Origin: Planctomycetia bacterium
GTDB taxonomy: Bacteria; Planctomycetota; Planctomycetia; Pirellulales; JALHLM01
Direction of reading: 5' to 3'
Length of the DNA stretch: 64,000 bases
Assembly (NCBI GenBank): GCA_034440135.1
Contig: JAWXBP010000231.1
Coordinates: 1-64,000, forward strand
Shown here: piece by piece, positions 1 to 64,000 of the stretch
How positions within the stretch are numbered: the first letter of the stretch is position 1
Layout: every line of letters begins with the position of its first letter
Notes under the pieces: model-generated
The model's input: only the letters and a program-made list of their open reading frames with translations
Told to the model about the DNA's origin: nothing
The model's database searches: none
Position numbers and translations under genes: made by a program

Positions 1-440
1 AAGTTCGAGACATGGCCGTCACCGAGGGAAGCACAAGTTCAAGCACACCCCCTCAACCTACCACGCCCAACAACCATGCCGATTCGGGAACGGTTACGCA
101 CGGAGAACACGGAGGGGGGAGTGGGAAAAGTTTGAACCGCAGAGATGCGGAGAGGGAGGGAGGGACGAGAATGCGTAGGGCGGGCCGCGCGCGCGGCGGG
201 CGTTGTTGGATTGGAAGCGCTGCTCGAAAACAAATTGTCTGTGAGTGCTACGAGTAAGGCCCGCCGTGATTGACCTCGGCGGGCCTTACCTTTGAAATCA
301 ACTCGGCATACGAACTTGCCGCGGCGTTCAAGAACAAGATGTCGAATTCGCGCACGGCCCGCCCTACGCCGCTCTCTTTCCGCTCCCTACTCTGCGTCTC
401 CGCGACTCCGCGTTTCAATTGGCTTCGCTGCGTTGTATCC
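1..440. other. Repeat-rich intergenic region at the left edge
   Basis: No convincing gene is visible here. The stretch holds fragments of planctomycete-type intergenic repeats: a cacggagaacacggagg-like run near 99-116, a ccgcagagatgcggag-like run near 137-153, and the reverse-oriented tctgcgtctccgcgactccg near 392-411. A gene could end in the first 130 bases from the left, but no frame shows recognisable protein sequence. The arsC gene on the minus strand ends at 441, so transcription from the ars operon runs leftward into this region. Confidence 0.5.
254..289. terminator. Perfect 13-bp hairpin, probable terminator of the ars operon or of a gene to the left
   Basis: The arms gtaaggcccgccg (254-266) and cggcgggccttac (277-289) are perfectly complementary around a 10-base loop. 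There is no long T-run on either side, so it could be a terminator, an mRNA 3' stabiliser or a repeat. It lies about 150 bases beyond the stop codon of arsC, the last gene of the minus-strand operon. Confidence 0.45.
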
Positions 441-860
441 TCACGCGCTTAACCACGATTCGATGCGCGTACGGATTTGATCGCGGATTTCGCGGAAGCG
501 TTGGCGCTGAGTTTCTTCGGCGCCCGTCGCGGCGGCTGGGTCGTCGAATGGCCAGTGTTCTGACTGGTTGGCGCCGGGGATGATCGGACAGGACTCTCGT
601 GCATTGTCGCAAACGGTCACCGCCAGATCGAAGGATTGGCCCGCGAAGTGATCGACATGCTTGCTGTCATGCGCCGAAATATCAACACCGATCTCCGCCA
701 TGGCGTCGATTGCCAGCGGATGCACGTAGCCGGACGGACGCGAACCGGCGGAATGCGCTTCCCAGGTTTCGCCAGCCAGGTGATTCCAAAGCCCTTCCGC
801 CATCTGGCTGCGGGCGGAATTGCCGGTGCAGAGAATGAGGACGCGCTTGCGCGACGACAT
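441..860 (-). CDS. arsC: Arsenate reductase, thioredoxin-coupled low-molecular-weight phosphatase type
   Basis: This 139-residue cytoplasmic protein should reduce arsenate to arsenite. The N-terminal phosphate-binding loop C11-TGNSAR-S18 is the CX5R(S) loop of the low-molecular-weight tyrosine phosphatase fold. Two further cysteines, C84 and C91, have the spacing of the resolving pair of the pI258-type enzyme, in which the disulfide is passed to thioredoxin. It is the last gene of a minus-strand operon; the start codon lies 15 bases after the arsM stop, with a GGAG ribosome site 8 bases upstream. A plain protein tyrosine phosphatase is the alternative, but the Cys pair and the ars neighbours argue against it. 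Confidence 0.93.
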   Translation of the reverse strand: MSSRKRVLILCTGNSARSQMAEGLWNHLAGETWEAHSAGSRPSGYVHPLAIDAMAEIGVDISAHDSKHVDHFAGQSFDLAVTVCDNARESCPIIPGANQSEHWPFDDPAAATGAEETQRQRFREIRDQIRTRIESWLSA

Positions 861-875
861 GGAGTGCTCCGTGGG

Positions 876-1766
876 TTAGGCCTGTTTGACCGCGTAAATT
901 TTCACGCTGGCGGCATAGGCGTTGATATCGTATTGACTGAGCAGCGCGGCGAGATCCGAGTGAACTTCGCTGTGCGCCTCGGGCCGTGAACCGCCGCAGC
1001 AACTCTCGCCCAGCACGGGCAGCGCGCCTGGTTGACTCGACATCGCTGGCGAACAACAGCCGCTTTGTCCCTCGACCTGACCGTAGACGTTGAGGTCGGC
1101 GCCACTGTCGCGGATTTCGACTCCAGCGAAGCCAGCCGCGCGAAGTCCTTGCTGGTAGGCCTCGATCGAAATCGCGCCGGCAATGCAGCCAATGTAAGCC
1201 ATCAGGTTCGCGCTGATGGCTTCCGGGAGCGGCTGCTTGAGCGCGATATCGCTCACCGCCACGCGACCGCCGGGCTTCAAGACGCGGGCCATCTCGCGAA
1301 AGACCGCCGGCTTGTCCGGGGCCAGGTTGAGCACGCAGTTGCTGATGATGCAATCCACCGAGGCGTCCGGCAACGGCAGGCGATCGATCGTTGCCAGGTG
1401 AAATTCGACGTTGCCGCGTTGATCCGGCGCGAGTTGCTGTGCGTTGCGCTGCGCCAACGCGACCATTTCAGGGGTCATGTCGATGCCGATCGCGCGGCCC
1501 GTCGGTCCGACGCGCTGTGCGGCGAGGAACACGTCGAGCCCGCCGCCGGAACCGAGATCGACCACGACCTCGCCTGGTTTGATGCTCGCGAAGGCCGTGG
1601 GATTGCCACACGAGAGCCCCATGTTGGCTTCGGCGGGAATCGAGGCAAGTTCGCCAGTCGAGTAGCCGAACGCCTCGGCCACGGACTTGACGCCGGCGTG
1701 GTCGGTCGAAAGACCGCTCGTGGCCACCTGACCGTATTTGGAGCGAACCGCGTGTTCTACCGACAT
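876..1766 (-). CDS. arsM: Arsenite S-adenosylmethionine methyltransferase
   Basis: This 296-residue class I methyltransferase should methylate As(III) with SAM to volatile or extruded methylarsenicals. The SAM motif I is [10 protein letters not shown] (residues 67-76). The three conserved arsenite-binding cysteines are visible as C53 (LSCGNP), C144 (SNCVLNL) and C194 (GCIAGA). Further cysteine pairs occur in a C-terminal tail (GCC, SCCGG) of the kind seen in ArsM proteins. I start at the ATG at 1766, which has an AAGGAA ribosome site; an upstream in-frame extension to 1871 would run through the operator-like palindrome and lacks family similarity. It is the middle gene of arsR-arsM-arsC. Confidence 0.93.
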
Positions 1767-1806
1767 GAATGGTTCCTTTTCAGAAGCAATTTCGATCGAA
1801 TCATTG

Positions 1807-1822
1807 TATATGCCTAGGCGTA
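1807..1822. promoter_or_regulatory. Second ArsR-like operator between arsR and arsM
   Basis: The 16-base palindrome atatgcctaggcgtat has one mismatched pair and uses the same atatgc/gcatat-type half-sites as the operator at the arsR start, but with a shorter spacer. It lies 41 bases upstream of the arsM start and 24 bases after the arsR stop codon. This suggests a second, internal ArsR-controlled promoter. Binding is inferred only from half-site similarity. Confidence 0.5.
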
Positions 1823-1845
1823 TGTCTAGTCCACAAAAAAACGCC

Positions 1846-2205
1846 TCAGCAACAGTTCCCGCTCTTTCCACAGCAGCGTTTCAGTCGGTCACGATCGCGC
1901 ATCAGGTCTGGCAGTTCCACGCTGCACTGTGCCAGACACTCCAGGACCTTAGCATGTACTGCGCTGCGTGATTCGGCGAGGGTGTAGTAGGCCCAGGGGC
2001 CTTCCTTACGCGCGGTGACGAGGCCTGCTCTTCGCAGATATCCCAGGTGCCGCGACACCTTGGGCTGGGAATCGCCCAGGACCTCGACCAGTTCGCAAAC
2101 GCAGCGTTCCCCGCCGATCAGGAGCGACAGCAGCCGGAGCCGGGTCCGGTCGGACAAGGCGCGGAACATGCGATCGATCGGAAAGGTCGCCCGCTTGGTC
2201 TTCAT
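1846..2205 (-). CDS. arsR: ArsR/SmtB-family arsenite-responsive repressor
   Basis: This 119-residue winged-helix repressor should release DNA when it binds As(III). The metal site in the third helix is E33-R-C35-V-C37-E-L, matching the CxC core of the classical ELCVCDLC site. The recognition helix region [18 protein letters not shown] is typical of the family. The C-terminus has two more cysteine pairs (RCC and NCC), which may add metal ligands. The ATG at 2205 is chosen because the family begins here and because a near-perfect palindrome overlaps it, giving autorepression. A long upstream in-frame extension is not conserved in character. First gene of the ars operon and divergent from the LRR gene. 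Confidence 0.92.
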
Positions 2206-2222
2206 ATGCGGATAAGCATATG
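2203..2222. promoter_or_regulatory. ArsR operator overlapping the arsR start codon
   Basis: The sequence catatgcggataagcatatg has perfect 7-base inverted half-sites (catatgc / gcatatg) around 6 bases. It covers the arsR start codon on the minus strand. AT-rich inverted repeats with ATA/TAT half-sites at promoters are the usual DNA targets of ArsR/SmtB repressors, so autorepression of the ars operon is the natural reading. Confidence 0.72.
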
Positions 2223-2333
2223 CGATTGCCGAGGAACGGGCAAGGCGGGGCAATGGGCTTTTGTTATTCTCGATACGAGAAATTCGGAGAGGCGGAATTG
2301 CGATGTGGCCGGCGATCGCCGAGAATTGACGGA

Positions 2334-3434
2334 ATGAACTCGACAACTCCCCAGCCCGAGCAAGTCCCACAGCGGCCGGCGCGTCGTTGGCGGCCGCAGT
2401 TTGGGCTGCGGACGCTTTTGGTCGGGAGTTTGTTGATCGGCGTGGTGTTGGCAAAAGTGGCCAACGATGCTCGGCGGCAGCGCGAGATTGTGGCGAGAAT
2501 TCACGCGCTCGGCGGCCAACTCTGGTATGCGGGCGGGCATACTGAACCCATTGAAGGGAAATCGGCGGTTTCGATCTGGCTCCGCGAACAGCTCGGTGGC
2601 GAATACTTTGAATCAATCAAGCAGATCGAATTAGGCGGCACACTCGCAACGGACGACGACGTTCTCAAGATACTTTCTGCGACCACATTGACGTCGCTGA
2701 GTCTGGGCGAGACGCGGATTACAGATGCCGCGCTCGCGGGATTGGTCGATCAGACGCGGCTCGAAAGTCTCAGTCTCAATCGAACGCGGATCACCGACGC
2801 CGGACTTGTGTATTTGCGTCACTGCCCCGAATTAGCGCGGCTTGATTTAACTCAGTCGGGGGTTACTACGTCCGGCCTTGAACACTTGAAGGTGCTGAGC
2901 GGATTGAAGCGCCTAGATTTGGACAGTGACGACATTAGCGACGAAGGCATGGCCGCCATTTCCGAAATCAAGAGCCTTGATTCGCTCAGCATTGAAAACA
3001 CTCGCGTGACCTCGGCAGGGTTGGAAGCATTTCGCGGACACGCGAATCTGCGAGAGCTGAACATTCGCGATATAGGCACGACCGGACCGGGCTTGGTCGC
3101 ACTTGCCGAAATGCCGTCGCTACGAAATCTCGAACTCGGCGGTATGCCGCTCAGCGTTCATGACATGGCACATTTGTCGCTGCTGCACCAAGTCCAAGAA
3201 ATCACGCTTCCCTACAATGGCCTCAACGACGAGGGGCTGCGACAACTAGCGGCAATCCGCCCCAGAACACACTTGTCGCTCCAATTGAGCGCCCAGCGAC
3301 TCACAAAGTCCGGGATACTCTGCCTCAAGGACGTCCCGAATCTTCGTAGCGTCACGCTGAAAGGATGCCGTCTCAGCGACGATGAATTGAACGAAGTCCG
3401 TGACGCCATACCGTTCTGCACGATTAAGCGGTGA
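2334..3434 (+). CDS. Membrane-anchored leucine-rich-repeat protein
   Basis: This 366-residue protein has a proline- and arginine-rich N-terminus followed by one membrane helix with the planctomycete-type anchor RPQFGLRTLLVGSLLIGVVL (about residues 21-40). The rest is an array of about 9-10 LRRs of the 'xxLxxLxLxxTxITDxGLxxL' cysteine-free type. The array should form a curved binding surface, probably on the outer face of the cytoplasmic membrane. The ATG at 2334 is preferred over the in-frame ATG at 2220, which lies in the ars operator region. Its ligand cannot be read from the sequence. It converges with the ABC ATPase gene, leaving only 2 bases between the stop codons. Confidence 0.8.
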   Translation: MNSTTPQPEQVPQRPARRWRPQFGLRTLLVGSLLIGVVLAKVANDARRQREIVARIHALGGQLWYAGGHTEPIEGKSAVSIWLREQLGGEYFESIKQIELGGTLATDDDVLKILSATTLTSLSLGETRITDAALAGLVDQTRLESLSLNRTRITDAGLVYLRHCPELARLDLTQSGVTTSGLEHLKVLSGLKRLDLDSDDISDEGMAAISEIKSLDSLSIENTRVTSAGLEAFRGHANLRELNIRDIGTTGPGLVALAEMPSLRNLELGGMPLSVHDMAHLSLLHQVQEITLPYNGLNDEGLRQLAAIRPRTHLSLQLSAQRLTKSGILCLKDVPNLRSVTLKGCRLSDDELNEVRDAIPFCTIKR

Positions 3435-3436
3435 GT

Positions 3437-4471
3437 TTAGCGCGTCGCTCCGATTTGCGCTTCAGTATCGCGACTGTTCTGGCGAAGACGGTCGTCGACC
3501 TGCGAGAACATTTCGGCGATGACGTCTTCTAGTGGCGGGTCTTCGACGCTGACGTCTTCGATCGCGTGGCTCGCCAAAATGCTGGCCAGGACTTGCGTGA
3601 CCTGCGTCCGGTCAATGCGCAATTTGGCTTTCGGGGCGCGGCGTTCCAGCACTTCGCCGTAGCGTTCCAGGTTGTCGGGCAATTCCTCGTCGCCGCCGAA
3701 CTGCAACGAAATCACTTTGTGCCCGCTGAAACGGTCGACGATGCCGGCCAGGGAGCCGTCGTACATGATCTGCCCTTGGGCGATGATCACCACGCGCCGG
3801 CAAAGCGCGGCGACGTCCTTCATGTAATGGCTGGTGAGCAAGATGGTGATCTTGCGTTCTTCCTGGTAGTGCCGGAGAAACAGCTGGATGTTGTGCTGCG
3901 CCACGACGTCCAAGCCGATCGTCGGTTCGTCGAGGAACAGCACGTCGGGCGAGTGCAGCAGGGCCGCGATCAATTCCATTTTCATCCGCTCGCCGAGCGA
4001 CAACTCGCGCACCGGCTGCGCGAGCAATCGGCTGACGCCCAGCAGGTCGACCAGTTCGTCGAGCGTCCGCCGGTACGACTCCGGGTCAATGCGATAGATC
4101 TGCTGATGCAGCCGGAACGATTCCTGGGCGGGCAGGTCCCACCAAAGTTGGTTTTTCTGTCCCATCACCAGGGCGAACCGCCGGCGATAGGCGTTCTCAC
4201 GCTTCCAAGGGACGAAGCCCATCACCGTGGCCGTGCCGGACGTGGGCGTGATGACGCCGGAGAGTAATTTCAACGTGGTCGTTTTGCCGGCGCCGTTGGG
4301 GCCCAAGAAGGCGACGAACTCGCTTTGTTCGACCGTGAGATCGATCCCCTTCACTGCCTCGACATTGCGGTACTCGCGGTGAAACAGTCCGCGCAGCGAA
4401 GCCATCACGCCTTCCTGTTTCTGGTAGACGAGATAGCTCTTGGCAAGGTTTTTGATTTCGATCAGAGGCAT
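3437..4471 (-). CDS. ABC-2 type transporter, ATP-binding protein
   Basis: This 344-residue ATPase has all nucleotide-binding motifs: Walker [10 protein letters not shown] (about 57-65), Q-loop [11 protein letters not shown], signature LSLGERMK, Walker B VLFLDEP and the H-loop TSHYMKDV. The long segment before Walker A and the C-terminal extension of about 80 residues match the ABC-2/NatA-DrrA type of exporter ATPases, which work with separate integral membrane permeases. No permease gene lies beside it: the neighbours are an LRR gene and ispF. The partners must be encoded elsewhere, and the substrate cannot be named. Confidence 0.88.
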
Positions 4472-4480
4472 GGGGAGAGT

Positions 4481-4605
4481 AGTTTGAAGTTTTCAGTGTT
4501 CAGTTTTCAGCGGCGCGGGAGATGTGTTGAAACGATCCCAAGCGCGTGGCACGGTCGAGAGACCGGCCACAACAACGTGTTTTCAGTGATCCGTTTTCAG
4601 TGGCG
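4481..4605. repeat. Composite of two intergenic repeat families between the ABC ATPase gene and ispF
   Basis: The stretch contains gaagttttcagtgttcag (4486-4503) plus a further ttttcag run near 4579-4600, both from the 'TTTTCAGTGTTCAGTTTTCAG' family. Between them is a gtggcacggtc/gaccggccac hairpin (4546-4556 and 4561-4570). Both families recur elsewhere in the window (46911-46967, 56281-56358, 56929-57012). Confidence 0.7.
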
Positions 4606-4676
4606 CAGGCGGTGTTTAGATGTCGAGGGTGCGTATCACGATACCGGAATGCTTGGGGGGCGGCCATTGGCTCGCG

Positions 4677-4705
4677 TTGTCAGTTTTGGGCTGGAGCGGT
4701 ATAAT
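4677..4705 (+). promoter_or_regulatory. Sigma-70 type promoter of ispF
   Basis: TTGTCA (4677-4682) and a consensus TATAAT (4700-4705) are separated by the optimal 17 bases. The expected start of transcription is near 4712, giving a leader of about 36 bases before the ispF ATG at 4748. This is one of the cleanest housekeeping promoters in the window. Confidence 0.7.
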
Positions 4706-4747
4706 CCCGGCCGCGAGGCGAACCCTGGTTTCGACGTGGAAGCTGTG

Positions 4748-5248
4748 ATGGCGGAAGCAGTTACGACACGCCTGCGAGTCGGCATTGGGCACGATACGCA
4801 CCGACTCACGCCGGGCGGGCCGTTGCGGCTGGGCGGAATCGACATTCCGCACGATCACCAATTGGTCGGGCACAGCGACGCCGACGCCTTGCTGCACGCC
4901 GTGACCGACGCGCTGCTGGGGGCGGCGGGGCTGGGGGATATCGGCGAGTTGTTTCCGGACAACGACCCCGCGAACCGCGGCCGTGATTCCGGCGAGATGC
5001 TGTCGCTGGCGTTGGACCGCGTCGGCGAAGCGGGGTTTCGAGTAGTGAACATCGACACGATCGTCTTCGCCGAGCAACCCAAGCTGAGTCGGTTCAAACC
5101 GCTGATCGAAGGGCGCTTGGCGGAGTTGCTGGGAATTGAATCGTCCCGCGTCAACGTCAAGGCGAAGACCGGCGAGCGCGTCGGCCCCATTGGCCGCCAA
5201 GAAGCCATCACGGCGGAATGCGTGGCATTGCTGGAGTCGTCGTTATGA
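4748..5248 (+). CDS. ispF: 2-C-methyl-D-erythritol 2,4-cyclodiphosphate synthase
   Basis: This 166-residue enzyme makes MEcPP from CDP-ME-2-phosphate in the non-mevalonate isoprenoid pathway. Family signatures are complete: the metal site GIGHDTHR (Asp and His ligands) near the N-terminus, VGHSDADALLHAVTDALLGAAG with the third His ligand and active-site Asp, DIGELFPDND, and the C-terminal KAKTGERVGPIGRQEAI. The length is usual for the family, which forms trimers. The ATG at 4748 lies 42 bases downstream of a good promoter. The remaining MEP-pathway genes are not nearby. Confidence 0.96.
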   Translation: MAEAVTTRLRVGIGHDTHRLTPGGPLRLGGIDIPHDHQLVGHSDADALLHAVTDALLGAAGLGDIGELFPDNDPANRGRDSGEMLSLALDRVGEAGFRVVNIDTIVFAEQPKLSRFKPLIEGRLAELLGIESSRVNVKAKTGERVGPIGRQEAITAECVALLESSL

Positions 5249-5324
5249 GAAACTCAGACCGAAGTGAACCGCGAAAGTCGCGAAGGGGCGCGAAGGAAAA
5301 CAAACGCATTCGTGTCGCCGAATC

Positions 5325-5389
5325 AGCCCCAACGGGGCGACAGGAAAACACGAACGCACCTATCCTGAACCCCAACGGGGTGACACAAG
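5325..5389. repeat. Two REP-like palindromes on the 3' side of the IS200-like gene
   Basis: The copies agccccaacggggcgacagg (5325-5344) and aaccccaacggggtgacaca (5368-5387) share a GC-rich stem (gcccc/ggggc or cccc/gggg) and a trailing gacag/gacac. The second ends just before the transposase stop codon at 5391. They are related, in inverted orientation, to the copies on the other side of the transposase gene. Confidence 0.75.
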
Positions 5390-5390
5390 A

Positions 5391-5843
5391 TTAGTCCCAC
5401 ACATAGCGTTCATCGAACGTGAGATCGTGACGCCGGAGCAATTCCAAGAACTCCTCCTGAAACGTCCGGACTCGGTGATGCTCCGCCTGGTTTTCGATAT
5501 ACGCCCTGACATCCGACAATCGCGAGTGGCTGACGCTGAACGCGGCGTACCCGCTCTGCCAGGCGAATGACTTTTGGTCCGGGAAGGTCTCATGTATCCA
5601 ACGCGACGAGTTAGCCTTCAGTTCGCGTAGCAATTCCGATAAAGAGGATTCGCGGCCCAGCGAAACCAGCAGGTGTACATGGTCTGGCATGCCGCCGACG
5701 CAGATGAGCACGCCTTTCGACGATGTTGCGATTCCTCCCAAATACGGATAAAGCCTCGACGCGATTTCGTCGCGGATCAACGGTGCGCGTTGTTTCGTGC
5801 TGAATACGAGATGGGCGTACATAGCGGCGAATGATTGAGGCAT
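5391..5843 (-). CDS. IS200-like (Y1/HUH) transposase, RAYT-like
   Basis: This 150-residue protein belongs to the single-tyrosine HUH transposases. The divalent-metal motif is H55-V-H57 in GMPDHVHLLVSL, and the nucleophile is probably Y115 in DVRAYIENQAEHH. The N-terminus (MPQSFAAMYAHLVFSTKQR) and the terminal YVWD are typical of the family. The gene is full length and appears intact. REP-like GC palindromes lie on both sides in inverted orientation, which is the arrangement of REP-associated tyrosine transposases (REPtrons). It may be a domesticated chromosomal enzyme rather than an active insertion sequence. Confidence 0.9.
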   Translation of the reverse strand: MPQSFAAMYAHLVFSTKQRAPLIRDEIASRLYPYLGGIATSSKGVLICVGGMPDHVHLLVSLGRESSLSELLRELKANSSRWIHETFPDQKSFAWQSGYAAFSVSHSRLSDVRAYIENQAEHHRVRTFQEEFLELLRRHDLTFDERYVWD

Positions 5844-5907
5844 AAAATTGTCCGGTAGCTCGAAACCAGAGTTGGAGGGCCGAATCGTAGTTCATGTCGA
5901 ACTGAGT

Positions 5908-6063
5908 GTCGCCCCTGTGGGGCTCAATGCATTGGTGGCAATCGTATTCCAGGGGTTGGCACCCCTGGCTATTATCTGCCGCCCCTTCGGGGCTGAAAAT
6001 AGTCTGTCACGCCTTCGGGGCTAAAAATAGTCAGCCAGCCCTTCGGGGTTGAAAATAGTCAGT
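5908..6063. repeat. REP-like repeats including a three-copy tandem array upstream of cysS
   Basis: The first copy is gtcgcccctgtggggct (5908-5924). It is followed by a ccagggg/cccctgg palindrome (5949-5968) and then three near-identical tandem units of 27-30 bases starting at 5981, 6011 and 6038. Each unit is a gcc-cttc-ggggc hairpin followed by tgaaaatagtc or taaaaatagtc. The array ends 37 bases before the cysS start and could affect its expression. Confidence 0.8.
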
Positions 6064-6099
6064 GCTTCTTTACAACCGTTTTTCCCACACCTGAACGAT

Positions 6100-7671
6100 A
6101 TGCCCGCCGCTTCCGCACTTCCGACGTTGCGTGTTTACAACACTCTCTCCCGACAGAAGGAGACGCTGGAACCGGTGTCGCCGGGGAAGGTGGGCATCTA
6201 TCTGTGCGGGCCGACGGTCTACAAGCCGAGCCACATTGGGCACATGGTGGGTCCGGTGATCTTTGATGCCGTGAAGCGATATCTCGTCTACTCGGGGTAT
6301 CAAGTCACCTGGGTGGTGAACATCACCGACGTCGACGACAAGCTGATCAAGGAATCGAATGCGCGCGGGATGAAGATGTCCGAGTTGGCCGAGGAGATGA
6401 CGGCGGATTACAAGCACAACTTAAGTGCGATGGGCGTCGATACGATCGACCACTTTCCGAAGGCCACCGAGAACATCGACGAGATCATCACGCTGACGCA
6501 AACCTTGATCGACAAAGGGTTCGCCTATCAATCCGGCAGCGACGTCTACTTCGAAGTCGGCAAGGACAAGGAATACGGCAAGCTGAGTCGGCGCTCGGTC
6601 GAACAATTGACCGGCGAAGGGGGCGACATGGCGGAGCGGAAACGCTCGCCGGCCGATTTCGCCTTGTGGAAAGGCGCCAAGCCTGGCGAACCCGCTTGGA
6701 AGAGCCCCTGGGGCGAAGGCCGTCCGGGCTGGCATATCGAGTGCTCGGCGATGAGCCGCAAGTTGCTCGGCGAGTCGTTCGATATTCACGGCGGCGGGTT
6801 GGATCTGATCTTCCCGCACCATGAGAACGAGGTGGCGCAAAGCGAATGCTGCCACGGCCGGCCACAGGCGAAATATTGGATGCACAATGGGTTGATGCAA
6901 GCGTCTAGCGAGGTCGGCAAGCTCGGCGGACGCAACACTCGCGAAACGGCCGTGGGCGATCAGGCGGCGCAGGAAGCGGGCAAAATCGGCAAATCGAAAG
7001 GCGCGAGCGCATTCAGCGAACTGCTGAAGCAGTTCGACGGCGAAACGATTCGCTTCTTTTTGCTGTCGACGCATTACCGGCGACCGATCGATTTCAGCAA
7101 TGAGCGGATTGAGGAAGTCCGCACCGGCTTGGATACTTTTTACCGCTTCTTCAAGCGCTACGAGCGCACGACAGGCGAAGACTTCTACCGCGTAGCGTTG
7201 GTCGCGAAGCGGTCTGAAGGGGACGAACAGCAGTTTGCTGGCGCACTGGGCGAAGCGCTCAAGGGACATCGCCAGCGGTTTATCGAGGCGATGGACGACG
7301 ACTTCAACACCGGGGGGGCGATCGGCGATCTGTTCGAACTGCTGCGCGCTTTGAACAAGTTCTGCGACGACGAGAAACTCGATACCGCGGCCAGCGCCAA
7401 GCCGGAAGCCATCGCGGCGCTCAAGCAAGGCGCACGTGTTTTGCGCGAGTTGGCCGGGACACTCGGCCTGTTCCGCGCAGCGCCGCAGGCCTCGTCTGGC
7501 GACGACGACGGGCTGGTCGGCAAGCTGATGGAGTTGATGATCAAATACCGCGCCGACGCCCGGAAAAATAAGAACTTCGCCCTGGGCGACGCAATTCGCA
7601 AAGACCTCGCGGAACTGGGGCTCATCCTCGAAGACCGACCCACAGGAACGGAGTGGTCGGTAAAGAGATAA
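6100..7671 (+). CDS. cysS: Cysteinyl-tRNA synthetase
   Basis: This class I enzyme of 523 residues charges tRNA-Cys. The HIGH motif is H45-I-G-H48, with the first zinc ligand C36 just before it; the other ligands are in GWHIECSAMS and FPHHENEVAQSE. The KMSKS loop is divergent: KIGKSKGA. It is preceded by an insertion of about 35 residues after HNGLM. I use the ATG at 6100 because the in-frame ATG at 6049 falls inside the tandem repeat array and would add non-family residues. No strong ribosome site is seen at either start. Confidence 0.95.
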   Translation: MPAASALPTLRVYNTLSRQKETLEPVSPGKVGIYLCGPTVYKPSHIGHMVGPVIFDAVKRYLVYSGYQVTWVVNITDVDDKLIKESNARGMKMSELAEEMTADYKHNLSAMGVDTIDHFPKATENIDEIITLTQTLIDKGFAYQSGSDVYFEVGKDKEYGKLSRRSVEQLTGEGGDMAERKRSPADFALWKGAKPGEPAWKSPWGEGRPGWHIECSAMSRKLLGESFDIHGGGLDLIFPHHENEVAQSECCHGRPQAKYWMHNGLMQASSEVGKLGGRNTRETAVGDQAAQEAGKIGKSKGASAFSELLKQFDGETIRFFLLSTHYRRPIDFSNERIEEVRTGLDTFYRFFKRYERTTGEDFYRVALVAKRSEGDEQQFAGALGEALKGHRQRFIEAMDDDFNTGGAIGDLFELLRALNKFCDDEKLDTAASAKPEAIAALKQGARVLRELAGTLGLFRAAPQASSGDDDGLVGKLMELMIKYRADARKNKNFALGDAIRKDLAELGLILEDRPTGTEWSVKR

Positions 7672-7747
7672 CCGCGAAATGCGCCAAAACGTCGCGAAAG
7701 TAGAGATTGAGAATCGCTGGTTCACACGTTGGCAAGGAAGGCTGACG

Positions 7748-7960
7748 ATGCGTACAAAGTCACTGGCACTCGCACTGTTCTTCGTGTCGTGCTCCGGTTG
7801 TTCTTATGACGACGGAAAGTGGTCGTTCAATCCATTTGCGTTGTTCGAAAAGGACGAGATCAAGTACAAGCCGAACGGCGAGATCGATTTCCAGAATTCG
7901 GGCGTGAAGGCGCTGCGAGAGAAAGGCTATGGCTACAACTGGGATGATTTAAAGGACTAA
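7748..7960 (+). CDS. Small putative lipoprotein
   Basis: This 70-residue protein begins with a short signal peptide (MRTKSLALALFFVSCSGCS); either cysteine of VSCSGC could be lipidated. The mature part is short, hydrophilic and aromatic-rich (FNPFALFEKDEIKYKPNGEIDF), and it ends in GYNWDDLKD. The ATG at 7748 is chosen because the signal peptide starts there. It lies between cysS and ruvC, 76 bases after cysS. The family is not recognised. Confidence 0.6.
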   Translation: MRTKSLALALFFVSCSGCSYDDGKWSFNPFALFEKDEIKYKPNGEIDFQNSGVKALREKGYGYNWDDLKD

Positions 7961-8020
7961 TGACAGCGACAGCATTGTCTTCGGCGCTAATGCTTGCGGC
8001 AGGCCAGCCTCTCCAATTCC

Positions 8021-8052
8021 TCCCTCTGCGTCTCAGCGCCTCCGCGGTGAAA
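8021..8052. repeat. Intergenic 'CTCTGCGTCTCAGCG-CTCCGCGGTGAAAA' repeat
   Basis: The sequence tctgcgtctcagcgcctcc followed by gcggtgaaaa sits immediately before the ruvC start codon. It belongs to the same family as the tctgcgtctccgcgactccg copy near 392-411 and the reverse copy near 137-153. In this position it also forms the ruvC translation-initiation region. Confidence 0.6.
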
Positions 8053-8053
8053 A

Positions 8054-8548
8054 ATGGTTCTCGTCCCAACTCGCATCCTCGGCATTGATCCCGGGCTGAA
8101 TATCACGGGGTACGCGGTGCTGGAGTTTGCTGCGGCGGGACCGAAGTTGTGCGAGGCTGGGGTCGTGCGCGGCGTGACCAAGAAATCGCTTACCGCGCGG
8201 GTGCACGAGATACACCTGGGCGTCACTGAAGTCATTGAGTCTTGGCGGCCCGCCGCGGTGGCGATTGAGCAACTCTACAGCCACTACAAGCGTCCGCGCA
8301 CTTCGATTCTGATGGGACACGCACGCGGCGTGATTTGCCTGGCCGCCGCCCAGGCGGGCCTGCCGGTGATCAGCTATAGTGCCACGCAAGTCAAGAAGCT
8401 GCTGACCGGCAGCGGCCGCGCGCCGAAGGAGCAAGTCCAACGGGCCGTGCAGCGCGAACTGCGGCTCGACCAACTACCGGAACCAGCCGATGTCGCCGAT
8501 GCGTTGGCGATCGCGCTTTGCCACTATCACAGGAAGCACGTCGTTTGA
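8054..8548 (+). CDS. ruvC: Crossover junction endodeoxyribonuclease RuvC
   Basis: This 164-residue Holliday-junction resolvase cuts four-way junctions symmetrically after RuvAB branch migration. The four acidic catalytic residues are visible: D12 (GIDPG), E72 (AIEQLY), D146 and D149 ([13 protein letters not shown]). Length is normal. The reading frame overlaps ruvA by 4 bases (TTGA), so the two are translationally coupled. ruvB is not in the window. The start codon directly follows an intergenic repeat, and no strong ribosome site is present. Confidence 0.95.
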
Positions 8549-9180
8549 TTACTAAAATCACCGGGCGACTGACGCAACTGGGCACCGACGACTTGACGCT
8601 GGCCATCGGCGCGTTCGAGTACGAGGTCTTGATCCCCGAATTCGCCCGCCGGCAGTTGCAATCCAGCGTCGGCCAGGAGATCAGCCTGCACACGGTGGAA
8701 TACCTGGAAGGCAACCCCATGCAGGGCCGGCTGACGCCGCGGCTGGTGGGCTTTCTGAGTGAAGTCGAGCGCGAGTTCTTCGATCTGTTCTGCTCCGTCG
8801 ACGGCGTCGGCGTGAAGAAAGCGCTACGGGCGATGGTCCGACCGGTGCGAGATGTCGCCTCGGCGATCGAAGAGCAGGACTCGAAGAGCCTGGAGGCGCT
8901 GCCGGGCATCGGGGGCGCAACGGCCGAGCGAATCATCGCCAAGCTGCGCAGACGGATGCCCAAGTTCGCGCTGTTGGTGGCGCGGGATTATCCCACGCTG
9001 GGCGACGTGGCCCCGGACGTGGTGACCGACACGTTCACCGTGCTACGTCAGTTGGGGCACAGCGAAGCCGAAGCGCGGCGCTTGCTGGATACCGCGCTCG
9101 GGACCAAGAAGAAATTCAAAGACGTCTCGGCGCTGTTGGAAGCGATCTATCAACAAAGCCACCCGAGCGGTGCGCAATAA
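8545..9180 (+). CDS. ruvA: Holliday junction DNA helicase subunit RuvA
   Basis: This 211-residue junction-binding protein recruits RuvB. The N-terminal OB fold starts at the conserved (M)ITKITGRL. Two helix-hairpin-helix motifs follow: [16 protein letters not shown] and [16 protein letters not shown]. The C-terminal domain III ([22 protein letters not shown]) contacts RuvB. I choose the TTG at 8545, which overlaps the ruvC stop as TTGA and gives the usual RuvA N-terminus, rather than the in-frame ATG at 8518 inside ruvC. A hairpin terminator follows the stop codon directly. Confidence 0.95.
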
Positions 9181-9182
9181 AA

Positions 9183-9209
9183 AACGCCGAGCGACTTTCG
9201 CTCGGCGTT
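9183..9209. terminator. Bidirectional terminator between ruvA and the PEP-CTERM gene
   Basis: The perfect 11-bp stem aacgccgagcg / cgctcggcgtt encloses the loop acttt. The top strand has AAAA before the stem and ttctt after it, so it can serve both ruvA (ending at 9180) and the convergent gene ending at 9235. Confidence 0.8.
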
Positions 9210-9234
9210 CTTGAAGTTCGTCTGTAGTATTCGC

Positions 9235-9876
9235 TTAGCTGCGACGGCGAGCGAAGATCGCGGCGCCCGCGACGCCGATCAAGCTCAGCAACACGGTCGA
9301 CGGTTCCGGCACCGGAACGATGGCCGATGTCGTGGCCACGCCGCCGTCGATCAGCGACGCGAATCCGCCCGTCTGGTGAGCCGTGGCGGACGTCCGCAGG
9401 ATCAAGGAGGCGCTCGTATCGCCCGGAGCCAGGAAGTCGGTGTCCGGAATCGTTCCCACCGGCACAAAGTTGAAACCGACAACGTCACCCGCCGGGTTGC
9501 GGTCGATCGAGGCCGGCGCGACGGTGCCAACGGCAACGTCATAGCCCGCTTCGTCGATGTCGAACCCGAAAAACTCGCTGATCGAGAGCCGGCCGATCGA
9601 ATTCGGGCCCGATACGCCGTCATTCGTGAGGGTATAAACAAAAGTCAATCCGCCGAGCCCTTCGTCGTAGACATCGGACGTCAGCGAGCCACTGAAGGAG
9701 CCGCTGCTGAAACCTGAGGTGAGCGTGGCCACCGGCGCACCGGCCGGGAGCGTCACGACTTCGCCAAAGAGCGCGTCGCCGGGCGCCAACGCAGCGGCCG
9801 AGGCGGGCAATGCCATCGCGCACGCCAGCAAAGCGATAGAACACGCGGCGCTAAGGGTCTTGATGCTGAATTTCAC
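9235..9876 (-). CDS. PEP-CTERM sorting-domain protein
   Basis: This 213-residue secreted protein has an N-terminal signal peptide (hydrophobic stretch ending PASAAA) and the complete C-terminal sorting signal: VPEPST, a hydrophobic helix and the basic tail RRRS. The middle is a beta-rich region of about 150 residues without a recognised catalytic motif. Known members are anchored or released by an exosortase; none is encoded in this window. The start is a GTG at 9876, supported by an AGGAGA ribosome site. The upstream in-frame start at 9924 would bury the signal peptide. Confidence 0.85.
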   Translation of the reverse strand: MKFSIKTLSAACSIALLACAMALPASAAALAPGDALFGEVVTLPAGAPVATLTSGFSSGSFSGSLTSDVYDEGLGGLTFVYTLTNDGVSGPNSIGRLSISEFFGFDIDEAGYDVAVGTVAPASIDRNPAGDVVGFNFVPVGTIPDTDFLAPGDTSASLILRTSATAHQTGGFASLIDGGVATTSAIVPVPEPSTVLLSLIGVAGAAIFARRRS

Positions 9877-10369
9877 TGATGTCTCTCCTGCCGTTTCAAG
9901 TGGGCTTCGACCGTGGGCCGTCAAATTCGGTATATCCTGACTTCCATCAGTTTACCCACAGCCAACAGGCTAGCCAAGCTAAAAGTCAGGAAGATTCGGA
10001 ATTTCCTCGACGAGCTCGATCCGAGTTTGGCCCCGCGACTACGGCCTCCAAGACGCTTGCTAATCGCGATGTAAGCGACTTGTATATAAAGAGTTACGGA
10101 CAATCGATCCAGCACGGCGACCAGGTCGTGACCGATTTAGTCAGGCGGTGTTGAACAAAAAAAATCCAGCCGCCCGAACCGGAACGTAGGGGTTCGTAGC
10201 ACAAATACCAGCGACATCATGCACGTTCCGTGGATTTGAGCTGAAGTCCGGTCATGCGGTGCGCGAGGTGAGCGATCTAGCTACGGCCGTCGCGTCGCCG
10301 ATAACGCCCGATACCCCCAGCCCTGCGCGTCACATTTTTCCGTGACGCGGGCATGCAGATTCTGCCACG
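9877..10369. other. Intergenic region between divergent genes
   Basis: No gene is supported in these 493 bases. It must contain the promoters of the PEP-CTERM gene (leftward) and the TonB-receptor operon (rightward). AT-rich blocks such as tgtatataaag near 10080 could be -10 elements, but no convincing -35/-10 pair and no recognised riboswitch structure was found. Confidence 0.4.
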
Positions 10370-12517
10370 ATGACGGAGCATCGCATGGGCGCCGCTGCGC
10401 GAATTTCATGGAAGAAGCTTGTTGCGGCGGCAATCGCCGCAATGGCCATGCATGGCCCGGCGTCGGCACAAGAAGCTGCCGAAGCGCCGCCCGCGTCGGA
10501 AGCATCGGCTCCTGCCGCGCCGGACGCCAGCGATTTGGACTCCTTGCTGAATGCCGCGGATCAGGATGTCTCGCAGCTGTCCAAAGTCAGTGTCGGCCAG
10601 GCGCCTGCCTTGGACATGGAAGTCTCCACCGTCAGCCGGCAGGCAAGCACGGTCGGCAAATCTCCGGCCGCGGTGTTCGTCATTACCAATGAAATGATCC
10701 AGCGCAGCGGAGTGCGCAACATTCCGGACGCCTTAAGGATGGCCCCCGGCGTCGAGGTCGCCCGGGTCGACGCGAACAAATGGGCGATCAGCATTCGCGG
10801 CTTCAATACGCAGTTTGCCAACAAGCTGCTGGTGCAGATCGACGGGCGGACGGTTTATACGCCGACCTTCGGCGGCGTCTACTGGGACGTGCAGGACGTC
10901 TTATTGGAAGACGTGGAACGGATTGAAGTCATCCGCGGTCCGGGCGCCACGGTCTGGGGCGCAAACGCCGTGAATGGCGTGATCAACATCCTCACGAAGT
11001 CGTCCCGCGATACGCAGGGAATGTTCGGCGAGGCCGGCGGCGGCACCGAGGAGCGCAATTACGGCGGCTTTCGGTACGGCGGTAAGCTCTCGCGCGACGC
11101 GACCTATCGGCTCTGGGGAAAATGGTTCGAGCGAGATCAAGGTCTCGACCCCGACGGTGCGGCGGACGATTGGCGCAGCGGGCGCGGCGGCTATCGCGTC
11201 GACTGGAATCCTACCTGCTGTGATCTCGTCACGTTACAAGGGGATGCCTATCGTGGAAACGCGGGCAGCCGCGCCGCCTATACGACACTCACGCCGCAAA
11301 GCCCCGCCCCGCCGTTCTACTTCCGCCAGGTCGACGAACGCACGAACCTGGCCGGATTCAATAACTTGTTGCGCTGGACGCATGAGTTGAGCGACGACTC
11401 GGACTGGACGATCCAGACGTACTACGATCGGACTGAGCGGAGCTTGGAACAAGTGCCGTTCCGAGAAAATCGCGACACCGTCGATTTCGATTTTCAACAT
11501 CGGTTTCGGCTCGGCGACGTGCACGGGATCATCTGGGGTTGTGGATACCGCAACACGCGCGATGCATTCTTCCAACCGGCGGACGGCGTGCCGATTCAGT
11601 TCTTGCCTTCGTCGCGCGCGGACGACTTGTTCAGCTACTTCCTTCAGGACGAGATCACGTTGCGCGAGGAGTTCTTGTACCTAACCGGCGGGGCGAAATT
11701 CCAGCACAACGACTACACCGGCTTCGAATTGCAACCCACGGTACGATTACTATGTACGCCGACCGAACGGCAATCGATTTGGGCTTCGGTGTCGCGCGCC
11801 GTGCGGACGCCGACGCGGACGGATGACGACGTCGTTCTGACTACTGCCCCAGCGGCCTTCGCGCCGTTTCCGCCGCCGGCAGGACCCTTGGTCCCGGTGT
11901 TTCCCCGGATTTTTGGCAACCGTGATATCGGTTCCGAGCAAGTCGTGGCCTATGAAATCGGCATGCGAGCGCAGCCCACGGACCGCTTCTCTTGGGACTT
12001 GGCCCTGTTCCTGAATGACTATCGCCACCTGCGAAACACGGCGCCTGCGGGATTCGGCGTCGATCCGACCATTCCCGCTTACATTGCCGGACAAGCGTTA
12101 GCGGACGATGGGAGCGGTATCGGCTATGGCTTCGAACCGGCGGTCACCTTCCAGGCGACCGACACGTGGCGATTGACTACCGCGTACACGTTCCTACGCA
12201 TGGACCTAAACATTCTCGGCGAGGGCGATAGCGCGCGGAATCGCCTCTACGTGCAGTCGTCGCACGACCTGGGAAACAACTGGGAGTTTGACCTGATGGG
12301 CCGCTACGTGGACAACTTGCCGGGCCAACAAGTGCCGTCGTACCTGGTGATGGACGCGCGGTTGGCCTGGTATCCGACATCGACGTTCGAGTTCTATGTC
12401 GTCGGCCGTAACTTGTTGGACAGCGCACATTTGGAATTCGGCGACGATCCGTATTTAGGCACGATGGCGACGGAAGTGCAGCGTGAGATTTATGGCGGCG
12501 TGGCGGTGCGCTATTAA
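10370..12517 (+). CDS. TonB-dependent outer-membrane receptor
   Basis: This protein of about 715 residues has a signal peptide (WKKLVAAAIAAMAMHGPASAQ), an Ala/Pro-rich linker, a plug domain (GKSPAAVFVITNEMI, LRMAPGVEV, RGFNTQFANKLLVQIDGR, EVIRGPGATVWGANAVNGVINI) and a C-terminal 22-strand-type barrel ending in an aromatic residue (GGVAVRY). It imports an unidentified ligand across the outer membrane or senses one. It is the first gene of a putative operon with a YfiR-like protein and a hybrid kinase, which points to signal transduction. The start could also be the ATG at 10385. Confidence 0.92.
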   Translation: MTEHRMGAAARISWKKLVAAAIAAMAMHGPASAQEAAEAPPASEASAPAAPDASDLDSLLNAADQDVSQLSKVSVGQAPALDMEVSTVSRQASTVGKSPAAVFVITNEMIQRSGVRNIPDALRMAPGVEVARVDANKWAISIRGFNTQFANKLLVQIDGRTVYTPTFGGVYWDVQDVLLEDVERIEVIRGPGATVWGANAVNGVINILTKSSRDTQGMFGEAGGGTEERNYGGFRYGGKLSRDATYRLWGKWFERDQGLDPDGAADDWRSGRGGYRVDWNPTCCDLVTLQGDAYRGNAGSRAAYTTLTPQSPAPPFYFRQVDERTNLAGFNNLLRWTHELSDDSDWTIQTYYDRTERSLEQVPFRENRDTVDFDFQHRFRLGDVHGIIWGCGYRNTRDAFFQPADGVPIQFLPSSRADDLFSYFLQDEITLREEFLYLTGGAKFQHNDYTGFELQPTVRLLCTPTERQSIWASVSRAVRTPTRTDDDVVLTTAPAAFAPFPPPAGPLVPVFPRIFGNRDIGSEQVVAYEIGMRAQPTDRFSWDLALFLNDYRHLRNTAPAGFGVDPTIPAYIAGQALADDGSGIGYGFEPAVTFQATDTWRLTTAYTFLRMDLNILGEGDSARNRLYVQSSHDLGNNWEFDLMGRYVDNLPGQQVPSYLVMDARLAWYPTSTFEFYVVGRNLLDSAHLEFGDDPYLGTMATEVQREIYGGVAVRY

Positions 12518-12541
12518 CGATCAGCGGTGATAAGCGGTGGC

Positions 12542-13156
12542 ATGGGAGTGGACGTGCGGCGATTTCAGGCTCAATTCGATTGCGGCGTAAGTCGGCGCAG
12601 CTGGCTGCGCGGGATGTGCGCCGCCGCGGCGAGCTCGTGGATCGGTCGCAGCGCCCTGGGCGCGCGGCAGGTCGTGGTCAATCGCCAGCAGGAGCTGAAT
12701 CTCAAGGGAGTTTACCTCTATAGCTTCTGCAAATTCGTTTCATGGCCCGACGCGGCCTTCACCGGGCCTGAAGCTCCCCTCGTGATCGCGGTTTTTGGAA
12801 GCAAAGACCTGACCGCCACACTGCAGAATGTGGCCATGAAACGGACGGCCAACGGGCGTAAACTAGAGGTCACCCAGTTGGCCAAGCCGGATGATCCGGC
12901 GAGCTACCACGTGCTGGTCGTTACCGCGGAAGTAAAGCCGGACGAGCAAAGCAAGCTGATCAAGCGACTCCAGGGTACGGCTGTACTGGTCGTAACGGAA
13001 AGCGCCGAAATGGGAAACCAAGGCGCGCACATCAACTTTTTCCTGGATGGCGCCACCGTCAAATTCGAAATTAACGTGCCAGCCGCGCAAGCCTGCAAAT
13101 TACGGATTGATCCGCAGCTCACCGCGCTGAAAGTAGCTCGATTGCTGGGCGCGTGA
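12542..13156 (+). CDS. YfiR/DUF4154-family periplasmic regulator
   Basis: This protein of about 204 residues matches the YfiR (DUF4154) family: LKGVYLYSFCKFVSWPDAAF, VIAVFGSKDL, YHVLVVT, the C-terminal GAHINFFLDGATVKFEIN and the terminal KVARLLGA. In Pseudomonas, YfiR is a periplasmic inhibitor of a membrane diguanylate cyclase. Here the N-terminus has a twin-arginine motif (SRRSWLRGM, R18-R19), so export is probably through Tat, which is unusual for this family. The ATG at 12542 is used; a GTG at 12527 is also in frame. It lies 24 bases after the receptor gene and 55 before the hybrid kinase. Confidence 0.85.
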   Translation: MGVDVRRFQAQFDCGVSRRSWLRGMCAAAASSWIGRSALGARQVVVNRQQELNLKGVYLYSFCKFVSWPDAAFTGPEAPLVIAVFGSKDLTATLQNVAMKRTANGRKLEVTQLAKPDDPASYHVLVVTAEVKPDEQSKLIKRLQGTAVLVVTESAEMGNQGAHINFFLDGATVKFEINVPAAQACKLRIDPQLTALKVARLLGA

Positions 13157-13211
13157 GACGCGGCGCCGTGGAATTGATCGACGCTTGCGACCGCTGCGCC
13201 AGCGATGCCCT

Positions 13212-15365
13212 ATGGTTGTAGGAACCTCGGGGAATGGGCGCGTGCGCGGTACCACAATTCGTCGTCGATTGATGTTGCTGGCCTGTCTGCCCCCCGCGGC
13301 GGCGCTGGTGTTGATCGCTTGCGGGGCCGTGGCCTACCAGTACGCGTCGATGCGGGCCACACAGGTCCAGTCGCTGGAGTCGCTCGCACGCCTCGTGGCG
13401 GCCAATAGCCGGGGCGTGATGGCCTTCGAAGACGTCGCTGCCGGCGAGGAATTGCTGGCGACGCTACAGCAGGAACCGACGATCGTCGGCGCTGCGCTTT
13501 TTTGTGCGGACGGGCGCCCTCTGGCGGAATATCGCAGTCTCGGCGCGCCGGCGGGACTGGCACTGCCAACGTCCATCGAATTTACCGGCGCCCGATCTTC
13601 CCGGGTCGTGAATCTCGAGTTGATGCACCCCATTCGCGACGATGGCGTGTTGACCGGCTATCTCTACGTTCACGCCAAGCTGACCCGCTTTTGGTCCGGC
13701 TTGCTGGACTTCGTCAAGATCATCGGTTGCTTGTCGCTGGCGGCGTTGGGGCTCGTGGCGTTGTTGGCGCATCGCTTGCAGCGAGGCATTACCGTGCCGA
13801 TTATCGCGCTCACCGACGCCGCCGGTCGGATCACCAACGAACACAATTTTTCAATTCGCGTTGGCGATCAGGCCGACGCCGAACTGGGGCGCTTGCAGGG
13901 TGCGTTCAACTGTCTTCTGGAGCACGTCGAGCGCTCGGAACGCGAACTCCAGGAGAGTCACAATCGACTGGAACAGCGTGTCGCCGATCGGACCAGTCAG
14001 CTCTCGCAAGAAATTGAGCGCCGCGCGGAAACGCAAGTCGAATTGGAACAGGCCTGCGACGCGGCCGAGGCGGCCAGCCGGGCGAAGTCGGAATTCCTGG
14101 CCAACATGAGCCATGAAATCCGTACGCCCATGACCGCGATCCTGGGATTCGCGGACCTGTTGATGGAGGACGGCGATCTGCTCAAAGCGCCGCCCCGTCG
14201 CGTCGAGGCAATTCGCACCATTCAGCGCAACGGCGAGCACCTGCTGGCGATCATCAACGATATTCTAGATCTCTCGAAGGTCGAATCCGGCAAGATGACG
14301 TTCGAGCGAATTGCGACGTCGCCATTGCAAGTCGTGGGGGACGTGCTCTCGCTGATGCAGGTGCGCGCGACTGCAAAAAAACTCTCGCTCGACGTGGCCT
14401 GGGACGGCCCGATTCCGGAAACGATCCAATCGGATCCCACCCGGCTACGACAAGTGCTCGTCAACCTGGTGGGCAATGCCATCAAGTTCACCGAGGTCGG
14501 CGGCGTTACGCTGAACGTCGGTTTGGATGCGAGCGACGCGGAAAACCCGCTGCTGAGGTTCATGGTCCGCGACACCGGCATCGGCATGACGCAGCAGCAA
14601 CTGGATAGCATCTTCGCGGAATTCGCCCAGGCGGATACGTCGATGACGCGGCGCTTCGGCGGCACCGGCCTGGGTCTGGCGATTTCGCGGCGTTTCACAG
14701 AAATGCTCGGCGGAAAAATCAGCGTCATTTCCGCGCCGAGCGAAGGAAGCACTTTCACCGTCACGGTTGCCACCGGGACATTGGAAGGCGTCCGGATGGT
14801 CGTTCCCACTCAGGAACTACTCGTCGCGACGGCCATTGAAGCGGACCTGAGCAGCGATGAAGCATCGAACCCCTCGGTGCAACTCTTGATCGGATGCCGC
14901 GTGCTGCTGGCCGAAGACGGCTTCGACAACCAACGGCTGATCTCCTTGATCCTGCAACGGGCCGGCGCGACGGTGACGCTGGTCGACAACGGTCGCAAGG
15001 CGGTGGAGAGTTTTACGGTCGACGGAACTCTCGAAGGAGCATTGGCCCCAGTCGCGCCATTCGATCTCCTGCTGCTCGATATGCAAATGCCGGAGATGGA
15101 TGGTTACACGGCCGCAGGAATCCTGCGGGCCTTGGGAAATAAAGTGCCTGTCGTGGCGCTCACGGCGCATGCGCTGCAAAGCGAACGCGAGAAGTGTCTC
15201 GCCGCCGGCTGCGACGACTACATGACCAAGCCGGTGGACCGCGTCGCGTTAGTGAAGTGCATCGCGTTTTGGATTCTGCGACACCGGCCGGAAGGCCTGC
15301 CCACCGTTCCAGAAGCGGAACGGCCGGCACGACGACCACGCAAGCCAAAAAAAGGCCGGGCCTGA
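13212..15365 (+). CDS. Hybrid sensor histidine kinase with CHASE-type sensor, HAMP, HisKA, HATPase and receiver domains
   Basis: This protein of about 717 residues has two membrane helices (about 18-42 and 168-190) enclosing a periplasmic CHASE8-like domain. A HAMP domain, a coiled coil and the HisKA box with phospho-acceptor H301 (NMSHEIRTPM) follow. The ATPase domain shows the N box (LVNLVGNAIKF), G1 (DTGIGM) and G2 (GGTGLGLAI). The C-terminal receiver has acceptor D623 (LLLDMQMPEMDGY) and a conserved Lys (TKP). No output domain or separate response regulator is present nearby. The start is uncertain: ATG 13212, TTG 13185 or GTG 13239. It probably receives input from the receptor/YfiR pair. 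Confidence 0.92.
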   Translation: MVVGTSGNGRVRGTTIRRRLMLLACLPPAAALVLIACGAVAYQYASMRATQVQSLESLARLVAANSRGVMAFEDVAAGEELLATLQQEPTIVGAALFCADGRPLAEYRSLGAPAGLALPTSIEFTGARSSRVVNLELMHPIRDDGVLTGYLYVHAKLTRFWSGLLDFVKIIGCLSLAALGLVALLAHRLQRGITVPIIALTDAAGRITNEHNFSIRVGDQADAELGRLQGAFNCLLEHVERSERELQESHNRLEQRVADRTSQLSQEIERRAETQVELEQACDAAEAASRAKSEFLANMSHEIRTPMTAILGFADLLMEDGDLLKAPPRRVEAIRTIQRNGEHLLAIINDILDLSKVESGKMTFERIATSPLQVVGDVLSLMQVRATAKKLSLDVAWDGPIPETIQSDPTRLRQVLVNLVGNAIKFTEVGGVTLNVGLDASDAENPLLRFMVRDTGIGMTQQQLDSIFAEFAQADTSMTRRFGGTGLGLAISRRFTEMLGGKISVISAPSEGSTFTVTVATGTLEGVRMVVPTQELLVATAIEADLSSDEASNPSVQLLIGCRVLLAEDGFDNQRLISLILQRAGATVTLVDNGRKAVESFTVDGTLEGALAPVAPFDLLLLDMQMPEMDGYTAAGILRALGNKVPVVALTAHALQSEREKCLAAGCDDYMTKPVDRVALVKCIAFWILRHRPEGLPTVPEAERPARRPRKPKKGRA

Positions 15366-15382
15366 GCAAGTGCTCTCGGCCC
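15358..15382 (-). terminator. Intrinsic terminator of the heme-protein gene, overlapping the end of the kinase gene
   Basis: The stem gggcc-gagca / tgctc-ggccc (with small bulges and a 2-base loop) is followed on the minus strand by seven T residues. It serves the leftward gene ending at 15423, yet it lies over the last codons and stop (15363-15365) of the convergent hybrid kinase gene. Confidence 0.65.
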
Positions 15383-15422
15383 GACCGAATGATTGTCGCG
15401 CGTGGCTCTGTTGCGAAGCGGC

Positions 15423-15836
15423 CTATTCGGCTGCTTCTTCCTTGATTTCGACCGGCAACTTGCCTTCTTTCAGCAGATCGCCGTAGGTGGGAGACTTCTC
15501 GTCTTCCGGGTCGACCTTCATTTCGGCGACCTTGTCGAGCGATTCCTGAATCTTTTCCTTATTGTCCTTGTCTTCCTTCTTGTCCAGCAGTTCGGCTAAG
15601 GCCTCGCCATAGGCGTTCCGCATCTTCTTGTCTTTGCCCTCGTGGCAGATGTTGCAGCGTTGCATCTGCTTCATGCCTTCGATTTGCTCGGCGAGGGCCT
15701 TTTGCTCGTCGCTGCCATCGGGGTCGGCGTACTTGGCTTTGAACTCATTGAAGAACGGCGGAATCGCCGCCGCCGGGCCGACCAACAGCGCCAGCGCGAC
15801 GCCCGCGCAGCACAGATACGACACGAACCGTTTCAT
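15423..15836 (-). CDS. Secreted one-heme cytochrome-like protein
   Basis: This 137-residue protein has a signal peptide (MKRFVSYLCCAGVALALLVG, cleavage after AAA) and a single heme-attachment motif C-N-I-C-H near residue 60. The C-terminal half is unusually charged, with a Lys/Asp/Glu-rich stretch (LLDKKEDKDNKEKIQE) and an acidic tail. It ends VEIKEEAAE. The ATG at 15836 has an AAGGAG ribosome site 9 bases upstream; the longer in-frame start is not supported. No oxidase or cytochrome maturation gene is nearby. It could be a small electron carrier; the family is not named. Confidence 0.75.
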   Translation of the reverse strand: MKRFVSYLCCAGVALALLVGPAAAIPPFFNEFKAKYADPDGSDEQKALAEQIEGMKQMQRCNICHEGKDKKMRNAYGEALAELLDKKEDKDNKEKIQESLDKVAEMKVDPEDEKSPTYGDLLKEGKLPVEIKEEAAE

Positions 15837-16332
15837 GCAGACAATCTCCTTGGAGGCATCGGGCAAGTGTTCGCGGCCGGTCTCTCGGGCTGGCAACCGC
15901 CCAGGGGGGCGGAAGGAAAGACCGTTCTACGGCAGGGTCTGGCGAGGATCGCTCCCCGTTGGAACCGCAAACGGACACCAATAAGTAAAAACGGGCAGGT
16001 CGACGGTGTCAAGCTGTGCCAATGCGGCCACCCGTGAGGCCAAACGGCCGAAGCCTGTCGGCTCCTGTTCTGGTACTTATTTCCCGGATCGGGCGACTTC
16101 GCTCAACCGGCGCTGGCAGATTGTCGATGAATGTCCGAATCGCCGGTCGTGTGGAATCGGCGAGTTACGCAGGTTAAAGGATGGCCGCCTGGCCAATAAA
16201 CTGCCGGATTCGCAAAAGAAATGGGGTTTTAACCGTTCATCGAGCATGATAAGTAAGGATATTCCGACTGCGAAAAGGATACGCTTGAGTGATCTTTGCG
16301 TGACATGGCCGAGACCGTGGGGAGGAACTGCG
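15837..16332. other. Intergenic region upstream of the small membrane-protein gene
   Basis: No gene is supported in these 496 bases. It contains the promoter region of the leftward heme-protein gene and of the rightward 40-codon gene. No known repeat family or RNA structure was recognised. Confidence 0.4.
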
Positions 16333-16455
16333 ATGGCGTTGGTGAAACGGGACCGTGCGGACAAAGCGCCCCTGGCGCTCGTCGAGTGGTACACGATCGG
16401 GACGTCCCTGGCCGTGGCCGTGCTGCTGCTCGGCTGGACGATCTATCGCCCCTAA
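16333..16455 (+). CDS. 40-residue single-pass membrane protein
   Basis: A short gene with a strong ribosome site (GGAGG, 7 bases before the ATG at 16333). The product has a charged N-terminus (MALVKRDRADKAP) and one clear membrane helix (IGTSLAVAVLLLGWTIY), ending with TAA. It converges with the phosphate transporter gene, with 19 bases between the stop codons. A small regulator or subunit of a membrane complex is plausible, but there is no direct evidence for its role. Confidence 0.55.
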   Translation: MALVKRDRADKAPLALVEWYTIGTSLAVAVLLLGWTIYRP

Positions 16456-16474
16456 GGCGGGCCAACGGAGCGCA

Positions 16475-17491
16475 CTACTTAACGCCCAGGGCGTTGAGGA
16501 CGTAGTAGATCACGGCGGCGAATCCGCCCGACGCCGGGAGCGTCAACATCCAGGCGACGAACATTTGTTCGGCCACGCCCCACCGCACGGCGGAGAGCCG
16601 CTTCGAGGCGCCCACTCCGAAGATGCTGCCGGAGATCACCTGCGTGGTGCTGATCGGGGCGTGGAAGTAGTCGGCCATCATGATCACGGCGCTGGCCGAC
16701 GTTTCGGCCGCGAAGCCGTGAACCGGTTCCAGCCGGATGATTCGGTGCCCCATCGTCTTGATGATCCGCCAGCCGCCCATCGAGGTACCCAGTGCCATCA
16801 TCACTGCGCACGACAGGATTACCCAGAGCGGAATGTCGGGATTCGACGGGTCTTTGGTGGCCAGTAGATTGTGGCTGACCAGCGCCATCGTGATGATGCC
16901 CATGCTCTTCTGGGAATCGTTGCTCCCATGACTGAGTGCCATCAGCCCGGCCGAAAATACCTGCAAATGACGAAAGATATTGCCGACGCGGCCGGGATTG
17001 GCGTTCGCAAAGAGGATATAGATCGCCTTCATCACGATCAGGCCGATCAAGAATCCGCCCAGCGGCGAGGCGACGATGGGGATCAGCACCTTGGTCACCA
17101 CGCCGCGCCAGAGCACGATATCCGGACCGCCAAAGGCGAGCGCTGCGCCGCAAATGCCGCCGAAAAGCGCGTGCGATGAACTGCTGGGGATTCCGTAGTA
17201 CCAGGTGATCAGGTTCCAGATGATGGCGCCTATCACAGCCGACAGCACCACCAGCGAATTGATCGACGTTGCATTCACCAGGCCGCTCGCCACAGTTTTC
17301 GCTACGCCCGTGGTCAACAAAGCGCCGGCGAAGTTCAACACGGACGCCATTAGGATGGCGGTACGCGGCGAGAGGACGCGCGTCGAAACGACCGTGGCGA
17401 TGGCGTTCGCCGTATCGTGAAAACCATTGATAAAGTCGAACGCCAGCGCGGCGACGATGGTCAAGACAATCAGCAGGGGCCAGTCCGGCAT
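16475..17491 (-). CDS. PiT-family inorganic phosphate transporter
   Basis: This 338-residue integral membrane protein imports phosphate with H+ or Na+. Both inverted PiT signatures are present: FDFINGFHDTANAIATVVSTR at the N-terminus and LSHGSNDSQKSMGIITMALV in the second half. About ten membrane helices are expected. It lies 107 bases downstream of the DUF47 gene in the same direction, the usual pairing for low-affinity phosphate uptake. No Pho-box-like motif was recognised. Confidence 0.94.
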   Translation of the reverse strand: MPDWPLLIVLTIVAALAFDFINGFHDTANAIATVVSTRVLSPRTAILMASVLNFAGALLTTGVAKTVASGLVNATSINSLVVLSAVIGAIIWNLITWYYGIPSSSSHALFGGICGAALAFGGPDIVLWRGVVTKVLIPIVASPLGGFLIGLIVMKAIYILFANANPGRVGNIFRHLQVFSAGLMALSHGSNDSQKSMGIITMALVSHNLLATKDPSNPDIPLWVILSCAVMMALGTSMGGWRIIKTMGHRIIRLEPVHGFAAETSASAVIMMADYFHAPISTTQVISGSIFGVGASKRLSAVRWGVAEQMFVAWMLTLPASGGFAAVIYYVLNALGVK

Positions 17492-17598
17492 AGGGTCTCA
17501 TCCCGTCTCGGTGGGTTTTGCCGCAAGAACTTTCGCCGCACTCGCCCGCAGGGAGTCTGGCGCTCGCAGTCGCTCGGGAAATGGAGGAGCGGCGTGCG

Positions 17599-18225
17599 CT
17601 AGGAGTGTTCGAGGATGATCGCCTCGATCACCAGGGAAACGTCCTGGCAGGCGTCAATCGCGTTTTCGAGGTCCTCGATGATGTCCTTCCACTTGACCAC
17701 TTCCAGCGGCTCCATCCCGGAGGCGAACAAGCCCGCGAGGGCGAGCTGATACATCCGGTCCCCTTCATCCTCGCAACGGTGGACCTCGATGCAGTGGTTC
17801 TGAATCGAGGTGCTTTTGCGGAGGAAGCGGATCTCATGGACGGCTTGCTGCACCGCCTTCGTAGTCTTCACCAGCACCTGCGCCAGACCGCGTACCGAGG
17901 GCAAGGAGGCAGGATTCAAGTCGTAGAGGGAGATGCGTCGCGTGGCGTCGTCGAGGCAGTCCAGGACATCGTCCAACGAAATGCTCAGACGACGAATGTC
18001 CCCCCGCTCCAGTGGAGTAATGAAGGACTTATGGAGCAGATTCAGGGCTTCATGGGTGATTTCATCACACTGGTGTTCCAGCGTGGTCATCTCCTCGGCC
18101 AGAATCTTGGGATCGGAACTGGCGTCGATGGCCGCGAGGAAGTGCGACGAAGCGCGAACCAGCACGTCGCTGGCCCGGTCGAAGTAGTCGTAAAACTTGG
18201 TATTGGTGGGACTTAGCTTAAACAA
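17599..18225 (-). CDS. DUF47-family (PhoU-like) protein partner of the PiT transporter
   Basis: This 208-residue, largely alpha-helical protein has the family features of DUF47/TIGR00153: the N-terminal FYDYFDRASDVLV, the metal-binding EHQCDEITHEALNLL (E-x3-D-x2-H), FITPLERGDIRRLS and a second acidic motif EVHRCEDEGDRMY. Members are PhoU-like regulators of the adjacent PiT transporter. It is the first gene of the pair. Membrane association through the transporter is expected, as there is no signal peptide. Confidence 0.92.
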   Translation of the reverse strand: MFKLSPTNTKFYDYFDRASDVLVRASSHFLAAIDASSDPKILAEEMTTLEHQCDEITHEALNLLHKSFITPLERGDIRRLSISLDDVLDCLDDATRRISLYDLNPASLPSVRGLAQVLVKTTKAVQQAVHEIRFLRKSTSIQNHCIEVHRCEDEGDRMYQLALAGLFASGMEPLEVVKWKDIIEDLENAIDACQDVSLVIEAIILEHS

Positions 18226-18563
18226 GCGAACGCCCGAAGTGGTGAGATAGGCGAAGGCGTAAGTGCGTGTGCCCGCCCAGGATAACTGATCCCCTAACGA
18301 AACGGTAGTGTTTTACTCATGATCTAAACACTCACTGCTAACAATTTAGTCGGCGCAAAAAACAGCTCAATTGCAGCAGCCCCAACGAAGCATGAATTTT
18401 CGGAGTTTGGCTCCGGCACGAGGCCCGTCCACTTGCCAACTGGGCCCGCCGCCGCGAACGAACGCCTTTTTCACGGAGCAAAAGTCGACGATGGCGAAAT
18501 AAAGCCGCCCGGCGACGAAAAAAGTTCGACACCGGGCGGCATGTTAGACGACGTCGCGAGCGG
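18226..18563. other. Intergenic region between the DUF47 gene and the dockerin gene
   Basis: Apart from the terminator hairpin at 18504-18540, no gene or recognised repeat is seen. The DUF47-PiT promoter must lie in its left half on the minus strand. Confidence 0.4.
18504..18540 (-). terminator. Intrinsic terminator of the dockerin/PEP-CTERM gene
   Basis: A perfect 9-bp stem gccgcccgg / ccgggcggc encloses 19 bases and is followed on the minus strand by tttattt. It lies 24 bases beyond the stop codon of the minus-strand gene. Confidence 0.75.
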
Positions 18564-20351
18564 CTAAATTCTTCGCCGTGCCTGGGCGGCGGCAAAAAGC
18601 GCCGCCGCGCCGGCAATGACCAGCGCGAGTCCGCTCGGTTCCGGGACCGACTGCGATGCGCCGCCGTTGCCGAAGTTGTTGCGGACGTTGTTCAGATCTG
18701 TGATGTTCACATCGCCGTCGAATGGCGAGGTATCCCCGAGCACCGGATTTCCGGCGCTGCCGAAGTTATTCCGCACGTTGTTCAAGTCGGTGATGTCCAC
18801 GTCGCCGTCGCCGTCCGTATCGCCCGGGACGTCGGTCTGTTCGACGACCTTGATCGCCACGGAGTTCGCATTGTAGATCACGTCCCAACCCAGGCCGGCG
18901 CCGAGCGTGGGGAAATTCGCGTCGGCAAAGGTTCCGCTCAGGCTGGCCCCCGTCAGAAAAGTGAACGTATTTCCCAGGGTCGGTGAAAAGTTGTCGAGGA
19001 GCGAGACGTTGAGGATCCCGTCGAGGTCAATGGCGCCAGTGACGGACAACTCGTCGAAGCTGCTCGTGCTGGCGAGTTCAATGTTGAGCGCGGCGTTCAC
19101 GCTGGTGACCGTGTAATCGCCTTCAATGATGGTTTCCCCGACCGCTTCGCCAGGACTGATCGCCCCGCCGGCGTTGAGGAGCGAAAACTTGACGTTCGTG
19201 GCGGCGCGGAGTTCGCCCCCTTGGAAGTCGAATGTGCCCTGTCCCGCCCCAAATGAAATCGCACTAAAGGCGAGATCCAGCGTGCCGCCATGCAAGCGGT
19301 AGGCGGAATTGGAATCGGCGTTAACCGCGATCACCGGCTCGAACAACTCCACGATTCCGCCGGTTTACACGAATTCGGCGTCGCCATCGCGGCCAATTTC
19401 GCTTGAGGTTTCAACGTAGAACGTGCCGCTGGAAATCTTGTACGTTCCGACTGACGTGCCGCTCTGGGCAATCAGCAAGCTGCCGACGCTGACGTCTCCG
19501 CTTTGTTGATTCACAAGGCCGGAGTTGCCTGCGTCGCCGGCTTCGGAGCCGACGCTCAATTCGCCGAAAACATTCATCTGGGCGTTGTTGCTAATGTTGA
19601 CCTCGCCGCTTCCTTCCCAATTGCCGACGCGGAAGGCGCCGGTGAATTCGGCGGTCCCGCCACTGAGATTGTAGACGCCCGTGCTGCCATTTTGGTCGCC
19701 CAGGCCGATGGCATCGTTGTAGGCATTGTTGCCTTTGGCGATCAACGTGCCCCCGGTTTGATTCAGTACGCCCGAGCCGCGATAGCCCAGCATGATGCGT
19801 TGGACGAAGGTCACTTCGCCGCCCGAGAGATTGAATTCGCCCGTACCGGTGCCGCCGCCCCCGAAGATATTGCCGCCGGAGCCGCCGATGTACGCCCAGC
19901 CATGGTCGCCTCCGTCATTGGTTCCGGGTGCGTTATCCTCGCCGAACTGCAGCGTGCCACCTTGCATATTGAAGGTGCCTTTGCCGCCGGCCGCCGGTCC
20001 CAGATTCATGCTGCCGTTGATCGGCACGCCGGCGCCGCCAAGACCGCGGGAAATCAAGTTGCCGCCGGTCATCGTGACCGATGCGGCGCCCTCCGCCCCG
20101 CCAACCTGGATCATGCTCAATTCGCCGACGTTCGACGTAATCTGCGGATTGCCATTGGCGCTGATGATCGCCGTATCGCCCGCGACCGGCACGCCGCCGC
20201 TCCAATTTCCTGCGGTGCTCCAGTTCCCGGCGCCGCCGTTCCAAGTGATGTCGGCGGCGGAGACCGCTGAGCTCGCGGTGGCGGACAGCAGCCCAGCCAA
20301 GAAAACAGTAGCGGATTGGCGAATCGCCAACCGCTGGATAAGCGCAATCAT
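18564..20351 (-). pseudogene. Autotransporter-like beta-helix protein with dockerin and PEP-CTERM signal, interrupted by one in-frame stop
   Basis: The gene begins at the ATG at 20351 with a signal peptide (ending SSAVSAAD) and a Gly/Asn-rich repetitive beta-helix passenger containing repeated 'LNQTGGTL', 'FNMQGGTL' and 'YNLSGGT' motifs. At 19365-19367 the minus strand reads GAATTCGTG-TAA-ACCGGCGG. The downstream half continues in the same frame to 18564, with a type I dockerin of two segments (DTDGDGDVDITDLNNVRNNF and DGDVNITDLNNVRNNF) and VPEPSG plus a helix and RRRI. Replacing TAA by CAA restores FVQTGG, the protein's own repeat motif. It is a recent nonsense mutation, a sequencing error or a read-through site. 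Confidence 0.85.
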
Positions 20352-20573
20352 GACGCCATCTCTCCAGGTTGAAAGTCGACCGATACGGCAACTTCTAGTC
20401 GTGGTCGCCGCTGGCTTGATGCATTGAACATCCGCGGGGTGCGTAGTTCAACCAAGGTAATCGTAAAATGTGGCAAGATTCTCGTGTGCCAACCCTGCCG
20501 AGGTGGGGGACGTCTGTGCTATGAATGAGGATTGTTCGCCGTCGTTCACAACGCGAATTTGCATCCGCACGTC

Positions 20574-21173
20574 ATGCTTGCGCAGCTCGCCGAAAACCCG
20601 CTCTGGCTACCGATCATTGCCATCGGCGGCGCGGTTGCGCTCTTGGCGCTCGTGCTCGTCGCGCCATGGTGGATCAAACGGCGGCGGCGGCGCGTCGCGG
20701 AAGTCGCCCCGCCGACGCTTCAGGTCAATGTCGCGGCGCTGCCGGCGGAAGGACCGCCGGAGCAGGGGCCAAGCCTGCGACTTTATAACGTACCCGTGCG
20801 GTGCGCGCTGCTGGTCCTCGCGCCCGTCGGGCGCGGGGCCGTGCAGCCGGCGGCGGACAAAATCGGTGAGATCATCGATCAAGTCGTGCCCGGATTGGCC
20901 TCCGTCGCCGAAGCGCATCGAACGGCGATCAAGGTTTGGTCCGCGCAACTCAGCTCGCAAGGCTTCTTGCACCAGTTCTCGGTGAACGTCGGCCTGCCGG
21001 GCGACGCCGGTAAAGGGACGCCCTGGTCGAGCGTTTGCGGCCGCTTCGAAGCGCAGAGCGTGCCGTACCTCGTGGGCCTATTACTCTGCGCGGCGCGCCC
21101 GAACAGCTTGGGGCAGTTTCTGGTGGAACGGGAATCGCAATGGCCGGATATGTTGCGAGTGGTGGATGAGTAA
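20574..21173 (+). CDS. Single-pass membrane protein of unknown function
   Basis: This protein of about 199 residues has one N-terminal membrane helix (LWLPIIAIGGAVALLALVLV) followed by a strongly basic stop-transfer segment (KRRRRR). A cytoplasmic domain of about 150 residues begins with LRLYNVPVRCALLVLAPVGR and contains KIGEIIDQVVPGL and WSSVCGRFEAQ. I do not recognise the family beyond its planctomycete character. The ATG at 20574 is chosen; a TTG at 20532 is also in frame. Its stop overlaps the glycerate kinase gene by 8 bases, so the two genes are translationally coupled. Confidence 0.65.
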   Translation: MLAQLAENPLWLPIIAIGGAVALLALVLVAPWWIKRRRRRVAEVAPPTLQVNVAALPAEGPPEQGPSLRLYNVPVRCALLVLAPVGRGAVQPAADKIGEIIDQVVPGLASVAEAHRTAIKVWSAQLSSQGFLHQFSVNVGLPGDAGKGTPWSSVCGRFEAQSVPYLVGLLLCAARPNSLGQFLVERESQWPDMLRVVDE

Positions 21174-22536
21174 CCGCTCTGGAAATTCGTTGCGTGAAGA
21201 CGCCCTCCGCATCTGGCAGGCCGGGCTCGACGCCGTGCGCTCCGAGCGGTTGATGCGCGAAGCGGTGCGCGTCGAGGGAGATTTGTTGTGGATCGGTGAG
21301 GAGCCGATTGATCTTCGCGACGTGCCGTTCCTCAAAGTTGTCGGCGCTGGCAAGGCTGGTGCTGGCATGGCGGCGGCGTTCGAGGAGATTATCGGGTCGG
21401 AACTAGCCGACACGACGCTGCTCAGCGGCTGGGTCAATGTGCCGAGCGATTGCGTACGGCCGCTAAGTAGCATACATCTGCACGGCGCTCGCCCCGGCGG
21501 CTCCAACGAGCCAACACTTGCTGGCGTGCGCGGCGCGGAGGAAATCCTAGAGATCGTATCGGGTCTCGGCGCGAACGATTTGTGCATCGGTCTGTTCTCA
21601 GGAGGCGGGAGCGCGCTGTTGCCAGCGCCAATCGAGGGCGTCACGTTGGCGGACAAACTCGCGGTGACGCGACATCTAAGTGGCGCAGGCGCGAACATCG
21701 CCGAATTAAACACCGTGCGCAAGGCGCTCAGCCGGATCAAAGGGGGAGGCCTGGCGCGAGCTTGCCTGGCCGGGCGGTTCATTTCGCTGATCATTTCCGA
21801 TGTCCTGGGAGATCCGTTGGACGTGATCGCGTCCGGCCCGACGACGCCGAACACGACGACCGCGCTCGATGCGCTTGCGGTGCTCGAACGTTACGATGCG
21901 AGAGCCGCCGGGATCGACGCCCGCGTCTTCGACGCGCTGCGGAAGAAGTCTTCGCCCAGCGGGCCGTTCAAAACGAGCGTGACGAATCTGGTCATCGGCA
22001 ATAACGCCACCGCGATCGACGCGGCGGGCGTCGAGGCGGAACGGCTCGGCTATAGTCACGCGATGAACGCGGCGACGACCTTGGAAGGTCCGGCCGAGGA
22101 CGTCGGTCGCCATCTGGCCGGGATGATCCTGCGGATGCGCTCGCAGGGCGGGCCGGATTGCTTGATCACCGGCGGCGAGCCGACCGTGAAGCTCGTCGCG
22201 CCGGAGCTGCGCGGCAAAGGGGGGCGCAATCAACAGTTGGTGCTGGCTGCTGCAGAACTGTTAAACGACCTCCGGGAAGGCTGGGCGATCCTCTCCGGCG
22301 GGACCGACGGCGAAGACGGGCCAACGGACGCGGCGGGAGCCATGTTGGATCCCGAGATGCTGGCCGCCGCGCTAAAGGCGGGACGCCGCCCGGAGGATTT
22401 CTTGGCGCGCAACGACGCCTATCATTTTTTTGAGCCGCTTGGCGGGCTGATCAAGACTGGGCCGACGCATACAAACGTCTGCGATATCCGCGTCGCGGTC
22501 TGCCGCCGCGCGGGCAATTCCAATACCAGCCCGTAG
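21166..22536 (+). CDS. Glycerate 2-kinase (DUF4147/MOFRL family)
   Basis: This 456-residue enzyme phosphorylates D-glycerate to 2-phosphoglycerate. The N-terminal domain shows VVGAGKAGAGMA, the nucleotide-binding loop LFSGGGSALLPAP, NTVRKALSRIKGGGLA and ISDVLGDPLDVIASGPT. The C-terminal MOFRL domain shows ITGGEPTV, GKGGRNQQLVLA, LSGGTDGEDGPTDAAG and GPTHTNVCD. The length fits the family. It overlaps the upstream membrane-protein gene by 8 bases. Its last codons and TAG stop lie inside the left arm of a palindromic repeat element, so the original C-terminus may have been altered. Confidence 0.93.
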   Translation: MSNRSGNSLREDALRIWQAGLDAVRSERLMREAVRVEGDLLWIGEEPIDLRDVPFLKVVGAGKAGAGMAAAFEEIIGSELADTTLLSGWVNVPSDCVRPLSSIHLHGARPGGSNEPTLAGVRGAEEILEIVSGLGANDLCIGLFSGGGSALLPAPIEGVTLADKLAVTRHLSGAGANIAELNTVRKALSRIKGGGLARACLAGRFISLIISDVLGDPLDVIASGPTTPNTTTALDALAVLERYDARAAGIDARVFDALRKKSSPSGPFKTSVTNLVIGNNATAIDAAGVEAERLGYSHAMNAATTLEGPAEDVGRHLAGMILRMRSQGGPDCLITGGEPTVKLVAPELRGKGGRNQQLVLAAAELLNDLREGWAILSGGTDGEDGPTDAAGAMLDPEMLAAALKAGRRPEDFLARNDAYHFFEPLGGLIKTGPTHTNVCDIRVAVCRRAGNSNTSP

Positions 22537-22698
22537 CGCCAGCGAGGGAGAAATTGACGCGGCTGTCGATCAAATCTAATACGCCAAGCAATCTATCCAT
22601 AAGTGACTGGCAACGATAACCACATAGCCAACTGGCCGTCTTGGCGTTCGGGCCAACTCATCACCGTCGTCCTCTCTCCCTCGCTGGCGCTACGGGCT
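22528..22698. repeat. MITE-like element with 24-bp perfect inverted ends
   Basis: Arms 22528-22551 (agcccgtagcgccagcgagg and four more bases) and 22675-22698 are perfect inverted repeats bounding 123 bases of AT-richer sequence without a gene. The left arm contains the stop codon TAG of the glycerate kinase gene (22534-22536). A related arm pair (acactagccc / gggctagtgt with gcgcaagcgagg) occurs at 54265-54298. No transposase is encoded, so mobilisation would need help in trans. Confidence 0.75.
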
Positions 22699-22852
22699 AG
22701 TGTCACCGGACTGTTTTCGCCAGCACTTGCCCCGGAATTTCTTCGTTAACCGGGAAAACTTCACCGGGGGTTGCTCCGTCTATCTTCTCGGGCGGAATCT
22801 ACATTTACGGGTACGATTCGGCGGCATCAAGGAACGGCGGAGGGTGCAGACC

Positions 22853-25800
22853 ATGAGTTCGTTGCGCGCGTGGGCTTGGGGCGTCGTGTGGCTGGCAGCG
22901 GTTGGCGCGGCACGGGGGGCGGACGAACCTGCCAAACCCGCCGGACCGGAACTTCCGCCAGCGATCCGGCAGTTGATGCAGGACCGCGACTACGACGGCG
23001 CCGTGAAAGCGCTCGACGAGGCGGCGGGCCAGCCGGCGGCGTCGCGCGATTTTCTGCTTTTTCTGAAGGGCCGCGCGCAACATCTGTCCGGCGCGTACGA
23101 CACCGCAATCGAGACTCTCGCCGCGGTGGAGAAGGAGTTCCCCGAGTCCGTCTGGGGACGCCGCGCCGGCTTCGCGAGGGGCGTCTCGTTCGCGCGGAAG
23201 GGAGATTTCCGCGAGGCGGAATTGATCTATCGCGGCCGCGCCGAAGGGTTGCTGGGCGCCGATCGCAAGCAGGGCTTCGCCGATATCTATCTGGAGTTCG
23301 CCGAAACGTACTTCAAGCCGCCGAAAGAAGAGATCGCCCCGGACTTCCAAAAAGCGCTCGACTTTTACAATCAGGCCCTCGACGTCGGACCCAAGCCGGA
23401 GAAGCGGATCGAAGTCGAACTGCAAGTCGCCAAATGCTTCCAAAAGCTAGGCAATTTCGCGGAGGCGGTCAATCGACTCACGCAATTCGTGAAAGATCAC
23501 GCAGGGCATGCGCTGGAGATCGAAGCACGTTACGTGCTGGGCGAATCGCAATTCTCGCTGGGCGACCCAGTTGCCGCGCGCCGCACGTGGCAGGACCTGA
23601 TCGCGGCCTTCCCAGAGGCCGAGTCGGAACGCCTGGCGGAAGCGCGCTATGCCCTGGCGCAGACCTATGGGATGCCCACGCCCGGCCATGCGGAAGATCT
23701 TTACGCCGGCGTCGCGGCGCTGCAAGCATTCATCGAAAAACATCCGACGCACAAGCTCGCTGGGCAAGCGCACATCGTGATCGCACAGGGACAAATGCAC
23801 CTGGGCCGGATTGACGAAGCGATCCAGACGCTCACGGCCTTCATCGGCAACGATCGCTACGCGGATCAGGAGCAGGTGCCCGACGCCCGCAATATGCTCG
23901 GCGGGGCGCTCCAGCGGCAGAAGAAGTATGTCGAAGCGCTGGCGGCCTGGCGCGATTATCTGGCCAAGCATCCCACGCATCACGCCTGGAATTCAGTGCA
24001 GTTGGAAATTATCAACACGGAATATCTGCAAGGCGCCGACGAGCGCGAGCGGAAGCAATACGACGCCGCGCGCAAGCTCTGGGGAGAGTTCCTGGTGAAA
24101 TATCCGCTCGACATGCGTGTCGCGGGCATCCTCTACCAGTTCGGCCTGATGCAGTACGAGCAAGAAAAGTGGGACGACGCCCAGTCGGAATGGCGCCGGC
24201 TGGTTTCCAAGTATCCGAATACGGAAGAATCGTCGCTCGCGCAGTACATGATTGGCGTGTTGCTGGAGGACAAGCTCGGCAAACTGGCCGAGGCGCTGGA
24301 GGAGTACAAGAAATGCACGTGGGGCAGTTCCGCCGCGAATGCGCAGCAACGCATCGCCCTGCTCACGGCCAAAAACCTGCGGATCGCCACGGAGCGCGTC
24401 TTCCGCAGCGACGAAATGCCTAAGATCAAGCTCAGCACCCGCAACATCGATCGCGTGACGGTGCGAGCGTATCGCGTCGATCTGGAGACCTATTTCCGGA
24501 AGATGCATCTGGCGACCGGCGTCGAAGGACTCGACATCGCGTTGATCGACCCGGATCGCGAATTCGAATTCGAAGTGCCCAAGTACAACGAATTTCAGCA
24601 ACTCGATAGCGAGATCGAGATTCCGCTGTACGAAGCCAAGGAAGTCTTGGATCGCAAGGGGCCGATGTCCGGCGTGATGGCCGTCACGGTGAGCAGCAAG
24701 ACGTTCGAGGCCACGACGCTCGTCGTGCAGAGCGACTTGGACGTGATCGCGAAGAGCTCGCGCGAAGAAGTGTTCGTCTTTGCCGAGAATCTGCGGACCG
24801 GCGAACCGTGGCCGAACGTCCGGCTGTTGATCTCCAATGGCAAGCAAGTCTTCGCCGAAGGCAAGTCCGGCGACGATGGCGTGTTCCGCCAGACGTATGC
24901 CGAGTTGAAAGACACCGCGGACGTCCGCGTGTTTGCCGTGAGCGACGCGCATACGGCGTCGAACCTGGTCAGCCTGTCGGGCGTCGGCATCGCGCAAGGT
25001 CTGGTCGACAAGGGCTACCTTTATACGGACCGACCGGCGTATCGCGCAGGGCAATTGGTGCACATCCGCGGCGTCGTGCGCGCGGCGCAAGGGGACGTCT
25101 ACGTCGTCGAAAAGGACAAGCAGTACTCCGTGGACGTCTACGACGCGCGGAATCGCCTCGTGCGCCAAGAGAAGGTCAAGCTCGGCGAGTTCGGTAGCTT
25201 CCACTTGCATTTCGTGCTTCCTCAAGCCGCGGCGCCGGGAACGTACCGCGTGCTGGCGCATGATGAGTTGGGACACAACTACCAAGGCGAGTTCCAGGTT
25301 CATGCCTATCAACTGGAACCGGTGCGGCTGGTCGTCGACACCGATCGAAAAGTGTTCTATCGCGGCGAAGACATCGTCGGCAAGATTCGCGCCGAGTATT
25401 ACTACGGGGCGCCGCTGGCCGATCGAGAGTTCCGCTACCAACTGGCGGGCGGGCGCGTGGAAACCGGTCGCACGAACGACAAGGGAGAACTGGAGTTCAA
25501 GTTCCCGACGCGTGAATTCCGCGAAGCGCAAGCGTTGCCCTTGGTGGTCACGTTGCCGGAACGCAACCTGCAAACCGGTGTGAACTTCTATCTCGCCACG
25601 CAGGGCTACACCATCGGCGTCGCGACGCCCCGGTCTGTGTACGTCGGGGGCGAGACCTTTGAAGTGGTCGTCACCACGACCGACGCCGAAGGGAAACCGA
25701 TCGCGCAGGCGTTGACGCTCGACGTGGTCGAACAAACGACCGTTGAAGGGCGCGCCGGCGAAAAGTCGGTCGCCAAGCACCCGCTCGAAACCAGCGCCGA

Positions 25801-28800
25801 CGACGGCCGCGGGCGCGTGACGCTCAAGCTGGAGCATGGCGCCAACTACGTGTTGCGCGTCGAAGGCATCGATCGCTTTAAGAATCGCGTATCCGGTGAA
25901 AGCGCCGTGCAGATCTCGGACGACTCGGACTCGATTCGGCTGCGCATTCTGGCCGAAAGGCACACCTACAAGGTCGGTGACAACGGCGTCGTCCGCCTAC
26001 ACTGGCGCGAAGCGCCGGCCTTGGCGCTCGTCACATTTCAGGGCGCGCGTGTGCTCGATTACAAACTTGTCCGCCTGCACACCGGCGAGAACGAGTTGGC
26101 GATTCCCATGACCGCGGGGCTCGCGCCGAACTTCGAGTTGGCCGTGGCCGTGATGACCGATCCGCGCAAGCTGGTCGATGAAAAAGGCCAGGCATGCTTG
26201 CGATTCCACGAAGCCAGCAGCCCCTTCACCGTGGAGCGCGGATTGAAGATTCAACTCACGCGCCGCCCCAAGCCGGGCAACGCCGCGTGGCAGCCGGGTG
26301 ACGCCCTGGAAGTCGTCGTCTCCACGACGGACCCGCAAGGCAAACCGGTCTCGGCGGAAGTGGGTCTGGCGATGATCGAGCAGGCGCTGCTAGATCGCTT
26401 TGCCGGTTCGCAAGGCATGATCGGCGACTTCTTCCGCGGCCAGCCGCGCGAGCCGGCCGTGCGGACGACAAGCAGTTCCACGTTTTGCTATCACCCCGAC
26501 ACGCGGTCGATCAACCAGCAACTGCTGGCGGAGGAAGATCGCGTCGAGATCGCCCGCGCGGAAGCCGAACGGCTGCGCGAATTCAGCGACGAGGGCCTGG
26601 AATCCGCCACGCGGGCGGCGCGTAGCATCGACACGCATTGGAGCGCCGACGTGCCGGTGGCGGTCGAGTTGGCGGCGCCAGCCGCGGGGAATATGGATGC
26701 CGACGCGGACCCTTTCGGCGATAGGCTGCAGCGCCGCGCTGGGCACCCCTATGGAGGCGGCGAAGGCGGAGCAATGGACCTTCGATTCAAGGAATCACTA
26801 GGCAAATCGCAAGCCGGAGTTATGGTTGAGGAGTTGGTCAGCGGTGACATGAATGCCCCGGACACGAAGCACAATGCCAGCAACGATTTTGGCTGGCACG
26901 TGTACTTTGCGGAAAGCGATCGCCCGCAGATCCAGGAAGAAAAGCTCGGCGTGTTGAACCGCTACTCCGAACTGGGGCTCAAGGACGCCAACGTGTTGTT
27001 CGCGAATGGAACCGTGCGGTATTTGAACCTCCATCAACTGGCCGCCGACGACAATCTGGGCCGTATTCTCGTCCGGCAGTGGGCCGAACAAGGCGCCGTG
27101 GTGTTGCCGTTGGTCGATTGGCAAGAGACCGGCTACTGGAACCCCGCGGTGGTGACCGACGCCTCGGGCACAGCCACGGTGTCGATCGTGTTGCCGGATC
27201 GCTCGACCGCCTGGAAGCTGCAAGCCAAGGGAATCACCGCCGACACGTTGGCCGGCGAGGCCGAGGATGCGCTGGCGGTCAAGAAAGATTTGTTCGGCGA
27301 ATTGAAACTGCCGAGCGCCTTCACTGACGGCGATCAGGCCGAAGTGTTGGCGACGATTCACAACAACTTGCTCGACACGGGCGAAATCAAAGTCACGCTC
27401 AAGGCGACCTTTGCCGGCAAATCGATCACAGAAACTAAGACCGTCAAGGTGACTGGCAAGGGGATGCAGGAAGTCACGTTCCCGATCACGGTCGAGCGCC
27501 CCGCAAGCGCCGCTGGGGCGGATTTGGACGGCGCGTTCGAATTGACCGTGGCCACGGGCGACGTCACCGATGTAACGCGCCGCAGCGTGGCGCTAACGCC
27601 GTTCGGGATGCCCGTTTACGCCTCGTCGTCCGGTTCCGCGCAGAGCGACGCAACCTCGTGGCTCGAACCGCCGAGTGAGATGAAACTCCAGGCGCAGACG
27701 TTGCAGATCATCGTCGGACCGACCGTCGAACGCAGCTTGCTCGATATCGTGCTCGGCGAATCGTCGCCCGTGCTGCGTGAACGCCTGGCGTACACCTCGG
27801 GCATCGACTCCACGACCAGCGACTTGATGGCCGCTGTCGGCTTGCAAGAGTTGATCGGCGCGGCGCGCGAGGCCGCTGGGCCGGAATCGAACGCGCTCGA
27901 CGAGCGGATTCGTTCCGCGCTCGGTCTGTTGATTGCCGCGCAGAACGACGACGGCGGCTGGAGTTGGACGGGCAAGCAGACGGCGAGCGATCGCTTCACC
28001 TCGGCTCGTGTGCTGTGGGCGATGAGCCTGGCCCGTGCAGCCGGGTACGCCGTGCCGGCCGACGCCTTCGACCGCGCGGCGAACTACCTGCAAACGCTGA
28101 TCGCGCAGACCGCGGAGGACGACTATGAGACCAAGGCGGTGTTGCTGCATGCCTTGGCGACCGCCGACCGCGGCGACTTTACGCTGGCGAATCGATTGTA
28201 CCGCAATCGCCCGGCGCTTTCGAATGCGGCGCTCGCGCATCTGGCCTTGGCCTTCGTGGCGATGCAACGCAACGCGACGGCCGGCGAATTGCTCGCCGTG
28301 CTGGCCGAACGCAACCTCGACGATCAATCCATGCGGCGCGAAGCGGCGCTCGGCTGCTTGCCGTGGAATCAATCGTCGGTCGAACTGCGAGCGCTGTACG
28401 CCTTCGCCTCGATGCAAATTGCGCCGCAGAGCCCGAAAACGCGCGAGTTGGTGAACTGGCTGATGGAACATCGCACCGGCAACCGCTGGGCGCCGGACAA
28501 GGCGACCGGCCCCGCGACCGTGGCGTTGGCGAAGTGGTTCGCCGCGCAGCGATTCGCCGGCGAGCACTACAAGCTAAGTGTGTTCGTCAACGACACCCAG
28601 GTGGAAGTCGTTGACGTTGATGAAAACTCGGGCACGCGGACGATTGAAGTGCCGATCAAGTTCCTCAAGGAAGGCAAGCAGCGCGTTAACTTCCAACTCG
28701 CGGGGCGCGGGCGTTTCACCTATCAATGCGTGCTAAGCGGCTTCGTACCGGCGGGCGAATTGAAAGGCACGTCCGCCGCCTGGGGCATCGAACGGCATCA

Positions 28801-31039
28801 CGAGCCGGCGCCGCTGGAATTCGACGGGCAACCTGTTTCGCGCGGTTTCGGCATCCTGGAAGGGAGCTACCAACACTTCCGCAACCCACTCACGCAATTG
28901 CCGGTCGGCCGGCGCGGCTTGGTGGAGATCAACCTCTGGCGACAGAATCTGACGGGCAGCGAACCGGAAGAGCAGTTGGAATATCTGGTCGTGACCGAGC
29001 CGATTCCCGCTGGGACGACCGTGATTGAGCAATCGATCACCGGCGGCTTCGAGCGCTACGAAATCTCGCCGGGCGCGATCACGTTCTACATCGGCACGCG
29101 ACGGTACATCGAAGGGATTCGGTACGAAGTCCACGGCTATCTGCCTGGCAAGTATCGCGCCTTGCAAACCGTGCTGCGGAGCGCTTATCGACCAGACCAA
29201 TTCGTCACCACGACGGTCAAGGATTTGGCCGTGCTGCCGCTCGGTGCCCAAAGCGCCGACGAGTACCGACTCACGCCGCAGGAATTGTACGAGTTGGGCA
29301 AGCGCCACTTCGAACGGCACGACTACCAGGCGTCTGGTAAACATCTGCAGGACCTGTTCACCAACTGGAAGCTGCAGGCCGATCCATACAAAGACACGGC
29401 GCGGATGTTGTTAGATATTCACCTGGAGACCGGACCCGATCGCGAGATCGTGCGGTTCTTCGAGATCATCAAAGAGAAATGGCCTGACCTGGAATTGACC
29501 TTCGATAAGATCATCAGGGTCGGCGCCGCCTACGACGCGCTCGGCGAATACGAACGGGCGTATCTGGTGTTCCGCGCGACGGTGGAAAACAGTTTTCTCC
29601 GCGAAAGCGCGGTGCCGGCGTTCCTCGAAGGTCAGGGCGAATTCCTCCGCAGCGTCGACGTGATGCGCAAGACGTTGGGCGACTACCCGCCGGAGCCGTA
29701 CGTGGCGGCGGCGACGTATTCGCTAGCGCAACGCGTGTTCAGCAAAGCGCCTACGGCGGCCGATGATCCGAAACTGCGCGAGAAAAAAGTCAATCGCGTC
29801 GACCTGGTCCGTCAGGCGGCCGGCATGTTGAACGACTTCCTCACGCAACACTCCGACGATCCGGCCGCGGATCAGGCGAGCTTCAGCGTCGCGGCGGCGC
29901 TGTTGGAATTGAAAGCGTTCCGCGAAGCGATCACCTCCTGCGAGCGCTATGCGGTGCGCTATCCGAAGAGCAAATACGTCGATAGCTACTGGTACGTGAT
30001 CGGCTATTCGCACTTCTCGCTAGGCGAGCACGAGCAGGCACTTCAAATGTGCCGCAAGGTGGCCGAGGCCAAATTCGCCGAACCGAATGGCGTCGAGCGC
30101 GAGAGCAACAACAGGTGGCAAGCGGTGTACATCCTGGGGCAGGTGTATCACAGCCTCGGCAAGGCGGCCGAGGCGATTTTAGAATACACCCGCGTGGCAG
30201 ACCGTTTCCCGGACGCGGCCCAGGCGATTCAATACTTCGTGCGGAAGGAAATCGCGCTGCCGGAAGTCTCGACCATTCGCCCCGGCGAGCCGGCCACGGT
30301 GGAACTCAAGTTCCGCAACGTGGCGGCCTGCGACGTGAAGGTCTATCGGATCGACTTGCTGAAGTACAGCTTGCTGAACCGCAACCTGGGCAACATTACG
30401 CAGATCAATCTGGCCGGCATCCGGCCGTTCCATGAAGTGGCGGTGGCGCTCGGCGACGGCCAGGACTATCGCGATCGCACGCAGAAGCTGGAACTGCCGA
30501 TGAAGGACGAAGGGGCTTACCTCGTCGTCTGCCGGGGCGAGGATTTGCACGCCAGCGGGCTGGTGTTGATCACGCCGCTCGGCATGGAAATCCAGGAGGA
30601 AGCCTCGTCCGGCCGCGTTCGCGCGACAGTGAAAAACGTCCTGCTGGATAAATTCGTCGCCGACGTGCATGTCAAGGCGATCGGCTCGGCGAACTCCGAT
30701 TTCACCTCCGGCGAAACCGACCTCCGCGGCGTGTTCGTGGCCGACGGCATCACCGGACAATCGACGGTGATCGCGCGGCTGGAGAACAATCGCTACGCCT
30801 TCTATCGCGGCCAACATTGGCTGGGCCAACCGCCGGCGCCGACGGAAGCGCCACAACAGCAGGCCTTGCCAACGCCGAGCGACGGCGCGGAATCGAAGCA
30901 AAAGCTGGAAGGACAATTGCTGGACCAACTCTACGAAAGCAACAGCATGATCCAGTCCGGCCAGAATGAGTATTTTGACAAGAATTTCTATCAGCAGAAC
31001 CGGAAAGGCGTCCAAGCGGCGGAAGCGGCGGCGGAGTAG
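22853..31039 (+). CDS. Giant secreted TPR / alpha-2-macroglobulin-like protein
   Basis: This 2,728-residue protein starts with a signal peptide (cleavage near AARGA) and an N-terminal TPR array (about 40-510). Macroglobulin-like beta domains begin near 523 (TRNIDRVTVRAYRVDLETYF) and include GYLYTDRPAYRAGQLVHIRG near 719. The A2M core motif is near 1425 (TGYWNPAVVTDASGTATVSI). The alpha/alpha thioester-type domain follows from about 1600, with DDGGWSW near 1699. A second TPR array spans about 2140-2465, and a final macroglobulin-like domain (VELKFRNVAACDVKVYRIDLL) ends near 2660. The thioester GC(T)EQ is absent; GIDST (1650-1654) stands there. The ATG at 22853 has a GGAGGG ribosome site. Possible role: envelope protease trap or scaffold. 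Confidence 0.88.
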   Translation: MSSLRAWAWGVVWLAAVGAARGADEPAKPAGPELPPAIRQLMQDRDYDGAVKALDEAAGQPAASRDFLLFLKGRAQHLSGAYDTAIETLAAVEKEFPESVWGRRAGFARGVSFARKGDFREAELIYRGRAEGLLGADRKQGFADIYLEFAETYFKPPKEEIAPDFQKALDFYNQALDVGPKPEKRIEVELQVAKCFQKLGNFAEAVNRLTQFVKDHAGHALEIEARYVLGESQFSLGDPVAARRTWQDLIAAFPEAESERLAEARYALAQTYGMPTPGHAEDLYAGVAALQAFIEKHPTHKLAGQAHIVIAQGQMHLGRIDEAIQTLTAFIGNDRYADQEQVPDARNMLGGALQRQKKYVEALAAWRDYLAKHPTHHAWNSVQLEIINTEYLQGADERERKQYDAARKLWGEFLVKYPLDMRVAGILYQFGLMQYEQEKWDDAQSEWRRLVSKYPNTEESSLAQYMIGVLLEDKLGKLAEALEEYKKCTWGSSAANAQQRIALLTAKNLRIATERVFRSDEMPKIKLSTRNIDRVTVRAYRVDLETYFRKMHLATGVEGLDIALIDPDREFEFEVPKYNEFQQLDSEIEIPLYEAKEVLDRKGPMSGVMAVTVSSKTFEATTLVVQSDLDVIAKSSREEVFVFAENLRTGEPWPNVRLLISNGKQVFAEGKSGDDGVFRQTYAELKDTADVRVFAVSDAHTASNLVSLSGVGIAQGLVDKGYLYTDRPAYRAGQLVHIRGVVRAAQGDVYVVEKDKQYSVDVYDARNRLVRQEKVKLGEFGSFHLHFVLPQAAAPGTYRVLAHDELGHNYQGEFQVHAYQLEPVRLVVDTDRKVFYRGEDIVGKIRAEYYYGAPLADREFRYQLAGGRVETGRTNDKGELEFKFPTREFREAQALPLVVTLPERNLQTGVNFYLATQGYTIGVATPRSVYVGGETFEVVVTTTDAEGKPIAQALTLDVVEQTTVEGRAGEKSVAKHPLETSADDGRGRVTLKLEHGANYVLRVEGIDRFKNRVSGESAVQISDDSDSIRLRILAERHTYKVGDNGVVRLHWREAPALALVTFQGARVLDYKLVRLHTGENELAIPMTAGLAPNFELAVAVMTDPRKLVDEKGQACLRFHEASSPFTVERGLKIQLTRRPKPGNAAWQPGDALEVVVSTTDPQGKPVSAEVGLAMIEQALLDRFAGSQGMIGDFFRGQPREPAVRTTSSSTFCYHPDTRSINQQLLAEEDRVEIARAEAERLREFSDEGLESATRAARSIDTHWSADVPVAVELAAPAAGNMDADADPFGDRLQRRAGHPYGGGEGGAMDLRFKESLGKSQAGVMVEELVSGDMNAPDTKHNASNDFGWHVYFAESDRPQIQEEKLGVLNRYSELGLKDANVLFANGTVRYLNLHQLAADDNLGRILVRQWAEQGAVVLPLVDWQETGYWNPAVVTDASGTATVSIVLPDRSTAWKLQAKGITADTLAGEAEDALAVKKDLFGELKLPSAFTDGDQAEVLATIHNNLLDTGEIKVTLKATFAGKSITETKTVKVTGKGMQEVTFPITVERPASAAGADLDGAFELTVATGDVTDVTRRSVALTPFGMPVYASSSGSAQSDATSWLEPPSEMKLQAQTLQIIVGPTVERSLLDIVLGESSPVLRERLAYTSGIDSTTSDLMAAVGLQELIGAAREAAGPESNALDERIRSALGLLIAAQNDDGGWSWTGKQTASDRFTSARVLWAMSLARAAGYAVPADAFDRAANYLQTLIAQTAEDDYETKAVLLHALATADRGDFTLANRLYRNRPALSNAALAHLALAFVAMQRNATAGELLAVLAERNLDDQSMRREAALGCLPWNQSSVELRALYAFASMQIAPQSPKTRELVNWLMEHRTGNRWAPDKATGPATVALAKWFAAQRFAGEHYKLSVFVNDTQVEVVDVDENSGTRTIEVPIKFLKEGKQRVNFQLAGRGRFTYQCVLSGFVPAGELKGTSAAWGIERHHEPAPLEFDGQPVSRGFGILEGSYQHFRNPLTQLPVGRRGLVEINLWRQNLTGSEPEEQLEYLVVTEPIPAGTTVIEQSITGGFERYEISPGAITFYIGTRRYIEGIRYEVHGYLPGKYRALQTVLRSAYRPDQFVTTTVKDLAVLPLGAQSADEYRLTPQELYELGKRHFERHDYQASGKHLQDLFTNWKLQADPYKDTARMLLDIHLETGPDREIVRFFEIIKEKWPDLELTFDKIIRVGAAYDALGEYERAYLVFRATVENSFLRESAVPAFLEGQGEFLRSVDVMRKTLGDYPPEPYVAAATYSLAQRVFSKAPTAADDPKLREKKVNRVDLVRQAAGMLNDFLTQHSDDPAADQASFSVAAALLELKAFREAITSCERYAVRYPKSKYVDSYWYVIGYSHFSLGEHEQALQMCRKVAEAKFAEPNGVERESNNRWQAVYILGQVYHSLGKAAEAILEYTRVADRFPDAAQAIQYFVRKEIALPEVSTIRPGEPATVELKFRNVAACDVKVYRIDLLKYSLLNRNLGNITQINLAGIRPFHEVAVALGDGQDYRDRTQKLELPMKDEGAYLVVCRGEDLHASGLVLITPLGMEIQEEASSGRVRATVKNVLLDKFVADVHVKAIGSANSDFTSGETDLRGVFVADGITGQSTVIARLENNRYAFYRGQHWLGQPPAPTEAPQQQALPTPSDGAESKQKLEGQLLDQLYESNSMIQSGQNEYFDKNFYQQNRKGVQAAEAAAE

Positions 31040-31086
31040 AGGGGCGGAGTTTGGAGGAGTAAAGGAGTAGGAGAATAACTACACAG
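31040..31086. repeat. Short 'GGAGTAAAGGAGTA' repeat between convergent genes
   Basis: The sequence ggaggagtaaaggagtagga (31053-31072) shares the core ggagtaaaggagta with a copy at about 46882-46897, downstream of another gene. Both copies lie just after stop codons. Confidence 0.5.
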
Positions 31087-32799
31087 CTATTTCACTTCGA
31101 TCGCCGCCGAACGCGGCGAGATGCCGTTCTCGTTGAAGGCTTCGATTGCGAAGAAGTAGCTGCGGTCTCGGTCCATCGCTCGAAAATAATATTGGTTCTC
31201 GCCGTAGACCATCACGCTGGTGTAGAGCTTATCCGGAGCGACACCGGAGTGGATCACATACCCCGTCGCGTCCGGCCCGGCCTGCCACTTGAGCCAGGCG
31301 TTGCGGCGCTCGCTGTCGCCGCGCAGGACGGCGAAGCGCTCCACCGGCATTGGCGCAGCGCCATGGCCATGCCCGAAGACGCGCAGGCCGCTTAGAGCGA
31401 ACTTACCCGTGGCCATGTGATGGTTGGTGATGCGGACGTAGCGAGCCTCGACTGGCGCGTCGAGCTCCACGTAGTCATGCGGCACGTCCCGGCGATTGTC
31501 GATCTTGTCGATCAGTGGATGCCATGCCTGGCCATCGACCGACGATTCGATCACGTACTGATGGCACAGCGACTGTACCTTGCCCATCACGTCGGCGTCT
31601 TGATCGGCGAAGTTGACCTGCACCGCGTGAATCGTGCTCACCTCGCCCAGATCACTCATCAACCATTCGCCTTTGTCCGCCGACTTGCCGCTCCAATAGG
31701 TGCGAATATCTTCATCCACGGCGAAGTTCGGGGCGTATCCGCCGAGTGTCGAAGAGACGGTCACCGACTTCTGATAGTTGAGCAGCATCCAGCTCGTGAA
31801 CTTCCCGGCTTGCTCGCCAGACTGTGGCAAGTAGTGCGGATAGTCACCGAACGCCGTGCGGCAATACATCACGCCGTCGTCGTCGACGCCTGCTGGCCAG
31901 ATGCCGAGCCGTCGCTCGAAGTTGTTCTTGACGCCGATCACGATCGTCGCAGTGCGCCAGTAGTTTCCCTGCGGATCTTGAAACGTCGCGCCGTGTCCTG
32001 CGCCGCGCGCGAAACCGCCGGGCTTGTAGCAGAACGGATTGTGCGGTTGATACTCGAACGGCCCCAGCGGCGCGTCGCAGACGTAGACGCCGTCGCCATA
32101 GCCGCTGAACTCCGTGCCGGGCGCAGCGTATTGCAAGTAATACTTGCCGCCGTGCTTGGTCATCCACGCCCCTTCGAGGAATGGGCGTAAGAAAGTATTG
32201 TCATTGCCTTCGCCGAAGCGTTCCCAACCATGTTCAGCGTCGTTCAAATGAATCAGCTCGCGCCGCTCGCCGATCGGTTGCAGCGTCTTGCGGTCAATCT
32301 CCCATCCATAGAGCGGATAGAGATTACTGGAACCGTAGTAGAGATAGAGTCGTTCGTCGTCATCGACGAAGAACGCCGGATCCCAGGCCCCGGCTTGAAA
32401 CTTCGGCACGGCCTCCGTCCATTCGTTCTGCCGCGGGTTGACGCTCTTCCAAAGCGCGAAGTCTTTGGTATGCGTCGAGCCGATCAGATAGATCGCATCG
32501 TCCATCACGAACGCACCGGGCGCACACAATTCGTCGTAGACCATGTGCTCCGGCCGCAGAAACTTGCGCGGGCAGAAAGTCCAGTTCGACAGGTCAGGAC
32601 TGTACCAGTAGCCCCATTGGTTCGTCGAAAATAGATAGTAGTCGCCGCGAAACGTGACGATCACGGGATCGGCCGTGGCGCGATGCTTCCCTTGCTCGAC
32701 GAAGTTGGGAATCGGGCAGAACCCGTAGTCAATGTTGATGGGATTACAGTAGGTCGAAGGCGGCGCGGAGATCGCCGCAGCGAGGAGGAGTGCGAACAT
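31087..32799 (-). CDS. Secreted GH43-like glycosidase with F5/8C and fibronectin-like domains
   Basis: This 570-residue protein has a signal peptide and a five-bladed beta-propeller like that of glycoside hydrolase family 43. The likely catalytic acids are in RATADPVIV (general base), AWDPAFFVDDD and APGTEFSGYG (Glu). A discoidin/F5-8C type carbohydrate-binding domain follows (about 345-470: SSTLGGYAPNFAVDEDIRTY, ARYVRITNHH), and then a C-terminal fibronectin III-like domain (RNAWLKWQAGPDATGYVIH). The substrate is probably an arabinan- or xylan-type polysaccharide, but this is not certain. The ATG at 32799 is chosen over a TTG at 32805. It is the last gene of the minus-strand series. Confidence 0.83.
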   Translation of the reverse strand: MFALLLAAAISAPPSTYCNPINIDYGFCPIPNFVEQGKHRATADPVIVTFRGDYYLFSTNQWGYWYSPDLSNWTFCPRKFLRPEHMVYDELCAPGAFVMDDAIYLIGSTHTKDFALWKSVNPRQNEWTEAVPKFQAGAWDPAFFVDDDERLYLYYGSSNLYPLYGWEIDRKTLQPIGERRELIHLNDAEHGWERFGEGNDNTFLRPFLEGAWMTKHGGKYYLQYAAPGTEFSGYGDGVYVCDAPLGPFEYQPHNPFCYKPGGFARGAGHGATFQDPQGNYWRTATIVIGVKNNFERRLGIWPAGVDDDGVMYCRTAFGDYPHYLPQSGEQAGKFTSWMLLNYQKSVTVSSTLGGYAPNFAVDEDIRTYWSGKSADKGEWLMSDLGEVSTIHAVQVNFADQDADVMGKVQSLCHQYVIESSVDGQAWHPLIDKIDNRRDVPHDYVELDAPVEARYVRITNHHMATGKFALSGLRVFGHGHGAAPMPVERFAVLRGDSERRNAWLKWQAGPDATGYVIHSGVAPDKLYTSVMVYGENQYYFRAMDRDRSYFFAIEAFNENGISPRSAAIEVK

Positions 32800-32802
32800 G
32801 CG

Positions 32803-32836
32803 CAAGTGATGAGTGCGGAGTGATGAGTGATGAGTG
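32803..32836. repeat. Direct 'GATGAGTG' repeats upstream of the GH43-like gene
   Basis: The sequence aagtgatgagtgcggagtga is followed by tgagtgatgagtg, giving three spaced copies of tgatgagtg or gtgatgag. This is a low-complexity intergenic block between two co-directional genes, with no ribosome-site function visible. Confidence 0.5.
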
Positions 32837-32858
32837 TCGGTCGGACAGGCTCAGTCTG

Positions 32859-34364
32859 TTACGCCCGCATTCGATCGAGGACGTTCTTGGTGATCTGTTG
32901 TAAGCGCGGGTCCGGGCCTTGGGGTTCCGTATAGACTTTTGGGCGGACATAACCCGGCGGAACGCTGAGCCCGTCGGCCCACCAGCACGTCGCCGCGTTG
33001 AAGACGAAGTTATTCTTCGGGCCGGGATAGACGGTTGCCGTGTAAACGCCTTCGTTCGGCGTGCCGGGGGCTGATTGCGTCGCGCCGGTGGCGACGATCT
33101 CGAGCCCCGGAATCGGCGCGGGATCGCCATGCCATTCCCAACCGATCACGCCGGGAACACGGTCGCCGAGTTTCATCCCCGTGCCGGCATACAGCCAGTG
33201 ATCCGGAAGATTGCAAATCCAATCCGCGCCGCCGGTGACGGGGCCGGTGCTGTGCGCGCCAATCAACTCGTTCGCGTACGGTCGCTCATGGGCCAGCGAC
33301 TTCATCGCCACGAAATCGCGCATGCCTCCCGGCGGGCCGTAGACGCCGACGCGTTCAAACGCGCGCAACGTCGGGTCGAACTGAATCCGCCCGCAGATGG
33401 CGTTGCCGGAGAGAAACGCGACGTTCACGCCGGAGTCAATCGCGCGCTTTACATGCTGGAACATCTCAATGCTCCAGTACTCGTCATGCCCAATGGAGAT
33501 GAGTCCCTTCGCGCGCAGCAGTTGCAGGGGATCCTGATGCGTGTCGATGTTCGAGGCGTAAGTCACGTCGCAGCCGAGAGATTCCATCCAGTAAGCGAGC
33601 GGGAACTCCCAGAGAAAGAACTCGCCGGAACCGATCGAGAGCGGAGCATCGAGAATCTGGCAGTATTTGCCGTACGGCCGATTGAAACTGACCTGAACGC
33701 CGCCTCCCCAATACCATTCGTCCTGGCCGTCGTCATAGAGCGAGAACTGTGACGGCCAACGATTGTACGCCTGCCAGGTGTTGTCGCTGACTTGAAACAG
33801 GTAATCGGCCTGGCGGTCGTCGCGCACGACGAAGATCACATAGCTCTGCCAGCCGTTGTCGAGCGCCGTCAGCTTGCCGACGTAAACGCCGCTCAGCCAA
33901 TTCTCATGGATGTACAACTCCTGACAGGGCTCCCAATGGCAATCGCGCAGCCGCTTCGGGCCGACGTCCGGATCGGGCTGCGTCTTCCCTGGAAACGGCC
34001 CCAACTCGGCCATCAAGCGTCCGCCGTCGCCACCGTAGTAGCCCAGGCGATAGATCGACAGCGTGAACTCGGAGACCGGATTCGTGCTCACGTGAAACGT
34101 GATCGTCTCGCCGGGCCTCACGCTGGACTTTGAGCAATAGCCCTCGATCCAGGGACAACGATACTTCGTGGCCGGATCTACGCCGGTCTTCGAGAGCATC
34201 CAATCGCGCGTGCCGGCGCGGGCGTTTTCCGTGACGATCGCATTGGCCGGCGCGACGACGGCGGAGTCCGCGCCTTGCGCCAAAGCGGGAGGCGCCAGCA
34301 TCGCCGCGCCGATTCCCGCCATTTGCTTCAACACGGTGCGGCGTGGCGTAACAGGTTCATTCAT
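32859..34364 (-). CDS. Tat-exported DUF6605 / N,N-dimethylformamidase-like protein
   Basis: This 501-residue protein has a twin-arginine signal (TPRRTVLKQMAG, R8-R9) with cleavage near ALAQG. The mature part resembles the large subunit of N,N-dimethylformamidase (DUF6605): ARAGTRDWMLS, YSxKSSVRPGETITFHVST, IYRLGYYGGDGGR, NRWPSQFSLYD, VSFNRPYG, YASNIDTHQDP, LISIGHDEYWS and an alpha/beta fold related to glutamine amidotransferases. Whether it hydrolyses amides is unknown. It lies 94 bases downstream of nadE, separated by a perfect long palindrome. The ATG at 34364 has GGAGA upstream. Confidence 0.82.
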   Translation of the reverse strand: MNEPVTPRRTVLKQMAGIGAAMLAPPALAQGADSAVVAPANAIVTENARAGTRDWMLSKTGVDPATKYRCPWIEGYCSKSSVRPGETITFHVSTNPVSEFTLSIYRLGYYGGDGGRLMAELGPFPGKTQPDPDVGPKRLRDCHWEPCQELYIHENWLSGVYVGKLTALDNGWQSYVIFVVRDDRQADYLFQVSDNTWQAYNRWPSQFSLYDDGQDEWYWGGGVQVSFNRPYGKYCQILDAPLSIGSGEFFLWEFPLAYWMESLGCDVTYASNIDTHQDPLQLLRAKGLISIGHDEYWSIEMFQHVKRAIDSGVNVAFLSGNAICGRIQFDPTLRAFERVGVYGPPGGMRDFVAMKSLAHERPYANELIGAHSTGPVTGGADWICNLPDHWLYAGTGMKLGDRVPGVIGWEWHGDPAPIPGLEIVATGATQSAPGTPNEGVYTATVYPGPKNNFVFNAATCWWADGLSVPPGYVRPKVYTEPQGPDPRLQQITKNVLDRMRA

Positions 34365-34407
34365 GGCGCGTTCTCCGTTGGCGGTCGTGCAGTGCGTTGC
34401 CCTCATT

Positions 34408-34458
34408 GTCTCCTTTCGCTCCGCGAAAGGAACTGCCTTTCGCGGAGCGAAAGGAGAC
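34408..34458. repeat. Perfect 51-base hairpin between nadE and the DUF6605-like gene
   Basis: Two 23-base arms (34408-34430 and 34436-34458) are perfectly complementary around the loop aactg. The arm core is tcctttcgctccgcgaaagg, itself containing an internal ctttcgc-type palindrome. The right arm begins at the last base of the nadE stop codon (TAG at 34460-34458). It could be a terminator or attenuator within the minus-strand series, or a mobile palindromic repeat. Confidence 0.8.
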
Positions 34459-36446
34459 TATGTTTCTGCGACTTCAGCCCACATTTCCGCCAATTCGCGG
34501 ACGTAGCCGCCGGACAAGATGGGAAAGCGGCACCAGGTCTTGGGATCGAGATTCTCGTCATCCAAATGAAACGACGGCGCGTAGCGTTCGCGCTTCCATT
34601 GATTGCGGCACCAGAGGCGAAAGAAACGTTCCACCCAAGCGGCCAATTGGCGCACTTCGTATTGCGGGAACGCGACGCGCATCAATTGATACGTTTCGAG
34701 TGGTGTTCGCTTGTCGCGAATCGCCGCGCGCTCCACCGCGTCGAGCAGTTCGTACGGCATCAGATCGGCTTCGTCCGTTTGGTGCGAACTCTGCGGGCGC
34801 AGCTCGGCCGTCGGCGGTTGCACGTTGACGGCGCTTAACGCCGCGATCGGACCAAGGCCTGCCGGCCCCGAGTTTTCGAGCCATACCAGCCAGCGGCGCA
34901 GATACGCCTTGTCGATGCCGGCGATCGGACAGAGCCCGCCCGAGGTGTCGCCGTCCATCGTCGCATAGCCCACCGCGGCCTCGGAGCGATTGCTCGTCGA
35001 CAACAACAAGGCGTTGCGCAAGTTTGCCAGCAGCCACACGCTCGGCGAGCGCACGCGGGCTTGAATGTTTTGCAGCGCCAGATCGTCGCGCGCCCAATCC
35101 AGCGGGCGACCGATGGCTTCGCTGACGATGCCCTGATATTGCTGCACGAGCGCATCGACGTCCAGTTCCAGGAACTCTGCGCCGAGCGCGATGGCCACGC
35201 TCCGCGCGGCTGCGCGCGTGGTCAGCGTGCTGTTGCGCGTCGACTGATAGACGCACGTCAACAGCCGTTGAATGATGGCGTCGTCCGTCGCAGCGCCGTT
35301 CAACTCGAGGCAATAATCCAGCTTCGCGCGCCAAGCCTCGCGCCCCAGTTCTTGCGTCCCGCGCCGCACCATCATCGCGCACAGGCAGCTTACGGCCGAG
35401 GAATCCGCGCCGCCGCTGAGCGAGACCACGAATCCCCGCGACCGGCTCTTGCGCAAATAGTCGAACAGGGCCAACGTGACGGCACGCGTGAATTCTTCTT
35501 CCTTGACATGCGGACCGCTTTCCCAGGCGTCGCGCGTAATCGTGGCACGTTCCGGCGCAATCGCCGGAAAGCGAAACGGCACGCTGACGCAATCCTCGCC
35601 CGGCGTCAGATCTGGCTGAAAGCTGCCGGTGCGCGATTGGGCCATCCGCGTACCGTCGATATCGATCACGGCGCAGGTGATTTGTTGATCGGCGTAAGAG
35701 AATCGCGGCCCCGCCGCGACGAGTTGTCCCCCGGAAGCAATCAGCGCGCCGCCGTCGTAGATCGCGCGTCCCGCCTCGTTGCCGAGCAAGTTCGCATAGA
35801 CATAGCTGACGCCGAACGCGCGCGAGCCTTCCAACACGAAACGCATCCGCACGTCGATCTTGCCGAAGGCAAAGTGGCTCGCGCTGGGATTCAAGATCAC
35901 GTCGACGCCTCGCCGCGCTAATTCCGCACCCGGCCGATTCGCGACCCAGGCGTCTTCGCAGATCTCGAAGCCAAACTTGACGCCGCCGACATCGAAATAG
36001 ATATCGCCCAGCGGATAACTCGCGCCGTCGACGACCAACTCGGTGCGGCGGTCAGCGGGCCAAGGCTTAAACCAGCGCGGTTCGTAGTGAATGCCGTCGC
36101 CGGCGAGAAAGCGTTTGGCCACGAACCCGGCGATGCGTCCATCCACCGCCAGGCAAGCCGCATTGAACAGCGCGTTGTTGTGAAACAGCGGCAAGCCGAG
36201 CGAGACGACCATTCCGGCGGTGCTCGGCAACAGCTCGTGCAGTACCTGCCAGGCGATCCGTTGTACGCCTGGGGAAAGAAACGCGTCCTCGCACCCATAG
36301 CCGGAGATGCACATTTCCGGCAGGCAGAGCATGCTCGCGCCGGCGCCGCGCGCCGCCGCGATCGCTTGTTCGATCCGCGCACGGTTGCCATCCCAGTCCA
36401 AGGGCGTCTGATTCAACACGCCGGCGGCGATTTTCAGCAGCTTCAT
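34458..36446 (-). CDS. nadE: Glutamine-dependent NAD+ synthetase
   Basis: This 662-residue two-domain enzyme makes NAD+ from nicotinate adenine dinucleotide, ATP and glutamine. The N-terminal nitrilase-type glutaminase has the catalytic triad E44 (LPEMCISGYG), K111 (VAKRFLAGDG) and C163 (FEICEDAW). The C-terminal synthetase has the PP-loop SGGADS (344-349), STSNRSEAAVGYATMDGD and GGLCPIAGIDKAYLR. Length is normal for the eukaryote/Mycobacterium-type glutamine-dependent form. It starts 3 bases after the kinase stop codon, so it is co-transcribed with the sigma factor and kinase genes. Confidence 0.95.
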   Translation of the reverse strand: MKLLKIAAGVLNQTPLDWDGNRARIEQAIAAARGAGASMLCLPEMCISGYGCEDAFLSPGVQRIAWQVLHELLPSTAGMVVSLGLPLFHNNALFNAACLAVDGRIAGFVAKRFLAGDGIHYEPRWFKPWPADRRTELVVDGASYPLGDIYFDVGGVKFGFEICEDAWVANRPGAELARRGVDVILNPSASHFAFGKIDVRMRFVLEGSRAFGVSYVYANLLGNEAGRAIYDGGALIASGGQLVAAGPRFSYADQQITCAVIDIDGTRMAQSRTGSFQPDLTPGEDCVSVPFRFPAIAPERATITRDAWESGPHVKEEEFTRAVTLALFDYLRKSRSRGFVVSLSGGADSSAVSCLCAMMVRRGTQELGREAWRAKLDYCLELNGAATDDAIIQRLLTCVYQSTRNSTLTTRAAARSVAIALGAEFLELDVDALVQQYQGIVSEAIGRPLDWARDDLALQNIQARVRSPSVWLLANLRNALLLSTSNRSEAAVGYATMDGDTSGGLCPIAGIDKAYLRRWLVWLENSGPAGLGPIAALSAVNVQPPTAELRPQSSHQTDEADLMPYELLDAVERAAIRDKRTPLETYQLMRVAFPQYEVRQLAAWVERFFRLWCRNQWKRERYAPSFHLDDENLDPKTWCRFPILSGGYVRELAEMWAEVAET

Positions 36447-36449
36447 GAA

Positions 36450-38992
36450 TCAATTCCCGCCGACGCGATCCCGCCGCGCCTGTTGGGCTTGCCTTTCCGC
36501 GCGTCGCGCGTCGTTGTCGAATCGCCGGGCGCTGGCATTGATTTGTAGTACTTCAAATGAGGAGTCAAATGCACCGCCGGCCTCAACCATGCGACCGTCC
36601 CGCCAGGCTATGTCGCCCCTAGCATCGTAGCACGCCGCCATCAGCTTCACGACGTCCTCGCGCGGGGCGCGGCGGACCAAAATCGGCCGCACCCACTCCA
36701 CGGCCAGCAAATAATTTGCCTCGGCGTCGCCGAGTTTTCCGAGCGAACGGCTCGCTTGGGCCAACTGGAAAGCCAACCTGGCACAGCGGAGCCGCTCGGC
36801 CGGCTGTGGAGCATGATGCAAGTAATAGGCGGTGAAATGCTCCAGCGCCGGCCGCCAAAAAGCAGTGGCCTCGTTCAGTCGGCGTTCCGTTTCGCAGAGA
36901 TCGCCGCAGGCGAATTGCATATCGGCGAGGTCGAGCACTTCTTCCGACGGTGCGGCGGCCGCATCATCGGGCGACTTCGACGTCAGGAGAGCTTCCAGAA
37001 TCGCCCTGGCCTCGTCGGCTTCCTTGCGGACCTGACGCAGGTTGCCGCGATTCCAGACGTGGCGCACGTAGCCCGCCTGGATCTTGGCCAGCCAGCGGGC
37101 GACCTCGGGATTCGTCGGCGACTCACCGTGGGTTCCTTCGATCAGCTTCATCGCCATTTGCCAAGAGGCGACGGCGCGTTCGTATTCCAGCTGCCGCGAT
37201 TGCGCGAGCGCCCGTTGATGAAGCGCGCGAGCCTCGCCAACCAATAGTTCCACGTTAACCGCGCGGATGTTGCGCAGCACGCGGAAAATCGAGGCGGCTG
37301 AATCAGCGTGCCATTCCGCTTCGGTGAATCGCTCGTACTGGCGGAGAATTCCTGAGCGTTTCTCCAGCATCGCGGCATATGCCGTGAGCCAGGCCGCGTC
37401 AAGCTCGTCTTCCGCGTTCAGCATACTCATAACACGAGTGCCGTCGATATAGTTCGTCGGCGTCTTGCCGCCGTTTAACTTGCGTTGATGCAGTTCATAC
37501 ACATACGCACAATGCACCGCCGACCGATTGATCTCAATCCAGGGGGCCTCGGCCAGCAACGCGCGTCGCCAGACGTCGAACGCTTGACGATAGCCCGCCT
37601 CGGCGGCGACGTCATCGCCTTGCAGGGAGTGACCGCTGGCTTGACGACACGCTGTGGTCGCCAGGAATTCGAGGGATTGCTCATTCATGCGCGCCTGGCG
37701 GAGCGCGTGATCATGCAACCGCGTCAGCGCGTCGTTCGACTCGCTGGCGGGCAGACCAAGAATTGTGGCGGCGAAGTTACCGTCCTCCACCGCTTGCGAC
37801 AACGCCACGATCGCTGCTTCGGCGTCGGAGAGGTTCGCGTTCGCCCGAATAGTTTCCTGTTGCGACGTCGTGAGGTGCGCTTCGGCGCGGCGCCATTGGA
37901 TAACGACTGACGCAACGCCTGTCACCGCCGTGGCAACAAGCGCTGCGACCAATGACCAAGCGACGGGGTGCCGCCGCGCTTTTCGTGCCCAGCGTTCGAG
38001 CTGACCGGGGTTGCGCGCCTCAACGAACTCGCGTGCCAAGTATCGTCGCAAGTCCGCCGCGAGCGCCAGCGCGCTGGCATAGCGCCGCTCTGGAGCTTCC
38101 TCCAAGCACTGCACGACAATCGCTGCGAGATCGGACGAGATATCTGCGCGCAGTCGCAGTAATTCGTCGACGTGTCGCTGCTGTGCGGGCGGCTTACCAG
38201 TTAGCAGTTCCCAAAGGATCGCGCCGAGCCCATAGACGTCGCTGCGAACGGTCACTGCGCCGGGAAGCGCAGACGATTGTTCCGGCGCCATGTACGCCGG
38301 TGTACCGCGCCCGTCTCCATCCATGCCCGTCACATCTTCAACGCGCAGACGCCGAGCTAACCCAAATCGGTGAGCCGCGGAAAGCTCTGCTCGACGCCAT
38401 GCGCATCGCGGCGGGTATCCAGAAGAACATTCGCGGGCTTCAAGTCTAGATGCAATACGCCGCGCTCATGGGCATGGCCGACGGCTTCGGCGAGTTGGCT
38501 TGCCAAGCGCGCCGCGGTGTCCGCGTCCACGGGACACGTTTGCTCGGCCAGCCAGACGTCGAGCGGCGGTCCGTCGACATAGCCGCTCACCAGGTACGGC
38601 ACGACGCCGGCATGCCCGCCGTCGAACACCGGGACGATACCGGCATGATCGAGGCTGGCGGCGACTAGCGGTTCGGCGGCGAATAGTTCGCACAGCCGCG
38701 GTTGCGCAAGAACGCGGGGTAGCGGAACCTTGATCGCAACCGGTCGCCTCAGGCGCTGGTCTTCCGCCAGGAACACGCGGCCAAATCCGCCGGCGCCGAG
38801 TTCGCGCACGATGGAAAACCGTTCCATCAGCTCGTGGTCCTGTTCCAGCCGCGCGAGTGCGTCGGCCGCGAATCTCAATCCGGCGCGATCCTGCTCTCCC
38901 GCGGCGCACAAAAATTTCACGCAACTCAACGCCTCGCGGATATCCGAGAGCGTGCCGGCGCCGGAAACGTCACTGCGGGTCGAATCATCCAA
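36450..38992 (-). pseudogene. PknB-type Ser/Thr protein kinase with TPR-like C-terminus, frameshifted in the DFG motif
   Basis: The N-terminal part has the Gly-rich loop ELGAGGFGRVFLAED, VAIKVP (ATP-binding Lys) and the catalytic loop VLHLDLKPANVLL. At 38364-38366 the minus strand reads GATTTGGGTTAGCT; translation stops at TAG after TDLG. Adding one T gives GAT-TTT-GGG-TTA-GCT, i.e. D-F-G-L-A, and the other frame then continues ARRLRVEDVTG, GTPAYMAPEQ and SDVYGLGAILWELL. One membrane helix and a helical TPR-like region of about 450 residues follow. The gene probably starts at the TTG at 38992, overlapping the sigma-factor stop (TTGGATGA). It may be a true loss, a homopolymer sequencing error or a slippage site. 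Confidence 0.85.
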
Positions 38993-39605
38993 CTTCGCCT
39001 CGCTTGAGGACCTGGCGCAGCGCCCCGAGTCCCCGTGTGAGGCGTCCCCAGACCTGGTCCGTGGTCAAGTCGAGCCGAGCGGCGATCTCGGCCAGCGGCA
39101 ACTCATCGAGCCAGTAGGCTTCGATCACTTCACGGTGCCGCGAGGAGAGTTGCCCGATCGCTTGCCGCACCAAATCCGCATGTTCGCGGCGACTTAGCAA
39201 CTCCTCGGGGGCGTGATGCTCGGGCGCCGGTAGTCGAGTGCATGGGTTGGCATCGCTGTCGAGATGCCCCCGGTCGCGACGCACGTCGCGGCAATCCCGC
39301 ATGTGCCGGCGGCCGAGGTCGATAAGCTTGTGCTCCAGGGCCAGAAGCAGCCATTGCCGCAGTTGAGCGACGTTCTCGAAGGCGCGCTCGGATAACTTGG
39401 CGGTTACTTGCCTGAGAGTCGATTGGACCGCGTCGGACGGATTGACGCGCGCCGCGAGTTGCGGGTCGAGCCCCTGCTTCGCGACGATCCAGAGCATCGG
39501 CTGGATGGACGCCAATAGCGTGTTGAGGGCGGGCTGATCGCCCTGTTGCGCCGCTTTGAGCAACTCCTCGTCGATCGAGGACTCGTGACGTCGGGCCGCA
39601 GTCAC
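38985..39605 (-). CDS. ECF-type RNA polymerase sigma factor, planctomycete kinase-linked group
   Basis: This protein of about 206 residues has sigma region 2 (QPMLWIVAKQGLDPQLAARVNPSDAVQSTL, LRQWLLLALEHKLIDLGRR) and a region 4 helix-turn-helix (LSSRHREVIEAYWLDELPLAEIAARL, QVWGRLTRGLGAL). The NPSDAVQ segment resembles the TIGR02984 planctomycete ECF group. Such sigma factors commonly sit directly upstream of TPR-type Ser/Thr kinases, and the two genes overlap by 8 bases here. The start is uncertain: I use the GTG at 39605, but an in-frame ATG exists at 39770. There is no obvious anti-sigma gene adjacent. Confidence 0.85.
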   Translation of the reverse strand: MTAARRHESSIDEELLKAAQQGDQPALNTLLASIQPMLWIVAKQGLDPQLAARVNPSDAVQSTLRQVTAKLSERAFENVAQLRQWLLLALEHKLIDLGRRHMRDCRDVRRDRGHLDSDANPCTRLPAPEHHAPEELLSRREHADLVRQAIGQLSSRHREVIEAYWLDELPLAEIAARLDLTTDQVWGRLTRGLGALRQVLKRGEVG

Positions 39606-39838
39606 GCAGAGCAACCGCCAAAGGGGCAAATGAGACGAGATCGCACTGCGAACCAGCTTAATCGGCCGGCCATGGTAAGACAACTGGCGGAATAATTCCG
39701 CAGAAAATCCATCCAGTTGCCATGAGACTCGACGCTCCTTTCCGTAGGGGCGTCTGCAATGAGGACCCATTATTGAGTGACACGCACTTTTTTAAGCCTC
39801 ACTTTTCACCGAGTCCAAACATCCTGAGAGTTCCATCG

Positions 39839-40522
39839 ATGATTCGCAATCTTGTTCGTTTTCTCTTGCTCGGCGGATTGGTTTTGGCCGTGGCGCCGGT
39901 CCAGGCCTCCGTATCGATCACACCCACGCGCACGGTCGCGGCTGGCACGCTGCCTTCGCTGACAAATTCCGCGACCGGTGCTTGGAACGTCTCCTCGACC
40001 CAAACGACCACGGCCGCATTTGCATCCGCGGCTCAAAACACGACGATCACCGATCCCGCCGGTCCGTTCTCGGGAACAGGTAGCGTCTCGGTGCGTCCGC
40101 TGGGTGGAATCGCCTCGGCCGAATCGAGCTTGATCGTCGACCTGGCGATCACGGGAATCTACAACTATTCGTTTTCTTGGACGCAATTGGGCGGCTTCTT
40201 CATCGGAAATGGCGCCGCTCAGGCGTTTAGCACTGCAAGCTTCGAGTCATTGACGACCAACACGACCTTGTTCAGCTTCAATATCGTGGACGGCAGCCAG
40301 AGCGGTCAGCTCACATCCGGCAATTACCGATTGAAAGTATCGACCATCGGCGACGGGGAAGGCGTGCTGCCCAGCGCAGTGAATGGCAGTTTCGACTTCA
40401 AATTCGGGCTGGAAGAAGTCCCGCAAAACGTGGTGCCGGAGCCGGCGTCGATCGCCACCTGGATTTGTCTGGGCGCCGTCGGCTTCGTGGGTGCTCGCAA
40501 GAGAATGCGAGCGAGTGTGTAG
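39839..40522 (+). CDS. PEP-CTERM sorting-domain protein
   Basis: This 227-residue secreted protein has a signal peptide (MIRNLVRFLLLGGLVLAVAP, cleavage after VQA), a Ser/Thr-rich beta region (NYSFSWTQLGGFFIG) and the C-terminal signal VPEPAS, a hydrophobic helix and the basic tail KRMRASV. The ATG at 39839 has GAGAG upstream. It is divergent from the sigma-factor gene and convergent with the acetyltransferase gene. The mature function is unknown. Confidence 0.85.
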   Translation: MIRNLVRFLLLGGLVLAVAPVQASVSITPTRTVAAGTLPSLTNSATGAWNVSSTQTTTAAFASAAQNTTITDPAGPFSGTGSVSVRPLGGIASAESSLIVDLAITGIYNYSFSWTQLGGFFIGNGAAQAFSTASFESLTTNTTLFSFNIVDGSQSGQLTSGNYRLKVSTIGDGEGVLPSAVNGSFDFKFGLEEVPQNVVPEPASIATWICLGAVGFVGARKRMRASV

Positions 40523-40553
40523 GTTTAGTACATGACGATGTGAACGGCCGCGG

Positions 40554-41081
40554 TTACGAAGCGCCTTGCTCGATCCACTTCCAAAAATACACCGTATCGC
40601 AATAGCTGCGGTCCGGGTTTTGGGCGTAGTTTGGGATCACGCCGGCGCGCGTCCAGCCGAGCCGTTCGTAGAGGCGCTCGGCGTGGTCGCCGACTTTGGT
40701 GTCGAGCGTCAGCAGCGATAGCCCTGCTTCGCGTGCGCCGGCTTCCACGGCCAGCATCAACGCCGCGCCGACGCCCTGTTTGCGCGCCCGACGATGGACC
40801 AATAGCTTTGCCACGTCGGCACGATGCGGCTGATTCGGCGCCCAGGCTGGGTGAAGCTGCACGCTGCCGGTGATACCAAGCTCGTCGCGTGCCACGAGGA
40901 TCACGCGGCGCGGATCGGCTTGCGCTTGTGCGATCCACTTTTCCCAATAGTGCGCGGAGACTTCCGGCGAAAAGGGTTCGACGAAACTGATCGATGCGCC
41001 GCTCGCGACGGCGTCCCATAGCAGGTCGGCCAATGCCGCGAGATCAGCGTCGCTTACCGGAAATCGTAGCCGTTCGATCAT
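40554..41081 (-). CDS. GNAT-family N-acetyltransferase
   Basis: This 175-residue cytoplasmic enzyme has the acetyl-CoA binding motif A, VAKLLVHRRARKQGVGAALM, with the R/Q-x-x-G-x-G/A loop. Motif B contains LSLLTLDT and HAERLYERLGW. The terminal NYAQNPDRSYCDTVYFWK is typical of a GNAT subgroup acting on small molecules or antibiotics. The acceptor substrate cannot be inferred. A possible AGGA ribosome site precedes the ATG at 41081. Confidence 0.88.
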   Translation of the reverse strand: MIERLRFPVSDADLAALADLLWDAVASGASISFVEPFSPEVSAHYWEKWIAQAQADPRRVILVARDELGITGSVQLHPAWAPNQPHRADVAKLLVHRRARKQGVGAALMLAVEAGAREAGLSLLTLDTKVGDHAERLYERLGWTRAGVIPNYAQNPDRSYCDTVYFWKWIEQGAS

Positions 41082-41234
41082 CGGACCGTCGTCCTGATGC
41101 AGTCAGTCATCACGCAATGGCGTGATTTATCGCAGGAACCGCCTCGCTGTCCAGCGGGAGGGGACCCTACATTCGCCCGCGGCGCACGACTAGACTGGAT
41201 GGTTCGCCATGAACTCGCCCCCTGAGCCGTTCCG

Positions 41235-42380
41235 ATGCCTGCCACGGCCGAATCTTCGCCGCCGAAGTCCGCACCGCCGGCAACCAAGCCCAGGGATTGG
41301 TCGGCGCGTCTTTGCGAGGGGATGACATTTGGGACCTGGAGGGCGTTACTGAGAAGTAACCATTTCGCAGTCGATCCGCCGTTCCGCCGCTCGGCCCTCT
41401 GGGTGAATTTCATCTCGCTGGTGAACTCGTTCTATCGCTTCGGGCAAATCGCGGAGCGGGGCCTGTTTTTGCGTAACGCGAAGGTCACGCAGCCCCCGAT
41501 CTTTATCCTTGGCCATTGGCGTTCCGGCACCACGCTGCTGCACGAGCTGCTGGTGCTCGACGAGCGGCACACGTCGCCGAACTCGTATCAGTGCTTCGCG
41601 CCGCACCATTTCGTCGTCACCAGTTGGTTCGCGTACCGGTTTCTCAAGTTTCTGATTCCGGCCAAGCGTCCCATGGACAACATGGTGATGGGCTGGCATC
41701 GGCCGCAGGAGGACGAGTTCGCGCTGGCCAATCTCGGCGTGCCGTCGACTTACCGCGACATCACCTTCCCGAACGGTCGCCCGCACGCTCCGGAATACTT
41801 GACCTTAGAAGGCGTGCCGAGCGAAGACCTGGAGCGATGGAAAAAAGCACTGTGGACGTTCCTCCGCAACGTGAACTACCAGGACCCGCGCCGCATCGTG
41901 TTGAAAAGCCCGCCACACACAGGCCGGCTGCGCGTGCTGCGCGCAATGTTTCCGGATGCGCGTTTCGTCCACATCACGCGCGATCCGCTAGTGGTGTTTC
42001 CTTCCACCGTCAACCTGTGGACGCAGCTTTACAAGAAACACGGCCTACAGACGCCGCGGCTAGAAGGACTCGACGAGTACGTATTCGATAGCTTTGAGCG
42101 GATGTACCGCAGCTTCGAGCGCGATCGTTCCGACGTGCCGGCGAATCGCCTGGTCGACGTGCGCTACGACGACCTAATTCAAGACCCCATCGCGCAAGTG
42201 CGCGGCATTTACGAGCAATTAGAGCTTGGCGGCTTCGATCAACTGGAACCGAAGCTCTCGGAATTCTGGTCCGGCCAGGCCGAATACCGCACGAATCACT
42301 TCGAACTCGATGACCACACCAAGGCCGAAGTCCGCCGCCGCTGGGGGCCATGGATGCAGAAGTACGGCTACGAGGGATAG
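41235..42380 (+). CDS. PAPS-dependent sulfotransferase
   Basis: This 381-residue protein carries the 5'-phosphosulfate loop FILGHWRSGTTLLHELL (about residues 90-106) and the 3'-phosphate motif FVHITRDPLVVFPSTV, the two signatures of the sulfotransferase superfamily. YDDLIQDP and the C-terminal WMQKYGYEG also fit. It should transfer sulfate from PAPS to a lipid, sugar or protein acceptor. Sulfotransferases are numerous in planctomycetes. No biosynthetic cluster surrounds it. There is no signal peptide; the hydrophobic FISLVNSFY stretch may mediate membrane association. Confidence 0.88.
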   Translation: MPATAESSPPKSAPPATKPRDWSARLCEGMTFGTWRALLRSNHFAVDPPFRRSALWVNFISLVNSFYRFGQIAERGLFLRNAKVTQPPIFILGHWRSGTTLLHELLVLDERHTSPNSYQCFAPHHFVVTSWFAYRFLKFLIPAKRPMDNMVMGWHRPQEDEFALANLGVPSTYRDITFPNGRPHAPEYLTLEGVPSEDLERWKKALWTFLRNVNYQDPRRIVLKSPPHTGRLRVLRAMFPDARFVHITRDPLVVFPSTVNLWTQLYKKHGLQTPRLEGLDEYVFDSFERMYRSFERDRSDVPANRLVDVRYDDLIQDPIAQVRGIYEQLELGGFDQLEPKLSEFWSGQAEYRTNHFELDDHTKAEVRRRWGPWMQKYGYEG

Positions 42381-42400
42381 CGCCTAACAAGACCTGTATT

Positions 42401-42634
42401 CTGTAGCCGAGCTCTGTGACCTCGGCGCGTTGGACTCAGCCATCAAAAACCACGAAAGGCACGAAAATCACGAACAGTTCAAACCTTGACCTACATCGGT
42501 CACGCGGTAATCGAGCAACCTTCAGAATCCTTCGTTCGTGCTTTTCGTGCCTTTCGTGGTTCCAAGTCTTGCCTGAGACTCACGCATTCTCAGCCCCCGC
42601 GTCCAGCGTCCGAGGTCACAGACCTCGGCTACAG
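42401..42634. repeat. Nested inverted-repeat (MITE-like) element
   Basis: The outer arms 42401-42425 (ctgtagccgagctctgtgac...) and 42610-42634 match at 24 of 25 positions. The inner arms 42448-42474 (aaccacgaaaggcacgaaaa...) and 42535-42561 match at 26 of 27. The whole 234-base element can fold into a long cruciform. The right outer arm contains the TAG stop codon of the epimerase gene (42629-42631, minus strand). Confidence 0.8.
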
Positions 42635-43633
42635 ATTGGCATTCGCTTCTTTGCGGCGCGCGTAATCGTGCTCCTGGAACCAGGCCCAGGCGTCGCGGAT
42701 CGTTTCTTCCGCCGGTCGGATCGTGTAGCCCAGTGCTTGTTCCGCCTTGGCGCTGCTGTAGTGGCGTTCCTGCCAGGCGTGGCGCGCGGAGGCGCTGTTG
42801 AAGGCCGGCTCTTTCCGGCGAATGAGCCCCCAGACGTCGCCGCCCCAGCCGCCGATCCAGATCATCAGCGGGCCGGCGCGGCAGACCGGCCGGCGCCCGC
42901 CGGAAACCTCGGCGAACTTGCGCCACAGCTCCAGCCAGGAAAGCGTCCGGCCTGCCAGGATGTATCGCTCGCCCGACGCGCCTTGCGTGAGCGCGGCGAC
43001 GATCGCCTGGGCCACGTCGCGGACATCGCACAGACTCGTTGATCCGCGCGGCGCAAACGTCCCTCGCCCCGCCGCGACTTCTAGCAGCATTTTTCCGGAC
43101 GACGGTTTCCAATCCCAGGGGCCGATCATGTACGCCGGGTTGACGATCACCGCATCCAACCCGGCCACGACGTTGCCGAGCACGACACGCTCGGCTTCGC
43201 GCTTGGTGATCACATACGGCAGCCGCGCCTGGGGCAGGCGAGTGTCCTCCGTCGCTGGCGACTCGGCGGTGCCCTGCCCGATGGCGTCGCAGGTGGAGAC
43301 ATGGACCAGTCGGATGCGCGCCTTGCGCGCCGCGTCGGCAATGTTCCGCGTCCCTTCGACATTGATCCGGCGCTGGCGTTCCAGTCCCGTCCGACCGATG
43401 TGGACCTCGGCGGCGGCGTGAATCACCGCCCCGCAGCCCTGCACCGCGGCGGCGACCGAGGCCGCGTCCGTAACGTCGCCGGTCACTTGCTCAACTGCGA
43501 GTCCTTCCAACGGCCGCGAGTCCGCCGAAACGCGCACCAGCGTCCGCACCGCGTGCCCGGCGCCCAGAAGCGTACGCACGACATTGTTACCGACCAACCC
43601 CGTAGCGCCGGTCACCAGAATCGGATCACTCAC
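42629..43633 (-). CDS. NAD(P)-dependent epimerase/dehydratase, extended SDR
   Basis: This 334-residue protein has the Rossmann motif LVTGATGLVGNNVV near the N-terminus, GCGAVIHAAAEVHIG, VSTCDAIG and the active-site YxxxK as Y-V-I-T-K. It resembles dihydroflavonol-4-reductase/HpnA-like enzymes acting on sugars or isoprenoids. The start is a GTG at 43633 with a GAGGGGG ribosome site; a longer in-frame start at 43666 is less likely. The stop codon is provided by a repeat element, so the last residues may be non-native. Confidence 0.88.
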   Translation of the reverse strand: MSDPILVTGATGLVGNNVVRTLLGAGHAVRTLVRVSADSRPLEGLAVEQVTGDVTDAASVAAAVQGCGAVIHAAAEVHIGRTGLERQRRINVEGTRNIADAARKARIRLVHVSTCDAIGQGTAESPATEDTRLPQARLPYVITKREAERVVLGNVVAGLDAVIVNPAYMIGPWDWKPSSGKMLLEVAAGRGTFAPRGSTSLCDVRDVAQAIVAALTQGASGERYILAGRTLSWLELWRKFAEVSGGRRPVCRAGPLMIWIGGWGGDVWGLIRRKEPAFNSASARHAWQERHYSSAKAEQALGYTIRPAEETIRDAWAWFQEHDYARRKEANANL

Positions 43634-43853
43634 GAACGCCCCCTCGCTCCATTGAAAACGCCCCATTCTACCCGGACTGCCAGGCCCTCAGAACTGCTCT
43701 TCGCCGAGGCGCGACAGCTTTCTAAGCTACGCGCGCACCATGAAACCTGGTGCGACGAACCTGCAGAAACTCTGCCGGTTGCGTCGATGTTACCGAACGA
43801 ATGGACTCCGCGGGCAGTTCCCTGCGCGGGCCAAGCTGCAAAGGACTGGAAAC

Positions 43854-45134
43854 GTGAGTAAATCGAACCGGATGGCCCTGGCGCTGATGCGCTCCTCCGC
43901 CTTGTGGGGCGGCTTCGCGGCGCTGGGCTTCTATACGCTCATTCACACGATCAATTTCGGCGGTGATTTCCTATACCGCTATTGCGCCAGTCACCCGATC
44001 GTCTACGCCGAAACCATTTTGTTCTTTATCGGCATGGCGGCGTTGGTGATTCGCTGGTTCGAAGTCGGCGCACAATCCAAATTGACAGCAAAGCCGCTGC
44101 TCCCAGCCATGGGCAGCACGCCGGAACCACCGACGTCGGCACAGCGACTGCTCGGCAACATCAGCGCGCTGCCGGCGCTCAAACAAGCCAGCTACCTGGG
44201 CCAGCGGCTGCGCGCTGCCCTGCTGCACATCGCCCGCACTGGCACCGCCGATGGGCTGGACGACGAGCTGAAGTACCTTTCTGAAGGCGAGTCGATCAAG
44301 GCGCACTCCGGTTACGCCTTGGTGATGATCATCGTCTGGGCGATCCCGATTCTCGGCTTCCTCGGCACCGTCGTCGGCATTACTAATGCCATTGGAAACC
44401 TATCACCGGACGCGCTCGAAGCATCGCTTCCCGCGGTAACGGCCGGCCTCGGCGTGGCTTTCGATACGACGGCGCTCGCTTTGGCGCTGTCGATGGTGCT
44501 GATGTTCACCAAGTTCCAGGTCGCCAAAGACGAAGAAAAGATGCTCAATGAGGTCGACCTTCGCGCCAGCGAAGAGTTGGCCCTGCGCTTCGAACAACGC
44601 GGCACGCAGCGCGACCCGCAGTTGTTGGCCATCGCCCGGATGACGGAATCGGTCGTCGAGGCCTGTGGCAAACTGGTGGAACGTCAGGCAGAGATCTGGC
44701 AGTCGACGCTCGGCGCATCACAGCAGCAAATGCAACAATCGCTCGCCGCTTCGATGGCGCAAGGGCTCGAAGCCCACGCCGCGCGGCTGGCGGCGTCGGC
44801 CGAATGGCAGACCGAACAGAATCACCGTTACTGGAATCAATTCCAGCAAGCACTCGGCGAGAACGTGCAGAATCTGCGCTCCGTGCAAGGCGACATGGTC
44901 AAACAAGGCCAGGTGCTGCGCGACGTGCTGGTCGCGATGGGGCAACTCACCGGGTTGGAAGACGCGCTCAATCGTAACCTCGCGGCGCTGGCCGGATCGC
45001 AGAACTTCGAAGAAACGCTGCTGAATCTCGCCGCCACGATCAATCTACTGAACGCCCGCCTGGCCCACGCGCCGGGCGCCGCTGGACATGAAGCGGTCGC
45101 CGTGCGGAGCGCCCGGGTAGGCCACGCCGCATGA
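43854..45134 (+). CDS. MotA/TolQ/ExbB-family proton channel protein with long C-terminal tail
   Basis: This 426-residue inner-membrane protein has TM helices at about 16-34, 49-67, 153-175 and 196-218. The core TM3 motif IPILGFLGTVVGITNAIG and TM4 motif LPAVTAGLGVAFDTTALALAL match TolQ/ExbB/MotA. In contrast to ExbB, it ends with a Gln/Ala-rich helical tail of about 200 residues (QQQMQQSLAASMAQGLEAHA, then NLRSVQGDMVKQGQVLRDVL). The GTG at 43854 is chosen for its AAGGA ribosome site. It is coupled by a 4-base ATGA overlap to the next gene and heads a five-gene motor-like cluster. Confidence 0.9.
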   Translation: MSKSNRMALALMRSSALWGGFAALGFYTLIHTINFGGDFLYRYCASHPIVYAETILFFIGMAALVIRWFEVGAQSKLTAKPLLPAMGSTPEPPTSAQRLLGNISALPALKQASYLGQRLRAALLHIARTGTADGLDDELKYLSEGESIKAHSGYALVMIIVWAIPILGFLGTVVGITNAIGNLSPDALEASLPAVTAGLGVAFDTTALALALSMVLMFTKFQVAKDEEKMLNEVDLRASEELALRFEQRGTQRDPQLLAIARMTESVVEACGKLVERQAEIWQSTLGASQQQMQQSLAASMAQGLEAHAARLAASAEWQTEQNHRYWNQFQQALGENVQNLRSVQGDMVKQGQVLRDVLVAMGQLTGLEDALNRNLAALAGSQNFEETLLNLAATINLLNARLAHAPGAAGHEAVAVRSARVGHAA

Positions 45135-46873
45135 AGCGCCGCGCCGCGCCGAACGATGCCGCCAAGTTTTCGCTGTTCCCGTTCCTGGCGGTCCTGCTGT
45201 GCGTGATGGGGGCGTTGATCGTCCTGCTGATCGTCATTGCGCAGCGGACCCACGACCGGGCCGTCGCGCGCAGTGATGCCGACGAGGCCGGCGAACATCT
45301 CAAAGTCGAGCGCGAGGAACTGGGCTGGCGAATCGACATGATCCACGCATCGCGCGATCAGACCGCGGCGCAGCTTGCCGAGCAGCGCGCCGGTTTGAGT
45401 CACATCGAAGATCACGCCCGACGCTTGCGCGAACAATACCGCGCACTTCAACAAGCGGCCAAGGATCTGCAACAATCACTGAAAGCGCCCTCGGTCGCGA
45501 ACCAGGCGCTCGACGACGAGATGGCGGCGATTCAGGCCCGCATTCGCGAGGTTACTGAGGCCCTCGACGCGAAGAAACTCGTTCCGCAGCAAGCCCCCGG
45601 CTATGCGATTATGCCCTACGAGGGCCCGAACGCCACGCAACGCAGGCCGATGTACATTGAATGCACCGACGACGGCATCATACTTCAGCCCGAAGGCGTG
45701 GTCCTGACGGCCGACGATTTTCTCGGGGCCCTCGGTCCCGGCAATCCGTTGGCTGCCAGCATGCGGGCGGCGCGCGAATACTTGCTCCGCAATCGCAATA
45801 ACGATGGCAGAGAAGCGGGCGAACCGTATCCGCTGCTGTTGATCCGTCCCGACGGCATCGGCGCGTATTACGTCGCGCGGGCGGCGTTGACCTCTTGGGG
45901 AAGCGAGTTCGGCTACGAGTTCGTCGATCAGGATTGGAAGCTCGAATACCAGGAACTCGACCCGCAACTCCTGGCGGTCACCAAGGCCGCCGCCGAAGAC
46001 GCCCGTGAACGGCAACGCCTACTGGCGATTGCTGCGCCGAAAGTATTTCAGGGCGCTGAAGACGACGGGACCTATTTCCGCGCCTCGCCCTCCACCGGCG
46101 GAGTGATGGTGGATGGACGCTCGGCACGCCGATCCTCCAGCGGACGACGTAGCGGAAGCGGTCGCGGCGCAGGCGGTGGTTCAGGCCCAGGGGATGAATC
46201 CGTCCCCGGCGACCACGACGGGCCCAAGAACCGCGGCGGCTTTCAGCGCAGCGGCGATAGCATGGCCGCCAACGAAGGAGGCGGCAATTCCGCCCAGGGC
46301 GGTGGCAACACAGGGCAGCGCGCTGAAGCGGGCAGCGGTCAGCCTGGTTCAAGCGGACAGTCCGCATCGCAGGGCACGGAAGCCGGCAAGCCGGAATCTA
46401 ACACCGCCTCGCGTAGCAATGGACAAGAAGATCAAGCACCGGGCGGCGAGCCGCTGCGGCAAGGGCAATACATGCCGAAGCAAAGCCTCGCATCGCGTCG
46501 CGGCAAAGATTGGGCGGTCCGCGATCAAGGCCCGAGCGCGGTACCGATCAGCCGAAAGATCCGCGTGCGTTGTACGCCCGAGCAGTTGGACATCCTCGCC
46601 GACGGCGGCACGAAGAGCGAACACGTCGTGGCGCTAGGGCCGCGCACCGAAGATTCCATGGAAGAGCTGGTCTCGCGCGTCTGGGATCACATGGATCGCT
46701 GGGGCATCGCCGGCCAGAACATGTACTGGAAACCGCAACTGCAGTTCGAAACCACGCCCGACAGCCAGCCGCGGTATCAAGAAATCAAAGCCCTACTGGA
46801 AGGCAGCGGTCTCGATGTCGCGGAAAAAACGAAGGCTAGCACGGCACGCGGGGCGACGAAAAAGCCGCGGTGA
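45131..46873 (+). CDS. Single-pass membrane protein with MotB/ExbD-like topology and a low-complexity linker
   Basis: This 580-residue protein has a short cytoplasmic N-terminus, one membrane helix (FPFLAVLLCVMGALIVLLIVIA, about 16-37) and a coiled coil (about 55-130). A globular domain of about 180 residues follows (RRPMYIECTDDGIILQPEGV, LLLIRPDGIGAYYVAR). Next comes a Gly/Ser/Gln-rich linker of about 130 residues, and then a conserved-looking C-terminal domain (RCTPEQLDILADGG, MDRWGIAGQNMYWKPQL). The helix lacks the membrane Asp of true ExbD/MotB. It overlaps the channel gene by ATGA. The family is not recognised outside planctomycete-type proteins. Confidence 0.75.
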   Translation: MKRRAAPNDAAKFSLFPFLAVLLCVMGALIVLLIVIAQRTHDRAVARSDADEAGEHLKVEREELGWRIDMIHASRDQTAAQLAEQRAGLSHIEDHARRLREQYRALQQAAKDLQQSLKAPSVANQALDDEMAAIQARIREVTEALDAKKLVPQQAPGYAIMPYEGPNATQRRPMYIECTDDGIILQPEGVVLTADDFLGALGPGNPLAASMRAAREYLLRNRNNDGREAGEPYPLLLIRPDGIGAYYVARAALTSWGSEFGYEFVDQDWKLEYQELDPQLLAVTKAAAEDARERQRLLAIAAPKVFQGAEDDGTYFRASPSTGGVMVDGRSARRSSSGRRSGSGRGAGGGSGPGDESVPGDHDGPKNRGGFQRSGDSMAANEGGGNSAQGGGNTGQRAEAGSGQPGSSGQSASQGTEAGKPESNTASRSNGQEDQAPGGEPLRQGQYMPKQSLASRRGKDWAVRDQGPSAVPISRKIRVRCTPEQLDILADGGTKSEHVVALGPRTEDSMEELVSRVWDHMDRWGIAGQNMYWKPQLQFETTPDSQPRYQEIKALLEGSGLDVAEKTKASTARGATKKPR

Positions 46874-46910
46874 GGAAGGTAGGAGTAAAGGAGTAAACGA
46901 GCCCAGTGGC

Positions 46911-46967
46911 TGAATAGCTGAAAACTGAAAACCGCGTTGTGGCACGGTCGGGAGACCGTGCCACAAC
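46911..46967. repeat. Two intergenic repeat families in the motor cluster
   Basis: A gctgaaaactgaaaac fragment (46917-46932) precedes a perfect hairpin of 14-bp arms, gttgtggcacggtc (46936-46949) and gaccgtgccacaac (46954-46967), with loop ggga. The same two families occur together at 4481-4605. Upstream, at about 46882-46897, is the ggagtaaaggagta repeat also found near 31060. The hairpin could terminate or attenuate transcription between the second and third genes of the cluster. Confidence 0.75.
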
Positions 46968-46998
46968 AGAGCAACACCGAAAACGCCAAACTCCTCCC

Positions 46999-48000
46999 AT
47001 GCGTAAACGAAACGACGATACCGAAGTCTTCGGCAGCGACTCCTTTTTGGACATCGTGTGCAATGTCGTCGGCATGTTGATTATTTTGGTGGTGATCGTG
47101 GGGATTCGCGCCGGCCAGGCGGGGAAGGTTACGGCGCCGGACACGGCTGCCGCGGAACAGGCGCTCGGCGCGCTGCAGGGCGAGCACGCTGCCGCCGAGG
47201 CTGAGGTGTTGAGGCTCGCCAACGAGATGCGCAGCGTTGCGATGCAAGCGCAGTCACTGTCGCGCGAACGCGACGCCATCGCAGTGCTCGTCGCCGCCGG
47301 GGAGCGGATGCTCGAAGACAAACGCAAAGCCCTCGACGCGCATGCACAGGAAGATTACGGCCGGCGACGCGCGGTCTCCGAAGCGACGCAACAACTCGCC
47401 GTGCTCGAACAGCAGCTCGCCGCGCCGCTCGATCAGGCGCCGGCGGTGAAACTGACCAGCTACCAGACGCCGATGAGCAAATCGGTGAACGGCAAGGAAC
47501 TGCAATTCCAATTGCGCGGCGGACGCGTGACGATGATCCCGATCGAGGAACTGCTGGATCGCTTCAAGTCGGATGCTCAGGCCAAGGTCTATCGTCTGCG
47601 CAGCCAGCCGGAACTGACCGAAACGATCGGGCCGATTGGCGGCTTTCGCATGCGTTACATCCTGGAACGGATCGACGCCTCGGTCGAAGAGCAAATGCGG
47701 GCCGGACGCTCAATGTCGGTCGTCCAACTCGCCGAATACACGCTCATCCCGGACTCGATGGTGCTCGGCGAGACATTGGATGAAGCGCTCGCCAGCCGCT
47801 CGCAATTCCATGCCGATCTCACGCCCTACAAGCCGGCCGAGACCGCGGTCACGCTCTGGGCGTACGAAGACAGCTTCAAAGAATATCGGGCGCTCAAAGA
47901 GGATCTCCATCGCCTCGGCTACGCGGTCGCCGGACGCCCGATGCCGCACGGCCAACAAATCGGCGGCTCGCCCCAGGGCAGCCGGTCCGCGGCGCAATAG
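46999..48000 (+). CDS. ExbD/MotB-like single-pass membrane protein with coiled coil
   Basis: This 333-residue protein starts with a short cytoplasmic segment and one membrane helix, DSFLDIVCNVVGMLIILVVIVGI (about 14-36). The Asp in FLDIV sits where ExbD/TolR carry their proton-conducting Asp. A coiled coil (about 45-150, rich in Ala, Glu and Arg) and a C-terminal domain (VTMIPIEELLDRFKSDA, FRMRYILERID, VTLWAYEDSFKEYRALKEDL) follow. It is the third gene of the motor cluster. I do not recognise a named family for the C-terminal domain. Confidence 0.75.
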   Translation: MRKRNDDTEVFGSDSFLDIVCNVVGMLIILVVIVGIRAGQAGKVTAPDTAAAEQALGALQGEHAAAEAEVLRLANEMRSVAMQAQSLSRERDAIAVLVAAGERMLEDKRKALDAHAQEDYGRRRAVSEATQQLAVLEQQLAAPLDQAPAVKLTSYQTPMSKSVNGKELQFQLRGGRVTMIPIEELLDRFKSDAQAKVYRLRSQPELTETIGPIGGFRMRYILERIDASVEEQMRAGRSMSVVQLAEYTLIPDSMVLGETLDEALASRSQFHADLTPYKPAETAVTLWAYEDSFKEYRALKEDLHRLGYAVAGRPMPHGQQIGGSPQGSRSAAQ

Positions 48001-48075
48001 TCGCTTTCTCTACGCGGCGCTGAGAGCGGAAGCGCCCTACTTCCGCGTGCCGAGTTTCGCGTTCATAATTGCCGC

Positions 48076-48510
48076 ATGCGCCGCCCCACTGCTTATCCCG
48101 CCGGCCGTGGCTTCGAAGTGATGATGACGCCGATGATCGATGTCGTCTTTCTGCTGCTGGTGTTTTTCGTCTGCACCGCGGGTTTCAACCGTCCGGAAGA
48201 AGAACTGCCGAGCCGGCTTTCCGACTCCGGCGTTGGCGGAGCGCCTGTCGCGCCGCGGCCGGAAGATGACTTTGAGGAGATCGTGATCACGCTGCGCGAA
48301 AGCGCCGGCAGGCTAGAGTATCAGGTCAGTGAACGGCGCTGCGCCGATGCGGGCGAAGTCCGTGAAGTCGTGCGCGCGCTGGCGGAAATCGACGATCAAC
48401 TCGCTGTTATTCTGGACGTCGCGCCCGAAGTACCGCTCGGCCTCATGATCGACATCTACGACAGTTGCCGCGCCGCCGGATTCGAGCGGATTCAATTCGC
48501 CGCGCATTGA
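48076..48510 (+). CDS. ExbD/TolR-family biopolymer transport protein
   Basis: This 144-residue protein has the typical ExbD layout: a basic N-terminus, the membrane helix MMTPMIDVVFLLLVFFVCTA (about 16-35) with the conserved MTPMIDVVF containing the proton-path Asp, and a periplasmic domain ending with the family-like VILDVAPEVPLGLMIDIYDSCRAAGFERIQFA. It should pair with the ExbB/MotA-like channel encoded four kilobases upstream. It lies 75 bases after the previous gene. Confidence 0.93.
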   Translation: MRRPTAYPAGRGFEVMMTPMIDVVFLLLVFFVCTAGFNRPEEELPSRLSDSGVGGAPVAPRPEDDFEEIVITLRESAGRLEYQVSERRCADAGEVREVVRALAEIDDQLAVILDVAPEVPLGLMIDIYDSCRAAGFERIQFAAH

Positions 48511-48542
48511 GGTCAACCGAGTAACTGCCCAACAACTGTGGC

Positions 48543-48548
48543 TATAAT
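48543..48548 (+). promoter_or_regulatory. Consensus -10 element directly before the TPR gene (possible leaderless mRNA)
   Basis: A perfect TATAAT lies 6 bases before the ATG at 48555, so transcription would begin at or next to the start codon. No ribosome-binding site precedes the ATG. The -35 region at the right distance (agtaac/gtaact) is poor. Confidence 0.45.
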
Positions 48549-48554
48549 ACGTCC

Positions 48555-51065
48555 ATGGCGCGTCTCGTCGTTATTTTTGCGGCCATTGCACTACTGAGCC
48601 ACGCAGTCTTGCGCGCCGCGCCCTTGGTCACGCCCCATGATGATCGACTCTCTGCCTGGCGAGCCGCTGGAGAATACGCGGCCGCTGAGCAGTATTGCCG
48701 TCAGCAACTGGAGCGCACCTCGCTCACGAACGCCGAGCGCCATGCGCTGACTTTGGAGCTCGCGCAATTGGCTTTGGAACATGCGCTGCGCACGCCGTCG
48801 GCGGATGCAGAGCCGCTGTGGCAAGCTGCGCGTGAGACGGCCCGCAACTATGCCGATCAGTACGCCAACAATCCGCGCCGCGCGCAGTTGTACGCGCAAT
48901 CCGGTCTGGCGTATCTGGCGGAAGGGGAAACCCTGCTGGCCATTCACGGTGAAGCGGCGGAACCTCCGCGAGTAACTTTGCGCGAGGCGATCAAACTATT
49001 CCGTCGCGCGCGAGAACTGACCGAGGCCGAAACGCGGCAATCGCCACGCGGCGCGCGGCGCGAAGTCCTCGCCGGCGCCATTGCGCCTTGGGATTTCGCT
49101 GAACTGCGTTCCACCGATCGCAACCTCCGCTACGAGTTAGGTAGGGCATTGCGGCGGCAGGCGGAGTCATATCCCGCCGGCAGCGAAGACCGCGCGCTCG
49201 CTGCAAGCCAGGCAGCGGAGTTATTCGGCGCGCTGAGCGAACTGGCCGACACAGAACCGCTCGCCTGGCCGAGCCGCGTTCAGTTGATCGGTTGTGAACG
49301 CTTGCAGTCGCACTGGGACGCGGCGGCGATGGCGATCGCGCGTTGCGAAATGGATTCATTCCCGGCGTCGGAACGCGGCGTGCTGCGTGCCGAACGATTG
49401 CGCCTGGCGCTGGCGCGCGAAGACGTCGACGGCGCAATGCGCATTGCACTGCAGCCGGACGATCAAGGCCGCGAACGGGCGTTGGAGGAGGACTTAGCGT
49501 TATTAGAAGTCCAACTCGCGGCCGCCGAGCGCGCTGCAGCCGACAAAGATCAGGAAACCGCGCGGCGGCACAGCGCCGAGGCCTCGCGTCGCGTGCGGAT
49601 CATCGGCGAGCGCTGGGGCGTTTTTTGGGGCGACATCGCCGCGGCGCGTCTCGCGCGCCAACTGACGTCCGGCAACGCGACGGCCGATTATCAAGCCTGG
49701 TCCCAGGCCGGCGACGCACTTTACCAACAAGGTCAGGCGGACCAGGCACTCGCCGCGTACGATCAAGCACGTCAGCAATCCAGTGACGCGGGAGATCTCG
49801 ACGCCGCACTGCTGCTCGGCATGAAAGGGGCCGCAGTCGAACAAGCCCGGGAACGGTTCGCGCAGGCGGCGGAGCGCTTTCGCGTTGCGGCGATTGCACA
49901 TCCGCGGAGTCCTCGCGCGGCCGACGCGCATTATGCGGCGATTTACAATCTCGCCAGCAGCGGCGCAGACGAAGCGGCCCAAGTTCCCTGGCTGGAAGAA
50001 CACCTCGAACACTGGCCGAACGCATCCTCGGCGAGTCCAGTGCGGATTGCGCTGGCGGAATCGCACGCGCGAGACACTGACTTTCGCGTGGCGATCGAGC
50101 TGCTCGCAAAAGTCGACGCGCAGGAACCGCTCGCCGCGACGGCCGTGCGAACTGCGCGCGACGTGTATCAGCGTTGGCTCGCGCCATTGCCGCCCGGCGT
50201 GGAACGGCGGCAGGTCGTCGATAGCGCACTGCGCCACTTCGCAACGTATCAGCAACCATCGGCGGCAGGTGAAGCCGCCGGTTCGGCAGCGCTCATCGCA
50301 GCCATTGCGGAAGCGGAGTTGCTTATTTGCGAGCGACAATCCTATGCCGCCGCGGAAGCGGCAATCGCCACGGCGCTGCGAACGGCGGAAGCAAAGCACA
50401 CGGAGCGCGCAGCGGCGGAAGCCTGGCGTCTCGCAGCGCAAGCATTGCAGCCCGATCAAGCTGCCGCAGCGCACGACGCTCTGTCAAACCTCCCGAAGAC
50501 GCCCGGCGAAACGCTCGAAGCGATCTACGTCGCGTTGGAAGCACTGCCCGTCGAGGTCGATCCAGCGAGCGCACGGCAACTCGCCGTGTTTCAATTGGAA
50601 CTGATCCAGCGCCGACAAGCTGGTCTCAAGGCCGATGATTTGCCAGCGCAACGGACTTGGGAACTACGACGCGCTACCGTGCTGGCCGCCGCCGGGCGTG
50701 CGGAAGAAGCGATTCAACAACTTCGCAAGCTCCGCGGCGCCTCGCCAGAAGACGTCGCCGTCACCACCACGCTGGGACGACTCCTCGCGGAATCCAAGGA
50801 TGCGAACATCCTGCGCGAAGCGCTCGAATGCTGGCGCGCCGTCGAACGTGCGACGGCCGCCGGAACAACGGAATGGTTCGAAGCGAAGTACCAACTCGCC
50901 GAGTTGCATCATCGGCTGGGTGACAACCCCCGCGCGGCGAAGATCATTCAACTCACGCGCACGTTGCACCCTGAGCTAGGCGGCGCGACGTGGAAGGGAC
51001 GATTCGAGGCGCTGTTGGAGCAATGTCAGTCAGCAACGCGCAACGAACTTGAACGAATTCCCTGA
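48555..51065 (+). CDS. Secreted TPR-repeat protein of the motor cluster
   Basis: This 836-residue protein has a signal peptide (MARLVVIFAAIALLSHAVLR, cleavage after RAA) and an almost entirely alpha-helical, Ala-rich mature part with at least ten TPR-like units. Examples are YAAAEQYCRQQLERTS, ADYQAWSQAGDALYQQGQADQALAAYDQARQ (two joined segments) and AEEAIQQLRKL. It should act in the periplasm as a scaffold, perhaps linking the ExbD-like domains to cargo or the outer membrane. It is 44 bases from exbD and may also have its own promoter. TPR proteins next to ExbBD genes occur in other bacteria (e.g. TtpC-like). Confidence 0.78.
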   Translation: MARLVVIFAAIALLSHAVLRAAPLVTPHDDRLSAWRAAGEYAAAEQYCRQQLERTSLTNAERHALTLELAQLALEHALRTPSADAEPLWQAARETARNYADQYANNPRRAQLYAQSGLAYLAEGETLLAIHGEAAEPPRVTLREAIKLFRRARELTEAETRQSPRGARREVLAGAIAPWDFAELRSTDRNLRYELGRALRRQAESYPAGSEDRALAASQAAELFGALSELADTEPLAWPSRVQLIGCERLQSHWDAAAMAIARCEMDSFPASERGVLRAERLRLALAREDVDGAMRIALQPDDQGRERALEEDLALLEVQLAAAERAAADKDQETARRHSAEASRRVRIIGERWGVFWGDIAAARLARQLTSGNATADYQAWSQAGDALYQQGQADQALAAYDQARQQSSDAGDLDAALLLGMKGAAVEQARERFAQAAERFRVAAIAHPRSPRAADAHYAAIYNLASSGADEAAQVPWLEEHLEHWPNASSASPVRIALAESHARDTDFRVAIELLAKVDAQEPLAATAVRTARDVYQRWLAPLPPGVERRQVVDSALRHFATYQQPSAAGEAAGSAALIAAIAEAELLICERQSYAAAEAAIATALRTAEAKHTERAAAEAWRLAAQALQPDQAAAAHDALSNLPKTPGETLEAIYVALEALPVEVDPASARQLAVFQLELIQRRQAGLKADDLPAQRTWELRRATVLAAAGRAEEAIQQLRKLRGASPEDVAVTTTLGRLLAESKDANILREALECWRAVERATAAGTTEWFEAKYQLAELHHRLGDNPRAAKIIQLTRTLHPELGGATWKGRFEALLEQCQSATRNELERIP

Positions 51066-51072
51066 GTCGGCG

Positions 51073-53211
51073 CTACGCCCCTTCCTTGTCCTTCAACATC
51101 TGCGCCACCTTTTTCTGCCAAAGTTCCACACGGTCCTTGCGCGATTTGCCGTCTTCCTCGCGGGGGTCGTAGGGGTGGCGCATGCCGGTCAATTGGCGGA
51201 GGTTCCAATGGGCGAGCACGCGGTAGTCGATGTCCTGGTGTTCCAGATCGGCCAGGAGTTCCTGCGCAGCGCCGCCTTTGACGAACTCCTCTTCGGTGTA
51301 ACCCCAAAGTAGCCGGTAGAGACCTTGAGCGTCACTGGAGCGAGCTTTTTCCAAGGCAACGCGGACCTTGGCCGCGTCCTCGGGGCTACGGGCCATGCTG
51401 GCGCGTAGTTCTTCGATCTGCCCGTCCCAGGCCGGCCATTGGGCGGGATCGCTGAGAATCGCCACGAAGTCGTCGTACTCGCCGATCAGCGCCAAACACT
51501 TGGCGGCCAGCGAACGCAGCTCGCGTTGGCGGTGATTCGCCGCTTCTTTCAGAGAGACGATCACCGGGCGATCGGTCGCGATTCCTTCTTCGATCGCGGG
51601 CGCGGCGATCGATTCGCCGGTCTTGCTCTTGTCGCGGATCCACTTGGGCACGTCACCGCCAGCCACCGGCGCTGCGGGGTCGGTCGTCCACAGCAGCGGC
51701 GACGCCAACTCCGCGGGGGCTTCGGCCGCCGCGCCTTGCCAGCCGAGCTTTCCGCTCACCAGGCAAAACTCAATGTTCAACCGCGCCGGCGTTTGTTCCG
51801 GGTCGCTACCGTTAACTAGTTCCGGCCGCACTTCCACGGCGAGCATCGATTTCGTATCGGGGAACGTCACGACCCGTTCCTGGTCACCAATCAACAACCG
51901 CACCGGCGATTGCGGATCGCTCAGCGGCATCAGAATCATGCGACCATACAGGATCCGCAAGGCAGGCGTGCCGTCGCTGTCTGGACCTTCGACCACGACC
52001 TGCGTCGCGCCGGACATTTCCACGGCCACGCCGTTCGAGAGCGTCACGGCGGGGCTGAATCGCGGAAAGGCCAGCAGGCGATCACCCGCGAAAACGGCAT
52101 CTCCTTGCACCAACCGCTTCCAGATACCCGCATCGGTCGCGAAGCGCAACAGCACGTCCTTCTGCAGGAAACAACGCCCGACTTCACTCGCCACGGGCGC
52201 TGCCGGCGCGGCATCTGAACCGGAACTGTCCGCGTCGGCGCCGTCTTCGGTCGGCGTAGCATCGGCCTCCGCCGTGTCGTCAGGAGCATTGTCGGTCGTG
52301 TCCGCGTCGGGGGTGGGCGGCGACGGCGCATCGGCCGTAACTGCTTCGTCCGTCGCTGTCTCGGCCGCAACCGGCTTCAGCGCCGGTGACTTCACCGTCC
52401 GTGCCGTATCATCAGTCGCCGGCTCCTCATCATTTGACGTCGTCGACGATTCATCATCGGTGACCGTTTCGTCGGTATCGACTACTTCTTCGTCAGTCGC
52501 AGGCGATTGCACTTCGTCCTTGTCGGCGACTGTAACCGCATCTTTTGCGTCGTCGCCGTCGCCTTGCGCGACTTGCGGATTTGCGCCCGTGCCGCGCAGT
52601 TGACTCAGTAGTCTTTCCGGCCCAATTGCCATCACCGCGACCGCCGCCAACAAGAGCGCCGCCGCAAGGCCGATCGCCACCTTGAGCAGGGTTCGCGAGC
52701 CCGGTTTGTCCCGCAGGTATTCCGGAACGTTCATCTTGCGTCGCGTTTTCGAGAGCGGCGCAAGCACTTCCGGCTCCGCCACCGGCGGCGCTGCGACCGG
52801 CGGGGCCGGCTCGGGCGGTTGCTGCGGCGCATCGATCAGTCCATACAACTTGCGGCGCAAATCCGGTTCGACCTGCGCGCTCTCACCGAGCACCAACGCC
52901 AGGATGTGATGGCAGGCGGCCGATTCCGCCAAATGCGCGTCGGACTCCAGGCAAATCCGCTCGAACTCCGGAATTCGATCCGTGGGCAGCGTGTTATCGA
53001 GATACTCCGCGACGGTGTTGGCGTCGCCGCCCAGCCCGCGGCCTTCGACCTTGGGCGCACCGAGACGCAGCCGGCACTGCACGTCGCGGACGCGATGCAT
53101 GATTCCGGCGGCGCCCTCGTTCTGCTCGATCTTGCGGCGCAGCTCCTCCGCGTCAGCCGGTGAGAGCACCCCGTCCATGTAGGCGAGCATGGTGCGTAAC
53201 GTGAGTCGCAT
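51073..53211 (-). CDS. Anti-sigma / FecR-like single-pass membrane protein
   Basis: This 712-residue protein has a cytoplasmic N-terminal helical domain (MRLTLRTMLAYMDGVLSPAD, about 1-130) resembling zinc-less anti-sigma factors. A Pro-rich segment and one membrane helix (LLKVAIGLAAALLLAAVAVM, about 178-197) follow. A strongly acidic Asp/Thr/Glu/Ala linker (about 215-340) leads to a periplasmic beta-rich domain (about 345-550) with FecR-like features (AGDRLLAFPRFSPAVTLSNGVAVEM, LRILYGRMILM). The C-terminus is helical (RHPYDPREEDGKSRKD, LWQKKVAQMLK). No sigma-factor gene is adjacent. It converges with the motor-cluster TPR gene, 7 bases apart. Confidence 0.72.
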   Translation of the reverse strand: MRLTLRTMLAYMDGVLSPADAEELRRKIEQNEGAAGIMHRVRDVQCRLRLGAPKVEGRGLGGDANTVAEYLDNTLPTDRIPEFERICLESDAHLAESAACHHILALVLGESAQVEPDLRRKLYGLIDAPQQPPEPAPPVAAPPVAEPEVLAPLSKTRRKMNVPEYLRDKPGSRTLLKVAIGLAAALLLAAVAVMAIGPERLLSQLRGTGANPQVAQGDGDDAKDAVTVADKDEVQSPATDEEVVDTDETVTDDESSTTSNDEEPATDDTARTVKSPALKPVAAETATDEAVTADAPSPPTPDADTTDNAPDDTAEADATPTEDGADADSSGSDAAPAAPVASEVGRCFLQKDVLLRFATDAGIWKRLVQGDAVFAGDRLLAFPRFSPAVTLSNGVAVEMSGATQVVVEGPDSDGTPALRILYGRMILMPLSDPQSPVRLLIGDQERVVTFPDTKSMLAVEVRPELVNGSDPEQTPARLNIEFCLVSGKLGWQGAAAEAPAELASPLLWTTDPAAPVAGGDVPKWIRDKSKTGESIAAPAIEEGIATDRPVIVSLKEAANHRQRELRSLAAKCLALIGEYDDFVAILSDPAQWPAWDGQIEELRASMARSPEDAAKVRVALEKARSSDAQGLYRLLWGYTEEEFVKGGAAQELLADLEHQDIDYRVLAHWNLRQLTGMRHPYDPREEDGKSRKDRVELWQKKVAQMLKDKEGA

Positions 53212-53432
53212 GGCGAAATCCCTCGGATCCGTTGGCCGCTGTACACGAAGGTTAGTGGCCGGAAACGTGGAGTTTCGTGCAACCCGATGGGACTATTCTT
53301 CGGCCGCGACCTGGATTGGGTCGCCAACCTGTTGCCGCCCAGACACTTACGGCTCCGGAAAATACTTGCGGACGTCCTTCGGCGCGTTAGGATGCCGGGA
53401 AGTCGCGCGATCCCCACTCAGGAATTCCCGTT

Positions 53433-53771
53433 ATGTCAGACTTTCTGCCCCGCACCACGACCCGGGCCATGCAGTTCGAGCATGGCACCGCGATTGGCAT
53501 CAGCAACCGCTGGCATCGCGGCCAGTATTGCTCGATCCTCACCGCGGCCGGCATCGTCGGTTGCGGCATTTACGATATCGAAACGCCGGGCGAATTCGGG
53601 CAACTGATCGCCATCGCCCGTGGTACGCCGTCGCAACCGTTGACGGAACCGGAAGACCTGCTGGAAGCGAAAATCGTCGACGCCACGCCGCAAGCCAAGG
53701 CGGCCGGCATCACGCTCGGGATGACCGGCCGGGAAGCGGTCGAGAAAATGTTGCAAGCCAAGTTGAGCTGA
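53433..53771 (+). CDS. DUF1805 (YunC-like) domain protein
   Basis: This 112-residue cytoplasmic protein matches DUF1805: YCSILTAAGIVGCGIYDIE, an IARGT motif, EDLLEAKIVDATPQA and the conserved C-terminal GITLGMTGREAVEKML. The family has a solved fold but no established function. The ATG at 53433 has AGGAA upstream. It is divergent from the anti-sigma-like gene across 221 bases and lies upstream of rpsT. Confidence 0.85.
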   Translation: MSDFLPRTTTRAMQFEHGTAIGISNRWHRGQYCSILTAAGIVGCGIYDIETPGEFGQLIAIARGTPSQPLTEPEDLLEAKIVDATPQAKAAGITLGMTGREAVEKMLQAKLS

Positions 53772-53836
53772 GCGAAGTCGGCGTCGGCTCTCTGAATCAA
53801 GTGCCGGCGTCCCCGCTTTTGCCACGAAAACGGGTC

Positions 53837-53865
53837 TGGACATTCCGCGTCGGCTCTGGCATAAA
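53837..53865 (+). promoter_or_regulatory. Possible rpsT promoter
   Basis: TGGACA (53837-53842) and CATAAA (53860-53865) are 17 bases apart, about 78 bases before the rpsT start codon. The match is moderate; the leader would have room for autoregulation of S20 synthesis, but no structure was verified. Confidence 0.35.
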
Positions 53866-53943
53866 GATGGGTCCCCCGAGGCTGGCTCGCTGGCCCCGGA
53901 AGGTGAATTCCCTAAACCCTTTGCGATAGCGGTTGTTTGAGCG

Positions 53944-54219
53944 ATGCCGAATATTGCCAGTGCCAAAAAGCGTCTCCGTCAGAGCCTGGTTCGCCGGGCG
54001 CGGAACCGGTCCTCGAGGTCGTTGCTGCGGAGCCAAATCCGCAAGGTTCGCGAAGCGATCGCGGCCGGAAACGTCGCGGACGCCGACACGGCGCTGCGTA
54101 GCTGTGCTCGCTTCCTGGATCGCGCCGCGGCACACCGCGTGATTCACAGGAACTCCGCCTCGCGGCTCAAGTCCCGGCTGTCCGCCCACATCAAGGCGCT
54201 GAAACAGAAGGCCGCCTAA
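53944..54219 (+). CDS. rpsT: 30S ribosomal protein bS20
   Basis: This basic protein of 91 residues binds 16S rRNA early in 30S assembly. It begins with the canonical MPNIASAKKRLRQS and continues NRSSRSLLRSQIRKVREAI, with the C-terminal IHRNSASRLKSRLSAHIKAL. The length is normal. Monocistronic organisation is typical for rpsT, and a moderate promoter lies upstream. Confidence 0.96.
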   Translation: MPNIASAKKRLRQSLVRRARNRSSRSLLRSQIRKVREAIAAGNVADADTALRSCARFLDRAAAHRVIHRNSASRLKSRLSAHIKALKQKAA

Positions 54220-54242
54220 GCGGCCCTGGGGCACGATGCCTT

Positions 54243-54331
54243 CTGTAGCCGAGGTCACTTCTCTACACTAGCCCGACGCGCAAGCGAGGGGCTAGTGTCG
54301 CTCCTGCTGGGGGCATGCCCGCCCTCGGCTT
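54243..54331. repeat. Palindromic repeat cluster between rpsT and a convergent gene
   Basis: The block has tgtagccgagg (54244-54254) facing ccctcggcttctacg (54322-54336), with an inner acactagccc/gggctagtgt palindrome (54265-54274, 54289-54298) that includes gcgcaagcgagg. These match the outer arm of the 42.4-kb element and the arm of the 22.5-kb element. The right end supplies the TAG stop of the minus-strand gene at 54332-54334. Confidence 0.7.
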
Positions 54332-55021
54332 CTACGACATGCTGTCCATGCCGAGGAGCGTCTTGAGCTGTTCGAATTGCTCAAGGTACTGGTCGCTCGA
54401 CGAGTGAACGTGTTCCGCTTCGGTGATGAATTTCAAATCATCGTGCGGGTAGACGTCGCGGCCTTGGAACACGCGTTCGAACTGCTCCAAGCGTTCGCCG
54501 TAGACGATCAGCAACTTGTGCTCGTCGAACTGCACTTCCAGCGGCATGCCTGGGTTCAGCACCGCGATGCCGGTGCAACCGTCGTTGAGCAATAGGTCTT
54601 CGAAATCATACAGGATGCTTTTCAGCACCGGCATGTCGATGTGCTCTCGGTAAAGATCCACGTGGCCACGGTTCTCGCGGTTGTGGCTGGTCTCCAGCAC
54701 GACGTCGACTTCCGGACCGAGCGGTTCCAGCAAGTCCATGAAGACTTCGAACAGCGCTTCGTTCGTGGCGGCCCCCATTAACACTGGGACCGAGGTCTTG
54801 CTGGCTTCGTCGTGATACACGTCATGGCGATAACCCTGACGAGGCACGACCTGTAAGTCGTACGACGGGCGGACCGCGTCGGTGAGCGTGAACGCACCGT
54901 AGCGGACGACGCCGAGATGGGCTTCGAGTTCGTCTTCGCTCAGCCGCTCGAAGCTGCTCGTGCCTTGCGGAGCGGACGTGTCGCGAAAGACATTGCGAAA
55001 GAACTTCTTCAAGAAACCCAT
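54332..55021 (-). CDS. Hypothetical protein, planctomycete type
   Basis: This 229-residue acidic cytoplasmic protein starts at the ATG at 55021 (MGFLKKFFRNVFRD, an amphipathic basic helix). It contains FERLSEDELEAHLGVVRYGAF, LQVVPRQGYRHDVY, VDVVLETSHNRENRGHVD and LEVQFDEHKLLIVYGERLEQFE. No catalytic motif is recognised; the fold looks alpha/beta. A longer in-frame start at 55120 is not supported. The stop TAG lies in a repeat element. Confidence 0.7.
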   Translation of the reverse strand: MGFLKKFFRNVFRDTSAPQGTSSFERLSEDELEAHLGVVRYGAFTLTDAVRPSYDLQVVPRQGYRHDVYHDEASKTSVPVLMGAATNEALFEVFMDLLEPLGPEVDVVLETSHNRENRGHVDLYREHIDMPVLKSILYDFEDLLLNDGCTGIAVLNPGMPLEVQFDEHKLLIVYGERLEQFERVFQGRDVYPHDDLKFITEAEHVHSSSDQYLEQFEQLKTLLGMDSMS

Positions 55022-55734
55022 CGTGCGGCGATCCTTACAATTTGGTTGGGTTGAACCGGCCAGGGTCAATGGCCGTGTCGCGAAGTCTTGTTCGCAGCGC
55101 CCGGCGCGTGTCGGCGACACGTCTCCGATCTGGGCTACGAAAATACCGTGCGACGTTCAAGGCGGTGCTCGTCTCGAAGTTTCGTCACGCAACCCTACGT
55201 CATGCTCACGGCCCCCGGGGTTTCCGCCAGCGGCCGAGCGCCGGCGACCCGCCGGTCGGCCGTTACGAACTGCAGAAGCGGTACGTTCGTCGCGGCCGGA
55301 TTGGTCGCGTTACACGCCCCGCATCCCTCAGCTGTAATCTAGCACTCAGGTACGGAATTCGCGCGAAATCAGCGCGCGGATTCTTACGAAAAACCTTGGC
55401 AATGGGCGCAACCTTGACGACTGGGAAAACCGTGCTCGCGTCAGATTGTCGATCATGCCCGCAGTGCGGACGGCGCTTTCGCGGCGCAACAAAAAAGACA
55501 CGCAGCGAGCCTTCTGGGGACGACTCCGGTCCCGGGAAAAAGATCGCTCCGCGTCTTGGTGGGATTATTACGGAGCGAACGCCCCACTTGTTCATGGGGC
55601 GCGAAATAGCAAAAAGCACCGATGCGTATAGAGCCGGAAGCGTCAGCGCCCGGAGCGCGCCCTAGAAAATCGTCTTCTCCAGTGTGCTCCGGGCGCTCAC
55701 GCTTCCGGCTCTATGGGCTGTTCGTTGCGTGACG
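55022..55734. other. Intergenic region, 713 bases
   Basis: No gene is supported. A long plus-strand open frame (55042-55665) has a basic, repeat-derived composition and runs into the 55.6-kb palindrome, so it is rejected. The left part must contain the promoter of the minus-strand gene starting at 55021. The only clear structure is the hairpin at 55628-55714. Confidence 0.45.
55628..55714. repeat. 87-base hairpin of the 'TAGAGCCGGAAGCGT' repeat family
   Basis: Arms 55628-55656 (atagagccggaagcgtcagc and nine more bases) and 55686-55714 are complementary at 28 of 29 positions around a 29-base loop. It lies 20 bases beyond the trmL stop codon and may also end trmL transcription. Confidence 0.8.
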
Positions 55735-56199
55735 TTAAACCCATTGCCGCAGCGCTTCATACGCCGCAACAGCCACCGCGTTGGAAAGATTCAAACTCCG
55801 CACGGCATCGCGAATGGGAATCCGTAGCGTGCGTTCCGCGTACTTCGTGAGCAATGATTCCGGCAGCCCGCGCGATTCGCTGCCGAAGACCAGGACATCG
55901 CCAGGTTCGTAACACGGGGTAAGATATTCGCGCTGCGCCATCTTGGTAAAGAAGTACGGTTCGCGCGCCGGCAGCCGCGCGAGGAGCGCGTCCCAATCGT
56001 CGACGACTTCCCACTCCAACAGCTCCCAGTAGTCGAGCCCCGCGCGGCGGAGGTAATAGTCATCGACGCGGAACCCCAACGGACGCACAAGCCAGAGCTT
56101 CGCCCCCACGGCAACGCAGGTTCGGCCCACGCTTCCGGTGTTATGCGGAATCTCCGGCTGATGCAGCACAATATGTAGCCGCGGATCGTAGTGCGTCAC
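55735..56199 (-). CDS. trmL: tRNA (cytidine/uridine-34 2'-O)-methyltransferase TrmL
   Basis: This 154-residue SPOUT methyltransferase modifies the wobble base of certain tRNAs with SAM. Family signatures are LHIVLHQPEIPHNTGSVGRTC at the N-terminus (motif 1 split here), LVRPLGF, LVFGSESRGLPESLL and the knot motif IPIRDAVRSLNLSNAVAVAAYEA (two parts). Length is normal. The start is the ATG at 56199. The hairpin repeat follows its stop. Confidence 0.94.
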   Translation of the reverse strand: MTHYDPRLHIVLHQPEIPHNTGSVGRTCVAVGAKLWLVRPLGFRVDDYYLRRAGLDYWELLEWEVVDDWDALLARLPAREPYFFTKMAQREYLTPCYEPGDVLVFGSESRGLPESLLTKYAERTLRIPIRDAVRSLNLSNAVAVAAYEALRQWV

Positions 56200-56280
56200 G
56201 GTTCAATTCTCACGCAGCGCACCGCGGACGTTATTTGTACGACGAATGCAGCTCGGACGAGGGCGGAGAGAATTTGTCGT

Positions 56281-56358
56281 GATCAGTTTTCAGTTGGGGA
56301 GAAACCAAGTTTTCCTCACTGAAAACTGAACACATCAAACTCAAACTTCAAACTTCTC
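56281..56358. repeat. 'TTTTCAGTTTTCAG' family repeat upstream of trmL
   Basis: cagttttcagttggggagaa (56284-56303) faces ttttcctcactgaaaactga (56310-56329) and is followed by caaacttcaaacttctcctc (56341-56360). The units are partly complementary and belong to the same family as 4481-4510 and 56929-57012. The repeat ends at the stop codon region of the zinc-ribbon gene. Confidence 0.7.
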
Positions 56359-56359
56359 C

Positions 56360-56869
56360 TCACCGTCGTTTGGAGCCGGCGAGCAGCCCCAACAGCAGCA
56401 AGAGCGCGCCCCCTCCCATGACTGCACTGGCCACCCAGGTGAGGCGCTGGTTCTCGTCGCGAGCAAGTTCGAATTCATCTACGAGTTGCGTATCCAGCGG
56501 CTGGAATCCATCTTGATACTGCTGCCAGAGTCCGACCAATACATTGATCGGCATCCGCTGGATTTCGTACCGAGCCATCGATTCGACGGGATTCACAGGT
56601 TTCGTGTAGATCAAGTATCCCAACGCCAGCCCGCTACAGAGCACACACACCAATCCGGCGGTCAGCAACTGGTAGCACAGTCCCCACTTCGCGGCGGACG
56701 CGTCCGTGTCTTCCGGTTCGGCGGTGGTCAAACGCGGCAAGGCGAAGATGCTGCGCGTGTTCGGCACCTTGATCGTCGCGCCACAGGAGCACGTCACGTT
56801 TAGGCCCGCATCGGTCGGCTCCACCGGAATCTGATTGCCGCACGCACAGGGAAGCAAGTACTTGGGCAT
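56360..56869 (-). CDS. Zinc-ribbon membrane protein, planctomycete type
   Basis: This 169-residue protein has an N-terminal zinc ribbon with two CxC pairs (C-A-C near residues 8-10 and C-S-C near 27-29) and two membrane helices (LLTAGLVCVLCSGLALGYLIY, about 70-88, shown in part, and VMGGGALLLLLGLL near the C-terminus). The region between them is periplasmic or cytoplasmic and has the segment INVLVGLWQQYQDGFQPLD. The function is unknown. Similar short zinc-ribbon/TM proteins are frequent in planctomycetes. Confidence 0.7.
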   Translation of the reverse strand: MPKYLLPCACGNQIPVEPTDAGLNVTCSCGATIKVPNTRSIFALPRLTTAEPEDTDASAAKWGLCYQLLTAGLVCVLCSGLALGYLIYTKPVNPVESMARYEIQRMPINVLVGLWQQYQDGFQPLDTQLVDEFELARDENQRLTWVASAVMGGGALLLLLGLLAGSKRR

Positions 56870-56928
56870 AGGGGGCGTGAGAAAAAAGTGTCGTTCGTGA
56901 ATTCAATTCTTCCGGTACGAAATTAAAG

Positions 56929-57012
56929 AGTTTGAAGTTTTCAGTGTTCAGTTTTCAGTGAGGAGGAATGCTCCTTTCCCAACTGAAAACGGAACACTGA
57001 AAACTTCAAACT
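56929..57012. repeat. 84-base palindromic element of the 'GTTTGAAGTTTTCAGTG' family
   Basis: The left arm (56929-56959, agtttgaagttttcagtgtt...) and the right arm (56982-57012, ...acactgaaaacttcaaact) are almost fully complementary. An inner gaggag/ctcctt stem lies in the loop. It lies between the SDR gene stop (57024) and the zinc-ribbon gene start, in the place expected for a terminator. Confidence 0.8.
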
Positions 57013-57023
57013 AACCCTTTTTC

Positions 57024-57839
57024 TCAATCCGGCACGGCCGAGCCGCGGTTTGCCCACCAGGGGAGTGTGATGCCGCCGTCGATCAGGATCGAGCTGCCCG
57101 TCATGTAGTCGCTGGCCGGGTCGCACAGGAACACTGCGCCGCGGGCGACTTCCTCCGGGCGGCCCATCCGTTTCCAAGGCAGCTTCGCGCCGCCCCGTTC
57201 CAAGGCCTCCTCGCTGGCGTACTTGCGCTCGCCCGGCGTGTCGATCCAGCCGGGATGAATCATGTTGACGCGAATGCGATGATCGACCAGTTCGATGGCC
57301 GCGGTCCGGGCCATCTGGTCGATCGCCGCCTTCGACATATTGTAGGCCATCGCCCGGGGAACAGGTACAAAGGCGTGCGGCGAGCTGACGATCACAATCG
57401 AGCCGCCCCCCCCTTGGTCGATCATCTGCCGCGTGCTGGCCCAGAGCAAATTGAACGCGCCCCACATCGTGACGTTGACCGTCCGCTCGAAGCCCTGCAG
57501 ATCGGCGGCGTAGAACTGTTCGCGATCGCTGTAGGCGGCGTTAGAGACGGCGATATCGAGTCGCCCAAAGCGTTCCACGGTCCGCCGCACGCTCGCGGAC
57601 ACGGCCTCCCGATCGGCGACATCGGCCTGCAATGGGATCGCCTGGCGGCCTAGCCGCTCGATCTCGGCGACCACTTCGTCGGCTTCCTCGGGATGCGAAC
57701 GAAAGTTGATGCCCACGTTCGCGCCGGCCTCGGCCAGCGCGATGGCAATGCCGCGGCCGATGCCCCGACTGGCTCCCGTGACGATCGCCACTTGCCCGGC
57801 CAGGACCTGCGGAACGGAATTGCTTGGCTGACTGGTCAT
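57024..57839 (-). CDS. Short-chain dehydrogenase/reductase (FabG-like)
   Basis: This 271-residue NAD(P)-dependent oxidoreductase has the cofactor motif VTGASRGIGRGIA near residue 20, SNAAY in place of NNAG, SIVIVSSPHA with the catalytic Ser and the YxxxK motif Y-N-M-S-K. The C-terminal GSSILIDGGITLPWW is classical for the family. It could be a 3-oxoacyl-ACP reductase or a sugar/alcohol dehydrogenase; the neighbours do not help. The ATG at 57839 is used. Confidence 0.9.
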   Translation of the reverse strand: MTSQPSNSVPQVLAGQVAIVTGASRGIGRGIAIALAEAGANVGINFRSHPEEADEVVAEIERLGRQAIPLQADVADREAVSASVRRTVERFGRLDIAVSNAAYSDREQFYAADLQGFERTVNVTMWGAFNLLWASTRQMIDQGGGGSIVIVSSPHAFVPVPRAMAYNMSKAAIDQMARTAAIELVDHRIRVNMIHPGWIDTPGERKYASEEALERGGAKLPWKRMGRPEEVARGAVFLCDPASDYMTGSSILIDGGITLPWWANRGSAVPD

Positions 57840-57930
57840 AGCATCGCTGGAGAAGTGAAAAGTAGGTGGAAGTCATGCTAACGGGCTCGCCCGTTGCGAA
57901 CAAGGTTCTTCATTTGACGTCAGCGACTGT

Positions 57931-58026
57931 GAGAGGCGTCTCCGACGCCGATGGATGAAGCGTAGACCTGGGAATAATTCATCGAAGGCGCCCGAGCCCA
58001 TTCCATCGGCGTCGGAGACGCCTCCC
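57931..58026. repeat. 'GGCGTCTCCGACGCCGATGG' inverted repeat, copy 1
   Basis: Arms 57931-57954 (ggcgtctccgacgccgatgg plus flanks) and 58003-58026 match at 23 of 24 positions around 48 bases. A second copy of the element is at 63171-63276. Both lie beside gene starts on the minus strand. Confidence 0.8.
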
Positions 58027-58140
58027 ATAGGTCGAATTCCATATTCGGACCTCGGACAGTGCGCAACGTGTCGAATTTACACTCAGCGGCCGACAACCTA
58101 GACTTGCGGCGTCACTTCGATCCCTTCCCGGACCGCCACA

Positions 58141-59703
58141 TTGACTGCACACGATCGCGAGAGCGAGGCGGAGGCGCGCGGAACGCGGCTCAAGCAGTTG
58201 GTACGTCGCGGGGCGCGGATCGCGCTGGCGGCGCAGGTCGCGTCGCAACTCATCTCGCTCCTTGTGCTGGCGACCCTCTACCGGCGGCTGTCGCTGGAGG
58301 ACTACGGGCTCTTCGGCGTGGTCGTGCCGGTGCTGATGTTGGTCCGCAACCTGACCACGCTCGGCCTGGGCGCCACGGCCGTGCAGCGCGAGGAAATGTC
58401 GGCCGAGACCTCGACGTCGCTCTTTTGGTGGAATGTCTGGATCGGCGCGGCGACGATGGTGCTGACCGCGTGCGCAGCGCCGCTGGTTGCCTGGGCGTAT
58501 GGAGACGCGTCGGCCGGCTGGATCACATTTTACCTCGCCGGCGCATCGTTCTTGGCGTCGCTCGGCACGCAACATCAGGCGCTGCTGGAGCGCGCGATGA
58601 ATTGGAAAGCGCTGGCGCTCGTGCGACTGGCGGCGCAGGCTGGCGCAGGTTTCGCCGCCGTGCAGCTCGCGTTGCGCGGGGCCGGCATCTGGAGTCTCGT
58701 GGCGCAACAGTATGTCGAGGTCGGCGTCACCACGGCGCTCTGTTGGTGGACCGCCGGTTGGAGGCCGGGGACGCCGCGCCGCCATCCCGATGCGCGCCAA
58801 TTGCTCGGTTTCGGCAGTCACTTCGCGGGGGCGGGGCTGATGTTCTTTCTGGCCGGCAACGTGGACAAGCTCCTGCTCGGCGCGCTCTTGAAAGCGGACG
58901 GCCGCGTCGCCGCCGGCTACTACACGCAGGCCTTCAACTTCATGATGCGGCCGGTGTATCTGCTGACGGCGCCATTGAACAGCCTGATGTTGCCGGCGTT
59001 GGCAAGAGCGCGCGCCGACGCGGTCGCGTTCCGCGAGGTGTATCTCGGCTTTCAACGCCTGATCTCCACGGCAATGTTTCCGGTCGCCGTCGGCCTGTGC
59101 GTCACCGCGCCGGACGTCATGCTGTTGCTCGGCGGCCGGAACTGGCACGGCGCGGGCGAAGTGTTGCGCGCCCTGGCGCCGACGATTCTCGTCCAAGGCT
59201 TCATCAACACCACGTCGAGCGCCTTGGCCGCCGTCGGGCGCGCCGATCGGCTGTTCGCCGCGTCGGTCGCCTTCGCCACGACGATGAGCTTGCTTAGCTT
59301 CGCCATTCTGAGTTGGTTCCGCGACGATCCGGATACGGTCACCATCCTCGCCGGTTGGTACGCCGCGGCGTCGATCGGGCTATTCATTCCGTATCAGGTC
59401 TGGTCGCTCCGCACGCTCAATGTGCCTATCCAGGCCTGGGTCAGTGCGATCCTGCGACCCTTGCTCGCATCGCTTTTGATGGGAGTCTGCGTAGTCGCGG
59501 CGCATCTGGGGGCCTACGGTTGGACTTGGCAAACCAGGCAAGTCGCGCCGCTCGATACCATCTTCTCCCTGGCGCTGCAGATCGCGATCGGCGTGGTGTG
59601 CTACGTTGTGCTCGCCTGGCCCGATTGCTGCTGGCTTTGGACGCAACTCCGTCGTGACGTAAGCCTAGGCGGGCCGCCGGCCGTTGATTCGGAATCGCGT
59701 TAA
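58141..59703 (+). CDS. Polysaccharide/lipid-linked oligosaccharide flippase (Wzx-like, MOP superfamily)
   Basis: This 520-residue integral membrane protein has about 12-14 predicted helices and the features of the polysaccharide export family: LAAQVASQLISLLVLATLYRRL (first helix, partly quoted), LSLEDYGLFGVVVPVLML, LLERAMNWKALALVRL and VDKLLLGALL. It should flip undecaprenyl-linked sugars across the cytoplasmic membrane. The start is a TTG at 58141 in the available frame; no ATG fits, so the N-terminus is uncertain. No glycosyltransferase gene is adjacent, so it is an isolated flippase. Confidence 0.85.
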   Translation: MTAHDRESEAEARGTRLKQLVRRGARIALAAQVASQLISLLVLATLYRRLSLEDYGLFGVVVPVLMLVRNLTTLGLGATAVQREEMSAETSTSLFWWNVWIGAATMVLTACAAPLVAWAYGDASAGWITFYLAGASFLASLGTQHQALLERAMNWKALALVRLAAQAGAGFAAVQLALRGAGIWSLVAQQYVEVGVTTALCWWTAGWRPGTPRRHPDARQLLGFGSHFAGAGLMFFLAGNVDKLLLGALLKADGRVAAGYYTQAFNFMMRPVYLLTAPLNSLMLPALARARADAVAFREVYLGFQRLISTAMFPVAVGLCVTAPDVMLLLGGRNWHGAGEVLRALAPTILVQGFINTTSSALAAVGRADRLFAASVAFATTMSLLSFAILSWFRDDPDTVTILAGWYAAASIGLFIPYQVWSLRTLNVPIQAWVSAILRPLLASLLMGVCVVAAHLGAYGWTWQTRQVAPLDTIFSLALQIAIGVVCYVVLAWPDCCWLWTQLRRDVSLGGPPAVDSESR

Positions 59704-59832
59704 TTCGCGCCTCATAGGCAAAATCTGCCGGTTAGGTTCAATTTGCCGGCATTGCGCGGCCGATCTTCCATGCGGTGTCCCGGGCGCGCAATTCTTCCGT
59801 CCGGGCGCCGACGTTCCGCGGAGGCCAATTCC

Positions 59833-60327
59833 ATGTCCGGCGCCAGGCTTTACGCCACGCTCATGCTGCTCATCGGGCTGGCCGCGCCTCTGGGTTGCTG
59901 CGAGCGCAAAGGCTTCGTCGTTCGCTGCGATATGGCGCTGGAACTGAACCGCGTGAGCCACCTCCTCGGCCGCCACGACGACTACGAGGCGTGCCCCGGC
60001 GACTGCGATTGCGCCGAGTGCCAGGCGATGGACGGCTGGAGCGGCGATGGCGACGGCGGTGCAATGCTGGGCGCGGAACCGCGCCTGCATCCGGTGCCGA
60101 CGCGTCCGGTGTTCGCTCCGGCCAGCCCGACGCCAGCCGCGCCGCCCGAGACGATCGATCCGAACGCTCCGCCGGTGAGCCAGCGCTCCGGCGGCGATTT
60201 TCGCTCCCGGAACGTGAGCGTCGGCCGCACCACGCCGCGCGAATCGAGCGGACAGCTCGCGCGCCGCGACGCGGCCGCCCAGGCGATGTTCGCCAAGCCC
60301 CAGCGGAATACGTCTCGTCCGCGATAG
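59833..60327 (+). CDS. Putative lipoprotein, planctomycete type
   Basis: This 164-residue protein has a signal peptide (MSGARLYATLMLLIGLAAPL) with a lipobox-like LGCC. Next comes a Cys-rich motif (FVVRCDMALELNRVSHL, then CPGDCDCAECQAM) that could bind metal or form disulfides, and then a Pro/Ala/Arg-rich low-complexity tail. The ATG at 59833 is chosen since it begins the signal peptide. The function is unknown. It lies 129 bases after the flippase gene. Confidence 0.65.
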   Translation: MSGARLYATLMLLIGLAAPLGCCERKGFVVRCDMALELNRVSHLLGRHDDYEACPGDCDCAECQAMDGWSGDGDGGAMLGAEPRLHPVPTRPVFAPASPTPAAPPETIDPNAPPVSQRSGGDFRSRNVSVGRTTPRESSGQLARRDAAAQAMFAKPQRNTSRPR

Positions 60328-60424
60328 CTTGTTGTAACATCCGGCAATTTCTGTTGCTTCGGCGTAGGCGCGATCGCAAAATGTGGGCCGGTGATCTTCC
60401 GGCCATTTACTGCGAGCCAGCGCC

Positions 60425-61132
60425 ATGACTGTCGACGAAGTAATGCGGGAACTGGAACGTCTCGGCAATCCCACGACGAAGCGCACGCTGATGAAACACG
60501 GCGCGCGTGAGCCGTGCTTCGGCGTCAAGATCGAAGAGTTGAAGAAGCTCCACAAACGCTTCAAGGGCGATCACGCGCTGGCCCTCGCGCTGTTCGAAAC
60601 GGGCAATGCCGATGCCATGTATCTGGCTGGCATCGCGGCCGATCCGGCGCAGATGAAAAAGTCCGACTTGAAGCGTTGGGCCAAAGGGGCGCATTGGTCG
60701 ATGCTGAGCGACTATGCCGTCGCCGGCGTAGCCGCGGAGAGTCCGCACGCTCGGGAACTCGGTTGGGAGTGGATCGACTCAAAGCTAGAGCTCATCGCCG
60801 GCGCCGGTTGGGCGACGCTCACCGGCTGGGTCTCGATCACGCCGGACGACGAACTCCCGCTCGGCGAACTCAAAAAACTGCTCGACCGCGTCGCGCGCGA
60901 GATTCACACGGCGAAAAACCGCACGCGCTATTCCATGAACGGCTTCGTCATTGGCGTCGCGGCTTACGTCGAACCGCTCATGGCGCACGCCTACAAAGTA
61001 GCGAAGAAAATCGGCGCAGTGGAAGTCGACATGGGGGACACCTCGTGCAAAGTCCCGCTGGCCACGGAATACATCGACAAAATTCGCACCATGGGCCGCA
61101 TCGGACGGAAACGGAAATCGGCGCGCTGCTAA
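60425..61132 (+). CDS. DNA alkylation repair protein (AlkD-like HEAT-repeat family)
   Basis: This 235-residue alpha-helical protein resembles the AlkC/AlkD superfamily of DNA glycosylases with HEAT-like repeats. Motifs are FGVKIEELKKLHKRF, LALALFETGNADAMYLAGI, AHWSMLSDYAVAGVAAESP, WIDSKLELIAGAGWATLTGW and YSMNGFVIGVAAYVEPLMAHA. It may remove N3/N7-alkylated purines, though many relatives in this subgroup lack confirmed activity. The ATG at 60425 follows the lipoprotein gene by 97 bases. It converges with hemDE. Confidence 0.8.
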   Translation: MTVDEVMRELERLGNPTTKRTLMKHGAREPCFGVKIEELKKLHKRFKGDHALALALFETGNADAMYLAGIAADPAQMKKSDLKRWAKGAHWSMLSDYAVAGVAAESPHARELGWEWIDSKLELIAGAGWATLTGWVSITPDDELPLGELKKLLDRVAREIHTAKNRTRYSMNGFVIGVAAYVEPLMAHAYKVAKKIGAVEVDMGDTSCKVPLATEYIDKIRTMGRIGRKRKSARC

Positions 61133-61162
61133 CGCCGTCTCAAGCAGAGCGACGCGGAACGA

Positions 61163-63091
61163 TTAGCGTTGGCTCAACTCGTGGACCATATCCACCAGCG
61201 CGATGACGTTATCGACCGGCGTATGCTCGTGGACGCCGTGGCCGAGGTTGAAGATGTGGCCGGGCCGATTCGCGGCCTTATTCAGTACATCGCTAGCGCC
61301 GCGGCGAATTTCCTCGCGCGGCGCGAACAGAATCGCCGGGTCGAGATTGCCTTGCACGCCGCGATCGTAACCGACCGTTTTCCAGGCTTCGTCCAGCCCG
61401 ATTCGCCAATCGACGCCGATCACCGCGCCGCCCGCCTCGCTCAAGGCCGGTAACAGCGCCGGATTGCCGGTGGCGAAGTTGATCACCGGCGCGCCGGGGC
61501 GCACGGCGTCGATGACCGCTTTGGTGTGCGGCAGCACGTAGCGGCGATAGTCGTCGGGCGACAGGCACCCGACCCAACTATCGAAAATCTGCACGGCCTG
61601 CGCGCCAGCCGCGAGTTGCGCGTTCAAGTATCGCGCCACACTCCGCGCGAGACGGCCCAGCAATTCGTGCCAGGCGCCTTCGTCGCGGTACATCAGCGTC
61701 TTCGTGTGGAGAAAATTCCGGCTCGCGCCCCCTTCGATGGTGTAGCTCGCTAACGTGAACGGCGCGCCCGCGAAGCCGATGAGCGGAATCTCCGGCTTGA
61801 GACCCGCGCGCGTCAGCTTCACGGTCTGCATCACGAAATCGAGCGCGTCGACGCTTTCCAGTTCCGCTACGCGATCGAGGTCGTCGGCCTCACGCACTGG
61901 ATTGTGAATGACCGGGCCTTCCCCCTTGGCGAATTCCAGCTCTAGGCCCATCGGCTCCAGCATGGGCAGCAGGTCGGAGAAGATAATCGCCGCATCGACT
62001 CCCAATCGTTCGACAGCCGTGAGCATCACTTCCGCGCAAAGCTGCGGATTCTTGCACAACTCCAGGAACGAGGTCTTCGCCCGGACCGCGCGGTATTCCG
62101 GCATGTACCGGCCCGCTTGGCGCATTAACCAGATTGGCGTGACGTTCGACGGTTCCCGGCGGCAGGCCTTCATGAACGGGCTGTCATACCACGGCGCGGT
62201 GCGATCATCACTCGATGTCGCGGCGGTCGGCGCAGACAGAATTAAATGCACACGGCGTTTGCGTTCCAGCAGCGCACCGCAACGTTCGGCGGCGCTTTGC
62301 ACCAGATGCCCCATCTTCGGATGTTCCGGCTCCAGGTCGACCGGCCAACCCTGATGCCTGAGCATTTCGCTCGTCGTCGGCCCGATGGAACACACCACGA
62401 CCTTGCCTAACTGTTCGCGCAGTTGTTCGGCGATTTCCAATCGCCGCGCCACGGCCAGCACGTTGATCACTTGATGCGCCGACGTGAACATCATCGCGTC
62501 GCGTTCGCCGGCCACGATCGCGAGGAGATTTGTTTCGAGCGGCGCCATCTCTTCCGGCAAGTCCCAGCCGTAAACCTTGACGGTGATCACGCGGGCCCCG
62601 CGCGCTTCAAGTCCGGCGACCAGGCTGGGATTCGGCAGGCCGTATTCTTGCAGGCCCACGGTGAGATTCAACACTGGCGACACCTGATCCAGAGTGGTCA
62701 GCACGTCGCGCCAGGTGTTCGGTTCCGGGACCTTGTGCGTTACTTCCAGGCCGAACTCCCGCATGGCCAAAACCGGCTTCGGACCGCGGGCGACGGTCAC
62801 GACATCGGACAGCGCGTTGAGAAAACGCTCGCGCCCAATCTGCCGTTCCACCTGGCTGACCAGATAGCGCGTGCCGACGCCCGTCATCAGAATGACCATC
62901 TCGATCTCGCCGCCGATCAAGCGATGGGCGAAATCGACCGCCGGCGGATTGTCGCCGAGTTGCACCTCGCGCATCGACGGACTGACGAACGCTTGCCCGC
63001 CGAATCGCTCGATCATCCGCCGCATGTCGTCCGCTTTCCGACTCTCGAACGAAGCGACGCGCAAACCGGCGAAATCAGCGGCGGAAGTCAT
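61163..63091 (-). CDS. hemE: Uroporphyrinogen-III synthase / uroporphyrinogen decarboxylase fusion (HemD-HemE)
   Basis: This 642-residue protein joins two consecutive steps of heme synthesis. Residues 1-270 are a HemD-type domain (FAGLRVASFESRKADDM, VILMTGVGTRYLV, DAMMFTSAHQVINVLAV, VVCSIGPTTSEMLRHQGW). A short linker with SAPTAATSSDD follows. Residues 307-642 are a HemE domain starting at an internal Met: PIWLMRQAGRYMPEYR (substrate Arg), AAIIFSDLLPMLEPMGL (essential Asp), GFAGAPFTLASYTIEGG, SWVGCLSPDDYRRYVLP and FNLGHGVHEHTPVDNV. Both domains look intact. Such a fusion could channel uroporphyrinogen III. Separate translation of the HemE part from M307 cannot be excluded. Confidence 0.93.
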   Translation of the reverse strand: MTSAADFAGLRVASFESRKADDMRRMIERFGGQAFVSPSMREVQLGDNPPAVDFAHRLIGGEIEMVILMTGVGTRYLVSQVERQIGRERFLNALSDVVTVARGPKPVLAMREFGLEVTHKVPEPNTWRDVLTTLDQVSPVLNLTVGLQEYGLPNPSLVAGLEARGARVITVKVYGWDLPEEMAPLETNLLAIVAGERDAMMFTSAHQVINVLAVARRLEIAEQLREQLGKVVVCSIGPTTSEMLRHQGWPVDLEPEHPKMGHLVQSAAERCGALLERKRRVHLILSAPTAATSSDDRTAPWYDSPFMKACRREPSNVTPIWLMRQAGRYMPEYRAVRAKTSFLELCKNPQLCAEVMLTAVERLGVDAAIIFSDLLPMLEPMGLELEFAKGEGPVIHNPVREADDLDRVAELESVDALDFVMQTVKLTRAGLKPEIPLIGFAGAPFTLASYTIEGGASRNFLHTKTLMYRDEGAWHELLGRLARSVARYLNAQLAAGAQAVQIFDSWVGCLSPDDYRRYVLPHTKAVIDAVRPGAPVINFATGNPALLPALSEAGGAVIGVDWRIGLDEAWKTVGYDRGVQGNLDPAILFAPREEIRRGASDVLNKAANRPGHIFNLGHGVHEHTPVDNVIALVDMVHELSQR

Positions 63092-63170
63092 CGGGCGTTT
63101 CTCGGACCGAGGGATCGAATCATGCCACTCGACATGCTAGCCCAGGTGTAGCAGGTCGAACAGTGAGAAG

Positions 63171-63276
63171 ACTGTGGGAGGCGTCTCCGACGCCGATGGA
63201 GAGGGCGGTGATTGCAGTTCGGACTTGCAGGACTGAGCAGCGCCGTATCTTCGGCGTCGGAGACGCCTCCCACAGT
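63171..63276. repeat. 'GGCGTCTCCGACGCCGATGG' inverted repeat, copy 2
   Basis: Arms 63171-63196 and 63251-63276 are perfectly complementary over 26 bases (core gggaggcgtctccgacgccg) and enclose 54 bases. The copy lies upstream of hemDE (minus strand) and of the LRR gene (plus strand). Confidence 0.8.
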
Positions 63277-63443
63277 CGATGCTGGACGCGGTCGGTTAAG
63301 ACGGTTCAAGTTCCGATTCAGGTCAGTGGCGAGCATTCGCCCCAGTTTTCGTCGCGCAGCCGCTCTGGTAATCTAGAGTCCACGTCACTGACTGCCGAGG
63401 CACATTGCCTCGATCCACGCGCCTGCCACGGAGCCCCTCCGCC

Positions 63444-64000
63444 ATGAAAACCCGTCTTTGGGGAGTGTTGTTAATTGCCGCCGCGTTCGCCGCGGGGTCT
63501 CGCGTTTCGAACGCTTCCGAGGCGGAAGACGCGGCGTTGAAGCGGATCGAGATTCTCGTCGGCTCGGTGGAAAAGAACCCCGCGGGCGTGGTGATCGGCG
63601 TGGATCTCTATGAGCGCCAGGCCGGCAATGCCGACATCGACCTGCTGCTGGCCGCATTTCCGAATTTGGAAAAGCTGAAACTCTGGGGCGCGAACATCAA
63701 CAACGAAGGCGTCGGCAAGCTCGCCGGCTTTGCGAAGCTGAAGGACCTCACGCTCGAGAATACGGAGATCACCGACGACGGCGTCGCGCTGCTGCAGGCG
63801 TTGAAGGAGCTCAAGTCGCTTAACTTGCGTCGCTCCACCAATATGACCGACGCCGCCATGGAACACGTGGCGAAGATGTCGTCGCTGGAGCAATTGCATT
63901 TGCTCTACAACAACATCGGCGATGTCGCGCTCGGAACGATCTCGACCATGAAGAAGCTCCGCGTGTTGGACCTGCGCGGCTGCGTGCTGGTGACGGACTC
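63444..64000 (+). CDS. Secreted leucine-rich-repeat protein (5' part, runs off the window)
   Basis: The gene starts at the ATG at 63444 with a signal peptide (MKTRLWGVLLIAAAFAAGSR, cleavage after SNA) and continues open to the end of the window, about 185 residues so far. LRR units of the LEKLKLWGANINNEGVGKL, LKDLTLENTEITDDGVALLQ and LEQLHLLYNNIGDVAL type are visible, as in the LRR protein at the left of the window. Its 3' end and repeat number cannot be known. A CGGAG ribosome site lies 12 bases upstream. Confidence 0.8.
   Translation, partial: MKTRLWGVLLIAAAFAAGSRVSNASEAEDAALKRIEILVGSVEKNPAGVVIGVDLYERQAGNADIDLLLAAFPNLEKLKLWGANINNEGVGKLAGFAKLKDLTLENTEITDDGVALLQALKELKSLNLRRSTNMTDAAMEHVAKMSSLEQLHLLYNNIGDVALGTISTMKKLRVLDLRGCVLVTD

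Follow-up and report, generated by a model that had tools for sequence, protein, structure and literature searches.

The window, a stretch of 64,000 nucleotides from a Pirellulales genome of 7.3 Mb, contains five co-directional genes separated by short gaps, which we call A to E (Table 1). An earlier note on this DNA had described them as an ExbB/TolQ-type channel with a helical tail of about 200 residues, three partners with one N-terminal membrane helix each, and a periplasmic TPR scaffold, and had read the whole as a single set. The reading frames confirm the five genes where it had placed them. A matches PF01618 (E 8e-11, 42 bits against a cut-off of 22.9) and ends in a helical C-terminal tail of ~200 residues, which agrees with that description. 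Its start is taken at GTG 43854, with ATG 43872 as a possible alternative. The Asp of the AFDTT motif lies two residues N-terminal of a Thr whose aligned counterpart in TolQ is the conserved pore Thr; the PF01618 domain and this pore Thr together place A in the MotA/TolQ/ExbB superfamily. The stop of A and the start of B overlap by four bases (ATGA at 45131).

Table 1. Genes and features of the A to E locus (positions in the window)
Feature	Positions	Strand	Description
A	43854..45134	+	MotA/TolQ/ExbB-type channel subunit, 426 aa from GTG; type 1 (GTVVGIT, AFDTT)
A AFDTT Asp codon	44463..44465	+	residue 204 from GTG, 198 from ATG 43872
B	45131..46873	+	single-pass partner, 580 aa, without Asp
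B pore-type transmembrane helix	45170..45253	+	residues 14-41; in register with C helix (hhalign)
B Ala20 codon	45188..45190	+	aligned with C Asp18
B periplasmic domain 1	45608..46030	+	residues 160-300; RRPIYIEC..D.I.LQPEG ... PYPLLLVRP ... EFGYEL; from alignment and AlphaFold model
B Gly/Ser linker	46115..46495	+	residues ~329-455, disordered
B C-terminal domain	46532..46825	+	residues 468-565
C	46999..48000	+	single-pass partner, 333 aa, Asp-bearing
C Asp18 codon	47050..47052	+	within DSFLD motif, invariant in both C alignments
C periplasmic domain	47476..47973	+	residues 160-325; pLDDT mostly >90
D	48076..48510	+	ExbD2-type; PF02472 E 4e-16
E	48555..51065	+	large periplasmic TPR-like protein; TPR matches weak

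In both B and C, a pore-type helix continues into long helices. The helix of C reads SFLDIVCN in the window and carries the partner-helix Asp of the 5:2 motor superfamily, which is present in 98 of 98 parsed loci. The helix of B reads FPFLAVLLCVMG and has no Asp; D, the remaining single-pass partner, reads MTPMIDVVF with its Asp, so that all three motifs are as first quoted. Profile comparison sets the helices of B and C in register (hhalign E 1.2e-5), with Ala20 of B opposite Asp18 of C, and by this alignment the two are paralogous pore-type helices.

Beyond its helix, C consists of a coiled coil, a periplasmic domain and a conserved C-terminal tail, IGGSPxGSxSAAQ, and B of a coiled coil, domain 1, a Gly/Ser linker and a C-terminal domain. 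The linker, already recognized as Gly/Ser-rich in the earlier note, holds 32 Gly and 21 Ser in 127 residues, and its length is highly variable among the aligned relatives. The AlphaFold model of B has a pLDDT of 72.7 overall, with values above 90 across most of domain 1 and the C-terminal domain and below 50 over residues 329-445. The C-terminal domain is probably a second copy of domain 1, as their profiles suggest (hhalign E 9.7e-6, probability 83%). A wider version of this idea, one domain in three copies, two in B and one in C, was dropped: hhalign detected no homology between the periplasmic domain of C and the domains of B, and the repeat is therefore kept only for the two B copies.

The putative periplasmic output domains of B and C fit no described family in Pfam, NCBIfam or the PDB, and the earlier description of these end domains as unknown still holds. 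Searches with the window proteins and across each family gave no convincing Pfam, NCBIfam or PADLOC match beyond coiled-coil noise, and the sequence profiles of both proteins matched nothing beyond coiled coils. PF02472 was matched by none of 52 B proteins and none of 61 C proteins. Against the PDB, the model of B had no significant match, and the model of C had none at E<=0.001. Foldseek matches of B to a uS11/actin-like fold, and of C to an integrase or kinase fold, were weak and far from significant, and these candidates were set aside. Pfam gave no VWA match in B or C, and none of the PDB matches listed has a vWA fold; vWA and ExbD output domains were rejected for both proteins for lack of a match.

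The triad A-B-C occurs in single copy and in conserved order throughout Pirellulales and in most of the class Planctomycetia. Among 58 related genomes, the window's own counted in, A and B are each single-copy in all 58 and C in 56; the two genomes without C, both fragmented assemblies, have A-B. B and C are neighbours, and an orthologue of A adjoins B in most Pirellulales loci, usually directly upstream and often overlapping it. Class-wide, 199 of 249 Planctomycetia have C; its matches outside the class were weak only (E 1e-7 or worse). The genes flanking the triad differ from family to family, and the ones examined are housekeeping genes with no relation to it; because A-B-C are kept together between variable and unrelated flanks, A-B-C is the conserved unit. 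Neighbours include queuosine genes, an aminotransferase, a SAM hydroxide adenosyltransferase, signal peptidase II and a PLP enzyme, none of which offers a functional hint. A promoter and terminator scan did no better than on shuffled sequence. No description of the triad was found in a literature search, its genes are not mentioned in the main text of the Planctopirus limnophila essentiality paper, and no described family in the libraries searched covers it. Two variants deserve mention. A paralogous mini-triad (L156-L158, L204-L206) encodes an A' of 517-599 aa, a B' of ~275 aa and a C' of ~360-450 aa. In another family (f96), all four loci read (4/4) keep the periplasmic domains of B and C, have lost the Asp in both and have no linked A; the B and C periplasmic domains may therefore serve without this motor.

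D and E have a different history. Their relatives belong to a vWA-TPR-ExbB-ExbD-ExbD-TPR operon, the kind already described in the PVC group as vWA-TPR-TolQ-TolR-TolR-TPR (PMC12204202). E has relatives in 39 of the 58 genomes, at other loci except in this genus, and these commonly follow ExbB-ExbD1-ExbD2; D corresponds to ExbD2. ExbB and two ExbD genes lie upstream of E at L161, L164, L165 and L167; at L161 the ExbB-ExbD-ExbD-E run is itself preceded by genes for a small TPR protein and for a vWA protein whose helix is TonB-like and contains His. In this genus D and E instead adjoin A-B-C: among the loci examined they directly follow the triad nowhere else, and no ExbD gene stands beside the triad outside the genus. 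The other members of their operon (ExbB, a second ExbD and the vWA transducer) do not accompany D and E in the window, and the operon's ExbB orthologue in this genome stands alone: the gene after it is biotin-ligase-like, and no ExbD follows. The view that all five genes encode a single machine, in which a TPR scaffold goes with three alternative single-pass partners, draws on their shared direction and short gaps, which recur in the second genome of this genus; it was nevertheless rejected on synteny and is very improbable, since D and E follow A-B-C in no locus read outside the genus and end the vWA-TPR-ExbB-ExbD-ExbD-TPR operon in relatives. Of the five-gene synteny expected in relatives, the A-B-C part is conserved and the D and E part is not. 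We suggest that D and E were displaced from the end of a second motor operon and lie outside the A-B-C unit.

The residue of B that faces Asp18 of C in the alignment varies with the channel. In the first loci parsed, Ala predominated at site 20 of B (81 of 88), the others having Asp (6) or Ser (1), and acidic B proteins paired with a divergent channel that is usually unlinked or divergently placed. This type-2 channel carries GTVxHFG...AFNTT in place of the GTVxGIT...AFDTT of type 1; the AFDTT-site residue is Asp in 96% of type-1 channels and Asn in all those of type 2. B is acidic in 18 of 19 type-2 genomes (Asp 17, Glu 1) and has Ser in the other; across 75 sets with a non-type-2 channel it is never acidic (Ala 73, Ser 1, Thr 1). 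Extra loci, drawn from further families of the class, added no acidic B with a non-type-2 channel, and in two non-type-2 channels that have Asn, B is Ala or Ser. The mini-triad departs from the rule, with an AFDTT channel and an Asp in B' at L158.

Type-2 channels form one clade on the A tree, and the genomes with acidic B form one clade within it. With gene trees standing in for a species tree, the acidic state of B requires 5 changes when mapped on the C tree; on the B tree, built without the pore helix, it requires 6. At least 4 are forced by supported branches. A single type-2 clade set against 5-6 changes in B implies that B and C were inherited locally and the channel was replaced, the source of the new one being either transfer or an old paralogue. 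A decayed type-1 A that has lost its pore motifs lies upstream of an Asp-bearing B in genus g302 and genome G430. A sign test on independent pairs (4-6 pairs, of which almost all agreed in direction and none was opposed) gave a median p of 0.125, which is consistent with the association and not significant by itself. Taken together, the co-variation shows that the B helix and the channel are functionally matched, but it does not by itself put B and C into one pore. As the channel-linked site is the one that would face the ring if B sat in the pore, and as it turns acidic, we take it as good evidence that the B helix works inside the A ring. Given the invariant Asp-bearing helix supplied by the adjacent gene C, the simplest model would be a mixed B/C axle.

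We propose that A-B-C encodes a motor of Planctomycetia driven by the proton motive force, with a heteromeric B/C axle, presumably in a 5:1:1 arrangement, with B as the output arm and with D and E excluded, and we give this reading a probability of roughly 0.6. A would form the ring, probably a pentamer, around one C helix with its proton-binding Asp18 and one B helix, the paralogue without Asp. B would act through its coiled coil and folded domain, followed by the Gly/Ser linker and a C-terminal domain that together could span the periplasm; these distal parts could extend towards the peptidoglycan or the outer membrane, presumably the direction of output. C would serve as proton relay and second anchor. 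The motor would presumably rotate, and its physiological role is likewise inferred. The mixed pair in the pore that the earlier note suggested is thus favoured for B and C, since the B site co-varies with the channel, and abandoned for D, which comes from a separate operon. A stricter version, in which the motor is obligately asymmetric and runs on the single Asp18 of C, with B as a proton-blind lever and the type-1 ring Asp doing what the acidic residue of B does with type 2, is tentative, and we would sooner bet against it than on it.

Two other arrangements of the same proteins have to be weighed against the mixed axle. One ring protein could serve two homodimeric motors, an active A5C2 and an inactive or plugged A5B2 in which B is reactivated by a type-2 channel. 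Known 5:2 motors do pair identical axles, the choice between homo- and heterodimer is likewise unresolved for AglQ and AglS (PMC9389320), and the co-variation demands only that B sit in some A ring. Yet both B and C occur once per genome, side by side and in nearly the same set of genomes, and an Asp-less homodimer would be an odd thing to conserve across almost a whole class; we regard this arrangement as unlikely. Less likely still is one in which C alone forms the axle (A5C2) and B is a transducer attached to the outside of the ring in the manner of TonB or TolA. B does share their layout of helix, disordered linker and C-terminal domain, and its model gave no significant PDB match that would place the C-terminal domain with or apart from the TonB/TolA fold. 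Its helix consensus, SLFPFLAVLLCTMGALIVLL, however, contains no His and no SHLS-type motif of the TonB/TolA kind, the helix is an in-register paralogue of the C pore helix, and the site linked to the channel, which turns to Asp or Glu, is the exact pore-Asp position.

If the mixed axle is correct, A-B-C would be an apparent core envelope motor of Planctomycetia. Well-studied 5:2 motors are described as pairing identical axles that both bear an Asp, and rotation models lean on the two taking turns. Here each axle would have its own gene, and usually just one of the two bears an Asp, so that each could be mutated separately, and the class has in effect run a natural repeat experiment in which a change of ring went together with an acidic residue appearing on the blind axle. 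A-B-C resembles ExbBD, TolQR and MotAB in the PF01618 domain and conserved pore Thr of A and in the Asp of the C helix, and differs from them in its two unlike axles, one without Asp, its unfamiliar periplasmic domains and the long helical tail of A.

Zorya systems combine a ZorB that has an OmpA-like domain with ZorC/ZorD or ZorE effectors. ZorA is the best defence-library match of A (2e-10, part of the tail included), and the coiled coil of B also matches ZorA models weakly. In contrast, none of the five proteins matches ZorB, ZorC or ZorD, the flanks checked in some loci are unrelated, and the triad is a class-wide core and not island-like. We rejected a Zorya identity and retain a ZorA-type similarity of A only, with nothing of the ZorB-E kind among the other proteins.

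In the AglRQS gliding motor of Myxococcus, too, a single ring protein works with two MotB/TolR-type partners that differ from each other. AglQ and AglS are both described with an Asp, however, and the periplasmic domains of A-B-C have no PF02472 match; whether mixed axles form is stated as unknown for AglQ and AglS (PMC9389320), a question that A-B-C would make directly testable. The closest published analogue is the set of heterologous TPH-vWA pairs encoded with TolQ-like proteins, in which both partners carry vWA domains and a conserved Asp (PMC12204202, section 8). These pairs are reported mainly in Proteobacteria and Verrucomicrobia, lack tolR/exbD, and are proposed to insert their pore-type helices into the ring and transduce force directly (PMC12204202). 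Like them, A-B-C joins a TolQ-like gene to an unlike single-pass pair without tolR/exbD. Unlike them, B and C have no vWA match, the triad belongs to Planctomycetia, and the Asp is found only in C with the common channel, both partners being acidic only with type 2.

The nearly invariant last residue of C, the single-pass partner with the DSFLD motif, lies in a conserved tail, and A, the channel protein, ends in Ala-Ala in most relatives; together these sequence features suggest that both C-termini are functional. The 712-residue ORF listed with them had no Pfam match.

C-terminal features and other ORFs in the window
Feature	Position	Strand	Remark
C-terminal end of A	45108-45134	+	Ala-Ala in most relatives
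Conserved C-terminal tail of C	47958-48000	+	Nearly invariant terminal Gln/Glu
2779-codon ORF	22700-31039	+	
712-aa ORF	51073-53211	-	Convergent with E (TPR-like protein); conserved in sister genome

The ExbD2 and TPR genes of the second motor operon adjoin A-B-C in this genome, apart from their ExbB, whose orthologue stands isolated elsewhere in the genome (L001; G000:C56, 1150-1926), with no ExbD downstream of it there.

A decayed copy of the type-1 channel, its pore motifs lost and its tail mostly retained in genus g302, is still present upstream of B, the other single-pass partner, in g302 (L226-L231) and in genome G430 (L211/L233), and in both it coexists with an intact type-2 channel. 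Family f96 (L192, L193, L237, L238) retains the periplasmic domains of B and C, the Asp is gone from their membrane helices, and no A gene adjoins them; a long ExbB-like protein with AFDSTLLALFLSA is encoded unlinked in these genomes. Several families of the class carry a smaller triad, A'-B'-C', paralogous to A-B-C (L156, L157, L158, L204, L205, L206), in which the B' helix has FLS or FLD and the C' helix, where read, DSLLD or DSLMD.
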